DNA from: Williamsia limnetica
GTDB lineage: Bacteria; Actinomycetota; Actinomycetes; Mycobacteriales; Mycobacteriaceae
Reading direction: 5' to 3'
Assembly: GCF_003217475.1 (NCBI RefSeq)
Contig: NZ_QJSP01000006.1
Span: forward strand, 1 to 49,781
Length of the DNA: 49,781 bases
The position numbers were made by a program, and so were the translations under genes. The notes below the pieces were generated by a model that was given only the letters and a program-made list of their open reading frames with translations, did not search any database and was not told the origin of the DNA. Below are positions 1 to 49,781 of the stretch, one piece after another (position 1 is the first letter of the stretch; every line of letters starts with the position of its first letter).

Positions 1-227
1 AGAAAACCGTCAAGGATCAGTCGGCGGCATCTTCCCGGGAAGGGGGCATGTATCCAGATTCGTCATCATTGGGGCCGACTGAGTCCAATGGTATCGCATC
101 GAACATATGTGCGCAAGGGTCTCGTGCGGTCAATTCCCGTGATCTGCAACATCTTTCGCCGCACGAACAACTTTTGCGGATCTGCCGATCACAGCTTACC
201 GAAGGGCTCTGACATCGCGAATATTGA
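1..227. other. Left-edge stretch without a supported gene
   Basis: Nothing here looks like a complete gene. A short reading frame on the minus strand ends near position 17 with a hydrophilic tail, but it has no recognisable family or ribosome binding site. A 12-bp palindrome (CTTCCCGGGAAG) lies at about 30-41. The TetR gene that follows ends at 228. Confidence 0.4.
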
Positions 228-836
228 TCAGGGGCGGGGCAAGACCAAGCGCATCGCATGTGCGACGACGGCATCGAGATCATTTCCGAGGTTGCCGGAC
301 AACCACTGCTGGGCAAGCTCGGCCATCGCTCCGGTGTACATGGATGCGCCGACCCGGGCCGCAATAGGGTCCGAGGCCGGCTGGATGTGTCCGCTCTCGC
401 TCAAGACGACGTCGCGCAGCAAATCCTGGGTGAGCGCCCGACGCTCGGCCAGCACCGGATTCGCGCGGGCATCGGTGAAGAGGATGCGTCCGCGCCTGGG
501 GTCGGCGGAGCTGAATCCCAGGACTGCTTTGATGCCTGCGTGGGTGCGCGCTCGAACGGAGGTGCCGGCTGCCGTGATGGCTTGCTCGACGTCGGTCGCG
601 AGATCGAACGCGACCCGGTCGTAGACGGCTCCCAACAGCTCGCCGGTGTCGGCGAAATTTTCGTAGAAGTATCGAGTGTTGAGCTCGCACTCGCGGCACA
701 CCGACCGAACCGACAGGGCTGCCTCGCCGCCGGAGCCGAAGAGCGCGAACGCGGCGTCGACCAGGAGTGCGCGCCGTTCTGTGCGGCGGTCGTGTAGCGG
801 AACGCCGGCCCATCGGGTGGGGGAGGACATCACCAC
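228..836 (-). CDS. TetR family transcriptional regulator
   Basis: A 202-residue one-domain repressor. The N-terminal third has the TetR helix-turn-helix pattern: a basic helix beginning RRTERRALLVDAAF, then SVRSVCRECELNTRYFYENF at roughly residues 41-60, where the recognition helix ends in the typical YFYENF. The C-terminal part is the variable ligand-binding and dimerisation domain. The gene is transcribed away from the MpaB-like oxygenase gene at 942, with a 105-bp spacer containing a palindrome, so it most likely represses that gene and itself; the ligand cannot be inferred. Two start codons (836 and 830) lie two codons apart and either could be used. Confidence 0.88.
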   Translation of the reverse strand: MVMSSPTRWAGVPLHDRRTERRALLVDAAFALFGSGGEAALSVRSVCRECELNTRYFYENFADTGELLGAVYDRVAFDLATDVEQAITAAGTSVRARTHAGIKAVLGFSSADPRRGRILFTDARANPVLAERRALTQDLLRDVVLSESGHIQPASDPIAARVGASMYTGAMAELAQQWLSGNLGNDLDAVVAHAMRLVLPRP

Positions 837-871
837 ACCATAGATGGTTCGGAGTTTCTCCGGTCAAAGTC

Positions 872-933
872 TGGTCACGACCGTCGCCAGAACCTAGTCT
901 GGTTACAGACGTAGCCAAACCAACCCCGGAGGA
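872..933 (+). promoter_or_regulatory. Divergent promoter/operator for the MpaB-like gene
   Basis: A -35-like TGGTCA (872-877) and a -10-like TAGTCT (895-900) are separated by 17 bases. A perfect inverted repeat, GTCTG-GTTA-CAGAC, covers 897-910 and overlaps the -10 region, a natural place for the adjacent TetR protein to bind. A related GTCTGGTCAC copy lies about 28 bases upstream. A clear GGAGGA ribosome binding site is at 928-933, 8 bases before the ATG at 942. Promoter boxes are inference; the repeat is seen directly. Confidence 0.5.
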
Positions 934-941
934 TTCATCTC

Positions 942-1940
942 ATGCTGCCGGTTCTACCTCACCAATTAGCTGGTCACTGGCTCAATCAACGCTTCGACGA
1001 CAACATCCGGAAGAACTATTTCCGCGGCATGGAGTTCGCTGGGCCGGAAGGTGACCCGGGGTGGTTCGGCCCTGGTAGCGCAGTGTGGCACGTACATGCG
1101 CATACGTCGGTGATGATCTTCGGGCTGCAGTGCGCGTCGTACCTCGAGCGGCTCGACCCCAGCATCTTCTGGATGGGGATGGACCACTCTCGGCTCGTCG
1201 AGAAAGATGCCGACGGCCGAGCGACGGGCCGGCTCGATCCGGCCGGGATAGCGGTGCGGCTCGGCCATTCGGTGGCGTTTTTCATCGGTACCGCGTACGG
1301 GTCGACCGATACGGCGGAAAGGCTGGCGCGGACGGTTCGCGCGATGCACCACACCATCAAGGGTGTTCGACCCGATGGGCTCTCCTACGACGCGGATGAT
1401 CCCGAGTGGTTGCGGTGGAACTACGCCACCGTTGTCTGGGGCATAGCGACAGCCCACGAGATCTACCATCCGCGGCCGCTGCGAGGCGCAGAGTTGGACC
1501 AGTACTACAGCGAGTTCGTGCGCGTCGGGCACGCGCTGGGCGCTACCGATCTACCCACCACCAAGGCGGAAACACTCGAGTGCCTCGAGTCGTATCTGCC
1601 CAGGCTCGGGCTGACCCACGGAAACGCGGTCGCCACCGGTATCAACGTGACCGATCCGCTGCAGGCAGCGGTGGACTGGGCGGTCCGCGACACGATGCCC
1701 AGCTGGGCCGCGCAACTGGTGATGTACAAACCGCCGAACGCAATCGAGCGCGTCGCGCGGAGGACTGCGGTCTGGACGTCGCTGAACGCGCTGCAGACTG
1801 CGATGGGGACGGCGCCAGAGTTCACGGCGGCCAAAGCGCGGGTCGCAGCAGGAACGTCTGTCCCGCACACGTCGCCGACCTACGAACTCGGAACTGATCC
1901 GGTCCGTGACCGTGAAACAGTGGAAATGACTATGGCATAA
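942..1940 (+). CDS. MpaB family oxygenase (DUF2236)
   Basis: A 332-residue protein of the DUF2236/MpaB family, which includes the latex-clearing protein Lcp and fungal MpaB; characterised members are b-type heme proteins that act oxidatively. The family pattern is visible: an N-terminal GPGSAVWHVHAH segment, the central MHHTIKGVRPDGLSYDADDP segment followed by a W-rich helix, and YYSEFVRVGHALG further on. No signal peptide is evident, so a cytoplasmic enzyme is likely. It has its own promoter and is controlled in all probability by the divergent TetR. Its end lies 20 bases from the convergent P450 stop. The substrate cannot be told from sequence; such genes are frequent in Gordonia, Rhodococcus and Mycobacterium, often in multiple copies. 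Confidence 0.85.
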   Translation: MLPVLPHQLAGHWLNQRFDDNIRKNYFRGMEFAGPEGDPGWFGPGSAVWHVHAHTSVMIFGLQCASYLERLDPSIFWMGMDHSRLVEKDADGRATGRLDPAGIAVRLGHSVAFFIGTAYGSTDTAERLARTVRAMHHTIKGVRPDGLSYDADDPEWLRWNYATVVWGIATAHEIYHPRPLRGAELDQYYSEFVRVGHALGATDLPTTKAETLECLESYLPRLGLTHGNAVATGINVTDPLQAAVDWAVRDTMPSWAAQLVMYKPPNAIERVARRTAVWTSLNALQTAMGTAPEFTAAKARVAAGTSVPHTSPTYELGTDPVRDRETVEMTMA

Positions 1941-1960
1941 ACGAACTCAGGTGACGCTGA

Positions 1961-3391
1961 TCATATTCTCGTCAGTTGCACGGGCAGCCCGTCTGCGGGT
2001 GTCGGCCCGGTTCCCCAGGTCATCAGTGGGGTGTACGACTCAGGAACGGTCCAACGGAAATCGAGGAGCATTCTGTGCAGGATCGCCTTCACCGTGAGTC
2101 CGGCGAAGTGCATCCCGATGCACTTGTGGGCACCGGCGCCGAAGGGCGACCAGGCATACCTCTCCAGCTTCTTCAGGGTGGCGGGATCGTCGAATCTGCC
2201 AGGGTCGAACACGTCCGGACGGTCCCACCAGGTGTCCGTTCGCATCGATGTGTGGATGCTCAGCGCTATCTCGGTGCCGCGAGGGATGTAGTGACCCGCG
2301 ATGCTGGTGTCTTCGGTGGCCTGTCGAAACAGCGTGCCCGCGGGTGCGTACATCCTGAGCGACTCTTTGAACGCGCAGTCCAGAAGGTGCGCCGAGTTGA
2401 GCTCTTCGATGGTCGGTTCGGCGGACCGTCGACCGGCCTCATCGCGCAGATCTTGCTGCAGCGCAGGGTCTTTACCAAGGTGGTACAGCAACATGGACAA
2501 GGCGATGGTGCTGGTGTCGTGCGCGGCCATGAGTAGGAAGATCATGTGGTTGGTGATGTCGTCGTCGCTGAACGTGTGACCCTCCTCCGTCTCGGAGTGG
2601 CACAGCACGGTGAAGAGATCGTCGCCGGTTCCTGCCCGCCGATCGGTGATCGCACCAATGAAGTAGCGTTGTAGTTCTCGGCGTCCTCGCAAACCACGCG
2701 ACCAGCGTCCTGCTGGAACTGGTTGTCGCACAATGGCTTGTGCGCCGCCGACGGCGTCGTCGAAGGCGCGGGTGAGGAGTCGGGCAGTTGTCCCGTCTGC
2801 GGGCTCTCCGACGAACACCTGGCTCGCCATCGCGAGCAGCAGGGCCTTCACCCGGTCGTAGATCAGGACTGGATCTCCCGGAGTCCAAGTCGCAAGCGTG
2901 TCGGCGACGAGTGGTCGGGTCATGTCGAGATAGCCGATGAGTCGCGCGCGAGTGAAGGCTTGCTGCATGATCCGTCGATGAAGAAGGTGTTCGCCGAAGT
3001 CCAGCAGCATGAGGCCGCGGTGGAAGAAGGGGCCGATGACAGGCTTCCAACCGGCCTCGCTCGAGAAGACCTTGTCTCTGTCGAGCCAGACTTCATGCAG
3101 CGCTTCAGGGCTGACCACCGAGACGACGCGGAACCCGATGGCGCCGGTCCAGAACACCGGTCCGAATCGGCGATACCGATTGCGTCCGAACTCGAGTGGT
3201 TCGGCGATGCTCTCCAGTGCGTGTCCCAGGCCCGGGACACCGTAACTGCCCATCACGGGCTTCAGGCCACTGCCGGCGGGAGGCGTTGCGAGGGGTTGCG
3301 CTGCAGCTGGATACAACGCGGTCACTCGAGCGCCGGTTCGTTGTATGGCGTGTGCGATGGCGGTTCGCGAGAGCAGGTCGGCAGTTTTCAT
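1961..3391 (-). CDS. Cytochrome P450, CYP136-like
   Basis: A 476-residue P450 monooxygenase. Canonical motifs are present: I-helix AAHDTS (289-294), ExxR as KESLR (E343-R346), and the heme-binding loop FGAGAHKCIG with cysteine 424. An N-terminal PPAGSGLKPVMG followed by VIGPFFHRGLMLLDF and HRRIMQQAF closely match M. tuberculosis CYP136 as I remember it, and the gene order TetR / SDR / P450 is the same as around that gene. The frame is open further upstream, but the ATG at 3391 overlaps the TGA of the SDR gene as ATGA, so this start is chosen. It needs external electron donors, and none is encoded in the window. The physiological substrate of CYP136 is not established, so none is proposed. Confidence 0.92.
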   Translation of the reverse strand: MKTADLLSRTAIAHAIQRTGARVTALYPAAAQPLATPPAGSGLKPVMGSYGVPGLGHALESIAEPLEFGRNRYRRFGPVFWTGAIGFRVVSVVSPEALHEVWLDRDKVFSSEAGWKPVIGPFFHRGLMLLDFGEHLLHRRIMQQAFTRARLIGYLDMTRPLVADTLATWTPGDPVLIYDRVKALLLAMASQVFVGEPADGTTARLLTRAFDDAVGGAQAIVRQPVPAGRWSRGLRGRRELQRYFIGAITDRRAGTGDDLFTVLCHSETEEGHTFSDDDITNHMIFLLMAAHDTSTIALSMLLYHLGKDPALQQDLRDEAGRRSAEPTIEELNSAHLLDCAFKESLRMYAPAGTLFRQATEDTSIAGHYIPRGTEIALSIHTSMRTDTWWDRPDVFDPGRFDDPATLKKLERYAWSPFGAGAHKCIGMHFAGLTVKAILHRMLLDFRWTVPESYTPLMTWGTGPTPADGLPVQLTRI

Positions 3392-4197
3392 GGGGTCGTT
3401 GTCCTGTCGAGGTAGGCCTTGCGTTGGCCTGGATCGAAGGCGCCGGGTTCTCGTCCGCCGACCAGGCTTTTGGCGCCGAGGAGAAGGTTCTCGGGAACTC
3501 CCTGCTCGACCAGACCCATCGGGGCCAGCCAGCGTGGCACTGTCACCTCGGGACGACCGTGCCGGGTGCTGGCGACGATGGCCTGTGCGACATCCCCGGG
3601 ATCCAGAGTTGGCTGGAGCCTCAAGGTGACCCCGGACGTCAGGTCGGTGCGGGTGGCAGCGGGCATCACCGTGGTCAGGGTGACCCCGGTTCCGATCAGC
3701 TCGGCGCGAATCGCTCGTGACAGCGCGACGACCCCGAACTTGGAGGCACAATAAGTGGCCATCCCCGGAGTGGACACCTTGCCGGCCATGGACGACACGT
3801 TGACGATATGCCCACGACGCCGAGCGATCATGTGAGGCAACACAAGCCGGGTTCCGGTGACCACCGCACCGAGATTGATGGCCAGTTCGCGGTGTAGCGC
3901 GTCGAGACTGTTCTCGACAAAGCGCCCCATGATCTGGATCCCGGCATTGTTCACCAACACGTCGATGTCGTCGCCGTCGGCGATGGCCACCAGGAAGTCT
4001 CGGAAGCTGGTCGCATCGGTGACATCGAGAAGATTTGCCCGCGCGCCGATCTCATCGGCGGTTGCCGTGGCCGCATCGAGGTCGATGTCGCCGATGGTGA
4101 CGATCGCGCCGCGTGCCACCATTGCTGCGGCAGTTGCTTTACCGATGCCGCGTGCCCCGCCCGTCACGCCCACCCGGGCACCTTCGAGGTCGATCAC
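3388..4197 (-). CDS. SDR family NAD(P)-dependent oxidoreductase
   Basis: A 269-residue classical short-chain dehydrogenase. It shows the cofactor loop GGARGIG (13-19), NNAG (83-86), the catalytic serine region VNVSS (132-136) and the YCASK catalytic pair (Y149, K153). The acidic GDID after strand 2 favours NAD over NADP. The C-terminal 70 residues extend beyond the minimal fold and are typical of mycobacterial SDRs such as the one beside CYP136. The start is GTG at 4197, overlapping the upstream stop as GTGA, and the stop overlaps the P450 start as ATGA, so all three genes are translationally coupled. It probably oxidises the alcohol formed by the P450 (inference). Confidence 0.92.
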   Translation of the reverse strand: MIDLEGARVGVTGGARGIGKATAAAMVARGAIVTIGDIDLDAATATADEIGARANLLDVTDATSFRDFLVAIADGDDIDVLVNNAGIQIMGRFVENSLDALHRELAINLGAVVTGTRLVLPHMIARRRGHIVNVSSMAGKVSTPGMATYCASKFGVVALSRAIRAELIGTGVTLTTVMPAATRTDLTSGVTLRLQPTLDPGDVAQAIVASTRHGRPEVTVPRWLAPMGLVEQGVPENLLLGAKSLVGGREPGAFDPGQRKAYLDRTTTP

Positions 4198-4880
4198 AGT
4201 GGGCTGTCGATCGGCTCACGCAATGCGAAATGCGCAATGAGGCGAACCTCTCCCGACCGCATGGTGAGTAGCGCTCGGCCGAGGTATATCCCGGGTACCA
4301 GTTCGACGATCTCGTCGCGGGTTCGCTTGATGGGGAAGGTTCGAACGCTGGGATTCATGTACTCGGGAACCCCGTAGTCGAGCGCGCGGACCATCACCCG
4401 GGGCTCGATGCGGCCCTTCTCGATTGAATGGTTGAAGTCGAAGCCTTCCACCTCGCCGTCGCCCCGCCGCAATCCCCGATATCCGGCAGCGACAATCGGC
4501 ATCGCCAGCCGAGCGATCGGGGCGAGACGGTTGAAACCGGTGCCGGCGCCCCGATCGAACGTCTTGCCCTGCCAGGTCGGATTGATACGCATCAGCGGGT
4601 TGGCCAGGTGTGCCTCAGGGATCCCGAACAGCTTCCCGACGATGAGCCCCTCGAGCTTGCCGTCGGGCCCGTCGGGTGCGGTGCCTTCGCCGAACAGGAT
4701 GGACAACGCGGGCAAGTCGCCTCGATCGCCGAGTTCCTTGATGTACTGCCACGTCGCGGCCCGGGCGACGGTGGGATGACTCTGCGCCATCCCGTGCAGC
4801 TCGGCGAGCATCGCTCTGACCGCCGAGGCCTCTCGCCTTCCCTCGCCGGATGAATCAACCTGCTGCACCGGTGCAGACAT
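4194..4880 (-). CDS. Conserved hypothetical protein, first gene of the P450 operon
   Basis: A 228-residue protein whose family I do not recognise with certainty. The first 90 residues are mostly helical and charged; the second half is predicted mixed beta (GLIVGKLFGIP, WQGKTFDRG, then TFPIKRTRDEIVELVPGIYLGRALL), somewhat reminiscent of small beta-barrel ligand-binding proteins such as the GXWXG/DUF4334 group, but the tryptophan signature is not convincing. No signal peptide or membrane segment is seen. It begins the three-gene operon with the SDR and P450, so a role in substrate binding or delivery is possible. The divergent TetR starts about 118 bases away. Confidence 0.7.
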   Translation of the reverse strand: MSAPVQQVDSSGEGRREASAVRAMLAELHGMAQSHPTVARAATWQYIKELGDRGDLPALSILFGEGTAPDGPDGKLEGLIVGKLFGIPEAHLANPLMRINPTWQGKTFDRGAGTGFNRLAPIARLAMPIVAAGYRGLRRGDGEVEGFDFNHSIEKGRIEPRVMVRALDYGVPEYMNPSVRTFPIKRTRDEIVELVPGIYLGRALLTMRSGEVRLIAHFALREPIDSPL

Positions 4881-4894
4881 TCACGAACCCCCGT

Positions 4895-4946
4895 ATCTGG
4901 TACGAATCAGTGCCAAATAGCACTCTGGGACGAAACGGTACCAGAT
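4895..4946. promoter_or_regulatory. Inverted-repeat operator between the P450 operon and TetR
   Basis: The 9-base arm ATCTGGTAC (4895-4903) recurs as its exact reverse complement GTACCAGAT (4938-4946), 34 bases apart. Inside lies a second inverted repeat AGTGC-CAAATA-GCACT (4909-4924). Such paired sites between a TetR gene and its divergent target are the expected location for repressor binding, perhaps with two dimers. The outer right arm overlaps the earliest possible TetR ATG at 4945, one reason to prefer the GTG at 4999 as the TetR start. Confidence 0.55.
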
Positions 4947-4998
4947 GGGGTGGGCCCGTAAAGGCGTACTTTTGGCGTCCAATGCGAAACTTGCGAGC

Positions 4999-5661
4999 GT
5001 GACCGGTGGCGGCGAGCGTAACTATGCGGGCACGAGCGCAGCGGCTCGTGTCGAGAAGAGGCGTGCGAGCCTGCTGGATGCCGCCCTCACCGAGATGGCG
5101 GAAGGTCGCTGGCGTTCGGTGACCGTTGCAAGCGTGTGTACGGATGCGCGACTGAACAAGCGCTACTTCTACGAGAGTTTCGACGATCTCGACCAACTCG
5201 CTGACGCGGTGATCGACATGGTCGCGGGCGAAGTGGGCGTTGCGGCGATCGGTGGCTTCATCAAGACTGCTGAGTCTGCGCTGCACGACCAGGCGAGCAG
5301 TGTGGTCGCTGCAGTGGTTGACGTACTCGGTGAGGATCGGCGGAAGGCATTGGTTCTGCTGGGTGGCGTATCGACGGCGACCAGTCAGGACGACAAGCGG
5401 AGGGCGGCGATCTCGGGGCTGACGACGGTGCTGGTCGACCACGCGCGCAAGATTCATGACGTCGCGCTCGAGCGTGATTCTTTGGCAGCCACCGGCCCGG
5501 CGTTTGTCATCGGTGGAACCGCTCAGACAATCCTGTCGTGGGTGAACGGTGACTTGCCCGTCAGCCGTGATCAACTGATCGGCGACATCACTGCCCTGTG
5601 GCTCGCTCTAGGTGAAAGCGCCTCTGGCATAGCGCGATCGAGGATCGAACCGGAAGCATGA
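4999..5661 (+). CDS. TetR family transcriptional regulator of the P450/SDR operon
   Basis: About 220 residues. The helix-turn-helix region is clear: RVEKRRASLLDAAL, then SVTVASVCTDARLNKRYFYE with the YFYESF recognition-helix ending. The rest is a helical ligand-binding domain with a long alanine/valine-rich core. The GTG at 4999 places the DNA-binding domain about 15 residues from the N-terminus, normal for TetR; an in-frame ATG at 4945 would add 18 atypical residues and sit on the operator repeat. The gene diverges from the hypothetical-SDR-P450 operon and is its probable repressor. Its last 74 bases overlap the end of the convergent serine hydrolase gene. Confidence 0.85.
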   Translation: MTGGGERNYAGTSAAARVEKRRASLLDAALTEMAEGRWRSVTVASVCTDARLNKRYFYESFDDLDQLADAVIDMVAGEVGVAAIGGFIKTAESALHDQASSVVAAVVDVLGEDRRKALVLLGGVSTATSQDDKRRAAISGLTTVLVDHARKIHDVALERDSLAATGPAFVIGGTAQTILSWVNGDLPVSRDQLIGDITALWLALGESASGIARSRIEPEA

Positions 5662-7027
5662 GCAGCGCCGCGGCGAGTGACCAAGTGATGAGGGACAGGA
5701 TCAGCATGATCGCGGCGTCGGGCATCCATAGCCGCATCACCCGAAGGTCGGCGCCAAAGAAGCTCGGCAGCAAGCAGAGTCCGCTGACGATCGCGATTGC
5801 GGCGACGGCTGTCGTCCAGCGCAGTAAGCGTCGGGCCGGACGCCACCAGGACGTGACGGCCAGCGCGAGACCGAGTGCCCCAACTGCTGAGACCACCCAG
5901 GGGAGAGCCGTGAGCAGCGGGTTGCCGTCTGTCGCCGCCGGTGATTGCCCGTTGAGCATCAGCAACACGTTTTCGGCAATTGAGGCGAGTACGGGGGCCT
6001 TGGCTTCGCTGTAGGCGTTGGCCAGGACAACCGCGGCCTGGCCGTCCGGGCCGAGCATCACATGGGCGAAATAGCCTGGTGTGGCTCCGGTGTGGTGCAC
6101 CAACGGTCCGAGATCCGACGGTGTGATCCGCCAGCCGTAACCGTAGTCGTCATCGCCGGCATCAACTCGCGGCGTGTGCAACTGTCGCAACAATTCTGGG
6201 TCAAGAACATCGGGGTTGGCCCCAGCGTGGGCACGTGCGTAGCGGGCGAGGTCGTCGAGAGTGGACGCGACGTAGCCGAAAGGTGTTCCTGATTCGTCGA
6301 ATCCGGGGGAGTACCTGCGAGGCGATCCCCACCAGTAGCGATGGCCGGGCGGTAGATCTGATGCGGCGTCGGAGGTGGTCGCGGTGCCGCGCATGTCCAG
6401 CGGTTCGAGCAGATCGGTCCTGAGTACTTCACCGAACGGCTTGCCGTCGAGCTGCTCCACGAGCGCGCCGAGGATCAAGTAGTTGGCGTCGCTGTACTCG
6501 TATCGCCCTTGCGTACCGGAGTACTCCAGGTCTTCTGCAGCACGTCGGACGGCGCCGGGAGAATTGTCGAACCGTTCGGCGACCGCGAGACCATCGGCGC
6601 CCGAGAACCCGCTGGTGTGGGTGAGGAGTTCCTCGACCGTGGGAGAGGTCGCCACGAGCCAAGGGAGGTGATCCCCGACAGGGTCGGTCAACGCCAGGAC
6701 GCCCCTGTCGACGTGCTGCATGACCGCCGCGGCGGTCATCGATTTTGCCAGTGAACCGATCAAGAATGAGGTGTTCCGGGTGATTGGAACTCCATTGCCG
6801 TCAGCACCAGACGTCCACTCGAAGTCGGCCACCCCGGGTGACAGCACCGTGGTGGCCAGGCCCGGAATTTTCTGGTCCGCCACTACTTCGGCCAGGTAGT
6901 CCGCGGCGGCTGTCTTCTCGGCGGCGGTCGCCGTGGTCGGTTCGCTCGTCGCCGGGCCGGCCGCGGTCGAGATCAGTACGGCACCGAGTGTCGCGACTGC
7001 GAGGATCGTGCGGACGCATCTGAGCAT
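5588..7027 (-). CDS. Serine hydrolase (beta-lactamase/PBP-like) with C-terminal membrane segments
   Basis: A 479-residue class C beta-lactamase-like hydrolase. An N-terminal hydrophobic stretch (about 8-25, ending in TAAGPA) looks like a signal peptide. The catalytic S-x-x-K motif is SLAK (S92, K95) and the second motif is YSDANY near residue 178, with aspartate where the family usually has asparagine. A third-motif candidate HHTGATPGY lies near residue 312. After about residue 365 come three hydrophobic helices, so the catalytic domain is probably outside the cell and tethered. Family members act as esterases, D-aminopeptidases or lactamases; which one is unknown. Expression is probably controlled by the divergent TetR through the operators at 7044-7080. 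Confidence 0.87.
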   Translation of the reverse strand: MLRCVRTILAVATLGAVLISTAAGPATSEPTTATAAEKTAAADYLAEVVADQKIPGLATTVLSPGVADFEWTSGADGNGVPITRNTSFLIGSLAKSMTAAAVMQHVDRGVLALTDPVGDHLPWLVATSPTVEELLTHTSGFSGADGLAVAERFDNSPGAVRRAAEDLEYSGTQGRYEYSDANYLILGALVEQLDGKPFGEVLRTDLLEPLDMRGTATTSDAASDLPPGHRYWWGSPRRYSPGFDESGTPFGYVASTLDDLARYARAHAGANPDVLDPELLRQLHTPRVDAGDDDYGYGWRITPSDLGPLVHHTGATPGYFAHVMLGPDGQAAVVLANAYSEAKAPVLASIAENVLLMLNGQSPAATDGNPLLTALPWVVSAVGALGLALAVTSWWRPARRLLRWTTAVAAIAIVSGLCLLPSFFGADLRVMRLWMPDAAIMLILSLITWSLAAALLMLPVRSSIALCQRRFHLERATGQ

Positions 7028-7043
7028 GCTCGCTCATCCTTTC

Positions 7044-7080
7044 CAATATGTGCATATTGTTTTGCTGGCTAATATAGCCA
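7044..7080. promoter_or_regulatory. Two tandem TetR operators
   Basis: A perfect palindrome CAATATG-TG-CATATTG occupies 7044-7059. A second, diverged copy TAATATAGCCATATTG follows from about 7070; aligned as AATATnnCATATTGTTT the two copies are offset by 26 bases. An overlapping inverted repeat GGCTA-ATA-TAGCC spans 7067-7079. The AT-rich sites stand out in the GC-rich DNA and lie exactly between the divergent serine hydrolase and TetR genes, overlapping the likely -10 regions, so they are very likely the repressor binding sites. Confidence 0.7.
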
Positions 7081-7116
7081 TATTGTTTCGGAACGCAAGT
7101 GGGCTACCATCGATTG

Positions 7117-7755
7117 ATGGCACGAACGGCGAATCACGACAAACGGCGGGCGCAAATTCTCGGTGGGGTGCGCACCGTCGCAACCAGTTCGGGGATCGGA
7201 CGGGTGACAGTCGCGCGCGCGGCGGAGGCGGCCGGCGTGTCCGTGGGGTTGGTGCAGCACTACTACTCGTCGAAAGAAGAACTTCTCATCGACACCTTCG
7301 CTTCAGTCCGTGTTGACGTGCTCACCAGGATCGACGCCGAGATCGCGCGCGCTGAGAAGCGGGGGTCGCGTATCGAGCAGATGCTGGTCGACGGCTTGGG
7401 TCAGCTGTTGCCGATCGGTGCGCGTAAGCGGGACGAGGTGTACGTCGCGCACGCGTTCGCCGGGCTGGCTCTTGAAGACCCAACGCTCCGCGGGCATCTG
7501 CGAACAGCAAATGAACAATTGCAGCAACGGGTCGCCACGGGTCTGACCAACGGCAAGGAATGCGGTGAGGTCGATCCGAGTCTCGACGTCGATGAGGTGG
7601 CCTACGCGCTGGTGGCGTTGACCGACGGGCTTGCCGCGCGGTTACTGGTCCACGCCGGGGCGGCTCAGAAAAAGTGGGCGCTCGACTCTCTACGGGCACG
7701 CGCCCGCGAGCTGTGCCCGGGGGAGTGCGCACATCGCCGGGAAAACAGCGGTTGA
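7117..7755 (+). CDS. TetR family transcriptional regulator
   Basis: A 212-residue repressor. The helix-turn-helix runs through RRAQILGGVRTVATSSGIGR and TVARAAEAAGVSVGLVQHYY, followed by SSKEELLIDTF, which resembles the BetI/TetR_C_6 subgroup. The in-frame ATG at 7099 would add six residues; the ATG at 7117 is better placed relative to the operators and gives the usual short N-terminus (MARTANHDKRRAQIL). The gene diverges from the membrane-tethered serine hydrolase and probably represses both genes. Its stop codon lies within the long terminator hairpin at 7752. Confidence 0.88.
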   Translation: MARTANHDKRRAQILGGVRTVATSSGIGRVTVARAAEAAGVSVGLVQHYYSSKEELLIDTFASVRVDVLTRIDAEIARAEKRGSRIEQMLVDGLGQLLPIGARKRDEVYVAHAFAGLALEDPTLRGHLRTANEQLQQRVATGLTNGKECGEVDPSLDVDEVAYALVALTDGLAARLLVHAGAAQKKWALDSLRARARELCPGECAHRRENSG

Positions 7756-7785
7756 GGCCCTGCATCCGAGGATGCAGGGCCTCAA
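7752..7785. terminator. Bidirectional terminator hairpin
   Basis: A perfect 16-bp stem (TTGAGGCCCTGCATCC and its complement) with a two-base centre, covering the TGA of the TetR gene at 7753-7755 and ending 16 bases before the stop of the convergent CPBP protease gene. There is no U-tract on either side, common in high-GC actinobacteria. Its position between convergent genes fits a shared terminator. Confidence 0.75.
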
Positions 7786-7800
7786 CGTTGCCGGGCGGCA

Positions 7801-8691
7801 CTAGCGCACGGCGGCCACCTGATTGGGATGCAAGACCTCCCTGGAGGCATGGAGGGTGTCGTGGACAGCAGCCTTGTCGTTGTCGCGCCACACCCGTGCC
7901 CGAAGAAGGTAGATGGTGGCGACCAGAGCGACCGCACCGAAGGTCGCAAGTCCGCTTTCGCCGGCGACGTAGGCCAGGTGGTCCGGATTGGATGCGATGA
8001 CGGCGGTGGCGCCCAGGGTGAATGCGGTGTTGGCGGCGTTGTGGGCCACTGCCACGGTCCACACGGAGTGTGAGCGGTCCCAGAGGTAGGCGTAGAAGAC
8101 TCCGGCGAGAGTGATGGTGGCGACCACGGCCGGGGCAACGATCCAGCGGGCACCGTCGGCGTCGTAGGTGGTGGCGATCAGGATCAGCGGCAGGTGGAAC
8201 AGTCCGTGGATGAACCCTGTGAGCAGTGCGGCCCTGCGCATTCCGGTGAGCTGTTGGATGCGCGGCAACAGGTATCCCCGCCAGCCGATTTCTTCACCGA
8301 GGATGAACAGAGTACCGATGCCGAGTTCGATGAGGAGGTCGACAACCCAGCTCGCGGTGCCGAGGGGAGTGGCAGTGATCGAGACGAAGTCGGCGACACC
8401 GGTCAGGACCGCGGCGCCGTAGGCGAGCAGTAGCAGGGCGACGGGAACTGTCAGAGCCGGCCTGAGCGCGGACCCGCCGGATTTGTTGAGTCCGAAGCTA
8501 CGCCACAGTTCTTTGCGGGACCCTCTGGGAATGACGGTGAACGTCATGATCGCAACTGTGAGCGCAGGTATGAAGACACTGAGCACCATGTTGATCTCGG
8601 CGTCGGGCAGGGCGGTGGCTACCGCGATGGCCAGCGAGAACGCCACGGCCACAAAGGCGGTGATCTCGCGGATGACTGGGGTGCGAAACAT
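7801..8691 (-). CDS. CPBP family intramembrane metalloprotease
   Basis: A 296-residue polytopic membrane protein with about seven or eight hydrophobic helices. The conserved CPBP (Abi/Rce1-like) motifs are visible in order: EEIGWRG (the EExxxR glutamate pair), FIHGLFHLP (second-motif histidine) and HNAAN near the C-terminus. Bacterial members are implicated in prenylated-protein-like processing, bacteriocin immunity or regulated proteolysis; the substrate is unknown. The reading frame extends upstream to an ATG at 8829 that overlaps the response regulator stop, but the ATG at 8691 is preceded by a good AGGAG and starts just before the first membrane helix. It probably shares a transcript with the two-component genes, across a hairpin at 8797-8824. 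Confidence 0.88.
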   Translation of the reverse strand: MFRTPVIREITAFVAVAFSLAIAVATALPDAEINMVLSVFIPALTVAIMTFTVIPRGSRKELWRSFGLNKSGGSALRPALTVPVALLLLAYGAAVLTGVADFVSITATPLGTASWVVDLLIELGIGTLFILGEEIGWRGYLLPRIQQLTGMRRAALLTGFIHGLFHLPLILIATTYDADGARWIVAPAVVATITLAGVFYAYLWDRSHSVWTVAVAHNAANTAFTLGATAVIASNPDHLAYVAGESGLATFGAVALVATIYLLRARVWRDNDKAAVHDTLHASREVLHPNQVAAVR

Positions 8692-8796
8692 CGGGGGTCT
8701 CCTGGGTGGTGGGGTGCGGCCCTGGTGGCCGTGTTCCATCAATCTCCTCCAGGAGGGGTGGGCCCGGCATCTGGCGCCAGGCCCCCGTTTCGTCGG

Positions 8797-8824
8797 CGCG
8801 TCTCTATCTGTAGACAGAGACGCG
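8797..8824. terminator. Intergenic hairpin after the response regulator
   Basis: CGCGTCTCT and its complement AGAGACGCG form a 9-bp stem, extendable across one mismatch by three further pairs. It lies between the response regulator stop (8829) and the CPBP start (8691). It could be a weak terminator or attenuator that reduces read-through into the protease gene. No T-run follows. Confidence 0.5.
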
Positions 8825-8828
8825 AGCA

Positions 8829-9488
8829 TCAGGTTCGCGGCACGGCCAGTCCCGATTCGTAGGCGTACATCACCAGTTGCGCGCGATCACGGCTGTCCAG
8901 CTTGGTCAGCAGATGGCTGACGTGGGTCTTCACGGTCCCGTATCCCATGTGAAGCGCAGCGGCGATCTCGTTGTTCGACAACCCTTGTGCAACGGCGAGC
9001 AGCACCTCACGTTCGCGTTCGGTGAGTCCATTCGCGGCGCTCTCTCGCGGCGTCGTATCCGGCAGTGCAGCGAAGCGTTCGATCATTCGGCGGGTGACGG
9101 TGGGGGACAGTAGCGCTTCTCCGGCGGCGATCACCGTGATGGCGTCGAGCAACAACTCAGGCCTGGTGTCTTTGAGAAGAAACCCGCTCGCACCTGCGCG
9201 CAGTGCTGCTACAACGAGCTCGTCCTCATCAAAAGTGGTCAGGATCAGCACCTTGGTGCTCGCGCACAACGGATCGGTGACGATTCGCTGCGTGGCCTCG
9301 ATGCCGTCCATGATGGGCATCCGGACGTCCATCAACACGACGTCCGGGGTGGTGCGCCGGCACAGGTCCCAAGCTTGTTGGCCATTGCTCGCCTCGCCGA
9401 CGATCTCGATGTCCGGTTCGGAATGCAGGAGCACCGCGAACCCGGAACGGACCAGTGCCTGGTCGTCGACAACTGCCACCGTGGTCAT
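8829..9488 (-). CDS. NarL/LuxR-type response regulator
   Basis: A 219-residue two-domain response regulator. The receiver domain (1-120) carries the acidic pair VDD (8-9), the phosphoacceptor aspartate D54 in VVLMDVRMP, the switch threonine in LILTTFDED and the conserved lysine in GFLLKDT. The C-terminal LuxR helix-turn-helix runs from about 150 (LTEREREVLLAVAQGLSNNE to GTVKTHVSHLLTKL). Its ATG overlaps the kinase TGA by one base (TGATG), so the two proteins are made together. It presumably binds DNA as a phosphorylated dimer; the downstream CPBP protease gene is a likely target by position. Confidence 0.95.
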   Translation of the reverse strand: MTTVAVVDDQALVRSGFAVLLHSEPDIEIVGEASNGQQAWDLCRRTTPDVVLMDVRMPIMDGIEATQRIVTDPLCASTKVLILTTFDEDELVVAALRAGASGFLLKDTRPELLLDAITVIAAGEALLSPTVTRRMIERFAALPDTTPRESAANGLTEREREVLLAVAQGLSNNEIAAALHMGYGTVKTHVSHLLTKLDSRDRAQLVMYAYESGLAVPRT

Positions 9489-10678
9489 CAGGAGCCGTTC
9501 TCTGTGAGGGGAAGTGTTGCGTGGGCGCGGAATCCGCCGTCCGCGGTAGGGCCGGAGGCGAACCTTCCGCCGACGAGGTGGGCGCGTTCGCGGAGCCCGC
9601 TCAGGCCGTGTCCGCCGCTGTCCTGACTCGGTGCAGCCGACCGTCCGCCGGGGTCGGTGATCTCGATGTCCAGTTCGTCGGTGCGGTATGTCAGTTGAAC
9701 ATGCGCACGGGGTCCACCGTGTTTGAGCACGTTGGTCAGTGACTCCTGCACGATGCGGTATGCCGCCAGTTCCACTGCGGGGTCCAGTCGTGTTGCGGCG
9801 CCTTCGATTTCGAGGTCGATGTTGACTCCGGCTGTTTGCACCACCGCGACCAGCGCCGGTACGTCGTCGATGCCTTGCGGTACCGGGCCGCTGACCGGAT
9901 CGTCCTCTTGGCGCAGTACTCCGAGCATGGACCGTGTCTGTGCGAGCGCCTCGCGGCTGGTCTCCGCGACGATCTGCAGCGCCCGTTCGGCCGCGTCGAC
10001 GTCGGTGCGGATCACATGGGCGCCCACTCCCGCCTGGACGGCGATCAACGACATGCTGTGCGCCACCACGTCATGCAACTCCCGGGCGATGCGCAGACGC
10101 TCTTCGGCGACTGCGCGGCCCACCTGCTCACGCGCCAGGATGGCATCGTGTTCGGCGGCCAAGAGTTGTTCGCGTTGGCCGGCTCTGCGCGCCCGGATGG
10201 CATCTCCGACCGCCCACGCGGTGATCAGGAGTGCCCAGGCCTGTAGGAGGTCCGCGGTGCGCAAGTCTGGGATGTCGATCGCCGAGAGAATGCCGAACAG
10301 CGCCATCGTCGCGACCAAAGCGATGGCCGCGTTGCGTCGCCTGCCATGCGCTGCCAATGAATAGAGGCTGAGCAGCAACAAGATCGACAGCAGCCCGATG
10401 TAGTGGCCGGTCAGCGTGACGATCAGGCATCCGGCGCCAAACGTGCAGTAGGAAAACGTTGGATATGTCCGTCGCCAATAGAGCGAACCCGTCGCGACTA
10501 CCGTGCCGATGACCGCAACGGCGTCGGGGCCCCGTAGGCGCGGGTCGATGCCCTCGATGTCGGCGGCGAACAACGCACCGAGCGCGAGGACCGTTGCGAC
10601 CACGGCGATCGAGATGTCCAGATAGGGCGACAGGCGCCGGCCGGCTGTTGCCCACAGGCCGTCGGGGTGCTTCATCAC
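9488..10678 (-). CDS. Sensor histidine kinase (HisKA_3 type)
   Basis: A 396-residue membrane kinase. Residues about 18-160 contain five or six hydrophobic segments and no extended extracytoplasmic domain, so it probably senses a signal in or near the membrane, like LiaS/DesK-type kinases. A short coiled-coil leads to the HisKA_3 phosphorylation site ARELHDVVAHSMSLI with histidine 202. The ATPase domain shows the N-box QESLTNVLKHG, a DPGGRS G1-like segment and GHGLSGLRERAHLVGG. It is the upstream gene of the kinase-regulator pair. The stimulus cannot be deduced. Confidence 0.93.
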   Translation of the reverse strand: MMKHPDGLWATAGRRLSPYLDISIAVVATVLALGALFAADIEGIDPRLRGPDAVAVIGTVVATGSLYWRRTYPTFSYCTFGAGCLIVTLTGHYIGLLSILLLLSLYSLAAHGRRRNAAIALVATMALFGILSAIDIPDLRTADLLQAWALLITAWAVGDAIRARRAGQREQLLAAEHDAILAREQVGRAVAEERLRIARELHDVVAHSMSLIAVQAGVGAHVIRTDVDAAERALQIVAETSREALAQTRSMLGVLRQEDDPVSGPVPQGIDDVPALVAVVQTAGVNIDLEIEGAATRLDPAVELAAYRIVQESLTNVLKHGGPRAHVQLTYRTDELDIEITDPGGRSAAPSQDSGGHGLSGLRERAHLVGGRFASGPTADGGFRAHATLPLTENGS

Positions 10679-10749
10679 CGCTCTGCCCGGCTGCTCATTC
10701 GCGGATCGTACGCGGTCGGTTGGGCGACCGGCCGGGTTGCGCCGATGTC

Positions 10750-10768
10750 CGCGTACTGGATGTACGCG
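10750..10768. terminator. Hairpin downstream of the acid phosphatase
   Basis: Perfect 7-base arms CGCGTAC and GTACGCG around a TGGAT loop, immediately after the phosphatase stop codon (10771) in the direction of its transcription. A weaker repeat (GGTCG/CGACC) lies at about 10714-10729. A terminator is the simplest reading. Confidence 0.45.
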
Positions 10769-10770
10769 AA

Positions 10771-11910
10771 CTAGGGAGTAGCTGCGTACGCCGCTGCGAG
10801 ATCGATGCGCAGCCAGCCGCCGTCGGGCCCCGACTTGTCGAGCGGGTATCCGGCAGGGATGGCGGTCTGCTCGAGGACGGCCAGACGCTGCTGATCGGTG
10901 AGGTTCGGGAACTTGGTCTCCAGCAGGGCGGCGGCCTCGGCCGGGATGCGGTTCTGCTGGTTTGGGTGCACCTGTGGAAGTCCGTAGGTCATCAGCGCTT
11001 GGTGCTCCGTCACGGCCGCCTCGGTGGTCAGGTACGGCGTATCGGTGGCGATGAACTCGCCCAGCGGCACGCCTGTGGCCTTCTCGAGCTGCTCACGCAG
11101 TTGGGCACCCGCCTCGTCGATCAGCCGGTCGAAGCCGGGATCAGAGAGTCGGGCCGCGGTGAGGTCCATGGCCATCAGTCGGCCGCCCATCACATCGAGC
11201 GGGTAGTGGACGCCGAGGACGACACGGCCGAGCCCGATTTCTCCGGCGCGAGCGATGATCTGCGGACCGAGTTCCGGCAACCACGAAGCCAGCAGCGCGC
11301 CCTTCCAGTAACCCATATTGGCGTGGCCGGAGGGATACGACCCGTTGCCTTCGAGTTCGGCGTAGAGATGGCCGCCGGGCTCGTCGTAGCGCTTGATGCT
11401 GCCCGGAGCCGCGACGAACGGGCGGGGGTTGTTGAAGATCTGCTTCTCGGGCAACGTCGTCCCCGACGGCAGTCCGGCGCGCGCCAGATCACCCTCGGCG
11501 AGAGCGGCAACCTTCGGCAGTTTGCCGTCGTTGAGCAGCTTGAGGAAGACGGGGCCCAACTTGTGGCCGAGCGCGACGGACAGCGAGACCAGTCGGTCGT
11601 CGTAGTTGATCTCGATTGCGTCCTGTTGCTGCTCCGGGGTCGCGTTGTTGTTGATCTGCACCACAGTGCTCGAGTTCTGCGCCATGACGGCGGGGTTGTT
11701 GTCGCGCAATCCGTTGAACCCGTCCAGCACGGGGAGGTAGGTGCCACCCGGCGGGAGATCCGACGGGTAAGGCCCGATCAGCTGCGTCGGGCTGAAACCC
11801 TGCGGAGCCGTATCCGCGGTGGCAACCCCGCTGACCGGAAGAACGAGGGCGACGGCCGCCAAGATCGCCAAGACGACGGAGCGGGAACGCGAAAACGACA
11901 TGACCTGCAT
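10771..11910 (-). CDS. Secreted class A acid phosphatase (PAP2 superfamily)
   Basis: About 379 residues. An N-terminal arginine-rich region, a hydrophobic core (VVLAILAAVALVLPVSGVA) and an A-x-A-like cleavage region form a convincing signal peptide. The PAP2 phosphatase motifs are all present: K-x6-RP as KQIFNNPRP, the class A signature GSYPSGHAN and GRVVLGVHYPLD with the catalytic histidine and aspartate. Class A enzymes are vanadate-sensitive, non-specific periplasmic or secreted phosphomonoesterases. At nearly 380 residues this is longer than enterobacterial members (about 250) because of N- and C-terminal extensions. Starts at 11937, 11910 and 11901 are all possible; none has a strong ribosome binding site. 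It appears monocistronic. Confidence 0.88.
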   Translation of the reverse strand: MQVMSFSRSRSVVLAILAAVALVLPVSGVATADTAPQGFSPTQLIGPYPSDLPPGGTYLPVLDGFNGLRDNNPAVMAQNSSTVVQINNNATPEQQQDAIEINYDDRLVSLSVALGHKLGPVFLKLLNDGKLPKVAALAEGDLARAGLPSGTTLPEKQIFNNPRPFVAAPGSIKRYDEPGGHLYAELEGNGSYPSGHANMGYWKGALLASWLPELGPQIIARAGEIGLGRVVLGVHYPLDVMGGRLMAMDLTAARLSDPGFDRLIDEAGAQLREQLEKATGVPLGEFIATDTPYLTTEAAVTEHQALMTYGLPQVHPNQQNRIPAEAAALLETKFPNLTDQQRLAVLEQTAIPAGYPLDKSGPDGGWLRIDLAAAYAATP

Positions 11911-12114
11911 ATTTCCCGATGCGGTGCGCGGGCACAAGTTTACGAATCGCTGATCAGGGCGCGTACTGGGCGAACCGTCGGTCGGTCACCTCGATGTGGA
12001 GCGGTATTCATCTGTCGGCAATCCACCTGGCAGCGGCAAAAGGTCGTCGTTGACTTCGGAGAGACTGCGGATGTGGACAACGTCGGCTGCGCGCCCGGAC
12101 GCCTGGATGGCTAG

Positions 12115-12190
12115 TGGTGCCCCCTCTCGGGCTCGAACCGAGGACCTGCGGATTAAAAGTCCGTAGCTCTACCAACTGAGCTAAAGGGGC
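12115..12190 (-). tRNA. tRNA-Lys (TTT)
   Basis: On the minus strand a complete 73-base cloverleaf plus an encoded CCA. Acceptor arm GCCCCTT pairs with AGGGGGC, the D-arm contains AGCTCAGTTGGTAGAGC, the anticodon loop is CTTTTAA, and the T-arm carries GGTTCGAGCC. It lies opposite to the Glu-Asp-Phe cluster. Confidence 0.95.
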
Positions 12191-12309
12191 GTACCCGGGA
12201 ACCATCGGTTTCAGGGCGTCACGAAGTTTACAGATGGGGTGCCCGGAGGTGAAAACGGGGGAGTCGGAGTGTCTGCGGCGTCAGAGCTGCCGCACGCATT
12301 GGCGCTTGC

Positions 12310-12331
12310 CGCATCGGTTCAAACCGATGCG
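12310..12331. repeat. Perfect 22-bp palindrome
   Basis: CGCATCGGTT and AACCGATGCG flank a two-base centre. It sits in the 270-base spacer between the divergent tRNA-Lys and tRNA-Glu genes, about 75 bases upstream of the predicted tRNA promoter. No gene ends here, so an operator is as likely as a terminator. Confidence 0.5.
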
Positions 12332-12406
12332 CCGGGCACCACGCGATGCGCGAGGATGCAGCTGGATTGCCAAGATTTGTACAAAAATGGGGCAGGACCA
12401 GCGGAT

Positions 12407-12436
12407 TTGGGATTTGCCGCACCGGTGTCATATTCT
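12407..12436 (+). promoter_or_regulatory. Probable promoter of the Glu-Asp-Phe tRNA cluster
   Basis: TTGGGA at 12407-12412 and TATTCT at 12431-12436 are separated by 18 bases and lie 27 bases before the mature 5' end of tRNA-Glu. The surrounding sequence is unusually AT-rich for this window. The assignment rests on spacing and position only. Confidence 0.45.
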
Positions 12437-12462
12437 GATTCAGCTCCCAACGGAGATTACCG

Positions 12463-12535
12463 GCCCCCTTCGTCTAGCGGCCTAGGACGCCGCCCTTTCA
12501 AGGCGGTAGCGCGGGTTCGAATCCCGTAGGGGGTA
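12463..12535 (+). tRNA. tRNA-Glu (TTC)
   Basis: A 73-base cloverleaf: acceptor GCCCCCT with AGGGGGT (one G-U pair), anticodon loop CTTTCAA, T-arm GGTTCGAATCC. No CCA is encoded. It is the first gene of the plus-strand tRNA cluster. Confidence 0.95.
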
Positions 12536-12573
12536 CGCATGGCCATAGTGACGTATGGCTGAGCACAAAGCAT

Positions 12574-12647
12574 GGCCCTGTGGCGCAGTTGGTTAGCGCG
12601 CCGCCCTGTCACGGCGGAGGTCGCGGGTTCGAGTCCCGTCAGGGTCG
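12574..12647 (+). tRNA. tRNA-Asp (GTC)
   Basis: A 74-base cloverleaf with acceptor GGCCCTG pairing CAGGGTC, anticodon loop CTGTCAC and T-arm GGTTCGAGTCC. It begins 38 bases after tRNA-Glu and is probably co-transcribed with it. Confidence 0.95.
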
Positions 12648-12654
12648 CTTTACA

Positions 12655-12674
12655 GTTTCCGGTTCGCCGGAAAC
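12655..12674. other. Hairpin in the tRNA-Asp/tRNA-Phe spacer
   Basis: An 8-bp stem GTTTCCGG/CCGGAAAC closed by a stable TTCG tetraloop, starting 8 bases after tRNA-Asp. It may act as a partial terminator or as a processing signal in the precursor transcript. Confidence 0.5.
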
Positions 12675-12718
12675 CGCAAGACAGAAGTTAGGTGTGGCAT
12701 TCGGTTCGAGTGCCGTCC

Positions 12719-12795
12719 GGCCAGGTAGCTCAGTTGGTACGAGCGTCCGCCTGAAAAGCGGAAGGTCGTCGGTTCGATCCCGACTCTGGCCACCA
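12719..12795 (+). tRNA. tRNA-Phe (GAA)
   Basis: A cloverleaf with acceptor GGCCAGG/TCTGGCC, anticodon loop CTGAAAA, T-arm GGTTCGATCC and an encoded CCA at 12793-12795. It is the last gene of the cluster and is followed by a terminator; beyond it the sequence is degraded. Confidence 0.95.
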
Positions 12796-12825
12796 TCAGT
12801 TCTAGGTCAGAGAGTTTCCTGACGC

Positions 12826-12856
12826 AATCCGGTCCTCCACGAGGACCGGATTTTCG
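12826..12856 (+). terminator. Rho-independent terminator of the tRNA cluster
   Basis: A perfect 12-bp stem AATCCGGTCCTC/GAGGACCGGATT with a three-base loop, followed by a T-run that overlaps the end of the stem. It lies 30 bases after the tRNA-Phe CCA end. This is the most classical intrinsic terminator in the window. Confidence 0.85.
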
Positions 12857-13386
12857 CGTTTCATGGGGCAACTGTGGGGCAAGAACGAGGGTGCTGCCAA
12901 CGAGCGGACGCTCAAAAGCCTCTTGTTTCGGGCCGACTCGGTATGAGTTGCGGCGCGCAAGCGGAATGGTTGTGGCGGTGGTCTATCCCGAATGAGTTGG
13001 TGCTGGTCAGCTTGGGTGTGAACCGATTGCATCGGATGGTCTAATCGTCGGACGTGACGCGATTGGGGCGAAAGTCGTGAGTGTCCTTCGTCTAGCGGAA
13101 GGTCGGCGGTACCGGGCGCCGCGATCAACCAGAACGGACACAGTGACTCGGCTTCGACGGCGACGGCTACGGGGTGTGCAGGCGGCTTTGTTCACAGCAA
13201 CGCGTCGAGTAGGCGCAGGGGTCGTCCTCGACGCCCGACTCAGCGCCGGCTGCAGTCTCATTAAGTCAGCAAGTCTCCCTCGATCATGTTCCGCATCATC
13301 AGTGGTGAGCCAGATCTGAGTCGGCAGGCGGGAGATGGTCGCGAACTTTGTGGGCCAGTACCCTGATGGGTCAACACGGCACGTTA
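12857..13386. other. Gene-poor, probably degraded stretch after the tRNA genes
   Basis: I see no intact gene. Short open frames exist on both strands but none has a start signal or a recognisable family. A 14-base exact copy of the 5' part of tRNA-Glu (CCTTCGTCTAGCGG) lies at 13085-13098. Together with the nuclease-gene remnant that follows, it looks like the residue of DNA that once entered beside the tRNAs. Confidence 0.45.
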
Positions 13387-13712
13387 TCAGTCGCTTTCCG
13401 CGGTGGCGGCGGCATACCAATCGCGGGCAACCTGGTCATCGAGCTTGTCAATGAGGACGGAGAGGTGTCCCCACGGCAATTGTCCAACAGGCTGTTGGAC
13501 AATTGCCTCTCGTGGCCAGGCGCCGGCGATGGTGCGTATGTCGTGCAGGTTGCTGCGTGAGAACCCCCCATGTGTCGGGAACTCCGTTCGCGGGTCAGTG
13601 GCGAGGCGATCGAGTACGCGGCTACCTCACCACCCTTGCGCGCCCTGATGTTCAAGTATCGGCCGGCCGATGACCCAGTACAACGACAGCAGCTGTCTGT
13701 TGACAGTACAAG
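13387..13712 (-). pseudogene. Remnant of a DUF1016 (YhcG-type) nuclease gene, N-terminal domain
   Basis: Read on the minus strand, about 108 codons match the DUF1016 N-terminal domain of YhcG-like PD-(D/E)xK proteins: LLSLYWVIGRPILEHQ, then GSRVLDRLATDP, EFPTHGGFSRSNLHDIRTI, IVQQPVGQLPWGHLSVLIDK and LDDQVARDWYAA, ending at a TGA (13387-13389). The normally continuous QGWG region is interrupted by an in-frame TGA. The first residues are missing at about 13712, beside the MFS stop, and the whole C-terminal nuclease domain is absent. Full-length relatives are about 350 residues and occur in defence or mobile contexts. The family match is from memory of its conserved motifs. Confidence 0.72.
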
Positions 13713-13723
13713 TTGCCTGAATA

Positions 13724-14953
13724 CTATTGGTCGTCGCGCCAAAGGCGAAGCCGACCGAACACCACGAGTCCGGCAGCGGCAATGGCGGTGAGTCCGCCAC
13801 CGTAGACCGCTATGGCAACGGGTGGAGGCAGGACTGATCCGAGGGCTCCCGCGAGCATCGAACCAAAGGCGCCGCCGAGGACCGTCATGGCGCTCCAAAC
13901 ACTGTTGATTCGGCCGCGAAGGCGGTCCGGTGTACTGCGTTGCAGCAACGTGAACTCAAGGATTGCCCGCACGCCGATGGCAAGACCTGCTGCCATGAGG
14001 AATAGGAACGTTGCCCACAACCAGGGGGTCGCGCCGGTGAGAGCAATGAGGCCCAAGCCGGCGGGAGCGACCACGAGGATGAGCAAGCCCTTACGTTCAA
14101 ATGTAGCGACCCATCCGCTGGTAACCGATCCGATACCCGCTCCGAGAGCGATACCGGAGTAAAGCAGTCCCGCGGCGCGGGGATCGTTGCCGAAGCGGTG
14201 ATCGACCAGCGCGGGGATCAGGACCGTCATGCCTGCGCCCAGCAGCGCGACGACACCGATGAACAAGACTGACCGGATCACCGGACGGTTCCACGCAAAG
14301 TGCAGGCCCTCAATCAGTGACCGCGCCGGATGTATGGACTCGGCGCCTTCGGGCCGAAGGGGCGGCAGACTCGAGAGCAATGGCAGCGTCGCAAACGTAC
14401 CCAACGCTGCTGCGCTGTAGTTCCACGTGACACCGCCCGCCGCGATGACCAGCCCACCGACCGCCGGAGCAGTCATCATTCCGACTTCTGCGGTCAAGCC
14501 ATTGATTGCTGCTGCCGCGGAGAACTTGTCCGGAGAAATTAGCCCGGGAGTCGCAGCGAGCAGGGCGGTGAAGCTGATCGCGCCCAGGCCCCCATCGACA
14601 GCGCCGAGGACATAGATGGCAAGGACGCTGGGATCGTCGAACATCGCGTTCACCGCTAGCCCGGCAAATGCGAGCCCACAGAGACAGCGACTCCACAGGA
14701 TCAACGGGCGGCGGTCGTTGCGATCGGCGAGCACACCGCCGAGCAGCGAACCGGCGAATGTGGCCACCCCGGTTGTTGTTGCGACAGCACCCACTTGGGT
14801 ACTTGATCCGGTGAGCGCATATACCTGCACAGAGACCGCAACCGTGAGCATACCGATACCGAAGACATTGATCGCTCTCGCAATGACGATATTCCGGAAT
14901 GGGCGGCTCTCTCGCAACGGGCTGGTATCGAGAAGAATTCTGCTGGCCGGCAC
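13724..14953 (-). CDS. MFS transporter, EntS-like siderophore exporter
   Basis: A 409-residue major facilitator protein with about 12 hydrophobic helices. It opens with SRPFRNIVIARAINVFGIGM and has the loop 2-3 motif GGVLADRNDRRPL, a pattern typical of the MFS_3/EntS group that exports enterobactin-like siderophores. The C-terminal half contains RGRINSVWSAM, another EntS-type feature. Its location downstream of the siderophore-binding lipoprotein and reductase genes supports a role in siderophore or related metabolite export. No siderophore synthetase is present in the window. The gap to the upstream gene is 517 bases, so it may have its own promoter; I see no iron box there. Confidence 0.85.
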   Translation of the reverse strand: MPASRILLDTSPLRESRPFRNIVIARAINVFGIGMLTVAVSVQVYALTGSSTQVGAVATTTGVATFAGSLLGGVLADRNDRRPLILWSRCLCGLAFAGLAVNAMFDDPSVLAIYVLGAVDGGLGAISFTALLAATPGLISPDKFSAAAAINGLTAEVGMMTAPAVGGLVIAAGGVTWNYSAAALGTFATLPLLSSLPPLRPEGAESIHPARSLIEGLHFAWNRPVIRSVLFIGVVALLGAGMTVLIPALVDHRFGNDPRAAGLLYSGIALGAGIGSVTSGWVATFERKGLLILVVAPAGLGLIALTGATPWLWATFLFLMAAGLAIGVRAILEFTLLQRSTPDRLRGRINSVWSAMTVLGGAFGSMLAGALGSVLPPPVAIAVYGGGLTAIAAAGLVVFGRLRLWRDDQ

Positions 14954-15470
14954 AAGCTACCTATCGCTGGAAGCCAAACGAAAATGCTACAAATTTCACT
15001 AGACGTTAGACGCGCAGGGCGATCGCCCGCCAGCAGTCTTCGCGTCTACGTTCATCTGCCGCGGCGGATCTGATCAGCCAATTTCTCTGCGCAATCTTTG
15101 TGGGGCGGCCTCCTTGACTGTAATCTCGCTGCCTGCAGCGGAGTTGAACTATCGTGTTAAGGCCACTTAGCTGCCGGAGGCGCATTTGTTCGTTCGCCTA
15201 GTCGTAGCTGCGGATGATGTTGGCCGGGCCCCGGCGTGCTGACCGATCGACGTCCGGACGGTGTAACCAACCTCCGATGGCCCGAACGCCAATGCAAGCT
15301 GGCGGTAGCGGGTCGGTGTCATGGCTCGGGGCACGTCTGCGTGTTCGCGACTGCCGTGTATCTCGCTCTGGCCGCAATGGCGAAAGCCCGCGGGGTCTCT
15401 GAAGGCTTCCGGAAACGACTCATCCCGGGGGCTGAGTCGAGTTCAGAATTGTAGAAGTTGAGCGGGGTCT
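14954..15470. other. 517-base gap between MFS and binding-protein genes
   Basis: No gene with a credible start or family is visible on either strand; two overlapping plus-strand frames of 62 and 72 codons lack family resemblance. It presumably contains the MFS promoter near 14960-15010, where the sequence is AT-rich. I found no TTAGG-type iron box. Confidence 0.4.
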
Positions 15471-16472
15471 CTACTGGCCGGCCTTATTCAAGGTCGATGC
15501 CTCGAGGGACGGAACGGTTTCGTCCATGAGGTAGGTTAGCGCGCCTGGAGCGGGGAAAGTTGCGGCGTTGGCCATGGCTGGGTCGCCGAAGATCACCGTC
15601 CCGTTTTTGGATGCCGGAAGCTCGGCGAACCTTGGATCTGATTCGAGCTTTGCCTGATCGCTGTCGTTGAACACGTAAGCAAGCAGTACGTCAGCCGAGA
15701 GCTGGTCCAGGTTCTCCGGAGACAGGGGTGCGTCGGTGTAGCTTCCCTGGGTTTGACCGGGCGTCAGACCCAGGAGGGCGAGCCAGCCCCCGGACCCGAA
15801 CTGGTAACCGGCCTCTCGTACGGCGACCGAGTTGAATGTCCTGCCTTCCAGTTGGGCGACGCGCTCCTTGTTCTGTGCGACCTGGGCGTCGAAGTCGGCG
15901 AGCACGACGTCGACTGCCTGAGTCTGTTGGGTCAATTCGCCCACGGCCTTCATGTCGACTGTCCACTCGGTGGTGGCACTTCCGTCGTCGGTACTGACGT
16001 AGGTCGGTGCGATCGCGGAGACGTCGTCGTACATGTCTTCGGGAATGGTCCAGGTGTGACCGAGGATGAGATCAGGCTCGTAGCTCGCGATCTTCTCCAG
16101 GCTGGGCTTGAACTCACTGGTCACCAGTTCGGGGGCCACCTCGCCTTCGTACCTACCCGCGAGCCACGGGTAGTTACTGTCAAAGTCAGCGGCAGGAATG
16201 GCACCTGTAGCGAAAGCGACCGGCTGGATATCGATGGACGACAACATATCGACGTAGGAGGGCGACATGACGAGGATGCGTTCTGGCTCTTTGTCGAGCG
16301 AGATCTGACCGTAGGCACTGTCGACCGTGACCGGGTAGCTGCCGCTGGATTCGGAGGAGCGAGTGTCATCATCGCCCCCAGAGTCGCTGCCGCAGGCGGT
16401 CACGGCCAGGGCCGCGGTCAATGCAATGGCAGCGAGGGTTGCTGCTCGTCTCATGCGTGAGTACGTGTTCAT
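15471..16472 (-). CDS. Iron-siderophore ABC transporter substrate-binding lipoprotein
   Basis: A 333-residue FecB/FepB-type periplasmic-binding-like protein. The signal peptide ends in a lipobox, VTAC with the lipidated cysteine at 27, followed by a Ser/Asp-rich linker (to about residue 45), so it is anchored on the outer face of the membrane. The binding fold starts at YPVTVDSAYGQISLDKEPER and has the family segments ILVMSPSYVDMLSSI and KIASYEPDLILGHTW. It starts 28 bases after the reductase-methyltransferase gene with an AAAGG ribosome binding site, so both probably share one iron-regulated transcript. The matching permease and ATPase are not in the window. Confidence 0.92.
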   Translation of the reverse strand: MNTYSRMRRAATLAAIALTAALAVTACGSDSGGDDDTRSSESSGSYPVTVDSAYGQISLDKEPERILVMSPSYVDMLSSIDIQPVAFATGAIPAADFDSNYPWLAGRYEGEVAPELVTSEFKPSLEKIASYEPDLILGHTWTIPEDMYDDVSAIAPTYVSTDDGSATTEWTVDMKAVGELTQQTQAVDVVLADFDAQVAQNKERVAQLEGRTFNSVAVREAGYQFGSGGWLALLGLTPGQTQGSYTDAPLSPENLDQLSADVLLAYVFNDSDQAKLESDPRFAELPASKNGTVIFGDPAMANAATFPAPGALTYLMDETVPSLEASTLNKAGQ

Positions 16473-16500
16473 TCGGGTGGTGCCTTTCTTTGCGCAGAGT

Positions 16501-18348
16501 TCAAAGGGTCAGGACGTGGACGGTGGTGTCCCATCCGATGGTTTGGTTGCCTGCTGGTCGTAGGCCAGCGGCTGTGAACACCGCATGCAGGGCGTCGGGG
16601 GTACGGATTCCACTGCCGTGGAGGCTGTAGGCGAGGAGATCGGCTTCGGTCTGGTGTTCGTCGTGCTCGTCGTGGAGAAGGTGCTCGATGACGAGGATCC
16701 GTCCGCCTGGGGCCAGGCCGGTGGTGGCCTGGCGTAGGGCGTGGGCGGCGTCGGCGTCGCCGTGGGCACCGAGTTGGTCGACGAGCAGGATCGCGTCGGC
16801 AGCGGCTGTGGTTTCGAACAGCGACTGCTCTGTCAGCGCGACTCGCACGCGATCGTCATGGTTGCCGATCGTGGCCGCGAGGTCATCGCGGACCCGAATG
16901 AGATGGGAGGGGAGCCCAGCGATGGTGATGAGAAGATGCGGGTGGGCGCCCAGTATCGCGGCAGCGAAGACCGCGGGGGCGTCGGCGCGGATGAGCAGGT
17001 GGTCGATCCCGGCCACGGCGTCGGAGCGAGCCAGCGGCTCGGCGATGTAGCCGGCGAACTCGGCGTTGTGGTCGTGATGTTTGGTGGCGTACCAGTCCTC
17101 GGACAGGAGCTGCTTATACGACGTGCCGGTGGCCTGCGTATAGCCCTCGGTTCCGGTGCGGATCGCTTCAGTGAGGCCGTGATAGGCCACTTCACGTCGG
17201 GCATGGTAACCGTCCTCGTGGAGGACCTCGACAACAAAGTCATCGGTCAGATACTCACCGATCTCGCTGAGTCGGTAGTGGCCCGGTTTGGCCTTATCGA
17301 GGAGGTTGATAGCGGTGAGGTAACGCAGAAGCTTGCCCACCCCGACCGGATCCCCGCCGCACGCGGCAGCCAGCGCCTCAGCGCTGGTGATGCCACGGGA
17401 GATCAGATCGGGAATGCCGAGGGTCACGGCGGTCCGCATCGCGAACGGTGGCAACAGTTCGCCCAGTTCGTGGAGCGTTTCGAACGCTTCCTCATTGCGT
17501 TCGGGATCGGGAACAGCGGGATCGTCATCGAGGGTGATGACCTCGCCGTGGCGCCAGTACCCCGTGAACTGAACGTCGTGTTTGTCCATCCCGCGCTCGT
17601 CCACTAGATGTCGCCGAATCGTCTTGACGGTGGACGACTCCCCAGCAATCCATGCGAACGTCGACCCGTCCCACCAGTGCGCCGATTGCACGGCGTCGAT
17701 CAGCAGCGTGCTCGTTCCCGCGCGTATTCCGTCACGGATCAGCCACGTCACGGAAACTCCATCCAGTTCGCGTAACTGCAGCTGATGATCGGCGTGGGCA
17801 ACCTCGACGAACACTTGCCCCTTCGCATCAGCAGGCAATTGTTCTAACAACCGGGAAATCGCGGGTAGAGCGGTGTCATCCCCGGCGACCAGCAACCAAT
17901 CGGCGTCAGGCAGGGCATGGCTTGCTACCGGACCCGCGATATGGATCCGGTCACCGGGCTGGGCCCGGTATGCCCACGATGTCGCGGTCCCGGTTCCGTG
18001 CCTGACGAAATCCACATCAAGCTCACCGGCCTCGGGATCGAAACGGCGCACGGTGTAGACCTTTGACAACACACGGGGGTCTTTTGGCCACTGCAGATGT
18101 CCCTCGCGCTGTGTCGGGAGCACAGGGTCGGTCCTGCCCGGGTAAGGGAAGATCAGCCTGATGTCGTCATCGAACCCATCACTGCGCAACGCCGACTGGG
18201 GCAGACTGTTCGCCGAGGTGAACGCGCCCAACTGATCACCGGAAAGCGTCACCCGACGTAGACCCGGCGTCACATCCGAGATGCGGGCCACCCAGAGCTC
18301 TCGCAGCGCAATGGGGTGCACCGTCACACGGCGCGACGATTTCGGCAT
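16501..18348 (-). CDS. Siderophore-interacting reductase fused to an O-methyltransferase-like domain
   Basis: A 615-residue fusion. Residues 1-270 are a siderophore-interacting flavoprotein (ViuB/SIP): an N-terminal FAD-binding barrel with VYTVRRF (98-103 region), WLLVAGDDTALPAI and a C-terminal AGESSTVKTIRRHL plus GYWRHGE. Such enzymes reduce ferric siderophores in the cytoplasm to release iron. Residues about 285-615 have the fold order of plant-type O-methyltransferases: a helical dimerisation domain (LLPPFAMRTAVTLGIPDLIS), then a Rossmann part ending GGRILVIEHLL. The expected SAM loop (usually a VDVGGGxG-like stretch) is replaced around 450-465 by LLIRADAPAVF, with no glycines, so methyl transfer is doubtful. 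First gene of the operon with the binding lipoprotein; an iron box lies upstream. Confidence 0.88.
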   Translation of the reverse strand: MPKSSRRVTVHPIALRELWVARISDVTPGLRRVTLSGDQLGAFTSANSLPQSALRSDGFDDDIRLIFPYPGRTDPVLPTQREGHLQWPKDPRVLSKVYTVRRFDPEAGELDVDFVRHGTGTATSWAYRAQPGDRIHIAGPVASHALPDADWLLVAGDDTALPAISRLLEQLPADAKGQVFVEVAHADHQLQLRELDGVSVTWLIRDGIRAGTSTLLIDAVQSAHWWDGSTFAWIAGESSTVKTIRRHLVDERGMDKHDVQFTGYWRHGEVITLDDDPAVPDPERNEEAFETLHELGELLPPFAMRTAVTLGIPDLISRGITSAEALAAACGGDPVGVGKLLRYLTAINLLDKAKPGHYRLSEIGEYLTDDFVVEVLHEDGYHARREVAYHGLTEAIRTGTEGYTQATGTSYKQLLSEDWYATKHHDHNAEFAGYIAEPLARSDAVAGIDHLLIRADAPAVFAAAILGAHPHLLITIAGLPSHLIRVRDDLAATIGNHDDRVRVALTEQSLFETTAAADAILLVDQLGAHGDADAAHALRQATTGLAPGGRILVIEHLLHDEHDEHQTEADLLAYSLHGSGIRTPDALHAVFTAAGLRPAGNQTIGWDTTVHVLTL

Positions 18349-18423
18349 ATTTGCAGACTCCCTCGAACTTCACACGACCAATCGATGGTCCGGCGAACCT
18401 GAACTTCCCCGAAGTAAGGCTCG

Positions 18424-18442
18424 AAGTAAGGTTAGGCAACCA
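18424..18442. promoter_or_regulatory. IdeR/DtxR-like iron box
   Basis: TAAGGTTAGGCAACC within 18424-18442 resembles the IdeR/DtxR consensus TTAGGTTAGGCTAACCTAA: ten of the first eleven positions match, then AACC follows one base early. GAAGTAAGG also occurs as a 12-base-spaced direct repeat (18411 and 18423). The site sits 76 bases upstream of the reductase gene start and 68 bases before the divergent AraC-type gene, so iron-loaded IdeR could control both. Confidence 0.58.
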
Positions 18443-18509
18443 GACCTTGTCTGGGGTGCGTAAACTGTCAACTAGTTGATGTTTTATGCGAGGGGGAGGA
18501 CACACGGTC

Positions 18510-20096
18510 GTGCTCGATGACTCCGCGGGGTCGCTCGGCGCGAAACCACCGCCGATTCCTCCGTGTCAGATGGCTGAGCGGTGGAGTCGCGGCGAGCACC
18601 TGCTGTTCTGGGTATTTGCAGGACATGCAAGTGTGAGGCTCGCGAACGGTGAGGTCTATCCACTCGGTGCTGGTGAGGGACTATGGGTGCCTGCCGACAC
18701 CGGCCGTTCCTTACGCACTGAAGCCGAGTCCGTAGCAATCCCGATCCTGATCCAACCAGGCAACCTCACATCGCCGCTCGAACACGTCGTTCGCTTCGAT
18801 GTGCCCGACGGGTGGCGCGACTGGCTGGTCCAGCACTACGTTCACTGGTTCTCGCCGGTCACCCGACGTGGCTACACCCCAGCAGAGATGCTCGAGGTCG
18901 TCTCGATCCGAGGACCGAAGCGGCACAAGAGAACCGGGCTTGGTGCACCTCCGAATCCGCCAGCCCGCGTCCTGCTGCCGCGATCACCATCCGCGCGCCT
19001 AGTGGCTCGAGCACTGATGCGCAACCCCGCCTTGGACCACACGGTAGAACAGTGGGCCGCACTCGTCTCGTCAAGTCCAAGCACCCTGCGCCGGGACTTC
19101 ATCAACGACACCGGCCTGACTTTCGCCCGCTGGCGTGCCCGATGCCGACTCTCAAGGGCCGAAGACCTACTTGCAGCCGGCCACGACGACATCGGCTGGG
19201 TAGCCCACAACGTCGGCTTCAGCAGCCGCAACGGGTTCACTCGTGCCTTTCGCGCCGAGTATCAACACCCCCCGTCGTCCGTCGCCAAGACCGCTGACGT
19301 CCCGACGCCCCTGCGGTCGCCTCGGCCCGCAGCCTTTGGGGATGGCCTTCAAGATTTACTCGGCGACCAGACCACATCCTCGACTGATGCACGCCTCGTC
19401 CCCGCGACTGCCTCACCTCCGCTGAAGTTCGAGGACGAGAGTGTGCTGTTGTGGACGTACAAAGGCACGTCATGGGCGCGCATCGGCGATCAGGAGTTCA
19501 CTCGTTCCCGAGGGGACGCTATCTGGCTCATTGCGGGCCACCCCCATGAAACCCGTTCGGCGGAGAACTGTATTGATGTCCCCATCGGCAGTCTCTTCGC
19601 TCCCGACATGCCAATACGTGCGCCGCTCAGGACCAGCTTCACTCCGTCCTGGGACGCTTACCTGCTGCACTGCTCAGTCGCCAGTTACACCATGCTGCGA
19701 CCCGACAGTTACGACCCGCTGCATGTCCTCAAACTGTTCGATGAACAGCTCACGGCGCAAAGAGCTACGGTCGTGCCCATGCCGGACGACCCGGTCGCCC
19801 GAACGGCCGCGACAGCATTCTTACGAAACCTGCGTACCTCAGAGTGGCCGACGTCGACCACGCAGAAAACGACGCTCGACGGCGTCTTCCGCCGCGAGAC
19901 GGGAATGACGCTGGCTGCCTGGCAGCGCGCCGCGCGAATGCGGATCGCCTGCTCCCTTCTTGCCGAGGGAGTCAAACCCGGAAGCGTGGCTAGCAGGATC
20001 GGCTACACCAATCTCAGCGCCTTCAGCCACGCATTCACTCGCTTTTACGGGGTCTCTCCGCGCAAATTCCAGCGAGGCGCAATCTCAAGTAGCTAA
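18510..20096 (+). CDS. Tandem-duplicated AraC family regulator (two cupin-HTH units)
   Basis: About 528 residues containing two complete AraC-type regulators in one chain. Unit 1: a cupin-like sensor (HLLFWVFAGHASVRLANGEV, PLGAGEGLWVPA) and an AraC helix-turn-helix pair ending in AHNVGFSSRNGFTRAFRAE. A linker rich in Pro/Ser follows. Unit 2: a second cupin (VLLWTYKGTSWARIG, RGDAIWLIAGHPHE) and a second helix-turn-helix ending in RIGYTNLSAFSHAFTRFYG. The halves are similar in layout but diverged. A strong GGGGGAGG (18492-18499) favours the GTG at 18510; an in-frame ATG at 18486 would place this site inside the gene. It diverges from the reductase operon and probably activates it when a siderophore or related ligand is bound. 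Confidence 0.85.
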   Translation: MLDDSAGSLGAKPPPIPPCQMAERWSRGEHLLFWVFAGHASVRLANGEVYPLGAGEGLWVPADTGRSLRTEAESVAIPILIQPGNLTSPLEHVVRFDVPDGWRDWLVQHYVHWFSPVTRRGYTPAEMLEVVSIRGPKRHKRTGLGAPPNPPARVLLPRSPSARLVARALMRNPALDHTVEQWAALVSSSPSTLRRDFINDTGLTFARWRARCRLSRAEDLLAAGHDDIGWVAHNVGFSSRNGFTRAFRAEYQHPPSSVAKTADVPTPLRSPRPAAFGDGLQDLLGDQTTSSTDARLVPATASPPLKFEDESVLLWTYKGTSWARIGDQEFTRSRGDAIWLIAGHPHETRSAENCIDVPIGSLFAPDMPIRAPLRTSFTPSWDAYLLHCSVASYTMLRPDSYDPLHVLKLFDEQLTAQRATVVPMPDDPVARTAATAFLRNLRTSEWPTSTTQKTTLDGVFRRETGMTLAAWQRAARMRIACSLLAEGVKPGSVASRIGYTNLSAFSHAFTRFYGVSPRKFQRGAISSS

Positions 20097-20336
20097 GCAG
20101 CCCTCCGGGTCGCGGCTGGAACGCGAGCGGACTTGCGCGCATGTCATCCACCAACGTGAAGGATCACGGCGAGGTGGTGTCTACCACCGAATTGCCTAAC
20201 TGTTGTGGGGCAAAATCTTTGCTCTCTTTGCATCCGCGTCGGGGATGTCGGGCGGAGTAGCCAACTGACGCGCCGCGACTGGCCCGCCCGAGGTCGTTCT
20301 GTCTGATCAGTTGGACGCAGTGCTACCGGGCGGTGG

Positions 20337-21512
20337 TTATGGCCAGTAGTGGCGGGATTGGAAGTATTGGGTGGCTTCGGGTTCGGTGGTGTACTCGAGG
20401 AGGTTGCCGAGTTTGGTGGCGAGGACGTCGCGGACTTGCGCGGGGGTGGCGAAGAAGAACTCTCGTCGTGGGTTGGCGTGGTTGAGTCGCAGTTTTGTGA
20501 ACTGTTGATGCAGTTGGTTTTCGAGTGTGACGGCGTCGTCGGAGAAGTAGATGGCGTGGACGTCGAAGGGAAAGGGGACTGATGCGCTGCTGAGTTCTCG
20601 GATGCGGTCGAGTGGCTCGAGTCGGCGGGTGAGTCCGATCTTGACGACATTGGGGCCGAAGGCTCCGATGTTGGAGATGACGTAGACGTAGCCGGCCCGG
20701 ATGTTTGCGGCGCGGTAGTCGTTGTCGGCGATGGCTTGGTCGAGGCGTTCGAGCTCCTGCTGTGCTTCGTCGCGTTCGGCGGTGCTGGTGACGCGGTCGA
20801 GGAGATTCCGGTAGTGCTCGCGTTCTTTGTCGAGGAGCCGTCGTTGGTTGGCGAGTTCTTGTTCGGCTTTGCGTTCGTCTTTGAGGCGTTCGCGTTCTTC
20901 GCGGGCGGCTTCGCGTTCGTCCTGGACTTTCATGAGGTAATCGGCGGTGAGTTCGAGTTCCTGGGTGCGGAGCCCGTGGTAGGCGGCGGCGATGCGCATT
21001 TGCATGATGGCGCCGTGCTTTTCGATGTCAGCGGCTGCTTTGTTGAGCCGGCGGGTCGCGGTGACGAGGTTGCCGGCGCGAATGGTGCGGACGCAGTTCT
21101 CGGCCTCGGCGTTGTAGGCGCGGAGCATCAGTTTGGCGAGGTCCCCGGTGAGCCGTCGACCTTGGGCGAGAGAGTTGTTGAAGCTGAACTGCTTTGACAC
21201 TTCTATGGCGTCGCCGCGGGAGATGGCGTCTCGGATCTGCGAACGCAGCGCGGCGAGACTGAGTTTGTACGCCTCGGCGTTCTCGAGGGGATGGTGATAC
21301 TCGTACAGTCCGACTTCCTGCAGAACGAGCGCGTCGTCTACTTTGATGACTCGTTCGTCGACGTCGGCTGTGGCAGGGGCAGAGACCCGCGGAGGCACGT
21401 GCTTGAGCTGCGTGGTCAATTCGGTGACCTTGTCCTGCAGGTTCGCCGCTTCACGCTCTTTTTCGACGAGAGTGCGGCGCAATGCGGTGATGACATCTTG
21501 GGGGTTGCTCAT
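20337..21512 (-). CDS. DUF4041 protein with C-terminal T5orf172 GIY-YIG nuclease domain
   Basis: A 391-residue protein in three parts. Residues 8-38 form a coiled coil. About 60-230 resemble DUF4041, mostly helical, with a long charged coiled coil at 195-260. From 272 on is a T5orf172-type GIY-YIG domain: GYVYVIS (274-280) as the GIY-like strand, NVVKIGLTRR with KIG (291-293) as the YIG-like strand, the conserved arginine at 303, and the metal-binding glutamate candidate E331 in TLENQLHQQF. GIY-YIG domains cut DNA; DUF4041 proteins occur in phages and bacterial islands. The ATG overlaps the stop of the upstream gene as ATGA, so the two products are made together and probably interact. I infer a defence-type role, without direct proof. 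Confidence 0.85.
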   Translation of the reverse strand: MSNPQDVITALRRTLVEKEREAANLQDKVTELTTQLKHVPPRVSAPATADVDERVIKVDDALVLQEVGLYEYHHPLENAEAYKLSLAALRSQIRDAISRGDAIEVSKQFSFNNSLAQGRRLTGDLAKLMLRAYNAEAENCVRTIRAGNLVTATRRLNKAAADIEKHGAIMQMRIAAAYHGLRTQELELTADYLMKVQDEREAAREERERLKDERKAEQELANQRRLLDKEREHYRNLLDRVTSTAERDEAQQELERLDQAIADNDYRAANIRAGYVYVISNIGAFGPNVVKIGLTRRLEPLDRIRELSSASVPFPFDVHAIYFSDDAVTLENQLHQQFTKLRLNHANPRREFFFATPAQVRDVLATKLGNLLEYTTEPEATQYFQSRHYWP

Positions 21513-22774
21513 CCGCGGACACCTTGTCCGGAAAGGGGGATCAGGCCGTACGGGTTCTTGGACACGGCTGCGGCCAGGTGCTTGAGAGTTTCGATGGGTT
21601 CGACTCGGGATAAGTCGATGGCCAGGAAGCTTTGACGGCCGATGGCGAGTTGCGCGAGCGGTATTCGCCGGTCGTGGCCAGTTGCTGGGTCGACGGTGTC
21701 GACGGCGACGGTCAGGGAAATGGCGTCGATGATGCCTTCTCTGTCGGCTTCGAACACTTCGTGCGGGGTGCGTAACGAAGTCTGATGGATGGCGTTGTTG
21801 TATCGGCGCTTGAGCTCGGCGGCAGACAGCCGCGTTGTGGTGAACTCGTCCTTGGCCTTGACGTAGCGGACGGCTTTCACCGCGGGGAACTGATCTGGGG
21901 TTGGTACGAGGACGGTCACCGCGAGTTCGCGGTCAGCAGTGATGAACTCGTAGTCGTAGTCGACCTGGAACTGTTCGGGGTAGGTGGAGTTGGCGAGCAC
22001 GATGCCGACGTATTGCTCGAGCGCGCGCCCGTCGCCGTTTCGTAGACCGGCGATGAGCTGGTCGAGCTCGGAGTTGGCTCGTTGGATTTCCTCGCGCCGA
22101 GATTGATTCGCAGCGTCGTGGTCTCGCTGGGCTTGTTCGAGTCGGGTAAGGCGGTCGAATTCGGTCGCGAGCCAAGTCTGGCGGGTGGCGCCGTTGCGGA
22201 TGAAGAGATTGTTGAGTTGGCCGTGCCAGTAGGTCATGTTGCTGGCGTACTGTGCGTGTGCGGCGGCGAGTTGTGCTTCGTATTTGCGTTGACCACCCAA
22301 TTTTGCGCTGAGACCGGTTGGCTGTTCGGGCGGATAGAAATGCGGTCGAGGCGGAATATCGATGTAGGTGGGGACCGGCGTCTCCGCCGTCAGGGTGCCG
22401 GCGTCGAGTGGTGTGGGTTCAAAGACTTGCCGGAGTCGTGTCAGGTCGACCCAGTCGTCAACCTCTAGCGTTGCTGCGAGTAGTTCCTCGATTTCTTGCT
22501 GTTGGGCGACTGCTTCGGCGGTCTTCTCTACGGCTTCGGCTTCGCATTCGGCAACGTACGCGGCCGCCATCTGCTTGTTGAGGCGAGCCTGTTCAGCAGT
22601 AGTAGATCTTCGCGCTGCGTCGGATGCTCTGCGATGGGCACTTGCTGCGCGCTGCCGAGCTAGTGCCGCCTGGTTGTACTGACGGACCGCGAGCCGCTGC
22701 TGCTGAGCCTGGCGCTTCGCGGCCAACTGCTGCTGATGCTGAAGTTCGGCGAAGAAACCGCGACGACGGGCCAT
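21509..22774 (-). CDS. Coiled-coil protein of unknown function, partner of the GIY-YIG protein
   Basis: A 421-residue protein. Residues 1-100 are a glutamine/alanine/arginine-rich coiled coil starting MARRRGFFAELQHQQQ. A proline-rich linker (116-155) and a second coiled coil (165-240) follow, then a compact alpha/beta domain (250-421): LEQYVGIVLANSTYPEQF, then ELAVTVLVPTPDQ, AVRYVKAKDEF, HEVFEADREGIIDAISLTV and a terminal AAAVSKNPYGLIPLSG. I recall similar actinobacterial proteins, generally called hypothetical or restriction-like, but can name no function. The acidic and lysine residues near 283-310 could mimic a PD-(D/E)xK core; that is speculation. The ATG at 22774 is preferred to an upstream one at 22816 because the family begins MARRRGFF. 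Confidence 0.8.
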   Translation of the reverse strand: MARRRGFFAELQHQQQLAAKRQAQQQRLAVRQYNQAALARQRAASAHRRASDAARRSTTAEQARLNKQMAAAYVAECEAEAVEKTAEAVAQQQEIEELLAATLEVDDWVDLTRLRQVFEPTPLDAGTLTAETPVPTYIDIPPRPHFYPPEQPTGLSAKLGGQRKYEAQLAAAHAQYASNMTYWHGQLNNLFIRNGATRQTWLATEFDRLTRLEQAQRDHDAANQSRREEIQRANSELDQLIAGLRNGDGRALEQYVGIVLANSTYPEQFQVDYDYEFITADRELAVTVLVPTPDQFPAVKAVRYVKAKDEFTTTRLSAAELKRRYNNAIHQTSLRTPHEVFEADREGIIDAISLTVAVDTVDPATGHDRRIPLAQLAIGRQSFLAIDLSRVEPIETLKHLAAAVSKNPYGLIPLSGQGVRG

Positions 22775-22890
22775 TGATTCTGAATACACCACGCGGCATC
22801 GAACTGCACGGAGCATCGTCGAATAGTTGCATTGAATTGCGCGTAACCAGATTCGCTGAGTTCAGCACGCAGTCAGAATCTCATCTGTTC

Positions 22891-23079
22891 GAACTCTATC
22901 GTAGTTTCTGGAAACCCTGTAGGAACGCCGCGAAGCGTTACCGCGGGCGTGCGGACTACGTTGAACTGGCAGGCTCGGATCACCTGATGATTGGTGGTCC
23001 CTTCATGCCAGCGGTCCTGGCAGAGTTCGACAGGTGGGTCGACATGAAGGGCATCAACAGCCAGTCGGTTGATGCCTGA
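22891..23079 (+). pseudogene. C-terminal fragment of an alpha/beta hydrolase gene
   Basis: About 62 codons in the plus direction resemble the end of an alpha/beta hydrolase: RYRGRADYVELAGSDHLMIG, with the catalytic-histidine context GSDH, then PAVLAEFDRWV, ending at a TGA (23077-23079). Everything upstream, including the nucleophile region, is missing; the fragment begins about 120 bases from the start of the coiled-coil gene, transcribed oppositely. The remnant suggests that the neighbouring module replaced or interrupted an older gene. Confidence 0.5.
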
Positions 23080-23164
23080 GTCGATGAGCGAGACTGTGGA
23101 ACCGCCGATCTGCTGCGCAGTTCGGTGCACGTACGCGGTTATGCGCGCCGATTCCTGTTCAGGA

Positions 23165-23857
23165 CTAGCTGATCTCGCCTTCCCGGTCAACGAATCGACC
23201 GGATCCGTGCCCGGGCCCCTCGGTGGCGAGGCCGACGATCGCGTCGGTACCTTCGGTGATGGTCTGGTGACCGGAGTGCCCATTGAAATCGGTTGCGGTG
23301 TAACCGGGATCCGCAGCGTTGATGCGGATGCCCACCAGAGCTTTTGCGTACTGCGTCGTCAGCATGGTCAGCGCCGCCTTTGAGGCTGTGTATATCGGGG
23401 CGACGACGTGCGATTCGGGACGAGTCGGATCGTGCGTCGCGGCAAGCGATCCCATTCCACTGCTGACGTTGATGACGACGGGATCCTCGGACCGCTTGAG
23501 GAGGGGAAGAAAGGCCGTGGTGGTCCGGACCACACCGGCGACGTTCACATCGAGAACACCCAGTACGTCGGCCCCGGTCAAGTCGCTTGGGTCGCCCATC
23601 GGCCCCGCGACGCCGGCGTTGTTGATGAGGACGTCGATCGACCCTTCGTGTTGCGCGACATTGTCTGCAGCCTCGGCCACCGATTGGTCATTGGTGACAT
23701 CTATCTGGACGAATCGAGCTCCGAGCGCATCGGCAGCCGCAGAACCTGCACTGCTGTCGCGGGCTCCGATCAGAACGGTCTGACCCTGTTCGATGAGGCG
23801 TCGAGCGGTCTCGTGTCCCAGGCCCTTGTTGGCTCCGGTGATAAAGGTGATTGTCAT
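23165..23857 (-). CDS. SDR family oxidoreductase
   Basis: A 230-residue short-chain dehydrogenase with a minimal fold: TGANKGLGHETAR at the cofactor loop, NNAG near 85, the serine region VINVSSGMGSL and the YTASK catalytic pair. The layout TITFITGANKGLGHETA is typical of the carbonyl-reductase-like SDRs found beside XRE regulators in actinobacteria. The open frame extends far upstream on this strand, but the ATG at 23857 gives the normal family start directly before strand 1. It diverges from the XRE regulator gene, separated by 101 bases. Confidence 0.9.
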   Translation of the reverse strand: MTITFITGANKGLGHETARRLIEQGQTVLIGARDSSAGSAAADALGARFVQIDVTNDQSVAEAADNVAQHEGSIDVLINNAGVAGPMGDPSDLTGADVLGVLDVNVAGVVRTTTAFLPLLKRSEDPVVINVSSGMGSLAATHDPTRPESHVVAPIYTASKAALTMLTTQYAKALVGIRINAADPGYTATDFNGHSGHQTITEGTDAIVGLATEGPGHGSGRFVDREGEIS

Positions 23858-23958
23858 GCATTCAGCATGTGCTGGACAGCGACCGCTCACCAGAGATGGT
23901 TCGACGGTAGGAACAGGAGTACCACCTTCGAACTCTGCCGGCGGGGCACAATCGAGGA

Positions 23959-24819
23959 GTGAACACTCATCCGACCGATCTCGGCGGAAACCTGCGCGCC
24001 TGGCGTGACCGGATGTCACCGTCCGCCGCCGGGCTGCCGGAGCGGCATGCCCGCCGTGCCAAAGGGCTGCGACGGGAGGAGCTCGCCGACCTTGCCGGTG
24101 TGTCCGTCGACTACGTTGTGCGGCTCGAGCAGGGCCGGGCGACGACACCGTCGACGCAAGTGATCGCATCGCTTGGTCGGGCACTGCAACTGACAGATGC
24201 GGAGCGAGATCATTTGTACAGATTGGCCGGTCACGTCCCTCCCGGTTCCGACGAGATCTCCGATCACATCCCGCCCGGCGTCCACCGCGTCCTGAACCGG
24301 CTCGGTGACACTGCGGTCGCGGTCTTTGCTGCGGACTGGCAGCTGATCTGGTGGAACCGAGGCTGGGCGGCTCTCGTAGGTGATCCGTCATCAACTCCAC
24401 CGGCGCTCCGCAACTTCGCCCGCGACACCTTCGTCGCCGATGACAACCCGACGCTGGCGCGCTGGCCCGTGACAACCCTCGCTGGTGATACTGCCGAAGA
24501 AGCCATCGTGTCGGACCTGCGCCGAGCCACCGGGCGTTTCCCGAACAACAGCCGCTTGATCAAGCTGATCGACTCCCTCACTGCCGGTAGCGCGCGTTTC
24601 GCCGAACTGTGGGCCTCCGGCAAGGTCGGAGCGCATCGGGAGTCGCACAAGATCATCGAGCATCCCCACGTTGGGCCGATCACGGTGGACTGCGACGTCC
24701 TCACCGATGGTGACGCAGAGCTGAAGATCGTGATCTTGACCGCTGCAGCGGATACCGAAGACGAAACCAAGCTTCGGCTGGCGCTCCTGTCCGGTGTGTC
24801 CGAGGCCGCCCACCGCTGA
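23959..24819 (+). CDS. XRE family regulator with MmyB-like ligand domain
   Basis: A 286-residue regulator. The N-terminal helix-turn-helix contains RRAKGLRREELADLAGVSVD, then YVVRLEQGR, the hallmark of the actinobacterial MmyB/XRE group. The C-terminal two thirds match the MmyB-like (PAS-related) ligand domain: AVFAADWQLIWWNRGWAALV, DPSSTPPALRNFAR and FAELWASGKVGAHRES; homologues bind fatty acids or similar small hydrophobic ligands. The start is a GTG at 23959, embedded in GAGGAGTGA. It faces the SDR gene and, as in many genomes with this pair, probably controls it. Confidence 0.9.
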   Translation: MNTHPTDLGGNLRAWRDRMSPSAAGLPERHARRAKGLRREELADLAGVSVDYVVRLEQGRATTPSTQVIASLGRALQLTDAERDHLYRLAGHVPPGSDEISDHIPPGVHRVLNRLGDTAVAVFAADWQLIWWNRGWAALVGDPSSTPPALRNFARDTFVADDNPTLARWPVTTLAGDTAEEAIVSDLRRATGRFPNNSRLIKLIDSLTAGSARFAELWASGKVGAHRESHKIIEHPHVGPITVDCDVLTDGDAELKIVILTAAADTEDETKLRLALLSGVSEAAHR

Positions 24820-24897
24820 TTTGACACGACGCGAGGCAGGTGGCTGGTCGAGGTTCCATGCCGTCAGTGATGACGAATGATTCTGCGTGACAGTTAC

Positions 24898-25857
24898 TCA
24901 CGACAAGGGCAGGTTTGGTGTGAGTTTCTGATCGGCGGGCGTGACGTCGTCGATGCGTGATCGAGGAGATTGCTGGCGTCGCCATTGGCTGGGGCTTATG
25001 CCGAACGTTCTGCGGAATCGGTGTGCGAAGTGGGTGGGTTGGGTGAAGCCGTGCTGGTGGGCGATGGCGGCAATGCTCAGGTTGGGTTGCGTGAGTAATG
25101 TGCTGCGGGCTTGTTGGAGGCGGCGGTCGATGATGTAACCGGCCAACGGTCCGTTGATGTCGGGCCACATTTTGTAGAGCTGCCGAAGTGAGATGTTGTG
25201 CGCAGCGGCGATCGAGTCGGCGGAGAGTTCAGCGTCGTAGAGGTGATCGTCGATATAACGGGAAATCGTCTGCACGAGAGCGTCCGTAGGGCCGGTGGTA
25301 GGGGAGCTGTCGGCCGCGCTGAGTAGAAGCGAGCGCACGAGCGACATGGTGGAGGCAGCCAGGTCGGGCAGGACGTTTCCCCCGGTGGTGGCGATGACGC
25401 CGAGTTGCTGGAGATGGTTGAGCATCAGTGCGTAAAGGGGTAGATCCGCACTGAGCTTGTGCATTCCGCGGTGAACGGTTTCGGGGGATAGCGTCAACCT
25501 CGGGTAGGAGGTGTGAAGGATGGTCGCCGACCCGCTGCCGTGGTCCCGGAAGTCAAACGGATCGTACTGGTCGATGATGACCAGTGTCGGACGGTCACGT
25601 TGTTGGGGCACTGTGGTGCCGGCCTGGGTCAATGTCCAATGACCCGGGGCGAGCACCGCCATGCTGACAAGTCGCTGTCTGGGATCTGTGTTGCGTTGCC
25701 GGAGATTGGAGACGGCGAGGGCCTGGTAGCGCACGTGCATGAGTGTGGATTCGTTGCCGAGGGTCCAGTTGTTCACGGTGCGGCTGCCAAGACCTCGATG
25801 GGTGGTGGAGATGGTGAGGTGTGGTGCGACGCCTGCGCATGTCGGTGTGTCAGACAT
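24898..25857 (-). CDS. AraC family transcriptional regulator (third of three in tandem)
   Basis: A 319-residue regulator. Residues 1-200 are a beta-rich sensor region of the AraC-binding-like type with APGHWTLTQAG and the recurrent phrase VIIDQYDPFDF. The C-terminal AraC domain (from about 205) has ISRYIDDHLYDAELSADSIA, the first helix-turn-helix LRQLYKMW, and the second helix-turn-helix SIAAIAHQHGFTQPTHFAHR with FRRTFGISPSQWRRQ. It overlaps the end of the preceding AraC gene by 8 bases. It is the most diverged of the AraC paralogues here and ends convergently with the XRE gene. Confidence 0.9.
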   Translation of the reverse strand: MSDTPTCAGVAPHLTISTTHRGLGSRTVNNWTLGNESTLMHVRYQALAVSNLRQRNTDPRQRLVSMAVLAPGHWTLTQAGTTVPQQRDRPTLVIIDQYDPFDFRDHGSGSATILHTSYPRLTLSPETVHRGMHKLSADLPLYALMLNHLQQLGVIATTGGNVLPDLAASTMSLVRSLLLSAADSSPTTGPTDALVQTISRYIDDHLYDAELSADSIAAAHNISLRQLYKMWPDINGPLAGYIIDRRLQQARSTLLTQPNLSIAAIAHQHGFTQPTHFAHRFRRTFGISPSQWRRQQSPRSRIDDVTPADQKLTPNLPLS

Positions 25858-26815
25858 GGGGTGGCGCCTGAGTTGCGGCGAGGTCGCGCCAGGCTCGGGG
25901 GCTCAGGCCGTACATGGTGCGGAAGCGCCGGGCGAAGTATGACGGATTGCCGAATCCCCATCGACGGGCAATGACGGCGATGGACAGTGCGCGGGTCTCA
26001 GGCCGGGCTAGTTCGTCATGGGTGCCTTGGAGACGGTTGGTGATGATCCATTGTTCGAGACTGAAATCGGCGTCTTCGCACAGCCGAAACAGCTTGCGGG
26101 TGGATATGTTGTGAGCGTGGGCGATCGTGTCGGCGGACAGATTCGGGTCGCACAGGTGCTGGCGTATGTATCCGCGGATGCGGGGCAGAAGTACCTCCGC
26201 CATCATGTTCCGCGCGTAGTCAGGGTCGTAGGCTGAGGCGATCAGTGTGCGGGCGAGGTCGATGCTCGACTCACCAACCGCGCTGGCTGCGTCTGTGCCG
26301 GCGATGGCGTCACCGATGTTCGTCAACTCGTTGATATGGGAACTGAACAGACTGTAGAGCGGACTCGCGGGCAGTCGGGCGGCTGCTTCTTTGACAACTG
26401 TGCGCGGCAGGTTCATCTGCTCGAGGGGAAGGTAGAAAGCCTGCGATGCTCCGCGGCCGTCGTAGGAGAACTGGTAGGGCTCATTCATGTCGACGATCAT
26501 CAGTTGTCCGGTGTCGACCGTTCGTCGGTCGTCGAACTGATCGTGCTTGCCGACGCTATTTTGTTGGCGGGCGATGGTGAGCATCTCCGATGGCCCGACG
26601 CGTATTTGCTTGGGTGAGCGTCCCAGTCGCAGGTCTGTGAGATCCGCTTGAAAGATACTTGTCTGTCCGAACTCCCACGCGTGCATGTAATGGTCGGCGC
26701 TGTCAGCGTTTCCGAGGTCGACGGTGGTCGGCCAACTCTGACCGTCGAATGCGGATCGTAGAACGGCTTCACGCTCGTGGACGGGTACCTCGGTGGCCTG
26801 ATAGATGATCGCCAT
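25850..26815 (-). CDS. AraC family transcriptional regulator (second of three in tandem)
   Basis: A 321-residue regulator. The N-terminal AraC-binding-like sensor contains HAWEFGQTSIFQADLTDLRL, then QLMIVDMNEPYQFSY, a layout shared with the neighbouring paralogues. The C-terminal DNA-binding part reads PRIRGYIRQHLCDPNLSADT, ISTRKLFRLCE and SIAVIARRWGFGNPSYFARR with FRTMYGLSPRAWRD. It is closely similar over its whole length to the frameshifted regulator at 31259, so these are local duplicates. It lies 77 bases downstream of the first gene of the array and overlaps the third by 8 bases. Confidence 0.92.
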   Translation of the reverse strand: MAIIYQATEVPVHEREAVLRSAFDGQSWPTTVDLGNADSADHYMHAWEFGQTSIFQADLTDLRLGRSPKQIRVGPSEMLTIARQQNSVGKHDQFDDRRTVDTGQLMIVDMNEPYQFSYDGRGASQAFYLPLEQMNLPRTVVKEAAARLPASPLYSLFSSHINELTNIGDAIAGTDAASAVGESSIDLARTLIASAYDPDYARNMMAEVLLPRIRGYIRQHLCDPNLSADTIAHAHNISTRKLFRLCEDADFSLEQWIITNRLQGTHDELARPETRALSIAVIARRWGFGNPSYFARRFRTMYGLSPRAWRDLAATQAPPHV

Positions 26816-26891
26816 GATGGCTCACCGCCGGTTGCACGATTGCCGGGGTCTGGTCGTGGGTGCACCCGGTTCGGGGGTGGCAACTGTTGGG

Positions 26892-27836
26892 TCAGTCTTC
26901 ATCGCGGATCTCCCACCACTGCTGGATGCTCATACCGTATGTGCTTGCGAACGCATGCTCAAGGTGTTGTTGGTCGGCAAAGCCCCACCTCCGGGCGATG
27001 CGTGCATCGGGGGGCCTTCTGGATTCCAGCAGTTCTGCACGGACCTCGGTCAGGCGCTCGGCGATAATCCACTGGTCGATGTCGAAGCCATGATCGCAGG
27101 TCCGTTTCTTGAGCTCGTGCGTCGTGAATCCGAAGCGGTCGGCGAGAGATCTTTCGGTGAGGCCGGGGTCATGCAGCCGGGCGCGGATGTCGGCCTGGAT
27201 CCGGGGTATGAGCGCGACACGGGAATCTTGTGCTTGGGGTTGCTCGGTGAGTCCGGCGGTGACGAGCGCGCGGGTGAGGGAGACGGTGGCCTCACCCAGC
27301 TCATGGCTCGAGTTGCCGGAGATCTCGTGGTCGCGGTTGATGTCCAGTTCGATGATGTGGCGCCTCACGATGTCGTAGAGCGGGTTCGATTCGAGGTGTC
27401 GGGCGACGTGAGCAAAGTCCTCGTGGCTGAAACCGATGAGATCGTAGGGGACGTGGATTGCCCGGGATCGACCTCGAGTGGGCCAGTCGAGAACGTACGG
27501 AGAATCGAGGTCCACGATCATCAGGTCGCCGGGGTGGACGAACCGCTGCTGACCGTGCTGTTCGAATTGACCGGTCCCGTACTCGTGGAACGCCAGGGCC
27601 AGGACACCTGCGGGGCCTTGGTTGATGTTCCGGCGCGTGCGGGTAAGGCGCGTGGCGGTCATTTCGGCACGAAACATGTTGACTTGGCCGAAGTTCCATG
27701 ACTCCATGACCGCAGCCATGGCCCGGTGGGTGCCGAACTCGACGGTGGCTGGGGCTGATAGTTCGTCGAAGGTGGTGCGGGCGGCGTCGATCCTGTCGGC
27801 GTGCACATAGGTGGAGCTGTCGAAGACGACGGCCAT
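26892..27836 (-). CDS. AraC family transcriptional regulator (first of three in tandem)
   Basis: A 314-residue regulator. The sensor part (ESWNFGQVNMFRAEMTATRL, GDLMIVDLDSPYVLDW) and the C-terminal AraC domain (IARRWGFADQQHLEHAF, STYGMSIQQWWE) are recognisable, but the DNA-binding half is more diverged than in its neighbours, with an ELKKRTCDH substitution in the first helix-turn-helix. The open frame runs further upstream; the ATG at 27836 is chosen because a CAGGAG lies about 8 bases before it and the product then begins MAVVFDSST, like the paralogue at 31259 (MAVVFSTDG). The protoglobin remnant lies just upstream. Confidence 0.9.
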   Translation of the reverse strand: MAVVFDSSTYVHADRIDAARTTFDELSAPATVEFGTHRAMAAVMESWNFGQVNMFRAEMTATRLTRTRRNINQGPAGVLALAFHEYGTGQFEQHGQQRFVHPGDLMIVDLDSPYVLDWPTRGRSRAIHVPYDLIGFSHEDFAHVARHLESNPLYDIVRRHIIELDINRDHEISGNSSHELGEATVSLTRALVTAGLTEQPQAQDSRVALIPRIQADIRARLHDPGLTERSLADRFGFTTHELKKRTCDHGFDIDQWIIAERLTEVRAELLESRRPPDARIARRWGFADQQHLEHAFASTYGMSIQQWWEIRDED

Positions 27837-27994
27837 CTCTGACTCCTGCTGAACGCTGGTGTGATTGCGAACAAGATACGTCGCTTTGAAGACCAGGGCG
27901 GTGGGTGTGCGCTGTGAGTACAGAACTGTGCACTGTTGATCAGCCGGTTGTAGCCCCCCGCGCGGCGGCAGGGTCGCGGCCGCCGTGCGAGGGG

Positions 27995-28165
27995 TCACCA
28001 GGTTTGGTACATCGCGTCGACTTCGATGTCGCTGTGGCCGCCGGCGGCGAGGAAGGGCCGCATGCTGGGCAGCGATGGGGTAGATGAAGGCGATCAGGTA
28101 ACGCAGGGGATCGCGGGTACCGGTTCGGCGAAGGTGTATCCGGGAATTGACGTGCTAGTGGTCAT
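27995..28165 (-). pseudogene. Collapsed protoglobin-domain gene
   Basis: The minus strand carries an ATG (28163-28165) followed by MTTSTSIPGYTFAEPVPA, the usual protoglobin-like N-terminus, then directly DPLRYLIAFIYPI and, in another frame, MRPFLAAGGHSDIEVDAMYQ ending W-TGA (27995-27997). These two blocks match the beginning and the C-terminal third of globin-coupled protoglobin proteins of about 190 residues; roughly 130 codons between them, including the proximal-histidine region, are gone and the frame is shifted. A heme gas-sensor or nitric-oxide/oxygen-binding gene therefore once belonged to this AraC-hydrolase cluster. Confidence 0.65.
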
Positions 28166-28196
28166 TGTCAGTCCTTGGTTGTGAGCCAGACGCGGG

Positions 28197-29036
28197 TCAG
28201 TGGGGCAAAGCAGTCGGCGTGGGTTCCGAGGTGCGTGCGACTGCCCAGTCCAGGGCGTAGTCGGCCACTGCTTCCCAGCCGGGTTCGGCGCATGTCCAGT
28301 GCGATCTTCCTGGGAACTCGTAGTAGTCGGTGACCGCGGCTGACTTGCGGTACTTGCGTGCGTTCGACTTGTTGACCGCTGGCGGCATGATGTGGTCGGC
28401 GCCGCCGGCGATGAACAACAGCGGAGCGCGTTCGTCGCGTTTGTAGTTCACCCAGGTTTCTTGATGGCCGGGGGTCCAGTTCGCGAACACGCCGTACTTC
28501 CACACCCACGATCCGGGTGCTGCGATGGCGTAGCGGTCGTAGGCGGCCTGGGCGCCGGCGTCGTCGAGTGTGTTGGTGAACGCGTAGTGGAACTGTTCGG
28601 CTGTGAAGCCAGCGGCTTTGTGGCGGTTGGAAAATCGCTTGAGGATGGGTAGCAGTGATTTTGCTTGAGAGGGAGGTTGAACTCGAACCCCTTCTGTGGG
28701 TGCGGAGTCGATCACCACCGCGGCTGCTCCCAGGCCGCGATCGACGAGCAGTTGGGTGATGACCCCACCGAACGAGTGGCCCATGATGATGGGTGGAGCC
28801 GGCAAGTTCTCGATGATGCCGGCGAGATGGTTGACGGTTTCGGGGACGGTGAGTGTGGCGATGACATCGGGGTTGTGCCGCAGTGCTTCCACTTCGATCT
28901 CGAAGCCGGGATAGGCCGGCGTGATGACGCGGTACCCCTTGCTTTTGTAGTGGGTGACCCAGTTCTCCCAGCTGCGTGGGGTGACCCAGAGTCCGTGGAT
29001 GAGGACGATCGTGTCGGGGGCGGTCGTAGGTGTCAT
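28197..29036 (-). CDS. Alpha/beta fold hydrolase
   Basis: A 279-residue cytoplasmic hydrolase. The oxyanion strand-loop is IVLIHGLWVTPRSWENW, the nucleophile elbow GHSFGG (serine near 97), the acid is in GGADHIMP and the histidine in GRSHWT. The short lid between (KSLLPILKRF to APGSWVWKYGVF) is rich in aromatics, suggesting a hydrophobic substrate. It starts 24 bases after the chloroperoxidase-like gene and is very likely co-transcribed with it from the divergent promoter at about 29.9-30.1 kb. The exact substrate is unknown. Confidence 0.88.
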   Translation of the reverse strand: MTPTTAPDTIVLIHGLWVTPRSWENWVTHYKSKGYRVITPAYPGFEIEVEALRHNPDVIATLTVPETVNHLAGIIENLPAPPIIMGHSFGGVITQLLVDRGLGAAAVVIDSAPTEGVRVQPPSQAKSLLPILKRFSNRHKAAGFTAEQFHYAFTNTLDDAGAQAAYDRYAIAAPGSWVWKYGVFANWTPGHQETWVNYKRDERAPLLFIAGGADHIMPPAVNKSNARKYRKSAAVTDYYEFPGRSHWTCAEPGWEAVADYALDWAVARTSEPTPTALPH

Positions 29037-29060
29037 GGCGTGGTCTCCGATCCTCGCCGC

Positions 29061-29897
29061 TCAGGCGGCGGTGTAGGTGTTGAGGAATGTCAGCAGGTCG
29101 TTGTTCAGGTCGTCTTTGTGGGTGTCGGTGATGCCATGTGGTGCAGCGGGATACACCTTCAGTTCAGCGTTTGTGATCCGGGCTGCGGAAGCTTTGCCGC
29201 CGACTTCGATTGGGACCACCTGGTCGTCATCGCCGTGGATGACCAGGGTGGGGACGTCGAATGTGTCCAGGTCGTCGCGAAAGTCGGTCGCAGAGAACGC
29301 GGCGATGCTCTCGTAGGCGTTGCGGGCGCCGGCTTGCATACCTTGGCGCCAGAATGCATCTCGCATCCCTCGTGACGGGTTCTGGCCGGGCCGGTTGTTG
29401 CCGAAGAAGGGGCCATCAGCCAAGTCGCGGTAGGTCTGTGATCGGTCGGTCAACGAGCCTTGCCGGATACCGTCGAACACATCCACTGGCACCCCGTTCG
29501 GGTTGTCGTCGGTCTGGAGCATGAACGGGGGCACCGCTGAGACCAGCACGATCTGCGCCACTCGGCGGGTGCCGTGGCGGCCGACGTACCGCGACACCTC
29601 GCCGCCGCCGGTGGAGAACCCGATCAACGTCACCTCGTGCAGATCCAACTCCTCGATGAGCGCGGCGAGATCGTCTGCGTAGGTGTTCATGTCGTTTCCG
29701 TTCCACGATTGGGTGGATCGTCCGTGACCGCGGCGGTCATGAGCGATGGCGCGGTAGCCGTGGGTGGCGAGAAACAGCTGCTGTGCCTCCCAGCTGTCCG
29801 AGTTCAGCGGCCACCCGTGGCTGAGGATGACCGGACGACCAGAGCCCCAGTCCTTGTAGTAGATGTCGGTGCCGTCTAGCGTGCAGAACATCGGCAT
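29061..29897 (-). CDS. Alpha/beta hydrolase, non-heme chloroperoxidase/arylesterase-like
   Basis: A 278-residue hydrolase. The family pattern is strong: [35 protein letters not shown], the nucleophile elbow [17 protein letters not shown], the acid in [10 protein letters not shown] and the histidine in PHGITDTH. Enzymes with this GFSTGGGE motif are cofactor-free haloperoxidases/perhydrolases that are in practice esterases. It is the first gene of the minus-strand pair; its promoter region contains a 33-bp element that is repeated, in mirror orientation, upstream of the divergent secreted hydrolase. Confidence 0.93.
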
Positions 29898-29986
29898 GAT
29901 GATTTGTTCCTTTGCGAGAGTGTGAGCTGTCGATCAGAGTGACCGGGGTCTTTCTGATGACAGACAACGTACGTGCTCCCGCAACT

Positions 29987-30019
29987 GCCGATCTGTCTGT
30001 GCGTGCACGCTTGTGTGCT
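29987..30019 (-). promoter_or_regulatory. 33-bp element facing the chloroperoxidase-like gene
   Basis: Read on the minus strand it begins AGCACACAAGCGTGCACGCA and ends CAGATCGGC. It lies 89 bases before the 29897 start codon. A second copy with 28 of 33 identical bases lies at 30086-30118 on the other strand, facing the divergent gene. Two GCAC blocks about one helical turn apart resemble the half-site layout of AraC-type binding sites. Likely bound by one of the local AraC regulators (inference). Confidence 0.55.
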
Positions 30020-30085
30020 CTGCCAGCACGGGCAAGAAACATGGGGAGACAACAGTCGTCGTCCTTGCCCCCTCCCGACGCCGAC

Positions 30086-30118
30086 AGCACAAAACCGTGC
30101 ACTCACAAGCAGATCGGC
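30086..30118 (+). promoter_or_regulatory. 33-bp element facing the secreted hydrolase gene
   Basis: The plus-strand copy begins AGCACAAAACCGTGCACTCA and ends CAGATCGGC, 51 bases before the ATG at 30170. With the copy at 29987-30019 it makes a large imperfect inverted repeat across the divergent promoter region; similarity continues inward for about another 20 bases at lower identity. Confidence 0.55.
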
Positions 30119-30169
30119 GCACTGAGTTCCTCGTAAGGTCCTGGACACCAGACCGAAAGGGCACCTTCC

Positions 30170-31012
30170 ATGCCATCGACACAGGCCGCGTCCTGCACCA
30201 CGTTGATCCTCCGCGTCGCCGCGGTATTCCTACTCATACTCGCAACGGCCGGCTTCACCGCGATACCAGCAACGGCCTCAGGCAGCAGCAAACCCACCAT
30301 CGTCTTGGTTCACGGAGCCTTCGCAGATGCGTCAGGATGGCGCGATGTCGCTGCGAACCTGTCGGCACGGGGCTACCCCGTTCATACCTTCGACAACCCG
30401 CTGCGCGGTCCGCGTTATGACTCGACCCAACTCGAACGACACTTGGCCATGATCTCAGGACCGATCGTCCTGGTCGGACATTCCTACGGTGGAGCTGTCA
30501 TCACCAACACCCACGATCCCGACGTCGTCGCCAACGTCTACATCGCTGCCTTCGCCCCCGATCAGGGTGAGTTCGTGCAGGGACTGCTCAACCCACTGAC
30601 CTTCCCCGGTAGCCGGATCTTGCCGCCGGCATTGCAGCTCAAGCTCGTAGACGATCCCACCGGTATCGGCGGAAAGAACATCGACGGGTACATCGGGCAG
30701 CCCTACTTCCATGAGGTGTTCGCCCAGGACGTCAGCAGTGACGTCGCCGCTGATATGTTCGCCCACCAGAAATCCGCCGCACTCGTGGCCAACCTCGAAC
30801 CCTCCGGAGCGCCCTCATGGCGCACCGTACCCAGCTGGTACCTACTGTCTCAGCAAGACCGCGTGATTCCGCCGGCCTCGCAACGATTCATGTCCTCACG
30901 TGCAGCGCCGGGACGGACCACCGAAATAGATGCTTCACACGCGTCCCTCGTATCCCAGCCGTCTGAAGTCATCGACATCGTTATCGGCGCCGCGCAGGAG
31001 ACCCACCGGTAA
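30170..31012 (+). CDS. Secreted alpha/beta hydrolase
   Basis: A 280-residue hydrolase exported through a signal peptide (hydrophobic core LRVAAVFLLILATAGFTA, A-x-A site around 33-36). The mature enzyme starts TIVLVHGAFADASGWRDVA, a phrase typical of the small esterase family whose members carry HGAFADAS; the nucleophile elbow is GHSYGG, the acid is in LSQQDRVIPP and the histidine in DASHASLV. It is transcribed divergently from the two cytoplasmic hydrolases, sharing a mirrored regulatory element with them, so extracellular and intracellular hydrolysis of a related substrate may be switched on together. Confidence 0.92.
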   Translation: MPSTQAASCTTLILRVAAVFLLILATAGFTAIPATASGSSKPTIVLVHGAFADASGWRDVAANLSARGYPVHTFDNPLRGPRYDSTQLERHLAMISGPIVLVGHSYGGAVITNTHDPDVVANVYIAAFAPDQGEFVQGLLNPLTFPGSRILPPALQLKLVDDPTGIGGKNIDGYIGQPYFHEVFAQDVSSDVAADMFAHQKSAALVANLEPSGAPSWRTVPSWYLLSQQDRVIPPASQRFMSSRAAPGRTTEIDASHASLVSQPSEVIDIVIGAAQETHR

Positions 31013-31258
31013 CAGGCATCGCGTGACATGGGAGATCGGCGGGACCAGAATCCCATCTGACTGTTAGCGCACGAAAATGTTCCTTGAGTGCCGACGTCAG
31101 CACGCGTGCGCGATGCACTGGCTACAGTTGGACGACGAGGCGGAGCGCGGTCTCTCTGACGTCGGCGGCGCACTCTGGCCAGGATGGTCGGTCTGGGTCA
31201 GGGCCGGTCTCCAGGGCATCGACAAGTACACAGTTTCGACGCTGATTGAAGGTGAGAA

Positions 31259-32237
31259 GTGGCCGTCGTTTTCAGCACGGACGGCCTCACGCCGGCGGAG
31301 AAAGTTGAGGCGACCTGCGCAGCGATGCAAGAGCAGTCGGTCCCGTCGACCGTCGAGCTAGAAGACGCTGCGCGCGTCGAGTCGCGGATGCACGTGTGGC
31401 AATTCGGCAACGCAAGAATCTTCCGCTCTGAGATGACGGGCTTCCGACTCATTCGGACCCGGCGTCAAATCGACGCAGGGCCAGGGGACATGCTCGCGAT
31501 CGCGATGCACGAGGGGTGCATCGGTAAACAAGAGCAGTTCGGGGCGCAAGTGAGAGTGTTGCCCAACGAGTTGATGGTGATGGACCTCAATTCCGCTTAC
31601 ACCTACGAACTCGAGGGCGGCGGCGCATCACAATGCCTGCACGTCCCGGTCGACGCGCTTGGCCTTCGACACGAGATGATCCGCAACGCCGCGTCGCGAC
31701 TACGAGCAAGTCCAATATATGAGATGGTCGCCATTCATCTATCGGAAATGACAGCTAAAGGCGACGTGCTCAGCACCAGCTCAGCCGCGTCTGTGCTGGG
31801 TGAGAGCAGTATCGAACTCACCCGCACCCTCCTGGTCTCGGCGTACGACACCGACTACGCGCGCGATGCGCTCAATGAGCTGCTGATGCCCAGAATCAGG
31901 GCTTTCGTCAAACAGCACCTCGCCGACAACACACTCAACGCCGACGTCATCGCCGACGCCCATGACATTTCGCCGCGACAGCTCTACCGACTCTGCGCAA
32001 GAGCTGACATAAGCCTCGAGCAATGGATAATCTCCGAACGCTTGGAGCGAGCTCGCGAGGAGTTGTCGCGCAAATGAGATGCGTGATGTGCCGATAGCTG
32101 CCATTGCACGACGATGTGGTTTCACCAATAGCTCGTACTTCAGCAAACGCTTCAGGACAATGTACGGCCTGTCGCCCCGGACGTGGCGGCAGATGTCATC
32201 GGGCGAACGCGCCCCAAGCTACGTCGAGGGCCAATAG
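31259..32237 (+). pseudogene. AraC family regulator broken by a single-base frameshift
   Basis: A GTG start at 31259 (MAVVFSTDG) opens a protein very similar to the regulator at 25850-26815, but the frame ends at TGA 32075-32077 after EELSRK, before the second helix-turn-helix. Dropping one A from the AAA at 32072-32074 restores NEMRDVPIAAIARRCGF, then TNSSYFSKRFRTMYGLSPRT, in register with the paralogue up to a TAG at 32235-32237. The truncated 272-residue product would lack half of the DNA-binding domain. A real mutation, a phase-variable A-run or a sequencing error are all possible. Confidence 0.85.
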
Positions 32238-32313
32238 GCGAACTCAGGCGTACTGGTCGCTGTTGGTGTCGTGTCGTGTCAGGTTCAGGTGCGGGAGTTG
32301 CTGCACCACCTGG

Positions 32314-33165
32314 CTACCGCGAAGCAGCGCGTGTCATCCAGAAATCAAGTTCCAGATCGTCTTCGGACGCACACGACCGATAGGGCGAGAGATCGGTGAT
32401 GCCGTCGGCTGCCAGCACCTCGTCGTCGATGAAGCATTGCCCCGTCACCTCTTTTGCCTGTTTGGTGATGATGGAGTAGGCGGCGTCGCGCATGATGGCG
32501 GTGCTGCGGCTACGGGCGATCAGATCTGAGCCCAGGACGTTGCGGACCGCGGCGGTGTCGATGGTGGTTCGTGGCCATAAAGAGTTGGCGGCTATGCCGT
32601 CGCCGCGTAGTTCTTGGGACAACCCGATGGTGACCAGGCTCATCGAGAACTTCGAGATCGTGTAGGCAGTTGGGACACCGTCGAACCATTTGGGATCGAG
32701 CGTGATCGGCGGCGACAACGTCAGGATGTGAGGATTGGCCGCGTCTCGTAGATGCGGGATCGCCGTCTTCGACAACAGAAATGTGCCGCGTGCGTTGATG
32801 TCCTGCATCAGGTCGTACTTCTTCATGCTGATGTGCTCGGTCGGGGTGAGGTCCAGAGCGCTGGCGTTGTTCACCACGACGTCGATACCGCCGAACTGTT
32901 GGACGGTCTGAGCGAGGGCGTCGGCGACGGATTCATCGTCCCGGACATCGCCGACGATCGGGAGGGCTTGGCCGCCGGCGTCTTCGATGGCCCTGGCGGC
33001 GGTGTAGATCGTCCCGGGCAGTTTGGGGTGAGGGTCTGACGTCTTGGCCAGCAAGGCCACATTCGCACCGTCGCGCGCAGCGCGGACCGCTATTGCTTCG
33101 CCGATGCCGCGGCTGCCTCCGGAGATGATCAGAGTTTTACCTGCCAGCGTATGGGCCTCGCTCAT
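32314..33165 (-). CDS. SDR family oxidoreductase (HSDL2-like)
   Basis: A 283-residue short-chain dehydrogenase with SGGSRGIGEAIA at the cofactor loop, NNASALDLT where classical members have NNAG, and the YTISK catalytic pair. The longer segment after strand 2 (KTSDPHPKLPGTIYTAARAI) and the TLSPPITLDPKWF stretch are typical of the hydroxysteroid-dehydrogenase-like-2 group found in mycobacteria and animals. It overlaps the P450 stop as ATGA and is the last gene of the four-gene catabolic operon. The serine of the usual catalytic triad is in ILTLSPP. Substrate not known. Confidence 0.9.
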   Translation of the reverse strand: MSEAHTLAGKTLIISGGSRGIGEAIAVRAARDGANVALLAKTSDPHPKLPGTIYTAARAIEDAGGQALPIVGDVRDDESVADALAQTVQQFGGIDVVVNNASALDLTPTEHISMKKYDLMQDINARGTFLLSKTAIPHLRDAANPHILTLSPPITLDPKWFDGVPTAYTISKFSMSLVTIGLSQELRGDGIAANSLWPRTTIDTAAVRNVLGSDLIARSRSTAIMRDAAYSIITKQAKEVTGQCFIDDEVLAADGITDLSPYRSCASEDDLELDFWMTRAASR

Positions 33166-34439
33166 GCCTGGCCTCCGTGCGTGAATGTCACCGGCAAGGA
33201 ACGCACGGCATGAACGAAGTTGCCTGCTACCAGGGACGGTTCGCCCGCCCGGATATCGGGCAGCTGGTGGAGGAGTTCGTCGAAGATCGCACGCAGTTGC
33301 GCCTTTGCGACATGTGCACCCAGACAGAAGTGCCGTCCGCCTCCGCCGAAACTGACGTGAGGGTTGGTGTCTCGGCTCAAGTCCAGCTGTTCAGGATGCT
33401 CGAAGACGTCGGTGTCCCAGTTGCCCGACGCATAGAACATGACGACCTTGTCGCCGGCGCGGACGGTCTGCCCGCTCAGGTCGAAGTCCTCGACCGCTGT
33501 CCGCCGGAACGTCATCACCGGCGAGGCCCAGCGGATGAACTCCTCGACCGCCGAGCCGATCCGGCCTGCGAAGTCTTCCATCAGCCACGCGCGTTGCTCC
33601 GGGAAGTCGGTCAGCGCTTTCATGGCATGCGTGGTGGTCTGCCTGGTTGTGTCGTTACCGGCGACGGCCAACAGGACGAAGAACGCGGCCACCTCTTCGT
33701 CGGTGAGTCGATCTCCGTCGACCTCGGCGTGCACCAGGTTGCTGATGAGGTCATCGGCCGGGTTGCTCCGACGTTCCGCAGCAAGGGAAAACGCGATCTC
33801 GTGGAGGTACATCTGCGATCCGATGAGCAACTCGAGGGGGTTGCGTCCGGCCAGAAAGGTCGGGTCGGCGAGCGAGACCATCGCGTCGGCAGCTTCGGCG
33901 ACCCCGTGGCGCTCAGATTCGGGTATGCCGACCATATCGGACAGCGTTCGGATCGGTAGCTCTTTGGCACATAGGTCGACGAAGTCGGCGCCGCTACCTG
34001 CCGCGACGAGCTCGCCGACGATGTCGCGGGCATTGGCTTTGATGCTGTCTTCGATCCGCTTGACCTGGCGCGGCGTGAACGCCGAGCTGACGAGTTTGCG
34101 GATCAGGGTATGACGGGGCGGATCCATCGCCAGAAAAGACTGTGACGCCTCGAGCATCTCTTCGGGCACGTTCTCGAACAGCACTCCCTTGCCGGAGATG
34201 AAAATGTCACTGCGCCTGCTGATGTCGACGATGTCGGCATGGCGGGTCACGGCCCAATAGCCTGGATCGTCGGGGTCCTGCAGCAGTGAGTCCTCGACGG
34301 GTGGGTGCCAGGTGACGGGCCGGTGGCGCCGGAGCTCGGCGAAGGTGCGTTCGCGGTCGGCCGCGGTGGTCGACCAGAACGCGCGGGACGACAGGTCGAG
34401 GTCGTCGTAGGGGCGGGTTGTGACAGATGCTGACGTCAT
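33162..34439 (-). CDS. Cytochrome P450
   Basis: A 425-residue soluble bacterial P450. I-helix AGNDTT (260-265), ExxR as EEFIR (E300-R303), heme loop FGGGGRHFCLGAH with cysteine 372. The DPPRHTLIRKLVSSAFTPR stretch and the YASGNWDTDVFEHPE segment are typical of the CYP125/CYP124/CYP142 neighbourhood of actinobacterial P450s that hydroxylate terpenoid, lipid or steroid-like chains; I cannot assign a family. Start ATG at 34439 with AAAGGACTT upstream. Sits between the alcohol dehydrogenase and SDR genes, so hydroxylation followed by stepwise oxidation and CoA activation is a coherent reading. No ferredoxin is present. Confidence 0.92.
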   Translation of the reverse strand: MTSASVTTRPYDDLDLSSRAFWSTTAADRERTFAELRRHRPVTWHPPVEDSLLQDPDDPGYWAVTRHADIVDISRRSDIFISGKGVLFENVPEEMLEASQSFLAMDPPRHTLIRKLVSSAFTPRQVKRIEDSIKANARDIVGELVAAGSGADFVDLCAKELPIRTLSDMVGIPESERHGVAEAADAMVSLADPTFLAGRNPLELLIGSQMYLHEIAFSLAAERRSNPADDLISNLVHAEVDGDRLTDEEVAAFFVLLAVAGNDTTRQTTTHAMKALTDFPEQRAWLMEDFAGRIGSAVEEFIRWASPVMTFRRTAVEDFDLSGQTVRAGDKVVMFYASGNWDTDVFEHPEQLDLSRDTNPHVSFGGGGRHFCLGAHVAKAQLRAIFDELLHQLPDIRAGEPSLVAGNFVHAVRSLPVTFTHGGQA

Positions 34440-34469
34440 GAAAGTCCTTTCGGCGGGCGGAGATGTGGG

Positions 34470-35564
34470 TCAGGAGGGGATGAGGACGGGCTTGACCACA
34501 TCGCCACGGAGAGAGGCCTGTTCGGCTTCGTTGATCTGATCGAGCGGGAATTTCTTGATCAGGCGGTCGAACGGGAAGCGGCCTTGCCGCCAGAGTTCGA
34601 TGAGCCGGGGGATGAGGATGCCCGGGACCGCGTCCCCCTCGAGTATTCCGGTCACGGTTCGGCCGATCGCCAGATCCATGGGACCGAGAGAAACGTCACC
34701 GAGTTGTACCCCGACCAGGCCACACGTCCCGGTCGGACGAAGACAGCTGATGGCGGTGCTGATGACTGCAGGAACGCCGGTGGTGTCGAGACTGTATTGC
34801 GCTCCGCCTCCGGTGATCGCGATGAGCGTCTCGAGAATGTCGGTGTCGGTGCCGTCGACGGTATGGGTGGCCCCGAGTTCGGCGGCAAGATCGAGTCGAG
34901 AGCGATGGAGATCGACGGCGACGATGGTGGTGGCGCCGGCCACCCGCGCAGCCATGACCGCGCTGAGCCCGACACCGCCGGCCCCGAAGATCACGACACT
35001 CGATCCGGCGCGCACGTCGAGTGCGACGAGTATGGCGCCCGCCCCGGTCTGGACGCCGCAGCCGAGAGGGCCGAGCAGTTCGATGGGCAGATCCTTGGAG
35101 ACCTTGACTGCGTTGACCGCATCCACGATTGAGTGGGTGGCGAACGACGACTGTCCGAACCACCGTGCTGCCACGGGCTTTCCGTCGGTGTCCGTGACCG
35201 GTCCTTCAGCGTCGAGGCCGACGCCACTGAGGTTCCGCGGCATGAAGGTCTCGCAGTATGCGGGATGGGAGCTCAGACAGTTCTGGCAGCGACCACAGGA
35301 GTCGTACGAGAGAACCACATGGTCGCCGACGTCCAGATCGGCTACACCTGGCCCGATGGATTCGACGACGCCGGATCCCTCGTGGCCGGGAATGATGGGT
35401 GGTCCCGCGGTGAGATCAGGGACGCGGGGCAGAGTGTCGGTGTGGCACAGGCCCACGCCGGCTATCCGCACTCGGATCTGGCCGGGGCCGGGCTCGGCGA
35501 TATCGAGGTCTTCGATCTGGTACTTCAAGTCAAAGCCTCGGAGAACCGCTGCTTGCATCTTCAC
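34470..35564 (-). CDS. Zinc-dependent alcohol dehydrogenase
   Basis: A 364-residue medium-chain dehydrogenase. Catalytic zinc ligands C40 (GLCHTD) and H61-E62 (GHEGSG); structural zinc cysteines C90, C93, C96 and C104 (CGRCQNCLSSHPAYC). The cofactor loop GAGGVGLSAV follows near 200, with AVDLHRSRLDLA indicating NAD preference. The overall pattern resembles aryl- or long-chain alcohol dehydrogenases. The frame extends upstream, but AAAGGAG (35570-35576 on the plus strand) lies 5 bases before the GTG at 35564, which decides this start. It lies 13 bases after the acyl-CoA ligase gene. Confidence 0.92.
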   Translation of the reverse strand: MKMQAAVLRGFDLKYQIEDLDIAEPGPGQIRVRIAGVGLCHTDTLPRVPDLTAGPPIIPGHEGSGVVESIGPGVADLDVGDHVVLSYDSCGRCQNCLSSHPAYCETFMPRNLSGVGLDAEGPVTDTDGKPVAARWFGQSSFATHSIVDAVNAVKVSKDLPIELLGPLGCGVQTGAGAILVALDVRAGSSVVIFGAGGVGLSAVMAARVAGATTIVAVDLHRSRLDLAAELGATHTVDGTDTDILETLIAITGGGAQYSLDTTGVPAVISTAISCLRPTGTCGLVGVQLGDVSLGPMDLAIGRTVTGILEGDAVPGILIPRLIELWRQGRFPFDRLIKKFPLDQINEAEQASLRGDVVKPVLIPS

Positions 35565-35577
35565 AAGGACTCCTTTC

Positions 35578-37128
35578 CTAGCGGGTGACGTCTGATGCTG
35601 GCGCCGAATGGGTGTCCAACAGAAAGCGTTTGACGAGCTTGCCGGTCGGTGTCCGGGGCAGGGTGTCGACGAAGTCGAAGCTCTTCGGGATCTTGTAGTG
35701 GGCAATGCGGGTGCGCAGGTAGTCAGTCAGTTCATCCGCGAGGGCACTGTCGCCGGCCACATCGGCACTCTGCTGTACCACGGCCTTGATCTGCTCGCCC
35801 ATGTCGTGATCGGGTATCCCGATCACCGCGACATCGAAGACTTTGGGATGCAACGTCAACGCGTTCTCGATCTCTTGGGGATAGATGTTCACGCCACCGG
35901 AGATGATCATGAACGACTTGCGGTCGGTCAGGTAGAGGTAGCCCTCGTCATCGACGTACCCCACGTCGCCGGTCGTACTCCAGGTGGGGTGTGATGGGTG
36001 TTGAGCAGCAACGGTTTTGGCGTCATCATTGTGGTACTCGAAGGTGACGGTGTCGCGCTCGAAGAATACGGTGCCGACTTCTCCGGTTGGGATCTCAGCA
36101 CCGTCGTCGTCGCAGATGTGGATCACGCCGACCGCCGCCTGGCCAACAGACCCGGGATGGGCGAGCCACTGCGAACTGTCGATGAACGTGATGCCGTTGC
36201 CCTCGGTTGACGAGTAGTACTCGTACAAAATCGGCCCCCACCAGTCGATCATCGCGTGCTTGACGTCGGCCGGACACGGCGCGGCGGCGTGGACCGCGAC
36301 CCGCAGTGTGGACACGTCGTACTGCTCACGAATGACGCTGGACAGCTTGAGCAGTCGCACGAACATCGTCGGGACCCACTGGCTGTGGGTGATGGCGTAG
36401 TTATCGATGGCGGCGAGGGCGCCCTCTGCGTCGAACCGTTGCATCATCACGACGGTGCCGCCGAGTGCGTGCACGATTCCGCCGAATCGAAGTGGTGCGG
36501 CATGGTAAATCGGCGCGGGGGACAGGTAGACAGTGTCGGGGCCGAACCCGTACATGGGGCCGAAAACGGCGGTGTAAATGTCGCCGGGCTCATCGATCTG
36601 GGTCTCCGGCAGAGGGGGTTTGATTCCTTTGGGACGGCCGGTGGTCCCTGACGAGTAGAGCATGTCGGCGCCCCGTGGTTGCGATGGTAAAGGTGTCGTC
36701 GACGCGGTGGCGAGCGCGTCTTCGTAGGATTCGTATCCGGGCACCTCGCCACCGAAGACCAGCCGCACGGCGACGTCGGTGGTCGACAGGATCGCGGTGG
36801 CGGCGTCGCGCAACGCGCCTGAGGCCACGAGAGCCATTGCGCCGCAGTCGTTGACGATGTAGGCGATCTCATCAGTCGACAGATGCCGGTTGACGGCGGT
36901 CAAGTACAGCCCCGAACGCATCGCCGCCCAATAGACCTCGAAAATCCGTGGGTTGTTGTCGGTGAGAACGGCGAGGTGATCGCCACGCCGCAGGCCGCTG
37001 TCGAACAGGTGGCGCGCGAGACGTCGCGAACGATCCTCGAGATCTAGATAGCTGAGGGTCTCACCGGTCTCGGCGACGACAACGGCTGCTTTGTGCGGCG
37101 AGGTCGCGGCGTGTGCGCCTGGGTACAT
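35578..37128 (-). CDS. Acyl-CoA ligase (FadD4-like, ANL superfamily)
   Basis: A 516-residue adenylate-forming enzyme. The AMP-binding loop is MLYSSGTTGRPKGI, with the substrate motif YEYYSSTEGNGITF, the hinge TGDVGYVDDEGYLYLTDRKS and the C-terminal catalytic lysine in RTPTGKLVKR. The N-terminal LRRGDHLAVLTDNNPRIFEV and YLTAVNRHLS resemble mycobacterial FadD4. The start ATG at 37128 follows AAGGAG by 7 bases; an upstream ATG at 37185 has no such site. First gene of the catabolic operon; it would activate the acid produced by the downstream oxidases to its CoA ester. Control is presumably by the divergent EthR-like repressor. Confidence 0.92.
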   Translation of the reverse strand: MYPGAHAATSPHKAAVVVAETGETLSYLDLEDRSRRLARHLFDSGLRRGDHLAVLTDNNPRIFEVYWAAMRSGLYLTAVNRHLSTDEIAYIVNDCGAMALVASGALRDAATAILSTTDVAVRLVFGGEVPGYESYEDALATASTTPLPSQPRGADMLYSSGTTGRPKGIKPPLPETQIDEPGDIYTAVFGPMYGFGPDTVYLSPAPIYHAAPLRFGGIVHALGGTVVMMQRFDAEGALAAIDNYAITHSQWVPTMFVRLLKLSSVIREQYDVSTLRVAVHAAAPCPADVKHAMIDWWGPILYEYYSSTEGNGITFIDSSQWLAHPGSVGQAAVGVIHICDDDGAEIPTGEVGTVFFERDTVTFEYHNDDAKTVAAQHPSHPTWSTTGDVGYVDDEGYLYLTDRKSFMIISGGVNIYPQEIENALTLHPKVFDVAVIGIPDHDMGEQIKAVVQQSADVAGDSALADELTDYLRTRIAHYKIPKSFDFVDTLPRTPTGKLVKRFLLDTHSAPASDVTR

Positions 37129-37204
37129 GGACAACTCCTTCAACAAGGGCGATCCGGCGACTTCGAACGCTATGGTGCGGATCACATCTGAAGTCAGACG
37201 ATAT

Positions 37205-37225
37205 GCTTAGACATCATGCCTAGTC
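37205..37225. promoter_or_regulatory. Operator 1 upstream of the acyl-CoA ligase operon
   Basis: GCTTAGAC (37205-37212) and GCCTAGTC (37218-37225) are direct copies of one half-site, 13 bases apart. The same half-site forms the palindrome of operator 2. It lies 77 bases upstream of the ligase start. Confidence 0.5.
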
Positions 37226-37270
37226 AATGTGTCCGAGCCAAATTGATGAGTCTCAAGTGCGGGACAGGCC

Positions 37271-37291
37271 GTCTAAGCTGGCTGCCTAGAC
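37271..37291. promoter_or_regulatory. Operator 2 (palindrome) for the EthR-like repressor
   Basis: GTCTAAGC-TGGCT-GCCTAGAC is an inverted repeat with one mismatch, 72 bases before the TetR start. Half-sites match operator 1, so four copies of GCyTAGAC occur in 87 bases between the divergent genes. This fits cooperative binding by the adjacent TetR protein, as known for EthR. Confidence 0.6.
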
Positions 37292-37362
37292 AACGTGGCA
37301 GTGTTTGTCCAGACAGAAGGCCTCTGATCGTCTGATCAGGGCGACAGGCGGGAAGGCAGCTC

Positions 37363-38004
37363 GTGGCGGAATCCAAGAAACGCATCAGCAGAGATGAGCG
37401 TCGGATCATCATCGAACGGCAGCTTCTCGCAGCCGCCGAGCGGTTGATGGCGGACGGTGCGTCGTTCACCGAACTGAGCGTCGAGCGACTTGCCAGAGAG
37501 GCGGGCATCTCCCGGGCGACGTTCTACATCTACTTCGAGGACAAAGGGCACCTGCTGCGCCAGCTGACCGGTCAGGCGTTTGCCGACTTCACCGACGCCG
37601 CCAACAACTGGTGGACCGTCGTCGACCGGCACGATCCGGCCGACACCGAATCGTCGGTCCGCGGCATCATCGCTGCGTTTCGCGAGCACCAGCACCTGAT
37701 GAACGCCGTCGGCGAGATGGCCTCGTACACACCCGGTGTTGCGGACACGCTCCGCGCCTTGATGGACAGTGTCATCACCGAGGTCGAGGGCGTGATCGAT
37801 GCGGGCAAGGCGGCGGGCATAATCCGGTCGGATCTCCCGTCCCATGCCACGGCCACTGCTTTGTCCTGGATGGTCGAGCGCACGTGCTCGCAAGTCATCC
37901 CCGCCGGCGATCCGGACTATGACGAGGACCTGGCGCGCGCGATGACCGAGATCGTCTGGTCGACTCTCTATTGCACTCCGCTGACAGGAAGGCCCTCGCA
38001 ATAG
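37363..38004 (+). CDS. TetR family regulator, EthR-like
   Basis: A 213-residue repressor. The helix-turn-helix reads FTELSVERLAREAGISRATF, then YIYFEDKGHLLRQL; the C-terminal domain (SVRGIIAAFREHQHLMNAVG, HATATALSWMVERTCSQVI) follows the arrangement of mycobacterial EthR, which binds hydrophobic ligands in a long tunnel. The GTG at 37363 follows GGGAAGG by 8 bases. It diverges from the acyl-CoA ligase/alcohol dehydrogenase/P450/SDR operon and probably represses it until substrate or its CoA ester is present. Confidence 0.9.
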   Translation: MAESKKRISRDERRIIIERQLLAAAERLMADGASFTELSVERLAREAGISRATFYIYFEDKGHLLRQLTGQAFADFTDAANNWWTVVDRHDPADTESSVRGIIAAFREHQHLMNAVGEMASYTPGVADTLRALMDSVITEVEGVIDAGKAAGIIRSDLPSHATATALSWMVERTCSQVIPAGDPDYDEDLARAMTEIVWSTLYCTPLTGRPSQ

Positions 38005-38193
38005 AGATCTCACGACTCATCTCGGGTGGCCTGGCGGTTGTCGGGCAACTGTCGATTGATATCTGACTGTCGTTCCATCGAAGCGGCCGCCATGTGGACG
38101 TACAATTCGAGTAGACGGCAGAGCTTTCACTTTGAGTCGTTGGTAGCGAAATAATCCTCCGCACAACGGGTTCCGTCAATGAAAATGACTAAA

Positions 38194-38946
38194 TCAACTA
38201 GGAAAAGTAGTGCTGCGTGGCGGGTTGATGTGGTCTGCGTTGATGTCGAGTCGCCCGGTGTGGGGAATGGGGAGGGCTTCGATGTCGGGGTGGGTGAGGA
38301 TTGTTTCGGCGGTGTCGTGGTCGCAGGCGAGGATGGTCGAGTCGTAGTCGACGTCGGTTGAGATGCACCATGCTCGGTCTGTTGGCCAGGCGAGGTGGGC
38401 GCTGATGGTGGTGTCGCCGAGGTAGGCGCCGACTGCGTCGGCGTCGTTCGGTGTGCCGCGGAGCAGGACGTAGCTTCGTCCGGGGTGGGTGAGTTTGGGT
38501 CCTTGTGCGAGTCGGGCGATGCGTTGATCGAGTTCGTTGCCGACGTCGAGGGGGCGGGTGAGGTCGTCGTGCATTGCCCAGCCCGTGCCCTCCCAGACGC
38601 CGAAGTAGACCTCGGTGGGGGGAGTAGTTTTTGTGGCCAGCACGGCGAACACGGTGCGGGTCAGCGAATGATGAAGTCGGCCAATGACCGGACTCTTGTG
38701 AGGCCATCGTTCGGAGTCGCTGTCGCCGGCGATCTGCTGCCACTGCGCCTGAGGGTGCATCGTTCGGTGGGTAACCGTGGCCACGTGCGACCACGAGTAG
38801 AGCTGATCAGTTGGGTCGGATGCTGCTGGGTGAAAGATGCGAACGTAATTCAGATATCCCGCAGGGGATATCGCGGCGACCGTTCCCCACTGCCCGGTCA
38901 GCTGCGGCCTGATCCATTCACCCAGCTCGACATCGGCTTCTTTCAC
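38194..38946 (-). CDS. Conserved hypothetical protein
   Basis: A 250-residue protein I do not recognise. It is rich in tryptophan and histidine; notable blocks are WIRPQLTGQWGTVAAISPAG, VYFGVWEGTGWAMHD, LTHPGRSYVLLRG and a C-terminal AWCISTDVDYDSTILACDHD. No signal peptide or membrane helix. The reading frame stays open upstream to 39147, but the GTG at 38946 begins where the composition becomes protein-like (MKEADVELGEW). The upstream extension contains a CTAC-type cysteine pair and might be real. It appears to stand alone. Confidence 0.65.
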   Translation of the reverse strand: MKEADVELGEWIRPQLTGQWGTVAAISPAGYLNYVRIFHPAASDPTDQLYSWSHVATVTHRTMHPQAQWQQIAGDSDSERWPHKSPVIGRLHHSLTRTVFAVLATKTTPPTEVYFGVWEGTGWAMHDDLTRPLDVGNELDQRIARLAQGPKLTHPGRSYVLLRGTPNDADAVGAYLGDTTISAHLAWPTDRAWCISTDVDYDSTILACDHDTAETILTHPDIEALPIPHTGRLDINADHINPPRSTTFPS

Positions 38947-39162
38947 CCCTGCAGTGTCGCAGCTCTTGCTACGCGGAGCTGGGTGACCGCTGCCTCGTCC
39001 ACTTTGTCTGCGTGAGGCGAGTTGCACGGATACTGCCTCGCCGCTGGGGGCCTGGCGACGTAGGGCAGCGCGCCGGGAACTGCAGGCAGTGCAGAACCCG
39101 AGGTGCGGGGGAGTTTCTTGGCGCGCAGAGAATACGAGCGTCCGCATTTCGCCATCCCCGAG

Positions 39163-39771
39163 TCAGATGAACGTACTTCGGTCGGCGACGCGTGCCGCGA
39201 TCACATGCCGAACGTAGGCGGCAATCAAGACGATTGCCAATCCGATCAGCGTGCCCATCGCCGGAAACGTCAGATAGGTCGGATCCAGCTCCCACAGAGG
39301 CGGCGCGCCGTGAATCAACGGGTAGCGGTCGAGGTCGTTGCCGTCGATCGGGGGCCGCGGGGTGTCAGTATTGATGATTCCGACCTGGGGCGGGTCATGA
39401 TGTGCGTAGATTGCTCCGGCCAGACCACAAAGCGCACCGATGACACCGCCCCCCAGTATCGCTGCGGCATCCCGGACTCGCGTATTGCGCTCTCGGGCGA
39501 CTCGTTCCACGAGAACCCCGACGATCAGCCCGATGGCCAGCCCGGCGGCGGGTAGCAGTGCGAAGGCCGGCCACCACGTCGGCCCGTTCACCCAATCGAG
39601 TGACTTGACCACGAACATGTACCCAACTTTGTCGGCTGGTATCGGTGGTGGGGCCGTATCGATGACGATCCGCTGTACGGCGTAACGCCAGCCGAGGGCC
39701 GCCAGAGCACCCATCAGGAGACCAAGTGCTGCGTGCTGAAGCCAGAACCGCGCCGCGACCGGCGCCGTCAT
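39163..39771 (-). CDS. Membrane protein of unknown function
   Basis: A 202-residue protein with four hydrophobic segments: about 8-26, 66-86, 100-122 and 170-195. Between helices 1 and 2, and 3 and 4, are polar loops with proline clusters (IDTAPPPIPADKVGYMF, NTDTPRPPIDGNDLDRYP). The layout is like the DUF2567 membrane proteins of mycobacteria, but I am not sure of the family. Its ATG at 39771 overlaps the stop of the small upstream frame as ATGA, suggesting coupling. Confidence 0.68.
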   Translation of the reverse strand: MTAPVAARFWLQHAALGLLMGALAALGWRYAVQRIVIDTAPPPIPADKVGYMFVVKSLDWVNGPTWWPAFALLPAAGLAIGLIVGVLVERVARERNTRVRDAAAILGGGVIGALCGLAGAIYAHHDPPQVGIINTDTPRPPIDGNDLDRYPLIHGAPPLWELDPTYLTFPAMGTLIGLAIVLIAAYVRHVIAARVADRSTFI

Positions 39772-40034
39772 CTGTGAGATTCCAAGGTCTCGACCCCGGC
39801 CTCGAAGCCCCGGGCGTGTAGATCGCTGCAAAGCAGGGTCGGAATCATTGTCGTTGAGTGTAGGGCGCCCACCCAGTTGGCCCGAAAGCCGGTTACCACG
39901 AGGACGTGGTGGTTGAGCTGGATAGAGGCCCCTCCAAAGGTCGTTCCATCTATAAGATTCGGCGCGGCAAGCAGGGGGTCAGCGGATGTCTGCGTCTTGT
40001 TGGCAGCGGGCTCGATGGCAGAAATCGATGACAT
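39768..40034 (-). CDS. Small hypothetical protein coupled to the membrane protein
   Basis: An 88-residue frame with normal codon use in its second half (SIQLNHHVLVVTGFRANWVG, GFEAGVETLESHR) and an ATGA overlap with the downstream membrane protein gene. The first 25 residues look less natural; an alternative frame starting near 40062 reads MTPLEFSAYVIDFCHRARCQ before a stop, so the true gene may start there and be frameshifted around 39985. No family recognised. Confidence 0.4.
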   Translation of the reverse strand: MSSISAIEPAANKTQTSADPLLAAPNLIDGTTFGGASIQLNHHVLVVTGFRANWVGALHSTTMIPTLLCSDLHARGFEAGVETLESHR

Positions 40035-40769
40035 ATGCGGAGAACTCGAGGGGGGTCATCTGAAGAAATATCCCCGGCGACGTTGAGAAGTAGTCGAGGT
40101 GTGCTATTCGTATCCCGGCGGCCCGGACGATGCGGCAGGCCTCGTGGAATCCTGCTCGGTTCCGTCATCGCTTATTCGGTACAAAAGGATCGGCAATTCC
40201 AGACAATGCGCGAGGGCATCGAGTATTTTGCTGTTTGAACCGCCCGGTTTCTGCCTTGACGACCCGCAGTCACGAAGGTCGGTGTCATTTGGCTGGATGA
40301 GGACGATCGATTCAGAGACCATCGAGCGGCCTGCTCCGCCCTGGGTGAAGGGTCGGCCGGTGTGAAACTGACGGCGCCGCAACTCCGCTCGGGGAACTCG
40401 CTGCGCAACTGTGGCGCGCTAGGCGCCGAACCGTCGAATGCGGACTGGTCAACTAAACTTGACAACGTGCGGTGGGGCAAAGAATTGCTCTTGTCCGGGC
40501 GTCGCCCCGGAAACAAGATACGATAACCAAGAATTACCTCGTCCAGAAGCGGCGGGTTTGCTGTTGTGCCCGCAACCGGCAGTTTCGACTGGCTCCCGGG
40601 GTCGGATTTTCCATATGATGTAACGCTATCTGCTCTTGCGGAGAACTTACAGGTAAGAAATGGGGATTGGTCTGGGTGCGATGTCGTTACCCAACTGATT
40701 TGTGTTCGATGTTCAGTGGCCGAGAATGATCTTCTTTCCGGTCGACCAAAATCCGTGGAGGGGGCGGCT
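40035..40769. other. 735-base gap before the alkane monooxygenase gene
   Basis: No convincing gene on either strand; several short frames (60-115 codons) have arginine/serine-rich shadow-like composition. The last 250 bases are more AT-rich and must contain the alkB promoter. A long upstream extension of the alkB frame exists but is rejected because of its ribosome binding site position. Half-degraded sequence is likely. Confidence 0.4.
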
Positions 40770-42014
40770 GTGGGCGGGAGAGAGGGCCGACGGGCCGGGC
40801 ATGCGCCGGAGCATTCTGCTCAGGCCGAGAGTGGCGCTGCGGGTTCGGACGTTGTTTTGTGGCGGGATCCGAAACGCTATTTGTGGCCTTTGAGCTTGAT
40901 GGTGCCTGCTGGGCCATTCATTGCATGGTTGCTTGCCCATAATGTGTCGGGCCTGTTGTGGGGATTCGGTGGGTACCTACTGCTCGTTGTGGTTCCGTTG
41001 CTCGATGTGGCATGGGGGCGCGACCCCAGTGGACCGCCAGAAGAAGCGGTGCGGACGTTATCGGCCGATGAGTATTACCGCTGGTGTACGTATCTTTTTG
41101 TTCCCGTTCAGTACGCCGGGCTGTTCTTTGGGTTCTGGTGTTTGGCACATGAATCCATGACCCCCGGAGAGCGGGTCGGTTTGTCGATCACGCTGGGAAT
41201 CAGCGCGGCAATTGGGATCAACGCCGCGCACGAGTTGGGTCACAAACGCGGCACAGGGGAGCAGACGTTGGCGAAGTTGGCGCTGGCACCCTCGTGCTAC
41301 GGCCATTTCTTCGTCGAACACAATGTCGGCCATCACCTCAAGGTCGCCACTGCGCAAGATCCTGCGAGCGCTCGGCTCGGTGAGTCATTGTGGGCGTTTT
41401 ATCCCCGAGCGCTGGTCGGGGGAGTCGTTTCTGGCGTGCGGCTGGAGGCCGCTCGCCTCCGCCGCCGGGGGCACCGGTTCTGGCACTGGCGCAACAGTAT
41501 TGCGCAGTCGTGGGCGGCGAGTGTGCTGATCGTCGTGGTTATCGTGGCCGTGTTCGGCTGGGCCGTGGCCCCGTGGTTTGTGCTGCAGGCGGTGATCGGG
41601 ATGCTTGTTCTCGAAGCGGTGAACTACATCGAGCATTACGGGCTGCTGCGGGCGCCCGGCGCCGGCGGCCAGCCCGGCAAGGTGTATCCCGAACACAGCT
41701 GGAACGGCGACCAAGTGTTCAGCAATGTGGTGCTGCTGAACTTGCAGCGGCATTCTGACCACCACGCCCGACCTCGGCGGCGCTATCAGGTGCTGCGCAG
41801 TTGTGAGGAGGCGCCGCAGTTCCCCGCCGGCTACGCGTTGATGGTGTTGCTCGCCGCCGTGCCGCCGCTGTGGCGAGCGGTCATGGACCGCCGGGTGGTC
41901 GCGCACTACGGCGGCGATCTGTCCCGTATCAACATTCACCCCGCCAAGGCAGACGTGATGAGCCGGCGCTACCGGTACGACCGTGGTGCCGCGAACAACA
42001 TCGATGCCCGGTGA
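40770..42014 (+). CDS. alkB: Alkane 1-monooxygenase (AlkB family)
   Basis: A 414-residue membrane diiron hydroxylase. Hydrophobic helices at about 38-60, 63-82, 107-128, 137-153, 250-270 and 273-290. The histidine boxes are complete: HELGHK (154-159), EHNVGHH (183-189), NYIEHYG (285-291, the AlkB HYG motif) and LQRHSDHH (325-332). It would oxidise terminal carbons of medium-chain alkanes or related chains, using electrons from a rubredoxin, but neither rubredoxin nor reductase is encoded nearby, unlike many actinobacterial alkB loci. GGAGGGGG (40757-40764) lies 5 bases before the GTG at 40770, giving the usual family length. The stop overlaps the FemAB-like gene (GTGA). Confidence 0.92.
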   Translation: MGGREGRRAGHAPEHSAQAESGAAGSDVVLWRDPKRYLWPLSLMVPAGPFIAWLLAHNVSGLLWGFGGYLLLVVVPLLDVAWGRDPSGPPEEAVRTLSADEYYRWCTYLFVPVQYAGLFFGFWCLAHESMTPGERVGLSITLGISAAIGINAAHELGHKRGTGEQTLAKLALAPSCYGHFFVEHNVGHHLKVATAQDPASARLGESLWAFYPRALVGGVVSGVRLEAARLRRRGHRFWHWRNSIAQSWAASVLIVVVIVAVFGWAVAPWFVLQAVIGMLVLEAVNYIEHYGLLRAPGAGGQPGKVYPEHSWNGDQVFSNVVLLNLQRHSDHHARPRRRYQVLRSCEEAPQFPAGYALMVLLAAVPPLWRAVMDRRVVAHYGGDLSRINIHPAKADVMSRRYRYDRGAANNIDAR

Positions 42015-43243
42015 CCGCCGCACCAGAGGCCGGCCTCGTCGGTGGCAGCAGCAATGACCCCACCAGCGGTGGCGCCATCAGTGCGCACTCCCACGCCGGG
42101 CAGGCGGTGAGCGTACGGTTCGCGACCGACGGCGAGATCAGCCGGTGGGACGAGCTGATCTTGCAAAATCCGGACGAGGGAACTGTCTACCGGGGCCGCG
42201 CCAACATCGACGCCATGGAGCTGCAGGGTGCAGCCCCGGTATACCTGATCGTCGACGGTTGCGCGGTGACCGCTTTCAAGGTGGGAGTGCCACTGGTTGG
42301 TGCGTTGTGGGTGCTCTTTGGACCTCCTGTCCGCGACGTTCGCGAGTTGATCTCGTCTGCTCGCGCGGTCGCAGCCTTCGCGGCACGCCAGGGTGAGATC
42401 ACTGCTGTGCGGGTCCGCACGCAGCTCAAGGCCAACCCCGACGACGCCGAAATGCTGCGCGCCGAAGGATTGGTGCGGGTACCGACCTGGCTTGATGACA
42501 GCACCGTCATCGTGGACCTGACAGGCTCGCAGCAGGATGTGTGGGCTCGCTTCAAGAAGCGGGCACGCAAATCAATTCGGCGGGCCGAGCGCGAAGGCGT
42601 TGTCGTTGACCGTGTCGCGGCGACCGACGACAACTGCCGGGTGCTCTATGAGATGCTCGACGCCACCAGCGGCGGCCGGTTCAAGATTCCCGGCCTGGCC
42701 AGTACGACCGCAGTGTTTCAGCGATACGAGTCAACCGGCCACGGGCAGCTGTTCCTCGCCCGGCACTGCGGCGAGGTCGTGGTCGGTGCATTCGTGGCGA
42801 TGCTGGGCACCACCGCCCTTTATCTGGGGGCGGGTTCGGTCCGCAAACTTCCAGGAGACCCCACCCTGTGCGGTCTCGGCGATAGTCGAGCCGCCTACGC
42901 CCTGCAATGGGACATCATGGGCTGGGCTCGTGAACATGGCTGCGCGCGCTACGACCTCGACGGGACACCCTCCTCGGCGACCATCGGCGACCCTGCGCAT
43001 CCACGACACGGCGTCGGTCAGTTCAAGACCGCGTTCAGTGACGAAATCACCGACTACCTCGGCGCCTACCAGATAGCAGTGCATCCGCGGCGGGCCTGGC
43101 TGTTGCGTCAACTCGAGATCTGCGCCCAACGCATCGACAGCTCACCACAACTCAACCGCGTCCGGCGTCGCCCGGTACGCCCCAACCCCGACCACGTGTG
43201 GCTGCACCGCAAGTTCACCCAGTCTCACCGCCGTGGCTCCTGA
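42011..43243 (+). CDS. FemAB/GNAT-fold aminoacyltransferase-like protein
   Basis: A 410-residue protein of the FemABX/peptidoglycan-bridge family, two tandem GNAT-like halves. Recognisable blocks: ALWVLFGPPVRDVRELISSA, DDSTVIVDLTGSQQDVWARF, then KKRARKSIRRAEREGVVVDR (the family's KRRRNIRRAEK-like stretch), GQLFLARHCGEVVVGAFVA, YALQWDIMGWAREHGCARYD and the C-terminal GVGQFKTAFSDEITDYLGAY. FemABX enzymes transfer amino acids from aminoacyl-tRNA to cell-wall precursors; distant members act on other acceptors. It starts with a GTG overlapping the alkB stop, so the two are co-translated. The coupling with an alkane hydroxylase is unusual and suggests amino-acylation of a hydroxylated lipid (inference). 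Confidence 0.82.
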   Translation: MTAAPEAGLVGGSSNDPTSGGAISAHSHAGQAVSVRFATDGEISRWDELILQNPDEGTVYRGRANIDAMELQGAAPVYLIVDGCAVTAFKVGVPLVGALWVLFGPPVRDVRELISSARAVAAFAARQGEITAVRVRTQLKANPDDAEMLRAEGLVRVPTWLDDSTVIVDLTGSQQDVWARFKKRARKSIRRAEREGVVVDRVAATDDNCRVLYEMLDATSGGRFKIPGLASTTAVFQRYESTGHGQLFLARHCGEVVVGAFVAMLGTTALYLGAGSVRKLPGDPTLCGLGDSRAAYALQWDIMGWAREHGCARYDLDGTPSSATIGDPAHPRHGVGQFKTAFSDEITDYLGAYQIAVHPRRAWLLRQLEICAQRIDSSPQLNRVRRRPVRPNPDHVWLHRKFTQSHRRGS

Positions 43244-43283
43244 TCACCTTTGAGCACTGACGCCAGCATGCTCATGGCGCCGG

Positions 43284-43481
43284 TCAGTCCGGAGGCTCAC
43301 TCGAACCTGCCTCGTCCGCGTTCACGTCGCCGGTGCCATCGGTGGTCGACGACGCGGGGTCGATTTCGGGTTCGGCTTCCGGTGTGTGGACATGTTTGTC
43401 CTCGAGTTCGTCGACAACGTCAGCGGGGTCTTTGTGCGGTTGCGTCCGGCTGTCTTTGTTCTCGGTCATGTCATCTTTCAT
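43284..43481 (-). CDS. Small acidic hydrophilic protein
   Basis: A 65-residue, strongly acidic, probably disordered protein (DPADVVDELEDKHVHTPEAE, rich in Asp, Glu, Thr and Pro, no cysteine). Short proteins of this composition are common and conserved in Mycobacteriales. The ATG at 43469 may be the true start, preceded by GAAAG. Function unknown; it lies convergent to the FemAB-like gene. Confidence 0.5.
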   Translation of the reverse strand: MKDDMTENKDSRTQPHKDPADVVDELEDKHVHTPEAEPEIDPASSTTDGTGDVNADEAGSSEPPD

Positions 43482-43612
43482 GAGGTTGCCGCGGCTATGG
43501 ATCGGCGAGTTTTCGCTGTCTGACGCGTACCCACCTACGCCACTTCGAACCGCGTACCCTTCTTCCGGCGCTCAGCCAGGCGACGTGGCGAAGCGGCGGG
43601 CTCTGTTCCTTG

Positions 43613-44362
43613 TCACTCGTTCACCGGCGCAAGAATCATCATCGTCCCCACCACCAATTCGTCGTCGAGAAGTTCGGTGATGATGGCTTCCTGGTTGGCA
43701 GCGTTCTGCCAGCGGGGATCATGGTGATGTCGATCTCTGAGGAGGTCGTCGACTGCGGCAACCCGCCGCTGCCACCAGTCGGGTGGGCTGTCGAAGTCGG
43801 TGAGTTCGGCGCGGTCGACAATGCGCATCCCGGCGCCGGACACGAGTCTCTCGAGACCCTGCCGGGTGGGAAAATCGTTGCCTTCAGGTTGGCGTGGCAA
43901 CTGGTCGACCGTCTTGATGTAGACAAGCAGACCGATCGCGCCGCTGGGTCGGACGATTCGGCGTAGCTCGCGCAGCATCGCGAATTGGTCAGTGCTGGTG
44001 CAGAGCACGCCCAGCGACCACGCAGCATCGAACGCGCCGTCGGCAAAGGGGAGGGCTTCGCCGGCGGCAGCGACTGTTGGTCTGTCGAACAATTGCCTGG
44101 CTGCCCGGCAGGCACCCAGCATGGGTTCGACCAGCACCACTTCGGCGCCGGATCGATGCGCTGCGAGTTCTGCCGCACCGCCCATCCCGGCGCCGACATC
44201 GATCAGCAGCGACCGCTCGGTGAGCCCGAGCCGCTCGGCCAACCACGCCTGTGCCTGCGGACTGCCGCTGCCCCGGCAGGCCGCAGGTACCGCGTACTCC
44301 GGCCCCAGATCTTCCACGGCCCGGACTGTCCACAACGGTATGGTGTCGAACTCGTCCTTCAT
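43613..44362 (-). CDS. Class I SAM-dependent methyltransferase
   Basis: A 249-residue methyltransferase. SAM-binding motif I is LLIDVGAGMGGAAELA with the acidic end of strand 2 in VVLVEPM; motif II is AAGEALPFADGAFDAAWSL and the following strand is GAIGLLVYI. A helical N-terminus (SPQAQAWLAERLGL) resembles the sarcosine/dimethylglycine or ubiE-like group. It starts one base after the methylenetetrahydrofolate reductase-like gene (TGAGATG), so both are co-translated, indicating a joint one-carbon role: the reductase supplies methyl-THF and this enzyme performs a methyl transfer, although by SAM. The acceptor is unknown. Confidence 0.88.
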   Translation of the reverse strand: MKDEFDTIPLWTVRAVEDLGPEYAVPAACRGSGSPQAQAWLAERLGLTERSLLIDVGAGMGGAAELAAHRSGAEVVLVEPMLGACRAARQLFDRPTVAAAGEALPFADGAFDAAWSLGVLCTSTDQFAMLRELRRIVRPSGAIGLLVYIKTVDQLPRQPEGNDFPTRQGLERLVSGAGMRIVDRAELTDFDSPPDWWQRRVAAVDDLLRDRHHHDPRWQNAANQEAIITELLDDELVVGTMMILAPVNE

Positions 44363-44363
44363 C

Positions 44364-45455
44364 TCATCCACGTTGTCTACCGACCAATCCGGTTGTGTGC
44401 GTGAGACGCTCACGCAGTCGGAGTGCGATCTCGGCTTTGACCCTCGCTGCCGCGACCTCGCCGGCACCCGAGGCCAGCCCGGACAGGTTCACTCCCACGA
44501 TGCCGGGTATCTCGAGCAGCTGCACTGCCTCGCGCACCGCGGTCTCGATGCCCTCCTCGACGGGATCGGGGGATGCCAGTACCCGTTCGATCTGCCCGTC
44601 GTCCAAGTGCAGGCCAGGAAACGCCGCCAGGACACGCGCTGACCGTTCATCGGTGTACACCGCGACCCCGGCGATGATCGGCATCGTGACGCCCAATCTC
44701 TGCGCACGGTCAACGAACATCGCCGCGGCACCGACTGTGCTGACGTGGTTCAACACCGCCATCTGTGCCCCGGCCTTTTGCTTCTCGAGCAGTCGCGCGG
44801 GCCGGATCCCCATGGGCACTGCTTCAGGTGCTTCAGGAACGCCGACAGCGAGATCGGCTTGCGCGGCCAAAGCGGCCAAGCGGGTCCCGTCGAGGTCGAA
44901 CACCTGGGTCACGTCCTGCCGGACACCCTGGGCGCGGCCGTCGCCGGTCACGCAGAACACCCCGTCCGCCCCAGCAAGACCCAATCCCATGAGCTCCTGT
45001 TCCAAGACCACGCGGTTGCGATCGCGGCAGGTCAGGGTCACCCAGGGGCAACCGCCGGCCCCGCGGATGATCTGAGCCATAACGGTCGGGGGAAAATCGG
45101 GACGATTTTGGTGCTCGCCGACGAGGACGGCGTCGCTGCACTCACCGAGAATCGTTGTCACTTCCTCCAGCGTCTTACGATCAAAGGCCGGCACCGACAA
45201 GTCCGACAGGACGACTGGTCCAACACGGGATGCGCCGATCAACTGACTCGACGCCGCTGGACTGACACGCGCCTCAGTCCATGAAACCGGCTGTTCCAGC
45301 ATCGAAAACGGGCATGGGTGCCAACCCATTTCGCATGTCCCATCATCATGGACGCCGCCGCACGGCCCGAACACCATCCGCTTGGGACACCCCTGCGCAC
45401 GGTCGCCGCGAAACTCGAGAAATGCATCGGACCCGGTCGAACTGGGCGTTGTCAT
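44364..45455 (-). CDS. Methylenetetrahydrofolate reductase-like protein with Cys-rich N-terminus
   Basis: A 363-residue protein. The N-terminal block GCPKRMVFGPCGGVHDDGTC with cysteines 23, 32, 41 and 48 is the MTHFR C-terminal-type zinc/iron domain (PF12225) here placed first; the rest is an MTHFR-like TIM barrel (PVVLSDLSVPAFDR, GCPWVTLTCRDRNRVVLEQE, GVFCVTGDGRAQGVRQDVT, FDLDGTRLAALAA). Such enzymes interconvert methylene- and methyl-THF, often with FAD or NADH. The frame is open upstream, but the ATG at 45455 (MTTPSSTGSDAFLEFRG) is just before the cysteine block. Immediately followed by a methyltransferase gene. The mycobacterial MTHFR is a different, shorter protein, so this is probably an accessory or substitute enzyme. 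Confidence 0.82.
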   Translation of the reverse strand: MTTPSSTGSDAFLEFRGDRAQGCPKRMVFGPCGGVHDDGTCEMGWHPCPFSMLEQPVSWTEARVSPAASSQLIGASRVGPVVLSDLSVPAFDRKTLEEVTTILGECSDAVLVGEHQNRPDFPPTVMAQIIRGAGGCPWVTLTCRDRNRVVLEQELMGLGLAGADGVFCVTGDGRAQGVRQDVTQVFDLDGTRLAALAAQADLAVGVPEAPEAVPMGIRPARLLEKQKAGAQMAVLNHVSTVGAAAMFVDRAQRLGVTMPIIAGVAVYTDERSARVLAAFPGLHLDDGQIERVLASPDPVEEGIETAVREAVQLLEIPGIVGVNLSGLASGAGEVAAARVKAEIALRLRERLTHTTGLVGRQRG

Positions 45456-45513
45456 ACCAACGCTGATACCCCGGCCGCACCCGTGCCAACCATCGCCGCG
45501 CGGGCGGCGAGAC

Positions 45514-46404
45514 TCAGCCGACGAGCCCGGCGTGGTCGAATGCCAGCAGCGCGGCGTTGCCCGTGGTCCACAATTCGTCGACGGCACGACTTGCCGCATC
45601 GGCGGTCGTCGGGTTCTGCAGGGCCAGACCATTGCTGAACGTGAGGACGTTGTACCCGACGTCGGCTGCTCGTAACATCGGACCGGTGGCTTTACCTGCA
45701 CCGACGACTCGGTCGAGACCTTCGCCGAACGCATAGAAGCGGAAGGGGGGACCGAGGTCGACGCCATACACGTCATTGGTTGCATCGACGATCGAATTGC
45801 CATGTGCAGCAATGGTGTCAACGATGAAGAAGAAGTCTCGTGCCTGAGTGGTGGCGGTTTGCGCGTCGGCGGTTGCGTAGGCCAGGTCGACCGTGATGTG
45901 TGAGTTGTAGCCCGCGAGGGCAACGCGTTCACCGGATACCCGGCAGTCGGCGGCGAGATCGAAGTAGTAGCGCCACTGCGGAGGGGCGGTCCCGCCGGTG
46001 AACTCAGCGTGGATAGCGTCAAGGAAGCGGTCCAGCAAGCGCAGACTGATGACCGGAGCCCACCGAGGATCGACGAACACGGCCGGATGATTCTGCAGTG
46101 GCATCACAGCATCGCGTTCGATGGCGGCAAGACCCAGCGGAAAGAGCCCTCGGCGATCGCGATGGGCGGTGAGTAGATCGGTGATGGCCCATAGATCGGC
46201 CACGTGCTGACGCAGCCGCGCCAACGGTGTGGCAGTTGGCTCGTCGCGATGGCGCGACAGGTCGGCGATCCGATTTTGTTCAGCGGCCGTCAGTGGTTCA
46301 CTGCCACATGAGGCAGGCGGTGCGGCACCGGCGGATCCCGGAACGGTGCAGACGAGTCCGCTGAACACAAGCAGGATGACGACGATGACACGCACGGGTG
46401 GCAT
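45514..46404 (-). CDS. Secreted DUF5995 family protein
   Basis: A 296-residue protein with a signal peptide (VRVIVVILLVFSGLVCTVPG, cleavage near SAGA-APPA). The mature domain carries the DUF5995 features: DPRWAPVISLRLLDRFLDAI, then ALAGYNSHITVDLAYA (the AGMNAHINxDL-like motif) and DFFFIVDTIAAHGNSI. The function of DUF5995 is unknown; its helical HINRDL core recalls heme-oxygenase-like or phospholipase-like folds, but no catalytic residue can be assigned. It is probably monocistronic. Confidence 0.85.
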   Translation of the reverse strand: MPPVRVIVVILLVFSGLVCTVPGSAGAAPPASCGSEPLTAAEQNRIADLSRHRDEPTATPLARLRQHVADLWAITDLLTAHRDRRGLFPLGLAAIERDAVMPLQNHPAVFVDPRWAPVISLRLLDRFLDAIHAEFTGGTAPPQWRYYFDLAADCRVSGERVALAGYNSHITVDLAYATADAQTATTQARDFFFIVDTIAAHGNSIVDATNDVYGVDLGPPFRFYAFGEGLDRVVGAGKATGPMLRAADVGYNVLTFSNGLALQNPTTADAASRAVDELWTTGNAALLAFDHAGLVG

Positions 46405-46506
46405 GTGACGATGCTACAACTGCGCTGCGCACAGACGTCTACGCATGCGGGCGTCACGTCTCTACCACGATGGTTGGTCATGCCACTGGAGACGAAACGT
46501 GCTGTG

Positions 46507-46717
46507 TCACAAGTTGACGGGATGCTCGTTGTCGACAAGTCGGCGGGCGATCTCGGCCAGGGGGTGTTGGGACAGCAGCCGAAGTAGGTCGAAGGCTTGG
46601 ATGGGGCCGAGGTTGTATCGTTCCATGATCAAGCACGACGGCGGCGTAGGCGGCGAAGATGTAGCCCAGGTCGCGATCATGTTGGCTGAGCGCTTCGGGG
46701 ATACGCCGGGCTTGCTG
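46507..46717 (-). pseudogene. Fragment of a GAF-ANTAR transcription antiterminator gene
   Basis: On the minus strand RRIPEALSQHDRDLGYIFAA and YAAVVL match the end of a GAF domain, and in another frame MERYNLGPIQAFDLLRLLSQ, then HPLAEIARRLVDNEHPVN and TGA (46507-46509), match the ANTAR RNA-binding domain (usual form GILMERxxxxxxxAFxLLRxxSQ). An internal deletion has removed the region joining the two, and a stop codon precedes the first block. ANTAR proteins bind nascent RNA in a two-hairpin site; this copy cannot be functional. Confidence 0.65.
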
Positions 46718-46747
46718 TCAGCGGTGGGTGATGACGACTTACCGGAT

Positions 46748-47584
46748 TCAGGGGGCGTCGAGGAATGCGAGAACTTCGGGGACGAACTCGCGGTGGTGCT
46801 GGAATACGCCGCCGTGGCCGGAGTCGGGGTAGATCACGACTTTCGCGTTGGGCAGTCGGTTCGCCAGATCCACCGAGTGTTCGCTGGCGACCATCACATC
46901 GTGGTCACCGTTGGCCACCAAAACTGGCTGGGTGATGGCCGAGAGGTCATCAGGTGCTGCTCTGCCGCCGGCGATGATGGCGCGCAACTGCGCCAATCGC
47001 GCCTGCAGAGAGATCGCGCGGACCCGGTCAGTGCTCCGCTGCGCGAGGCGGTCGAAATATGCCGCGGCAGCTCGTTTGCCTTCGGGGGTGCGGGGGAAGA
47101 AGAGGTAGTTGCGCGGGTCTTGCCGGGTCAAGGCTGCCTTGAGGTAGGCGCCGCCGACGATGGTGGCCATCTTGTCGATACCGCCGCCGCCGCGTGGTCC
47201 TGTGCCGGCCAGCACGATTCTGCGCACGAGGTCGGGGGCGTGCAGTGCGACGACCTGGGCCACGCCGCCACCGAGGGAGAAGCCGAACAGGTCGACCTTG
47301 TCGAGACCGAGGGCGCCGATGACAGTGATGGCGTCGGCGGCCATGTCGTCGATACTCGTGGGAACTGTGGATCCGGATCCGCCGACTCCGCGGTTGTCGA
47401 AGGCGATGACCCGGTGTGTTGCGGCGATCCCGTTGATGACCTCGGGATCCCAGTCGTCCGGGGTTGCGGTGAAGTGGTGCAAGAACACCACCGGCACTCC
47501 AACGGAAGGGCCGAGTTCGCGGTACGCGATGCGGACACCGTCGACGTCGAGGTATCGGGTGGGGGTGTCCTTCCATGCGGTCAT
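46748..47584 (-). CDS. Alpha/beta hydrolase
   Basis: A 278-residue hydrolase. VVFLHHFTATPDDWDP (oxyanion region), VIAFDNRGVGGSGS, nucleophile elbow GFSLGGG (S103), acid in LVANGDHDVMV and histidine in PDSGHGGVF. It is closely related to the hydrolase at 48381-49271 (same LAGTGPRGG/GIDK block and DSGHGG/DAGHGG ending). Its ATG overlaps the TGA of the SDR gene as ATGA, hence translational coupling in a hydrolase-SDR-hydrolase operon. Start at 47584; the frame upstream lies inside the SDR gene. Confidence 0.92.
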   Translation of the reverse strand: MTAWKDTPTRYLDVDGVRIAYRELGPSVGVPVVFLHHFTATPDDWDPEVINGIAATHRVIAFDNRGVGGSGSTVPTSIDDMAADAITVIGALGLDKVDLFGFSLGGGVAQVVALHAPDLVRRIVLAGTGPRGGGGIDKMATIVGGAYLKAALTRQDPRNYLFFPRTPEGKRAAAAYFDRLAQRSTDRVRAISLQARLAQLRAIIAGGRAAPDDLSAITQPVLVANGDHDVMVASEHSVDLANRLPNAKVVIYPDSGHGGVFQHHREFVPEVLAFLDAP

Positions 47585-48306
47585 GCCCGAGCTCCCTCGG
47601 AGGTCGACTGCAGGTCGGGGTACAGCGTTTCGATCGGCCCGCTCAGCGCTGCCTTGACCATGGTGGTCAGGTCGTCCCCGAGGACTTCGTATCCGCCGGC
47701 TGCGACGGTGTCGTACACCTGCTTCACAAGGTCCTCGGGCTTCAACTTGGGCCCTTCGGCCAAGGCCGCCATCGCGGTGTCGACGTAGCCCATGTGCACC
47801 CCGACGACATGAACATCGTGAGGTGCGAGCTCGAGGCGCAGCGAGTTGGTGGCCGACCACAGTGCGGCTTTTGACGCGCTGTACACGCCACCGAAAGCGT
47901 TCCAACTGGCCACCGAGTGGATGTCGATGAGCGCCGCACCGGGTGCGGCGATGAGTGCCGGCGCGAAAGCTTTCGCCAGCAGCACAGGCCCGAAGAGATT
48001 GGTCTCCATGCTCGCACGCAGATCGTCCTTTGACAGCTCGAGGTAGCTGGCGGTCGGGGGGATGATTCCGGCGTTGTTGATCAGGACTGTCACATCCGAG
48101 GCGATCTGGGCGGCTGCGGTGATCGATGCGCCGTCGGTGACGTCCAGGCGTAACGGAACGATACGATCGTCGTCCCAGGCATGTGGAGATCGCGCCGCTG
48201 CATACACCTTTCGCGCACCCAGAGTGAGCGCCTGGTGTACGAACTGATCGCCTAGTCCGCCGTTGGCGCCGGTGATCAGGACTACGGAATTGTCGAGAGT
48301 GGGCAT
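47581..48306 (-). CDS. SDR family oxidoreductase
   Basis: A 241-residue short-chain dehydrogenase with TGANGGLGDQFV, NNAGIIPP, the serine region DIHSVAS and the YSASK catalytic pair. Arg/Tyr-rich AAARSPHAWDD after strand 2 favours NADP. It is the middle gene of the operon between two related alpha/beta hydrolases, 74 bases downstream of the first and overlapping the second. This composition recurs in actinobacterial clusters for catabolism or detoxification of ketones and esters. Confidence 0.92.
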   Translation of the reverse strand: MPTLDNSVVLITGANGGLGDQFVHQALTLGARKVYAAARSPHAWDDDRIVPLRLDVTDGASITAAAQIASDVTVLINNAGIIPPTASYLELSKDDLRASMETNLFGPVLLAKAFAPALIAAPGAALIDIHSVASWNAFGGVYSASKAALWSATNSLRLELAPHDVHVVGVHMGYVDTAMAALAEGPKLKPEDLVKQVYDTVAAGGYEVLGDDLTTMVKAALSGPIETLYPDLQSTSEGARA

Positions 48307-48380
48307 GATGTTGTGGCCTTCTGTTTCGAATGTGCGGGAGTGGAGCCCAGGGAGCGAGGGCGTCGTGTCGTGCGGAGCGC

Positions 48381-49271
48381 TCAGCCCCGGAGGAACTCGA
48401 GTGCTGTGGTGACGAATTGCTGGTGTTCTTGGAAGATCCCGCCGTGTCCGGCGTCGGGATAGATGCGCAGGGTGGCGTTGGGGAGGCGGCGGGCGAGGTC
48501 GTAGGAATTGCTGGTCGGCACCATCCGATCGTCTTCACCATTGGCGACGAGTACGGGGTGGGTGATCACGCTCAGGTCGGCCGGTTCCGTCAGACCCCAC
48601 GTGTGGATCGCGCGAAGCTGGGTCCGAAAGGCGCGCACCGAGATCTTCTTGTCGCGGTCGGTGGTCCGTTCACCCAGACGCTTGATGAACTCCCGCGATT
48701 GCGCGATGCCGTGGGCAGTGCGGGTGAAGAACAGGTTTTGTTTAGGGTCTTTGCGCCGGAGTACGGCTGTGATCGAATCCGCGCAGGTCACCCGGGTCAC
48801 CTTGTCGATGCCCTCACCACCGGCAGGCCCGGTACCGGCGAGAATGATCTTGCGGACCAGTGCGGGTCGCTCGATGGCGATGATTTGGGCGATGAATCCG
48901 CCCATCGAGAACCCCAACAGGTCGACCATATTCAGACCCATCGCGTCGATGAACGCGATGGCGTCGTGAGCCATGTCCTCGATGGTTGCCGGCGTCGTTC
49001 CGCCTGAGCCGCCGACGCCCCTGTTGTCTACGGCGATGACGTGGTGCTCGGCGGCGAGGCCGTCGACGACGCGTGGATCCCAGTTGTCGAGGGTGGCGCC
49101 GAGGTGGTTCAGGAACACCACCGGGGTACCTCCGGCCGGGCCGTACGTGCGGTAGACGAAAGCCGTGCCGTCGACCGAGATGGTTTGCGTCGCAACAGTC
49201 GACCACGACACGGTCGGCGCCGGGGTTGAAGAGGCAGCGGCGTCGCTGTGAGGAACGTTCGGGTGTGTCAT
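48381..49271 (-). CDS. Alpha/beta hydrolase
   Basis: A 296-residue hydrolase: VVFLNHLGATLDNWDP, HVIAVDNRGVGGSGG, GFSMGGFIAQIIA (nucleophile serine), acid in LVANGEDDRMVP, histidine in PDAGHGGIF. The N-terminal 35 residues (Pro/Ser/Ala-rich) lack a signal peptide. The ATG at 49271 follows GGGAGA by about 6 bases, preferred over an upstream ATG. It is the first gene of the hydrolase-SDR-hydrolase operon and lies behind two copies of an 18-base palindrome at 49289 and 49336. A dehydrogenase between two hydrolases suggests sequential cleavage and oxidation of one compound. Confidence 0.92.
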   Translation of the reverse strand: MTHPNVPHSDAAASSTPAPTVSWSTVATQTISVDGTAFVYRTYGPAGGTPVVFLNHLGATLDNWDPRVVDGLAAEHHVIAVDNRGVGGSGGTTPATIEDMAHDAIAFIDAMGLNMVDLLGFSMGGFIAQIIAIERPALVRKIILAGTGPAGGEGIDKVTRVTCADSITAVLRRKDPKQNLFFTRTAHGIAQSREFIKRLGERTTDRDKKISVRAFRTQLRAIHTWGLTEPADLSVITHPVLVANGEDDRMVPTSNSYDLARRLPNATLRIYPDAGHGGIFQEHQQFVTTALEFLRG

Positions 49272-49288
49272 GTGGGTCTCCCAGGTAG

Positions 49289-49306
49289 GTAAACAGATCT
49301 GTGTAC
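49289..49306. promoter_or_regulatory. Operator copy 1 for the hydrolase-SDR operon
   Basis: GTAAACAGATCTGTGTAC, an 18-base near-perfect palindrome around ACAGATCTGT, 17 bases upstream of the 49271 start codon. An identical copy lies 47 bases further upstream. TetR-type repressors bind such sites; the regulator itself is not in the window. Confidence 0.65.
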
Positions 49307-49335
49307 TTCTCACCGTAGAGCAGAGACGGACAAAT

Positions 49336-49353
49336 GTAAACAGATCTGTGTAC
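49336..49353. promoter_or_regulatory. Operator copy 2 for the hydrolase-SDR operon
   Basis: The same 18 bases as copy 1, fully identical. Two exact copies 47 bases apart (about 4.5 helical turns) bracket the likely promoter, suggesting looping or two-dimer repression. The sequence between contains no other clear motif. Confidence 0.62.
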
Positions 49354-49648
49354 GGGCAACGAATCTACTAGATGGGTGTCGGGTGCGGCCGCAAGGATGG
49401 ACACGACGAGGTGCGGAACTTTGCACGGTCAGAACGGTTTGAAGTGCGCGTCTACGGGAACACTGACGTCAGCATCTCTGCGACGGCTTGGTCCGCTGAA
49501 GCCGTCGGCGTGCGGATGCTGTCGGTGCGCTGCGGCGGCCATTGAGCTGGTCTGGAAGCGGCCGGCATCCCTTTGTCATTCTGTGCACTTGTTGTGTGCC
49601 TGGAGTCTGTGGGCATGCATTTGTGGCTATTTGTTGAATGGAGCCAAC

Positions 49649-49781
49649 ATGTTTCGTCATACCGATTATCTGCAGTTCGATGCCAAGCCGGAGAAGCCTG
49701 ATCCGGTGTATGCCCATAAACTTCAGGAGCTCATCGGGGGAGCGTTCGGTGAGATGACGGTGACCATGCAGTACTTGTTCC
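49649..49781 (+). CDS. Manganese catalase, N-terminal part (runs off the window)
   Basis: The ATG at 49649 opens MFRHTDYLQFDAKPEKPDPV, then YAHKLQELIGGAFGEMTVTM and QYLF, the conserved beginning of dimanganese catalases, whose first metal-ligand glutamate (E35 region, in LQELIGGAFGEM) is already included. GGAG (49640-49643) lies 5 bases upstream. The enzyme splits hydrogen peroxide without heme. Only 44 codons are inside the window. About 295 bases of unannotated spacer separate it from the operators to the left. Confidence 0.85.
   Translation, partial: MFRHTDYLQFDAKPEKPDPVYAHKLQELIGGAFGEMTVTMQYLF

Follow-up and report, generated by a model that had tools for sequence, protein, structure and literature searches.

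A SNIPE-type nuclease gene and its coiled-coil neighbour in Williamsia limnetica: a probable two-part version of a known anti-phage defence

We analysed a gene pair in a 49,781-nucleotide stretch of Williamsia limnetica DNA, which is referred to below as the window. As had been predicted from the letters of the sequence, two genes on the minus strand overlap by an ATGA. The features of the pair are as follows.

20332..22815, minus strand: 2.5-kb cassette common to the window and the same-genus genomes G005 and G006 (~91%)
22774..21509, minus strand: P0001, 421 aa, start at an internal ATG; coiled-coil mREase_IV homologue without the C-terminal Mrr nuclease domain
22487..22756, minus strand: P0001 residues 7-96, helical over a long stretch that is interrupted at 57-58 (AlphaFold2 model)
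22040..22312, minus strand: P0001 residues 155-245, another long helix (AlphaFold2 model)
21575..22030, minus strand: C-terminal alpha/beta domain of P0001, residues ~249-400 (AlphaFold2 model)
21509..21512, minus strand: ATGA in which the stop of P0001 and the start of P0002 overlap, suggesting translational coupling
21512..20337, minus strand: P0002, 391 aa; SNIPE/PD-Lambda-1 nuclease with no transmembrane segment by hydropathy
20967..21134, minus strand: DUF4041, P0002 residues 127-182 (Pfam PF13250, 5.1e-18)
20421..20693, minus strand: GIY-YIG nuclease domain (T5orf172), P0002 residues 274-364 (Pfam)
20522-20520, minus strand: codon of P0002 E331, the catalytic Glu by alignment

The mechanical open reading frame of P0001 begins 14 codons before the internal ATG that we chose as its start. 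Both genes are single-copy in the genome from which the window comes. Between the window and G005, dN and dS were 0.042 and 0.413 for P0001 and 0.024 and 0.306 for P0002, and both genes are under purifying selection in this comparison. Promoter-like and terminator-like sites were near chance (1 found against 0.6 expected, and 6 against 4.0, respectively), the G+C content of the module was not distinct from that of its surroundings, and an Rfam scan returned four tRNAs and no other match.

P0002 matched the PADLOC profile of PD-Lambda-1 (PDLC03976, 6.9e-100), and the predicted combination of DUF4041 with a T5orf172 GIY-YIG domain was confirmed by Pfam, which matched the C-terminal domain at 8.9e-15 for T5orf172 and at 8.9e-17 for MUG113. 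PD-Lambda-1 originated from a functional screen in E. coli (PMC9519451) and was characterised and renamed SNIPE in 2026 (PMC13190303; each paper is cited here and below from the available part of its text). SNIPE is a membrane-anchored nuclease that cleaves phage DNA at injection and associates with the tape measure protein; its DNA binding is promoted by DUF4041, and the E414A substitution abolishes defence by the E. coli enzyme (PMC13190303). PD-Lambda-1 is common in some genera, since 95 of 114 Clavibacter genomes have it (PMC11856565); of two homologues tested in S. thermophilus, only one gave protection, and that against some phages (PMC12322248). P0002 resembles SNIPE in domain order, in the conserved GIY-YIG residues and in the strength of its PADLOC match (PMC13190303; PMC9519451). 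Its E331 aligns with E414 of L013, an E. coli phage protein annotated as PD-lambda-1, and E331, Y277, G293, R297, H335 and F353 were identical in 52/52 aligned SNIPE rows, a set that omits 28 identifiers (repeat fetches, fragments and the decayed L030). By homology, P0002 belongs to the SNIPE/PD-Lambda-1 family and has its catalytic Glu intact. Relatives of P0002 were present in 40 phage records, and a PDB sequence search with it gave no match.

In comparison with E. coli SNIPE, the N-terminal part of P0002 is short and the transmembrane anchor is missing: no hydrophobic window was found by hydropathy, which was used here in place of a dedicated transmembrane predictor. Among 474 published SNIPE homologues, 66% have one or two transmembrane segments and 34% have none (PMC13190303), and because of this latter share the anchor is not a defining feature of the family. 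Other membrane-targeting N-termini have been proposed for the homologues without a segment, and deletion of the segment makes E. coli SNIPE toxic, its anchor preventing self-cleavage (PMC13190303). The same measure revealed no transmembrane segment in 14 of 15 unpaired SNIPEs from actinobacteria. We therefore rejected loss of the anchor as a mark of pairing, and for the same reason P0001 cannot simply be regarded as a replacement anchor. A segment was flagged in 2 of 16 unpaired SNIPEs, namely L013 from the E. coli phage and L074, which was marginal and whose start may be misassigned; three remnants or fragments (L007, L084 and L094) were set aside in this count.

The structure of P0001 was modelled with AlphaFold2 from an alignment of 29 rows. 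The mean pLDDT was 88.3 over the full length and reached 92.9 for the alpha/beta domain taken alone, with values below 50 at residues 1-12, and the two long helical stretches and the confidently modelled domain agree with the two coiled coils and alpha/beta domain foreseen in the original prediction. The domain had been called unassigned, which is still true of Pfam, where no family scored above its cut-off and Mrr_cat was absent, and of Foldseek, where neither the whole model (PDB, BFVD) nor the alpha/beta domain alone (PDB) matched anything at E <= 0.001. It is not true of PADLOC, whose mREase_IV profile PDLC03663 matched P0001 over positions 10-380 of 544 at 3.7e-36, a homology that spans the coiled-coil and alpha/beta region. 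Foldseek ranked sex-pheromone precursor proteins highest in the PDB (2.2e-2 to 2.9e-2) and, in BFVD, a siphovirus protein that is uncharacterised (5.5e-3, probability 1.00, TM-score 0.22/0.34). A profile search of PDB sequences returned two weak matches (E 0.03 and 0.041), both in helical parts.

A nuclease core in residues 250-421 of P0001 had also been proposed, but the structure comparison did not support it: the matches to nuclease folds were weak (DinG 0.27, RecE 0.81 and lambda exonuclease 1.5). The order of elements in the alpha/beta domain may loosely resemble that of PD-(D/E)XK folds, and no catalytic motif was recognised in it.

Full mREase_IV proteins, such as WP_075382261.1 of Methylobacterium oryzae, consist of a coiled coil, an alpha/beta region and Mrr_cat. 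P0001 differs from them in that Mrr_cat is missing and a SNIPE gene follows in its place. In 8 of 10 distant P0001 relatives, Pfam identified the nuclease as a separate C-terminal domain, Mrr_cat, in the part missing from P0001, which likewise gives no support to a nuclease core in residues 250-421; the two without Mrr_cat, G296 and G238, are both short and stand alone with neither SNIPE nor Mrr. By these matches, P0001 looks like a restriction factor of the mREase_IV kind without its nuclease domain.

We further used profiles to search 69 distinct places with P0001-like genes for the core of P0001, an Mrr tail and a SNIPE. At 37 places a SNIPE gene was adjacent and Mrr was absent, at 23 Mrr was present with no SNIPE in the flanks, at nine there was neither, and none had both; the absence of SNIPE was judged within flanks of 1.5 to 5 kb. 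The Mrr profile had no match at any of the paired places; the 11 tails used to build it match by construction, and Pfam independently confirmed Mrr_cat in 8 proteins. At three of the 23 Mrr places (L105, L113 and L117) Mrr lay wholly or partly in a neighbouring frame, and L156, where Mrr is split likewise, is outside this count. The nine places with neither comprise short proteins (L028 and L031), truncated or disrupted ones (L102 and L114), fragments (L029, L061, L112 and L116) and one marginal case (L118), and the 37 paired places include two broken copies (L030 and L033).

At all 36 places where the P0001 match covered at least 400 residues at an identity of at least 35%, a SNIPE gene adjoined it. 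P0001 and P0002 are not chance neighbours, because the pair recurs at 37 tallied places, and this adjoining partner sets P0002 apart from SNIPE as described. The gap between the two genes was at most 50 nt at 35/37 pairs, an approximate figure for which the first in-frame start near the end of P0001 was taken.

Similar sorting was seen in two evenly drawn genome samples. Among 301 genomes of the family, a P0001 relative was found in 21 when the best five candidates per genome were scored; 15 of these were paired, three Mrr-fused, two short and alone, and one broken. The same sample and scoring yielded 33 near-full-length SNIPEs (E <1e-80), 15 of them paired and 18 in genomes without a P0001 match. 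Among 396 genomes of the phylum, a relative was found in 19 when the best four candidates per genome were scored, with two paired, 13 carrying Mrr and four carrying neither. One of these 19 genomes (G499) holds both types of gene, with 3.5 Mb between its Mrr-fused P0001 and its SNIPE.

The tree of the P0001 core domain includes 33/37 paired, 18/23 Mrr and 3/9 'neither' places; all 33 paired rows formed one group (100/98.9), surrounded by Mrr-fused rows, and under the root used, which we chose, the Mrr fusion is the older state. On the SNIPE tree, for which the set of 52 rows was used, the paired label requires 2 changes, against a mean of 13.9 for shuffled labels. Distance matrices of P0001 and P0002 over 34 pairs, a set without broken copies and without L032, itself nearly a copy of the window, were correlated at r = 0.895, a value reached in 0/2000 permutations and one that co-inheritance without interaction would also produce. 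The paired loci come from five phyla (Actinomycetota, Nitrospirota, Acidobacteriota, Planctomycetota and Pseudomonadota), those of Nitrospirota, Acidobacteriota and Pseudomonadota being metagenome bins with the phylum as assigned there. An N-terminal motif of P0001, G-F-(F/L)-A-E-(L/M/I)-Q, was present in 12/12 paired loci found without that peptide as a seed; another 30 loci came from P0001 peptide seeds that included FFAELQHQ, and the invariance of the motif there is in part a matter of ascertainment. A motif of this type was absent from 12/12 Mrr-fused and 3/3 nuclease-less relatives found by other routes.

Within the genus, the pair was present in 3 of 9 genomes, in one of which it was broken, and a remnant was found in a fourth; this variability is based on these nine genomes. 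The broken copy, in G006, has a stop in P0001 and a frameshift in P0002, and the remnant, in G007, comprises only the C-terminal 87-88 residues of P0002. These two relatives show the module itself in decay. The DNA directly beside the cassette in G005 and G006 differs from the flanks in the window, and these two genomes share with each other ~170 bases more upstream as well as a separate 108-base piece downstream. A tRNA Lys/Glu/Asp/Phe cluster lies ~0.8-0.9 kb from the module or remnant in G006 and G007 and 7.5 kb from the module in the window, and in G005 the two are on different contigs. The gene debris thought to adjoin the pair was not borne out: the upstream open reading frames 22816-23079 (plus strand) and 22873-23283 (minus strand) had no Pfam family above the cut-off, in a scan that covered this side and not 20097-20336 on the other. 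Nor was the supposed lack of obvious metabolic neighbours, as an AraC-type regulator and an SDR oxidoreductase lie nearby and a siderophore block further off.

P0001 relatives were found in 18 plasmid records, of which four were examined in detail; on a mobilizable Kocuria rosea plasmid, genes for DUF262, HEPN and recombinase proteins lie no more than 5 kb from the pair. P0001 had no match among 50,697 phage records, and in viral_contigs 26 stretches matched a P0001 seed and none encoded a relative, in a search that finds close relatives only. The neighbours of 18 paired loci were mixed, with 30 PADLOC families at E <= 1e-10 over 118 neighbours and no control set; 23 of the 25 families listed had one member only. 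These 118 were scanned out of 162 crude open reading frames, the remainder consisting of the two genes of the pair and of some frames that were short or at an edge. Since mixed neighbours were compared without a control set, we make no claim that the neighbourhood is a defence island. The surroundings of the pair in the genus are variable, as opposed to a fixed housekeeping position, and the original reading of a mobile anti-phage module, in which a large coiled-coil protein partners a nuclease, would still fit the locus best.

These data suggest that the pair is probably an undescribed two-part version of the known anti-phage defence SNIPE (PD-Lambda-1). In the explanation that we favour, and hold with some confidence, P0002 would be the DNA-cutting effector, its DUF4041 binding DNA and its GIY-YIG domain cutting it, and P0001 would be a dedicated scaffold or targeting partner, descended from a restriction factor of the Mrr type ('type IV-like') that had lost its C-terminal Mrr nuclease, for which the SNIPE nuclease would substitute in trans. 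The overlap, co-occurrence and co-inheritance of the genes point to two co-translated proteins that may form a complex. The coiled coils and alpha/beta domain of P0001 could then recognise foreign DNA or its site of entry and hold P0002 there, and P0002 would, by analogy with E. coli SNIPE, cleave phage DNA without suicide of the cell. We consider it an evenly balanced question whether the recognition half of an Mrr-type factor dropped its nuclease and recruited SNIPE in trans, yielding a two-component system in which the choice between self and non-self falls to P0001. If so, that choice would pass from SNIPE alone, with its membrane anchoring and tape-measure binding, to P0001, a large coiled coil with a domain whose fold was not recognised.

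A different role for P0001, which we regard as unlikely, is that of a localisation or safety subunit that holds P0002 at the membrane or keeps it inactive, with P0002 itself recognising injection through DUF4041 and tape-measure proteins. P0002 does lack the anchor that in E. coli SNIPE prevents self-cleavage (PMC13190303), and the conserved motif at the start of P0001 in the paired loci would also fit such a subunit. However, the unpaired actinobacterial SNIPEs indicate that anchor-free restraint does not require P0001, and P0001 has no hydrophobic segment of its own (highest 19-residue Kyte-Doolittle mean, 1.05). Its relatives use the Mrr nuclease, which fits a role that is not specific to SNIPE. 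We prefer targeting over mere anchoring on two grounds: the nuclease used by P0001 relatives is another one, and 14 of the 15 unpaired actinobacterial enzymes lack both a transmembrane segment and an adjacent P0001.

It is improbable, in our judgement, that the main targets of the pair are plasmids or transforming DNA, restricted in a modification-dependent way, and not phage DNA at injection. The idea draws on PADLOC, which files P0001 relatives among type IV methyl-directed enzymes, and on the restriction of modified incoming DNA by type IV enzymes (PMC3874153). Against it, no modified-base-binding domain was recognised in P0001 by Pfam or Foldseek, and the type IV label is a library annotation. 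We know of no experimentally tested member of P0001's mREase_IV family. We consider it very improbable that chance brought together two defence genes acting independently, one for a degenerate type IV enzyme and the other for an ordinary SNIPE. Annotation libraries do list two separate families, and SNIPE is frequent without P0001 (18 of the 33 in the family sample); against this reading stand the adjoining SNIPE at every full-length close relative, the ATGA overlap in the window, the single group with members from five phyla and the correlated distances.

The pair was originally put forward as an undescribed system. This does not hold for its halves, one a SNIPE/PD-Lambda-1 nuclease, a named system, and the other an mREase_IV relative, but we did not find the pair itself described. 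Our literature search, which drew on main-text material outside preprints and subscription journals, returned no account of a DUF4041 nuclease paired in this way. A P0001-like partner is mentioned neither in the available text of the SNIPE paper (PMC13190303) nor in that of a review (PMC12904381). McrB and McrC (PMC3874153) are alike in logic only, in that a nuclease is brought in by protein-protein contact and not by fusion; in the present pair, by comparison, no NTPase was recognised and the nuclease is GIY-YIG. What is known is the family of each half, and what is probably new is their combination as a two-gene unit. Annotation by the two families would probably report a lone PD-Lambda-1 and a weak type IV enzyme and overlook the single unit.

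SNIPE represents a newly described discrimination of phage DNA from self by place and not by sequence. The pair is a natural, widespread anchor-free SNIPE lineage with a dedicated partner, recognisably the front part of another restriction family. Through it one could test both the means by which SNIPE enzymes are kept in check without an anchor and the target that mREase_IV proteins recognise with the region outside their nuclease.

Many of the SNIPE nucleases (DUF4041 plus GIY-YIG) encoded next to a relative of P0001, the coiled-coil partner in the module, open with a repeat resembling FNPPPGWPxPPxGWxPPxxWxPDPxWP, for example at three of the loci fetched for comparison:

L042, from 6245, repeat at SNIPE N terminus
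L038, from 6254, the same
L047, from 6200, the same

No Pfam family matched this repeat in the five paired proteins scanned; in L012, the sole unpaired actinobacterial SNIPE scanned, DUF2510 occupies its place. The repeat is possibly an envelope-targeting part.

On the window, a siderophore block is flanked by the tRNA cluster and the module, and a separate ORF looks as if two AraC regulators had been fused:

within 13724-18348 (the block), EntS-type exporter (NCBIfam PRK10489, 430 bits against a cut-off of 324)
within 13724-18348, iron-siderophore binding protein
within 13724-18348, siderophore-interacting protein fused to an O-methyltransferase, 615 aa
18486-20096, ORF of 536 aa with two AraC-type DNA-binding parts

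Among the genomes that the genome search placed in the window's genus are G006, whose contig is that of locus L033 and is titled Williamsia sp. 1135, and G005, titled Kitasatospora arboriphila NRRL B-24581. The G005 locus (L032, contig C14) is NZ_JNYV01000014.1, which carries that same Kitasatospora title and looks mislabelled or contaminated.

Among P0001 homologues, the mREase_IV genes of L156 and L105 have their core and Mrr parts in different frames, through either natural splits or frameshifts, and two short relatives without a nuclease stand alone:

L156, 2482-4290, split mREase_IV gene (Pseudonocardia plasmid pBCI1-2)
L105, split mREase_IV gene
L096, 4026-5156, short relative (genome G296)
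L097, 4436-5581, short relative (genome G238)

Both short genes have a glutamine synthetase type III gene on one side and a protein kinase gene on the other, a position common to two species of one genus, and may represent a domesticated copy.
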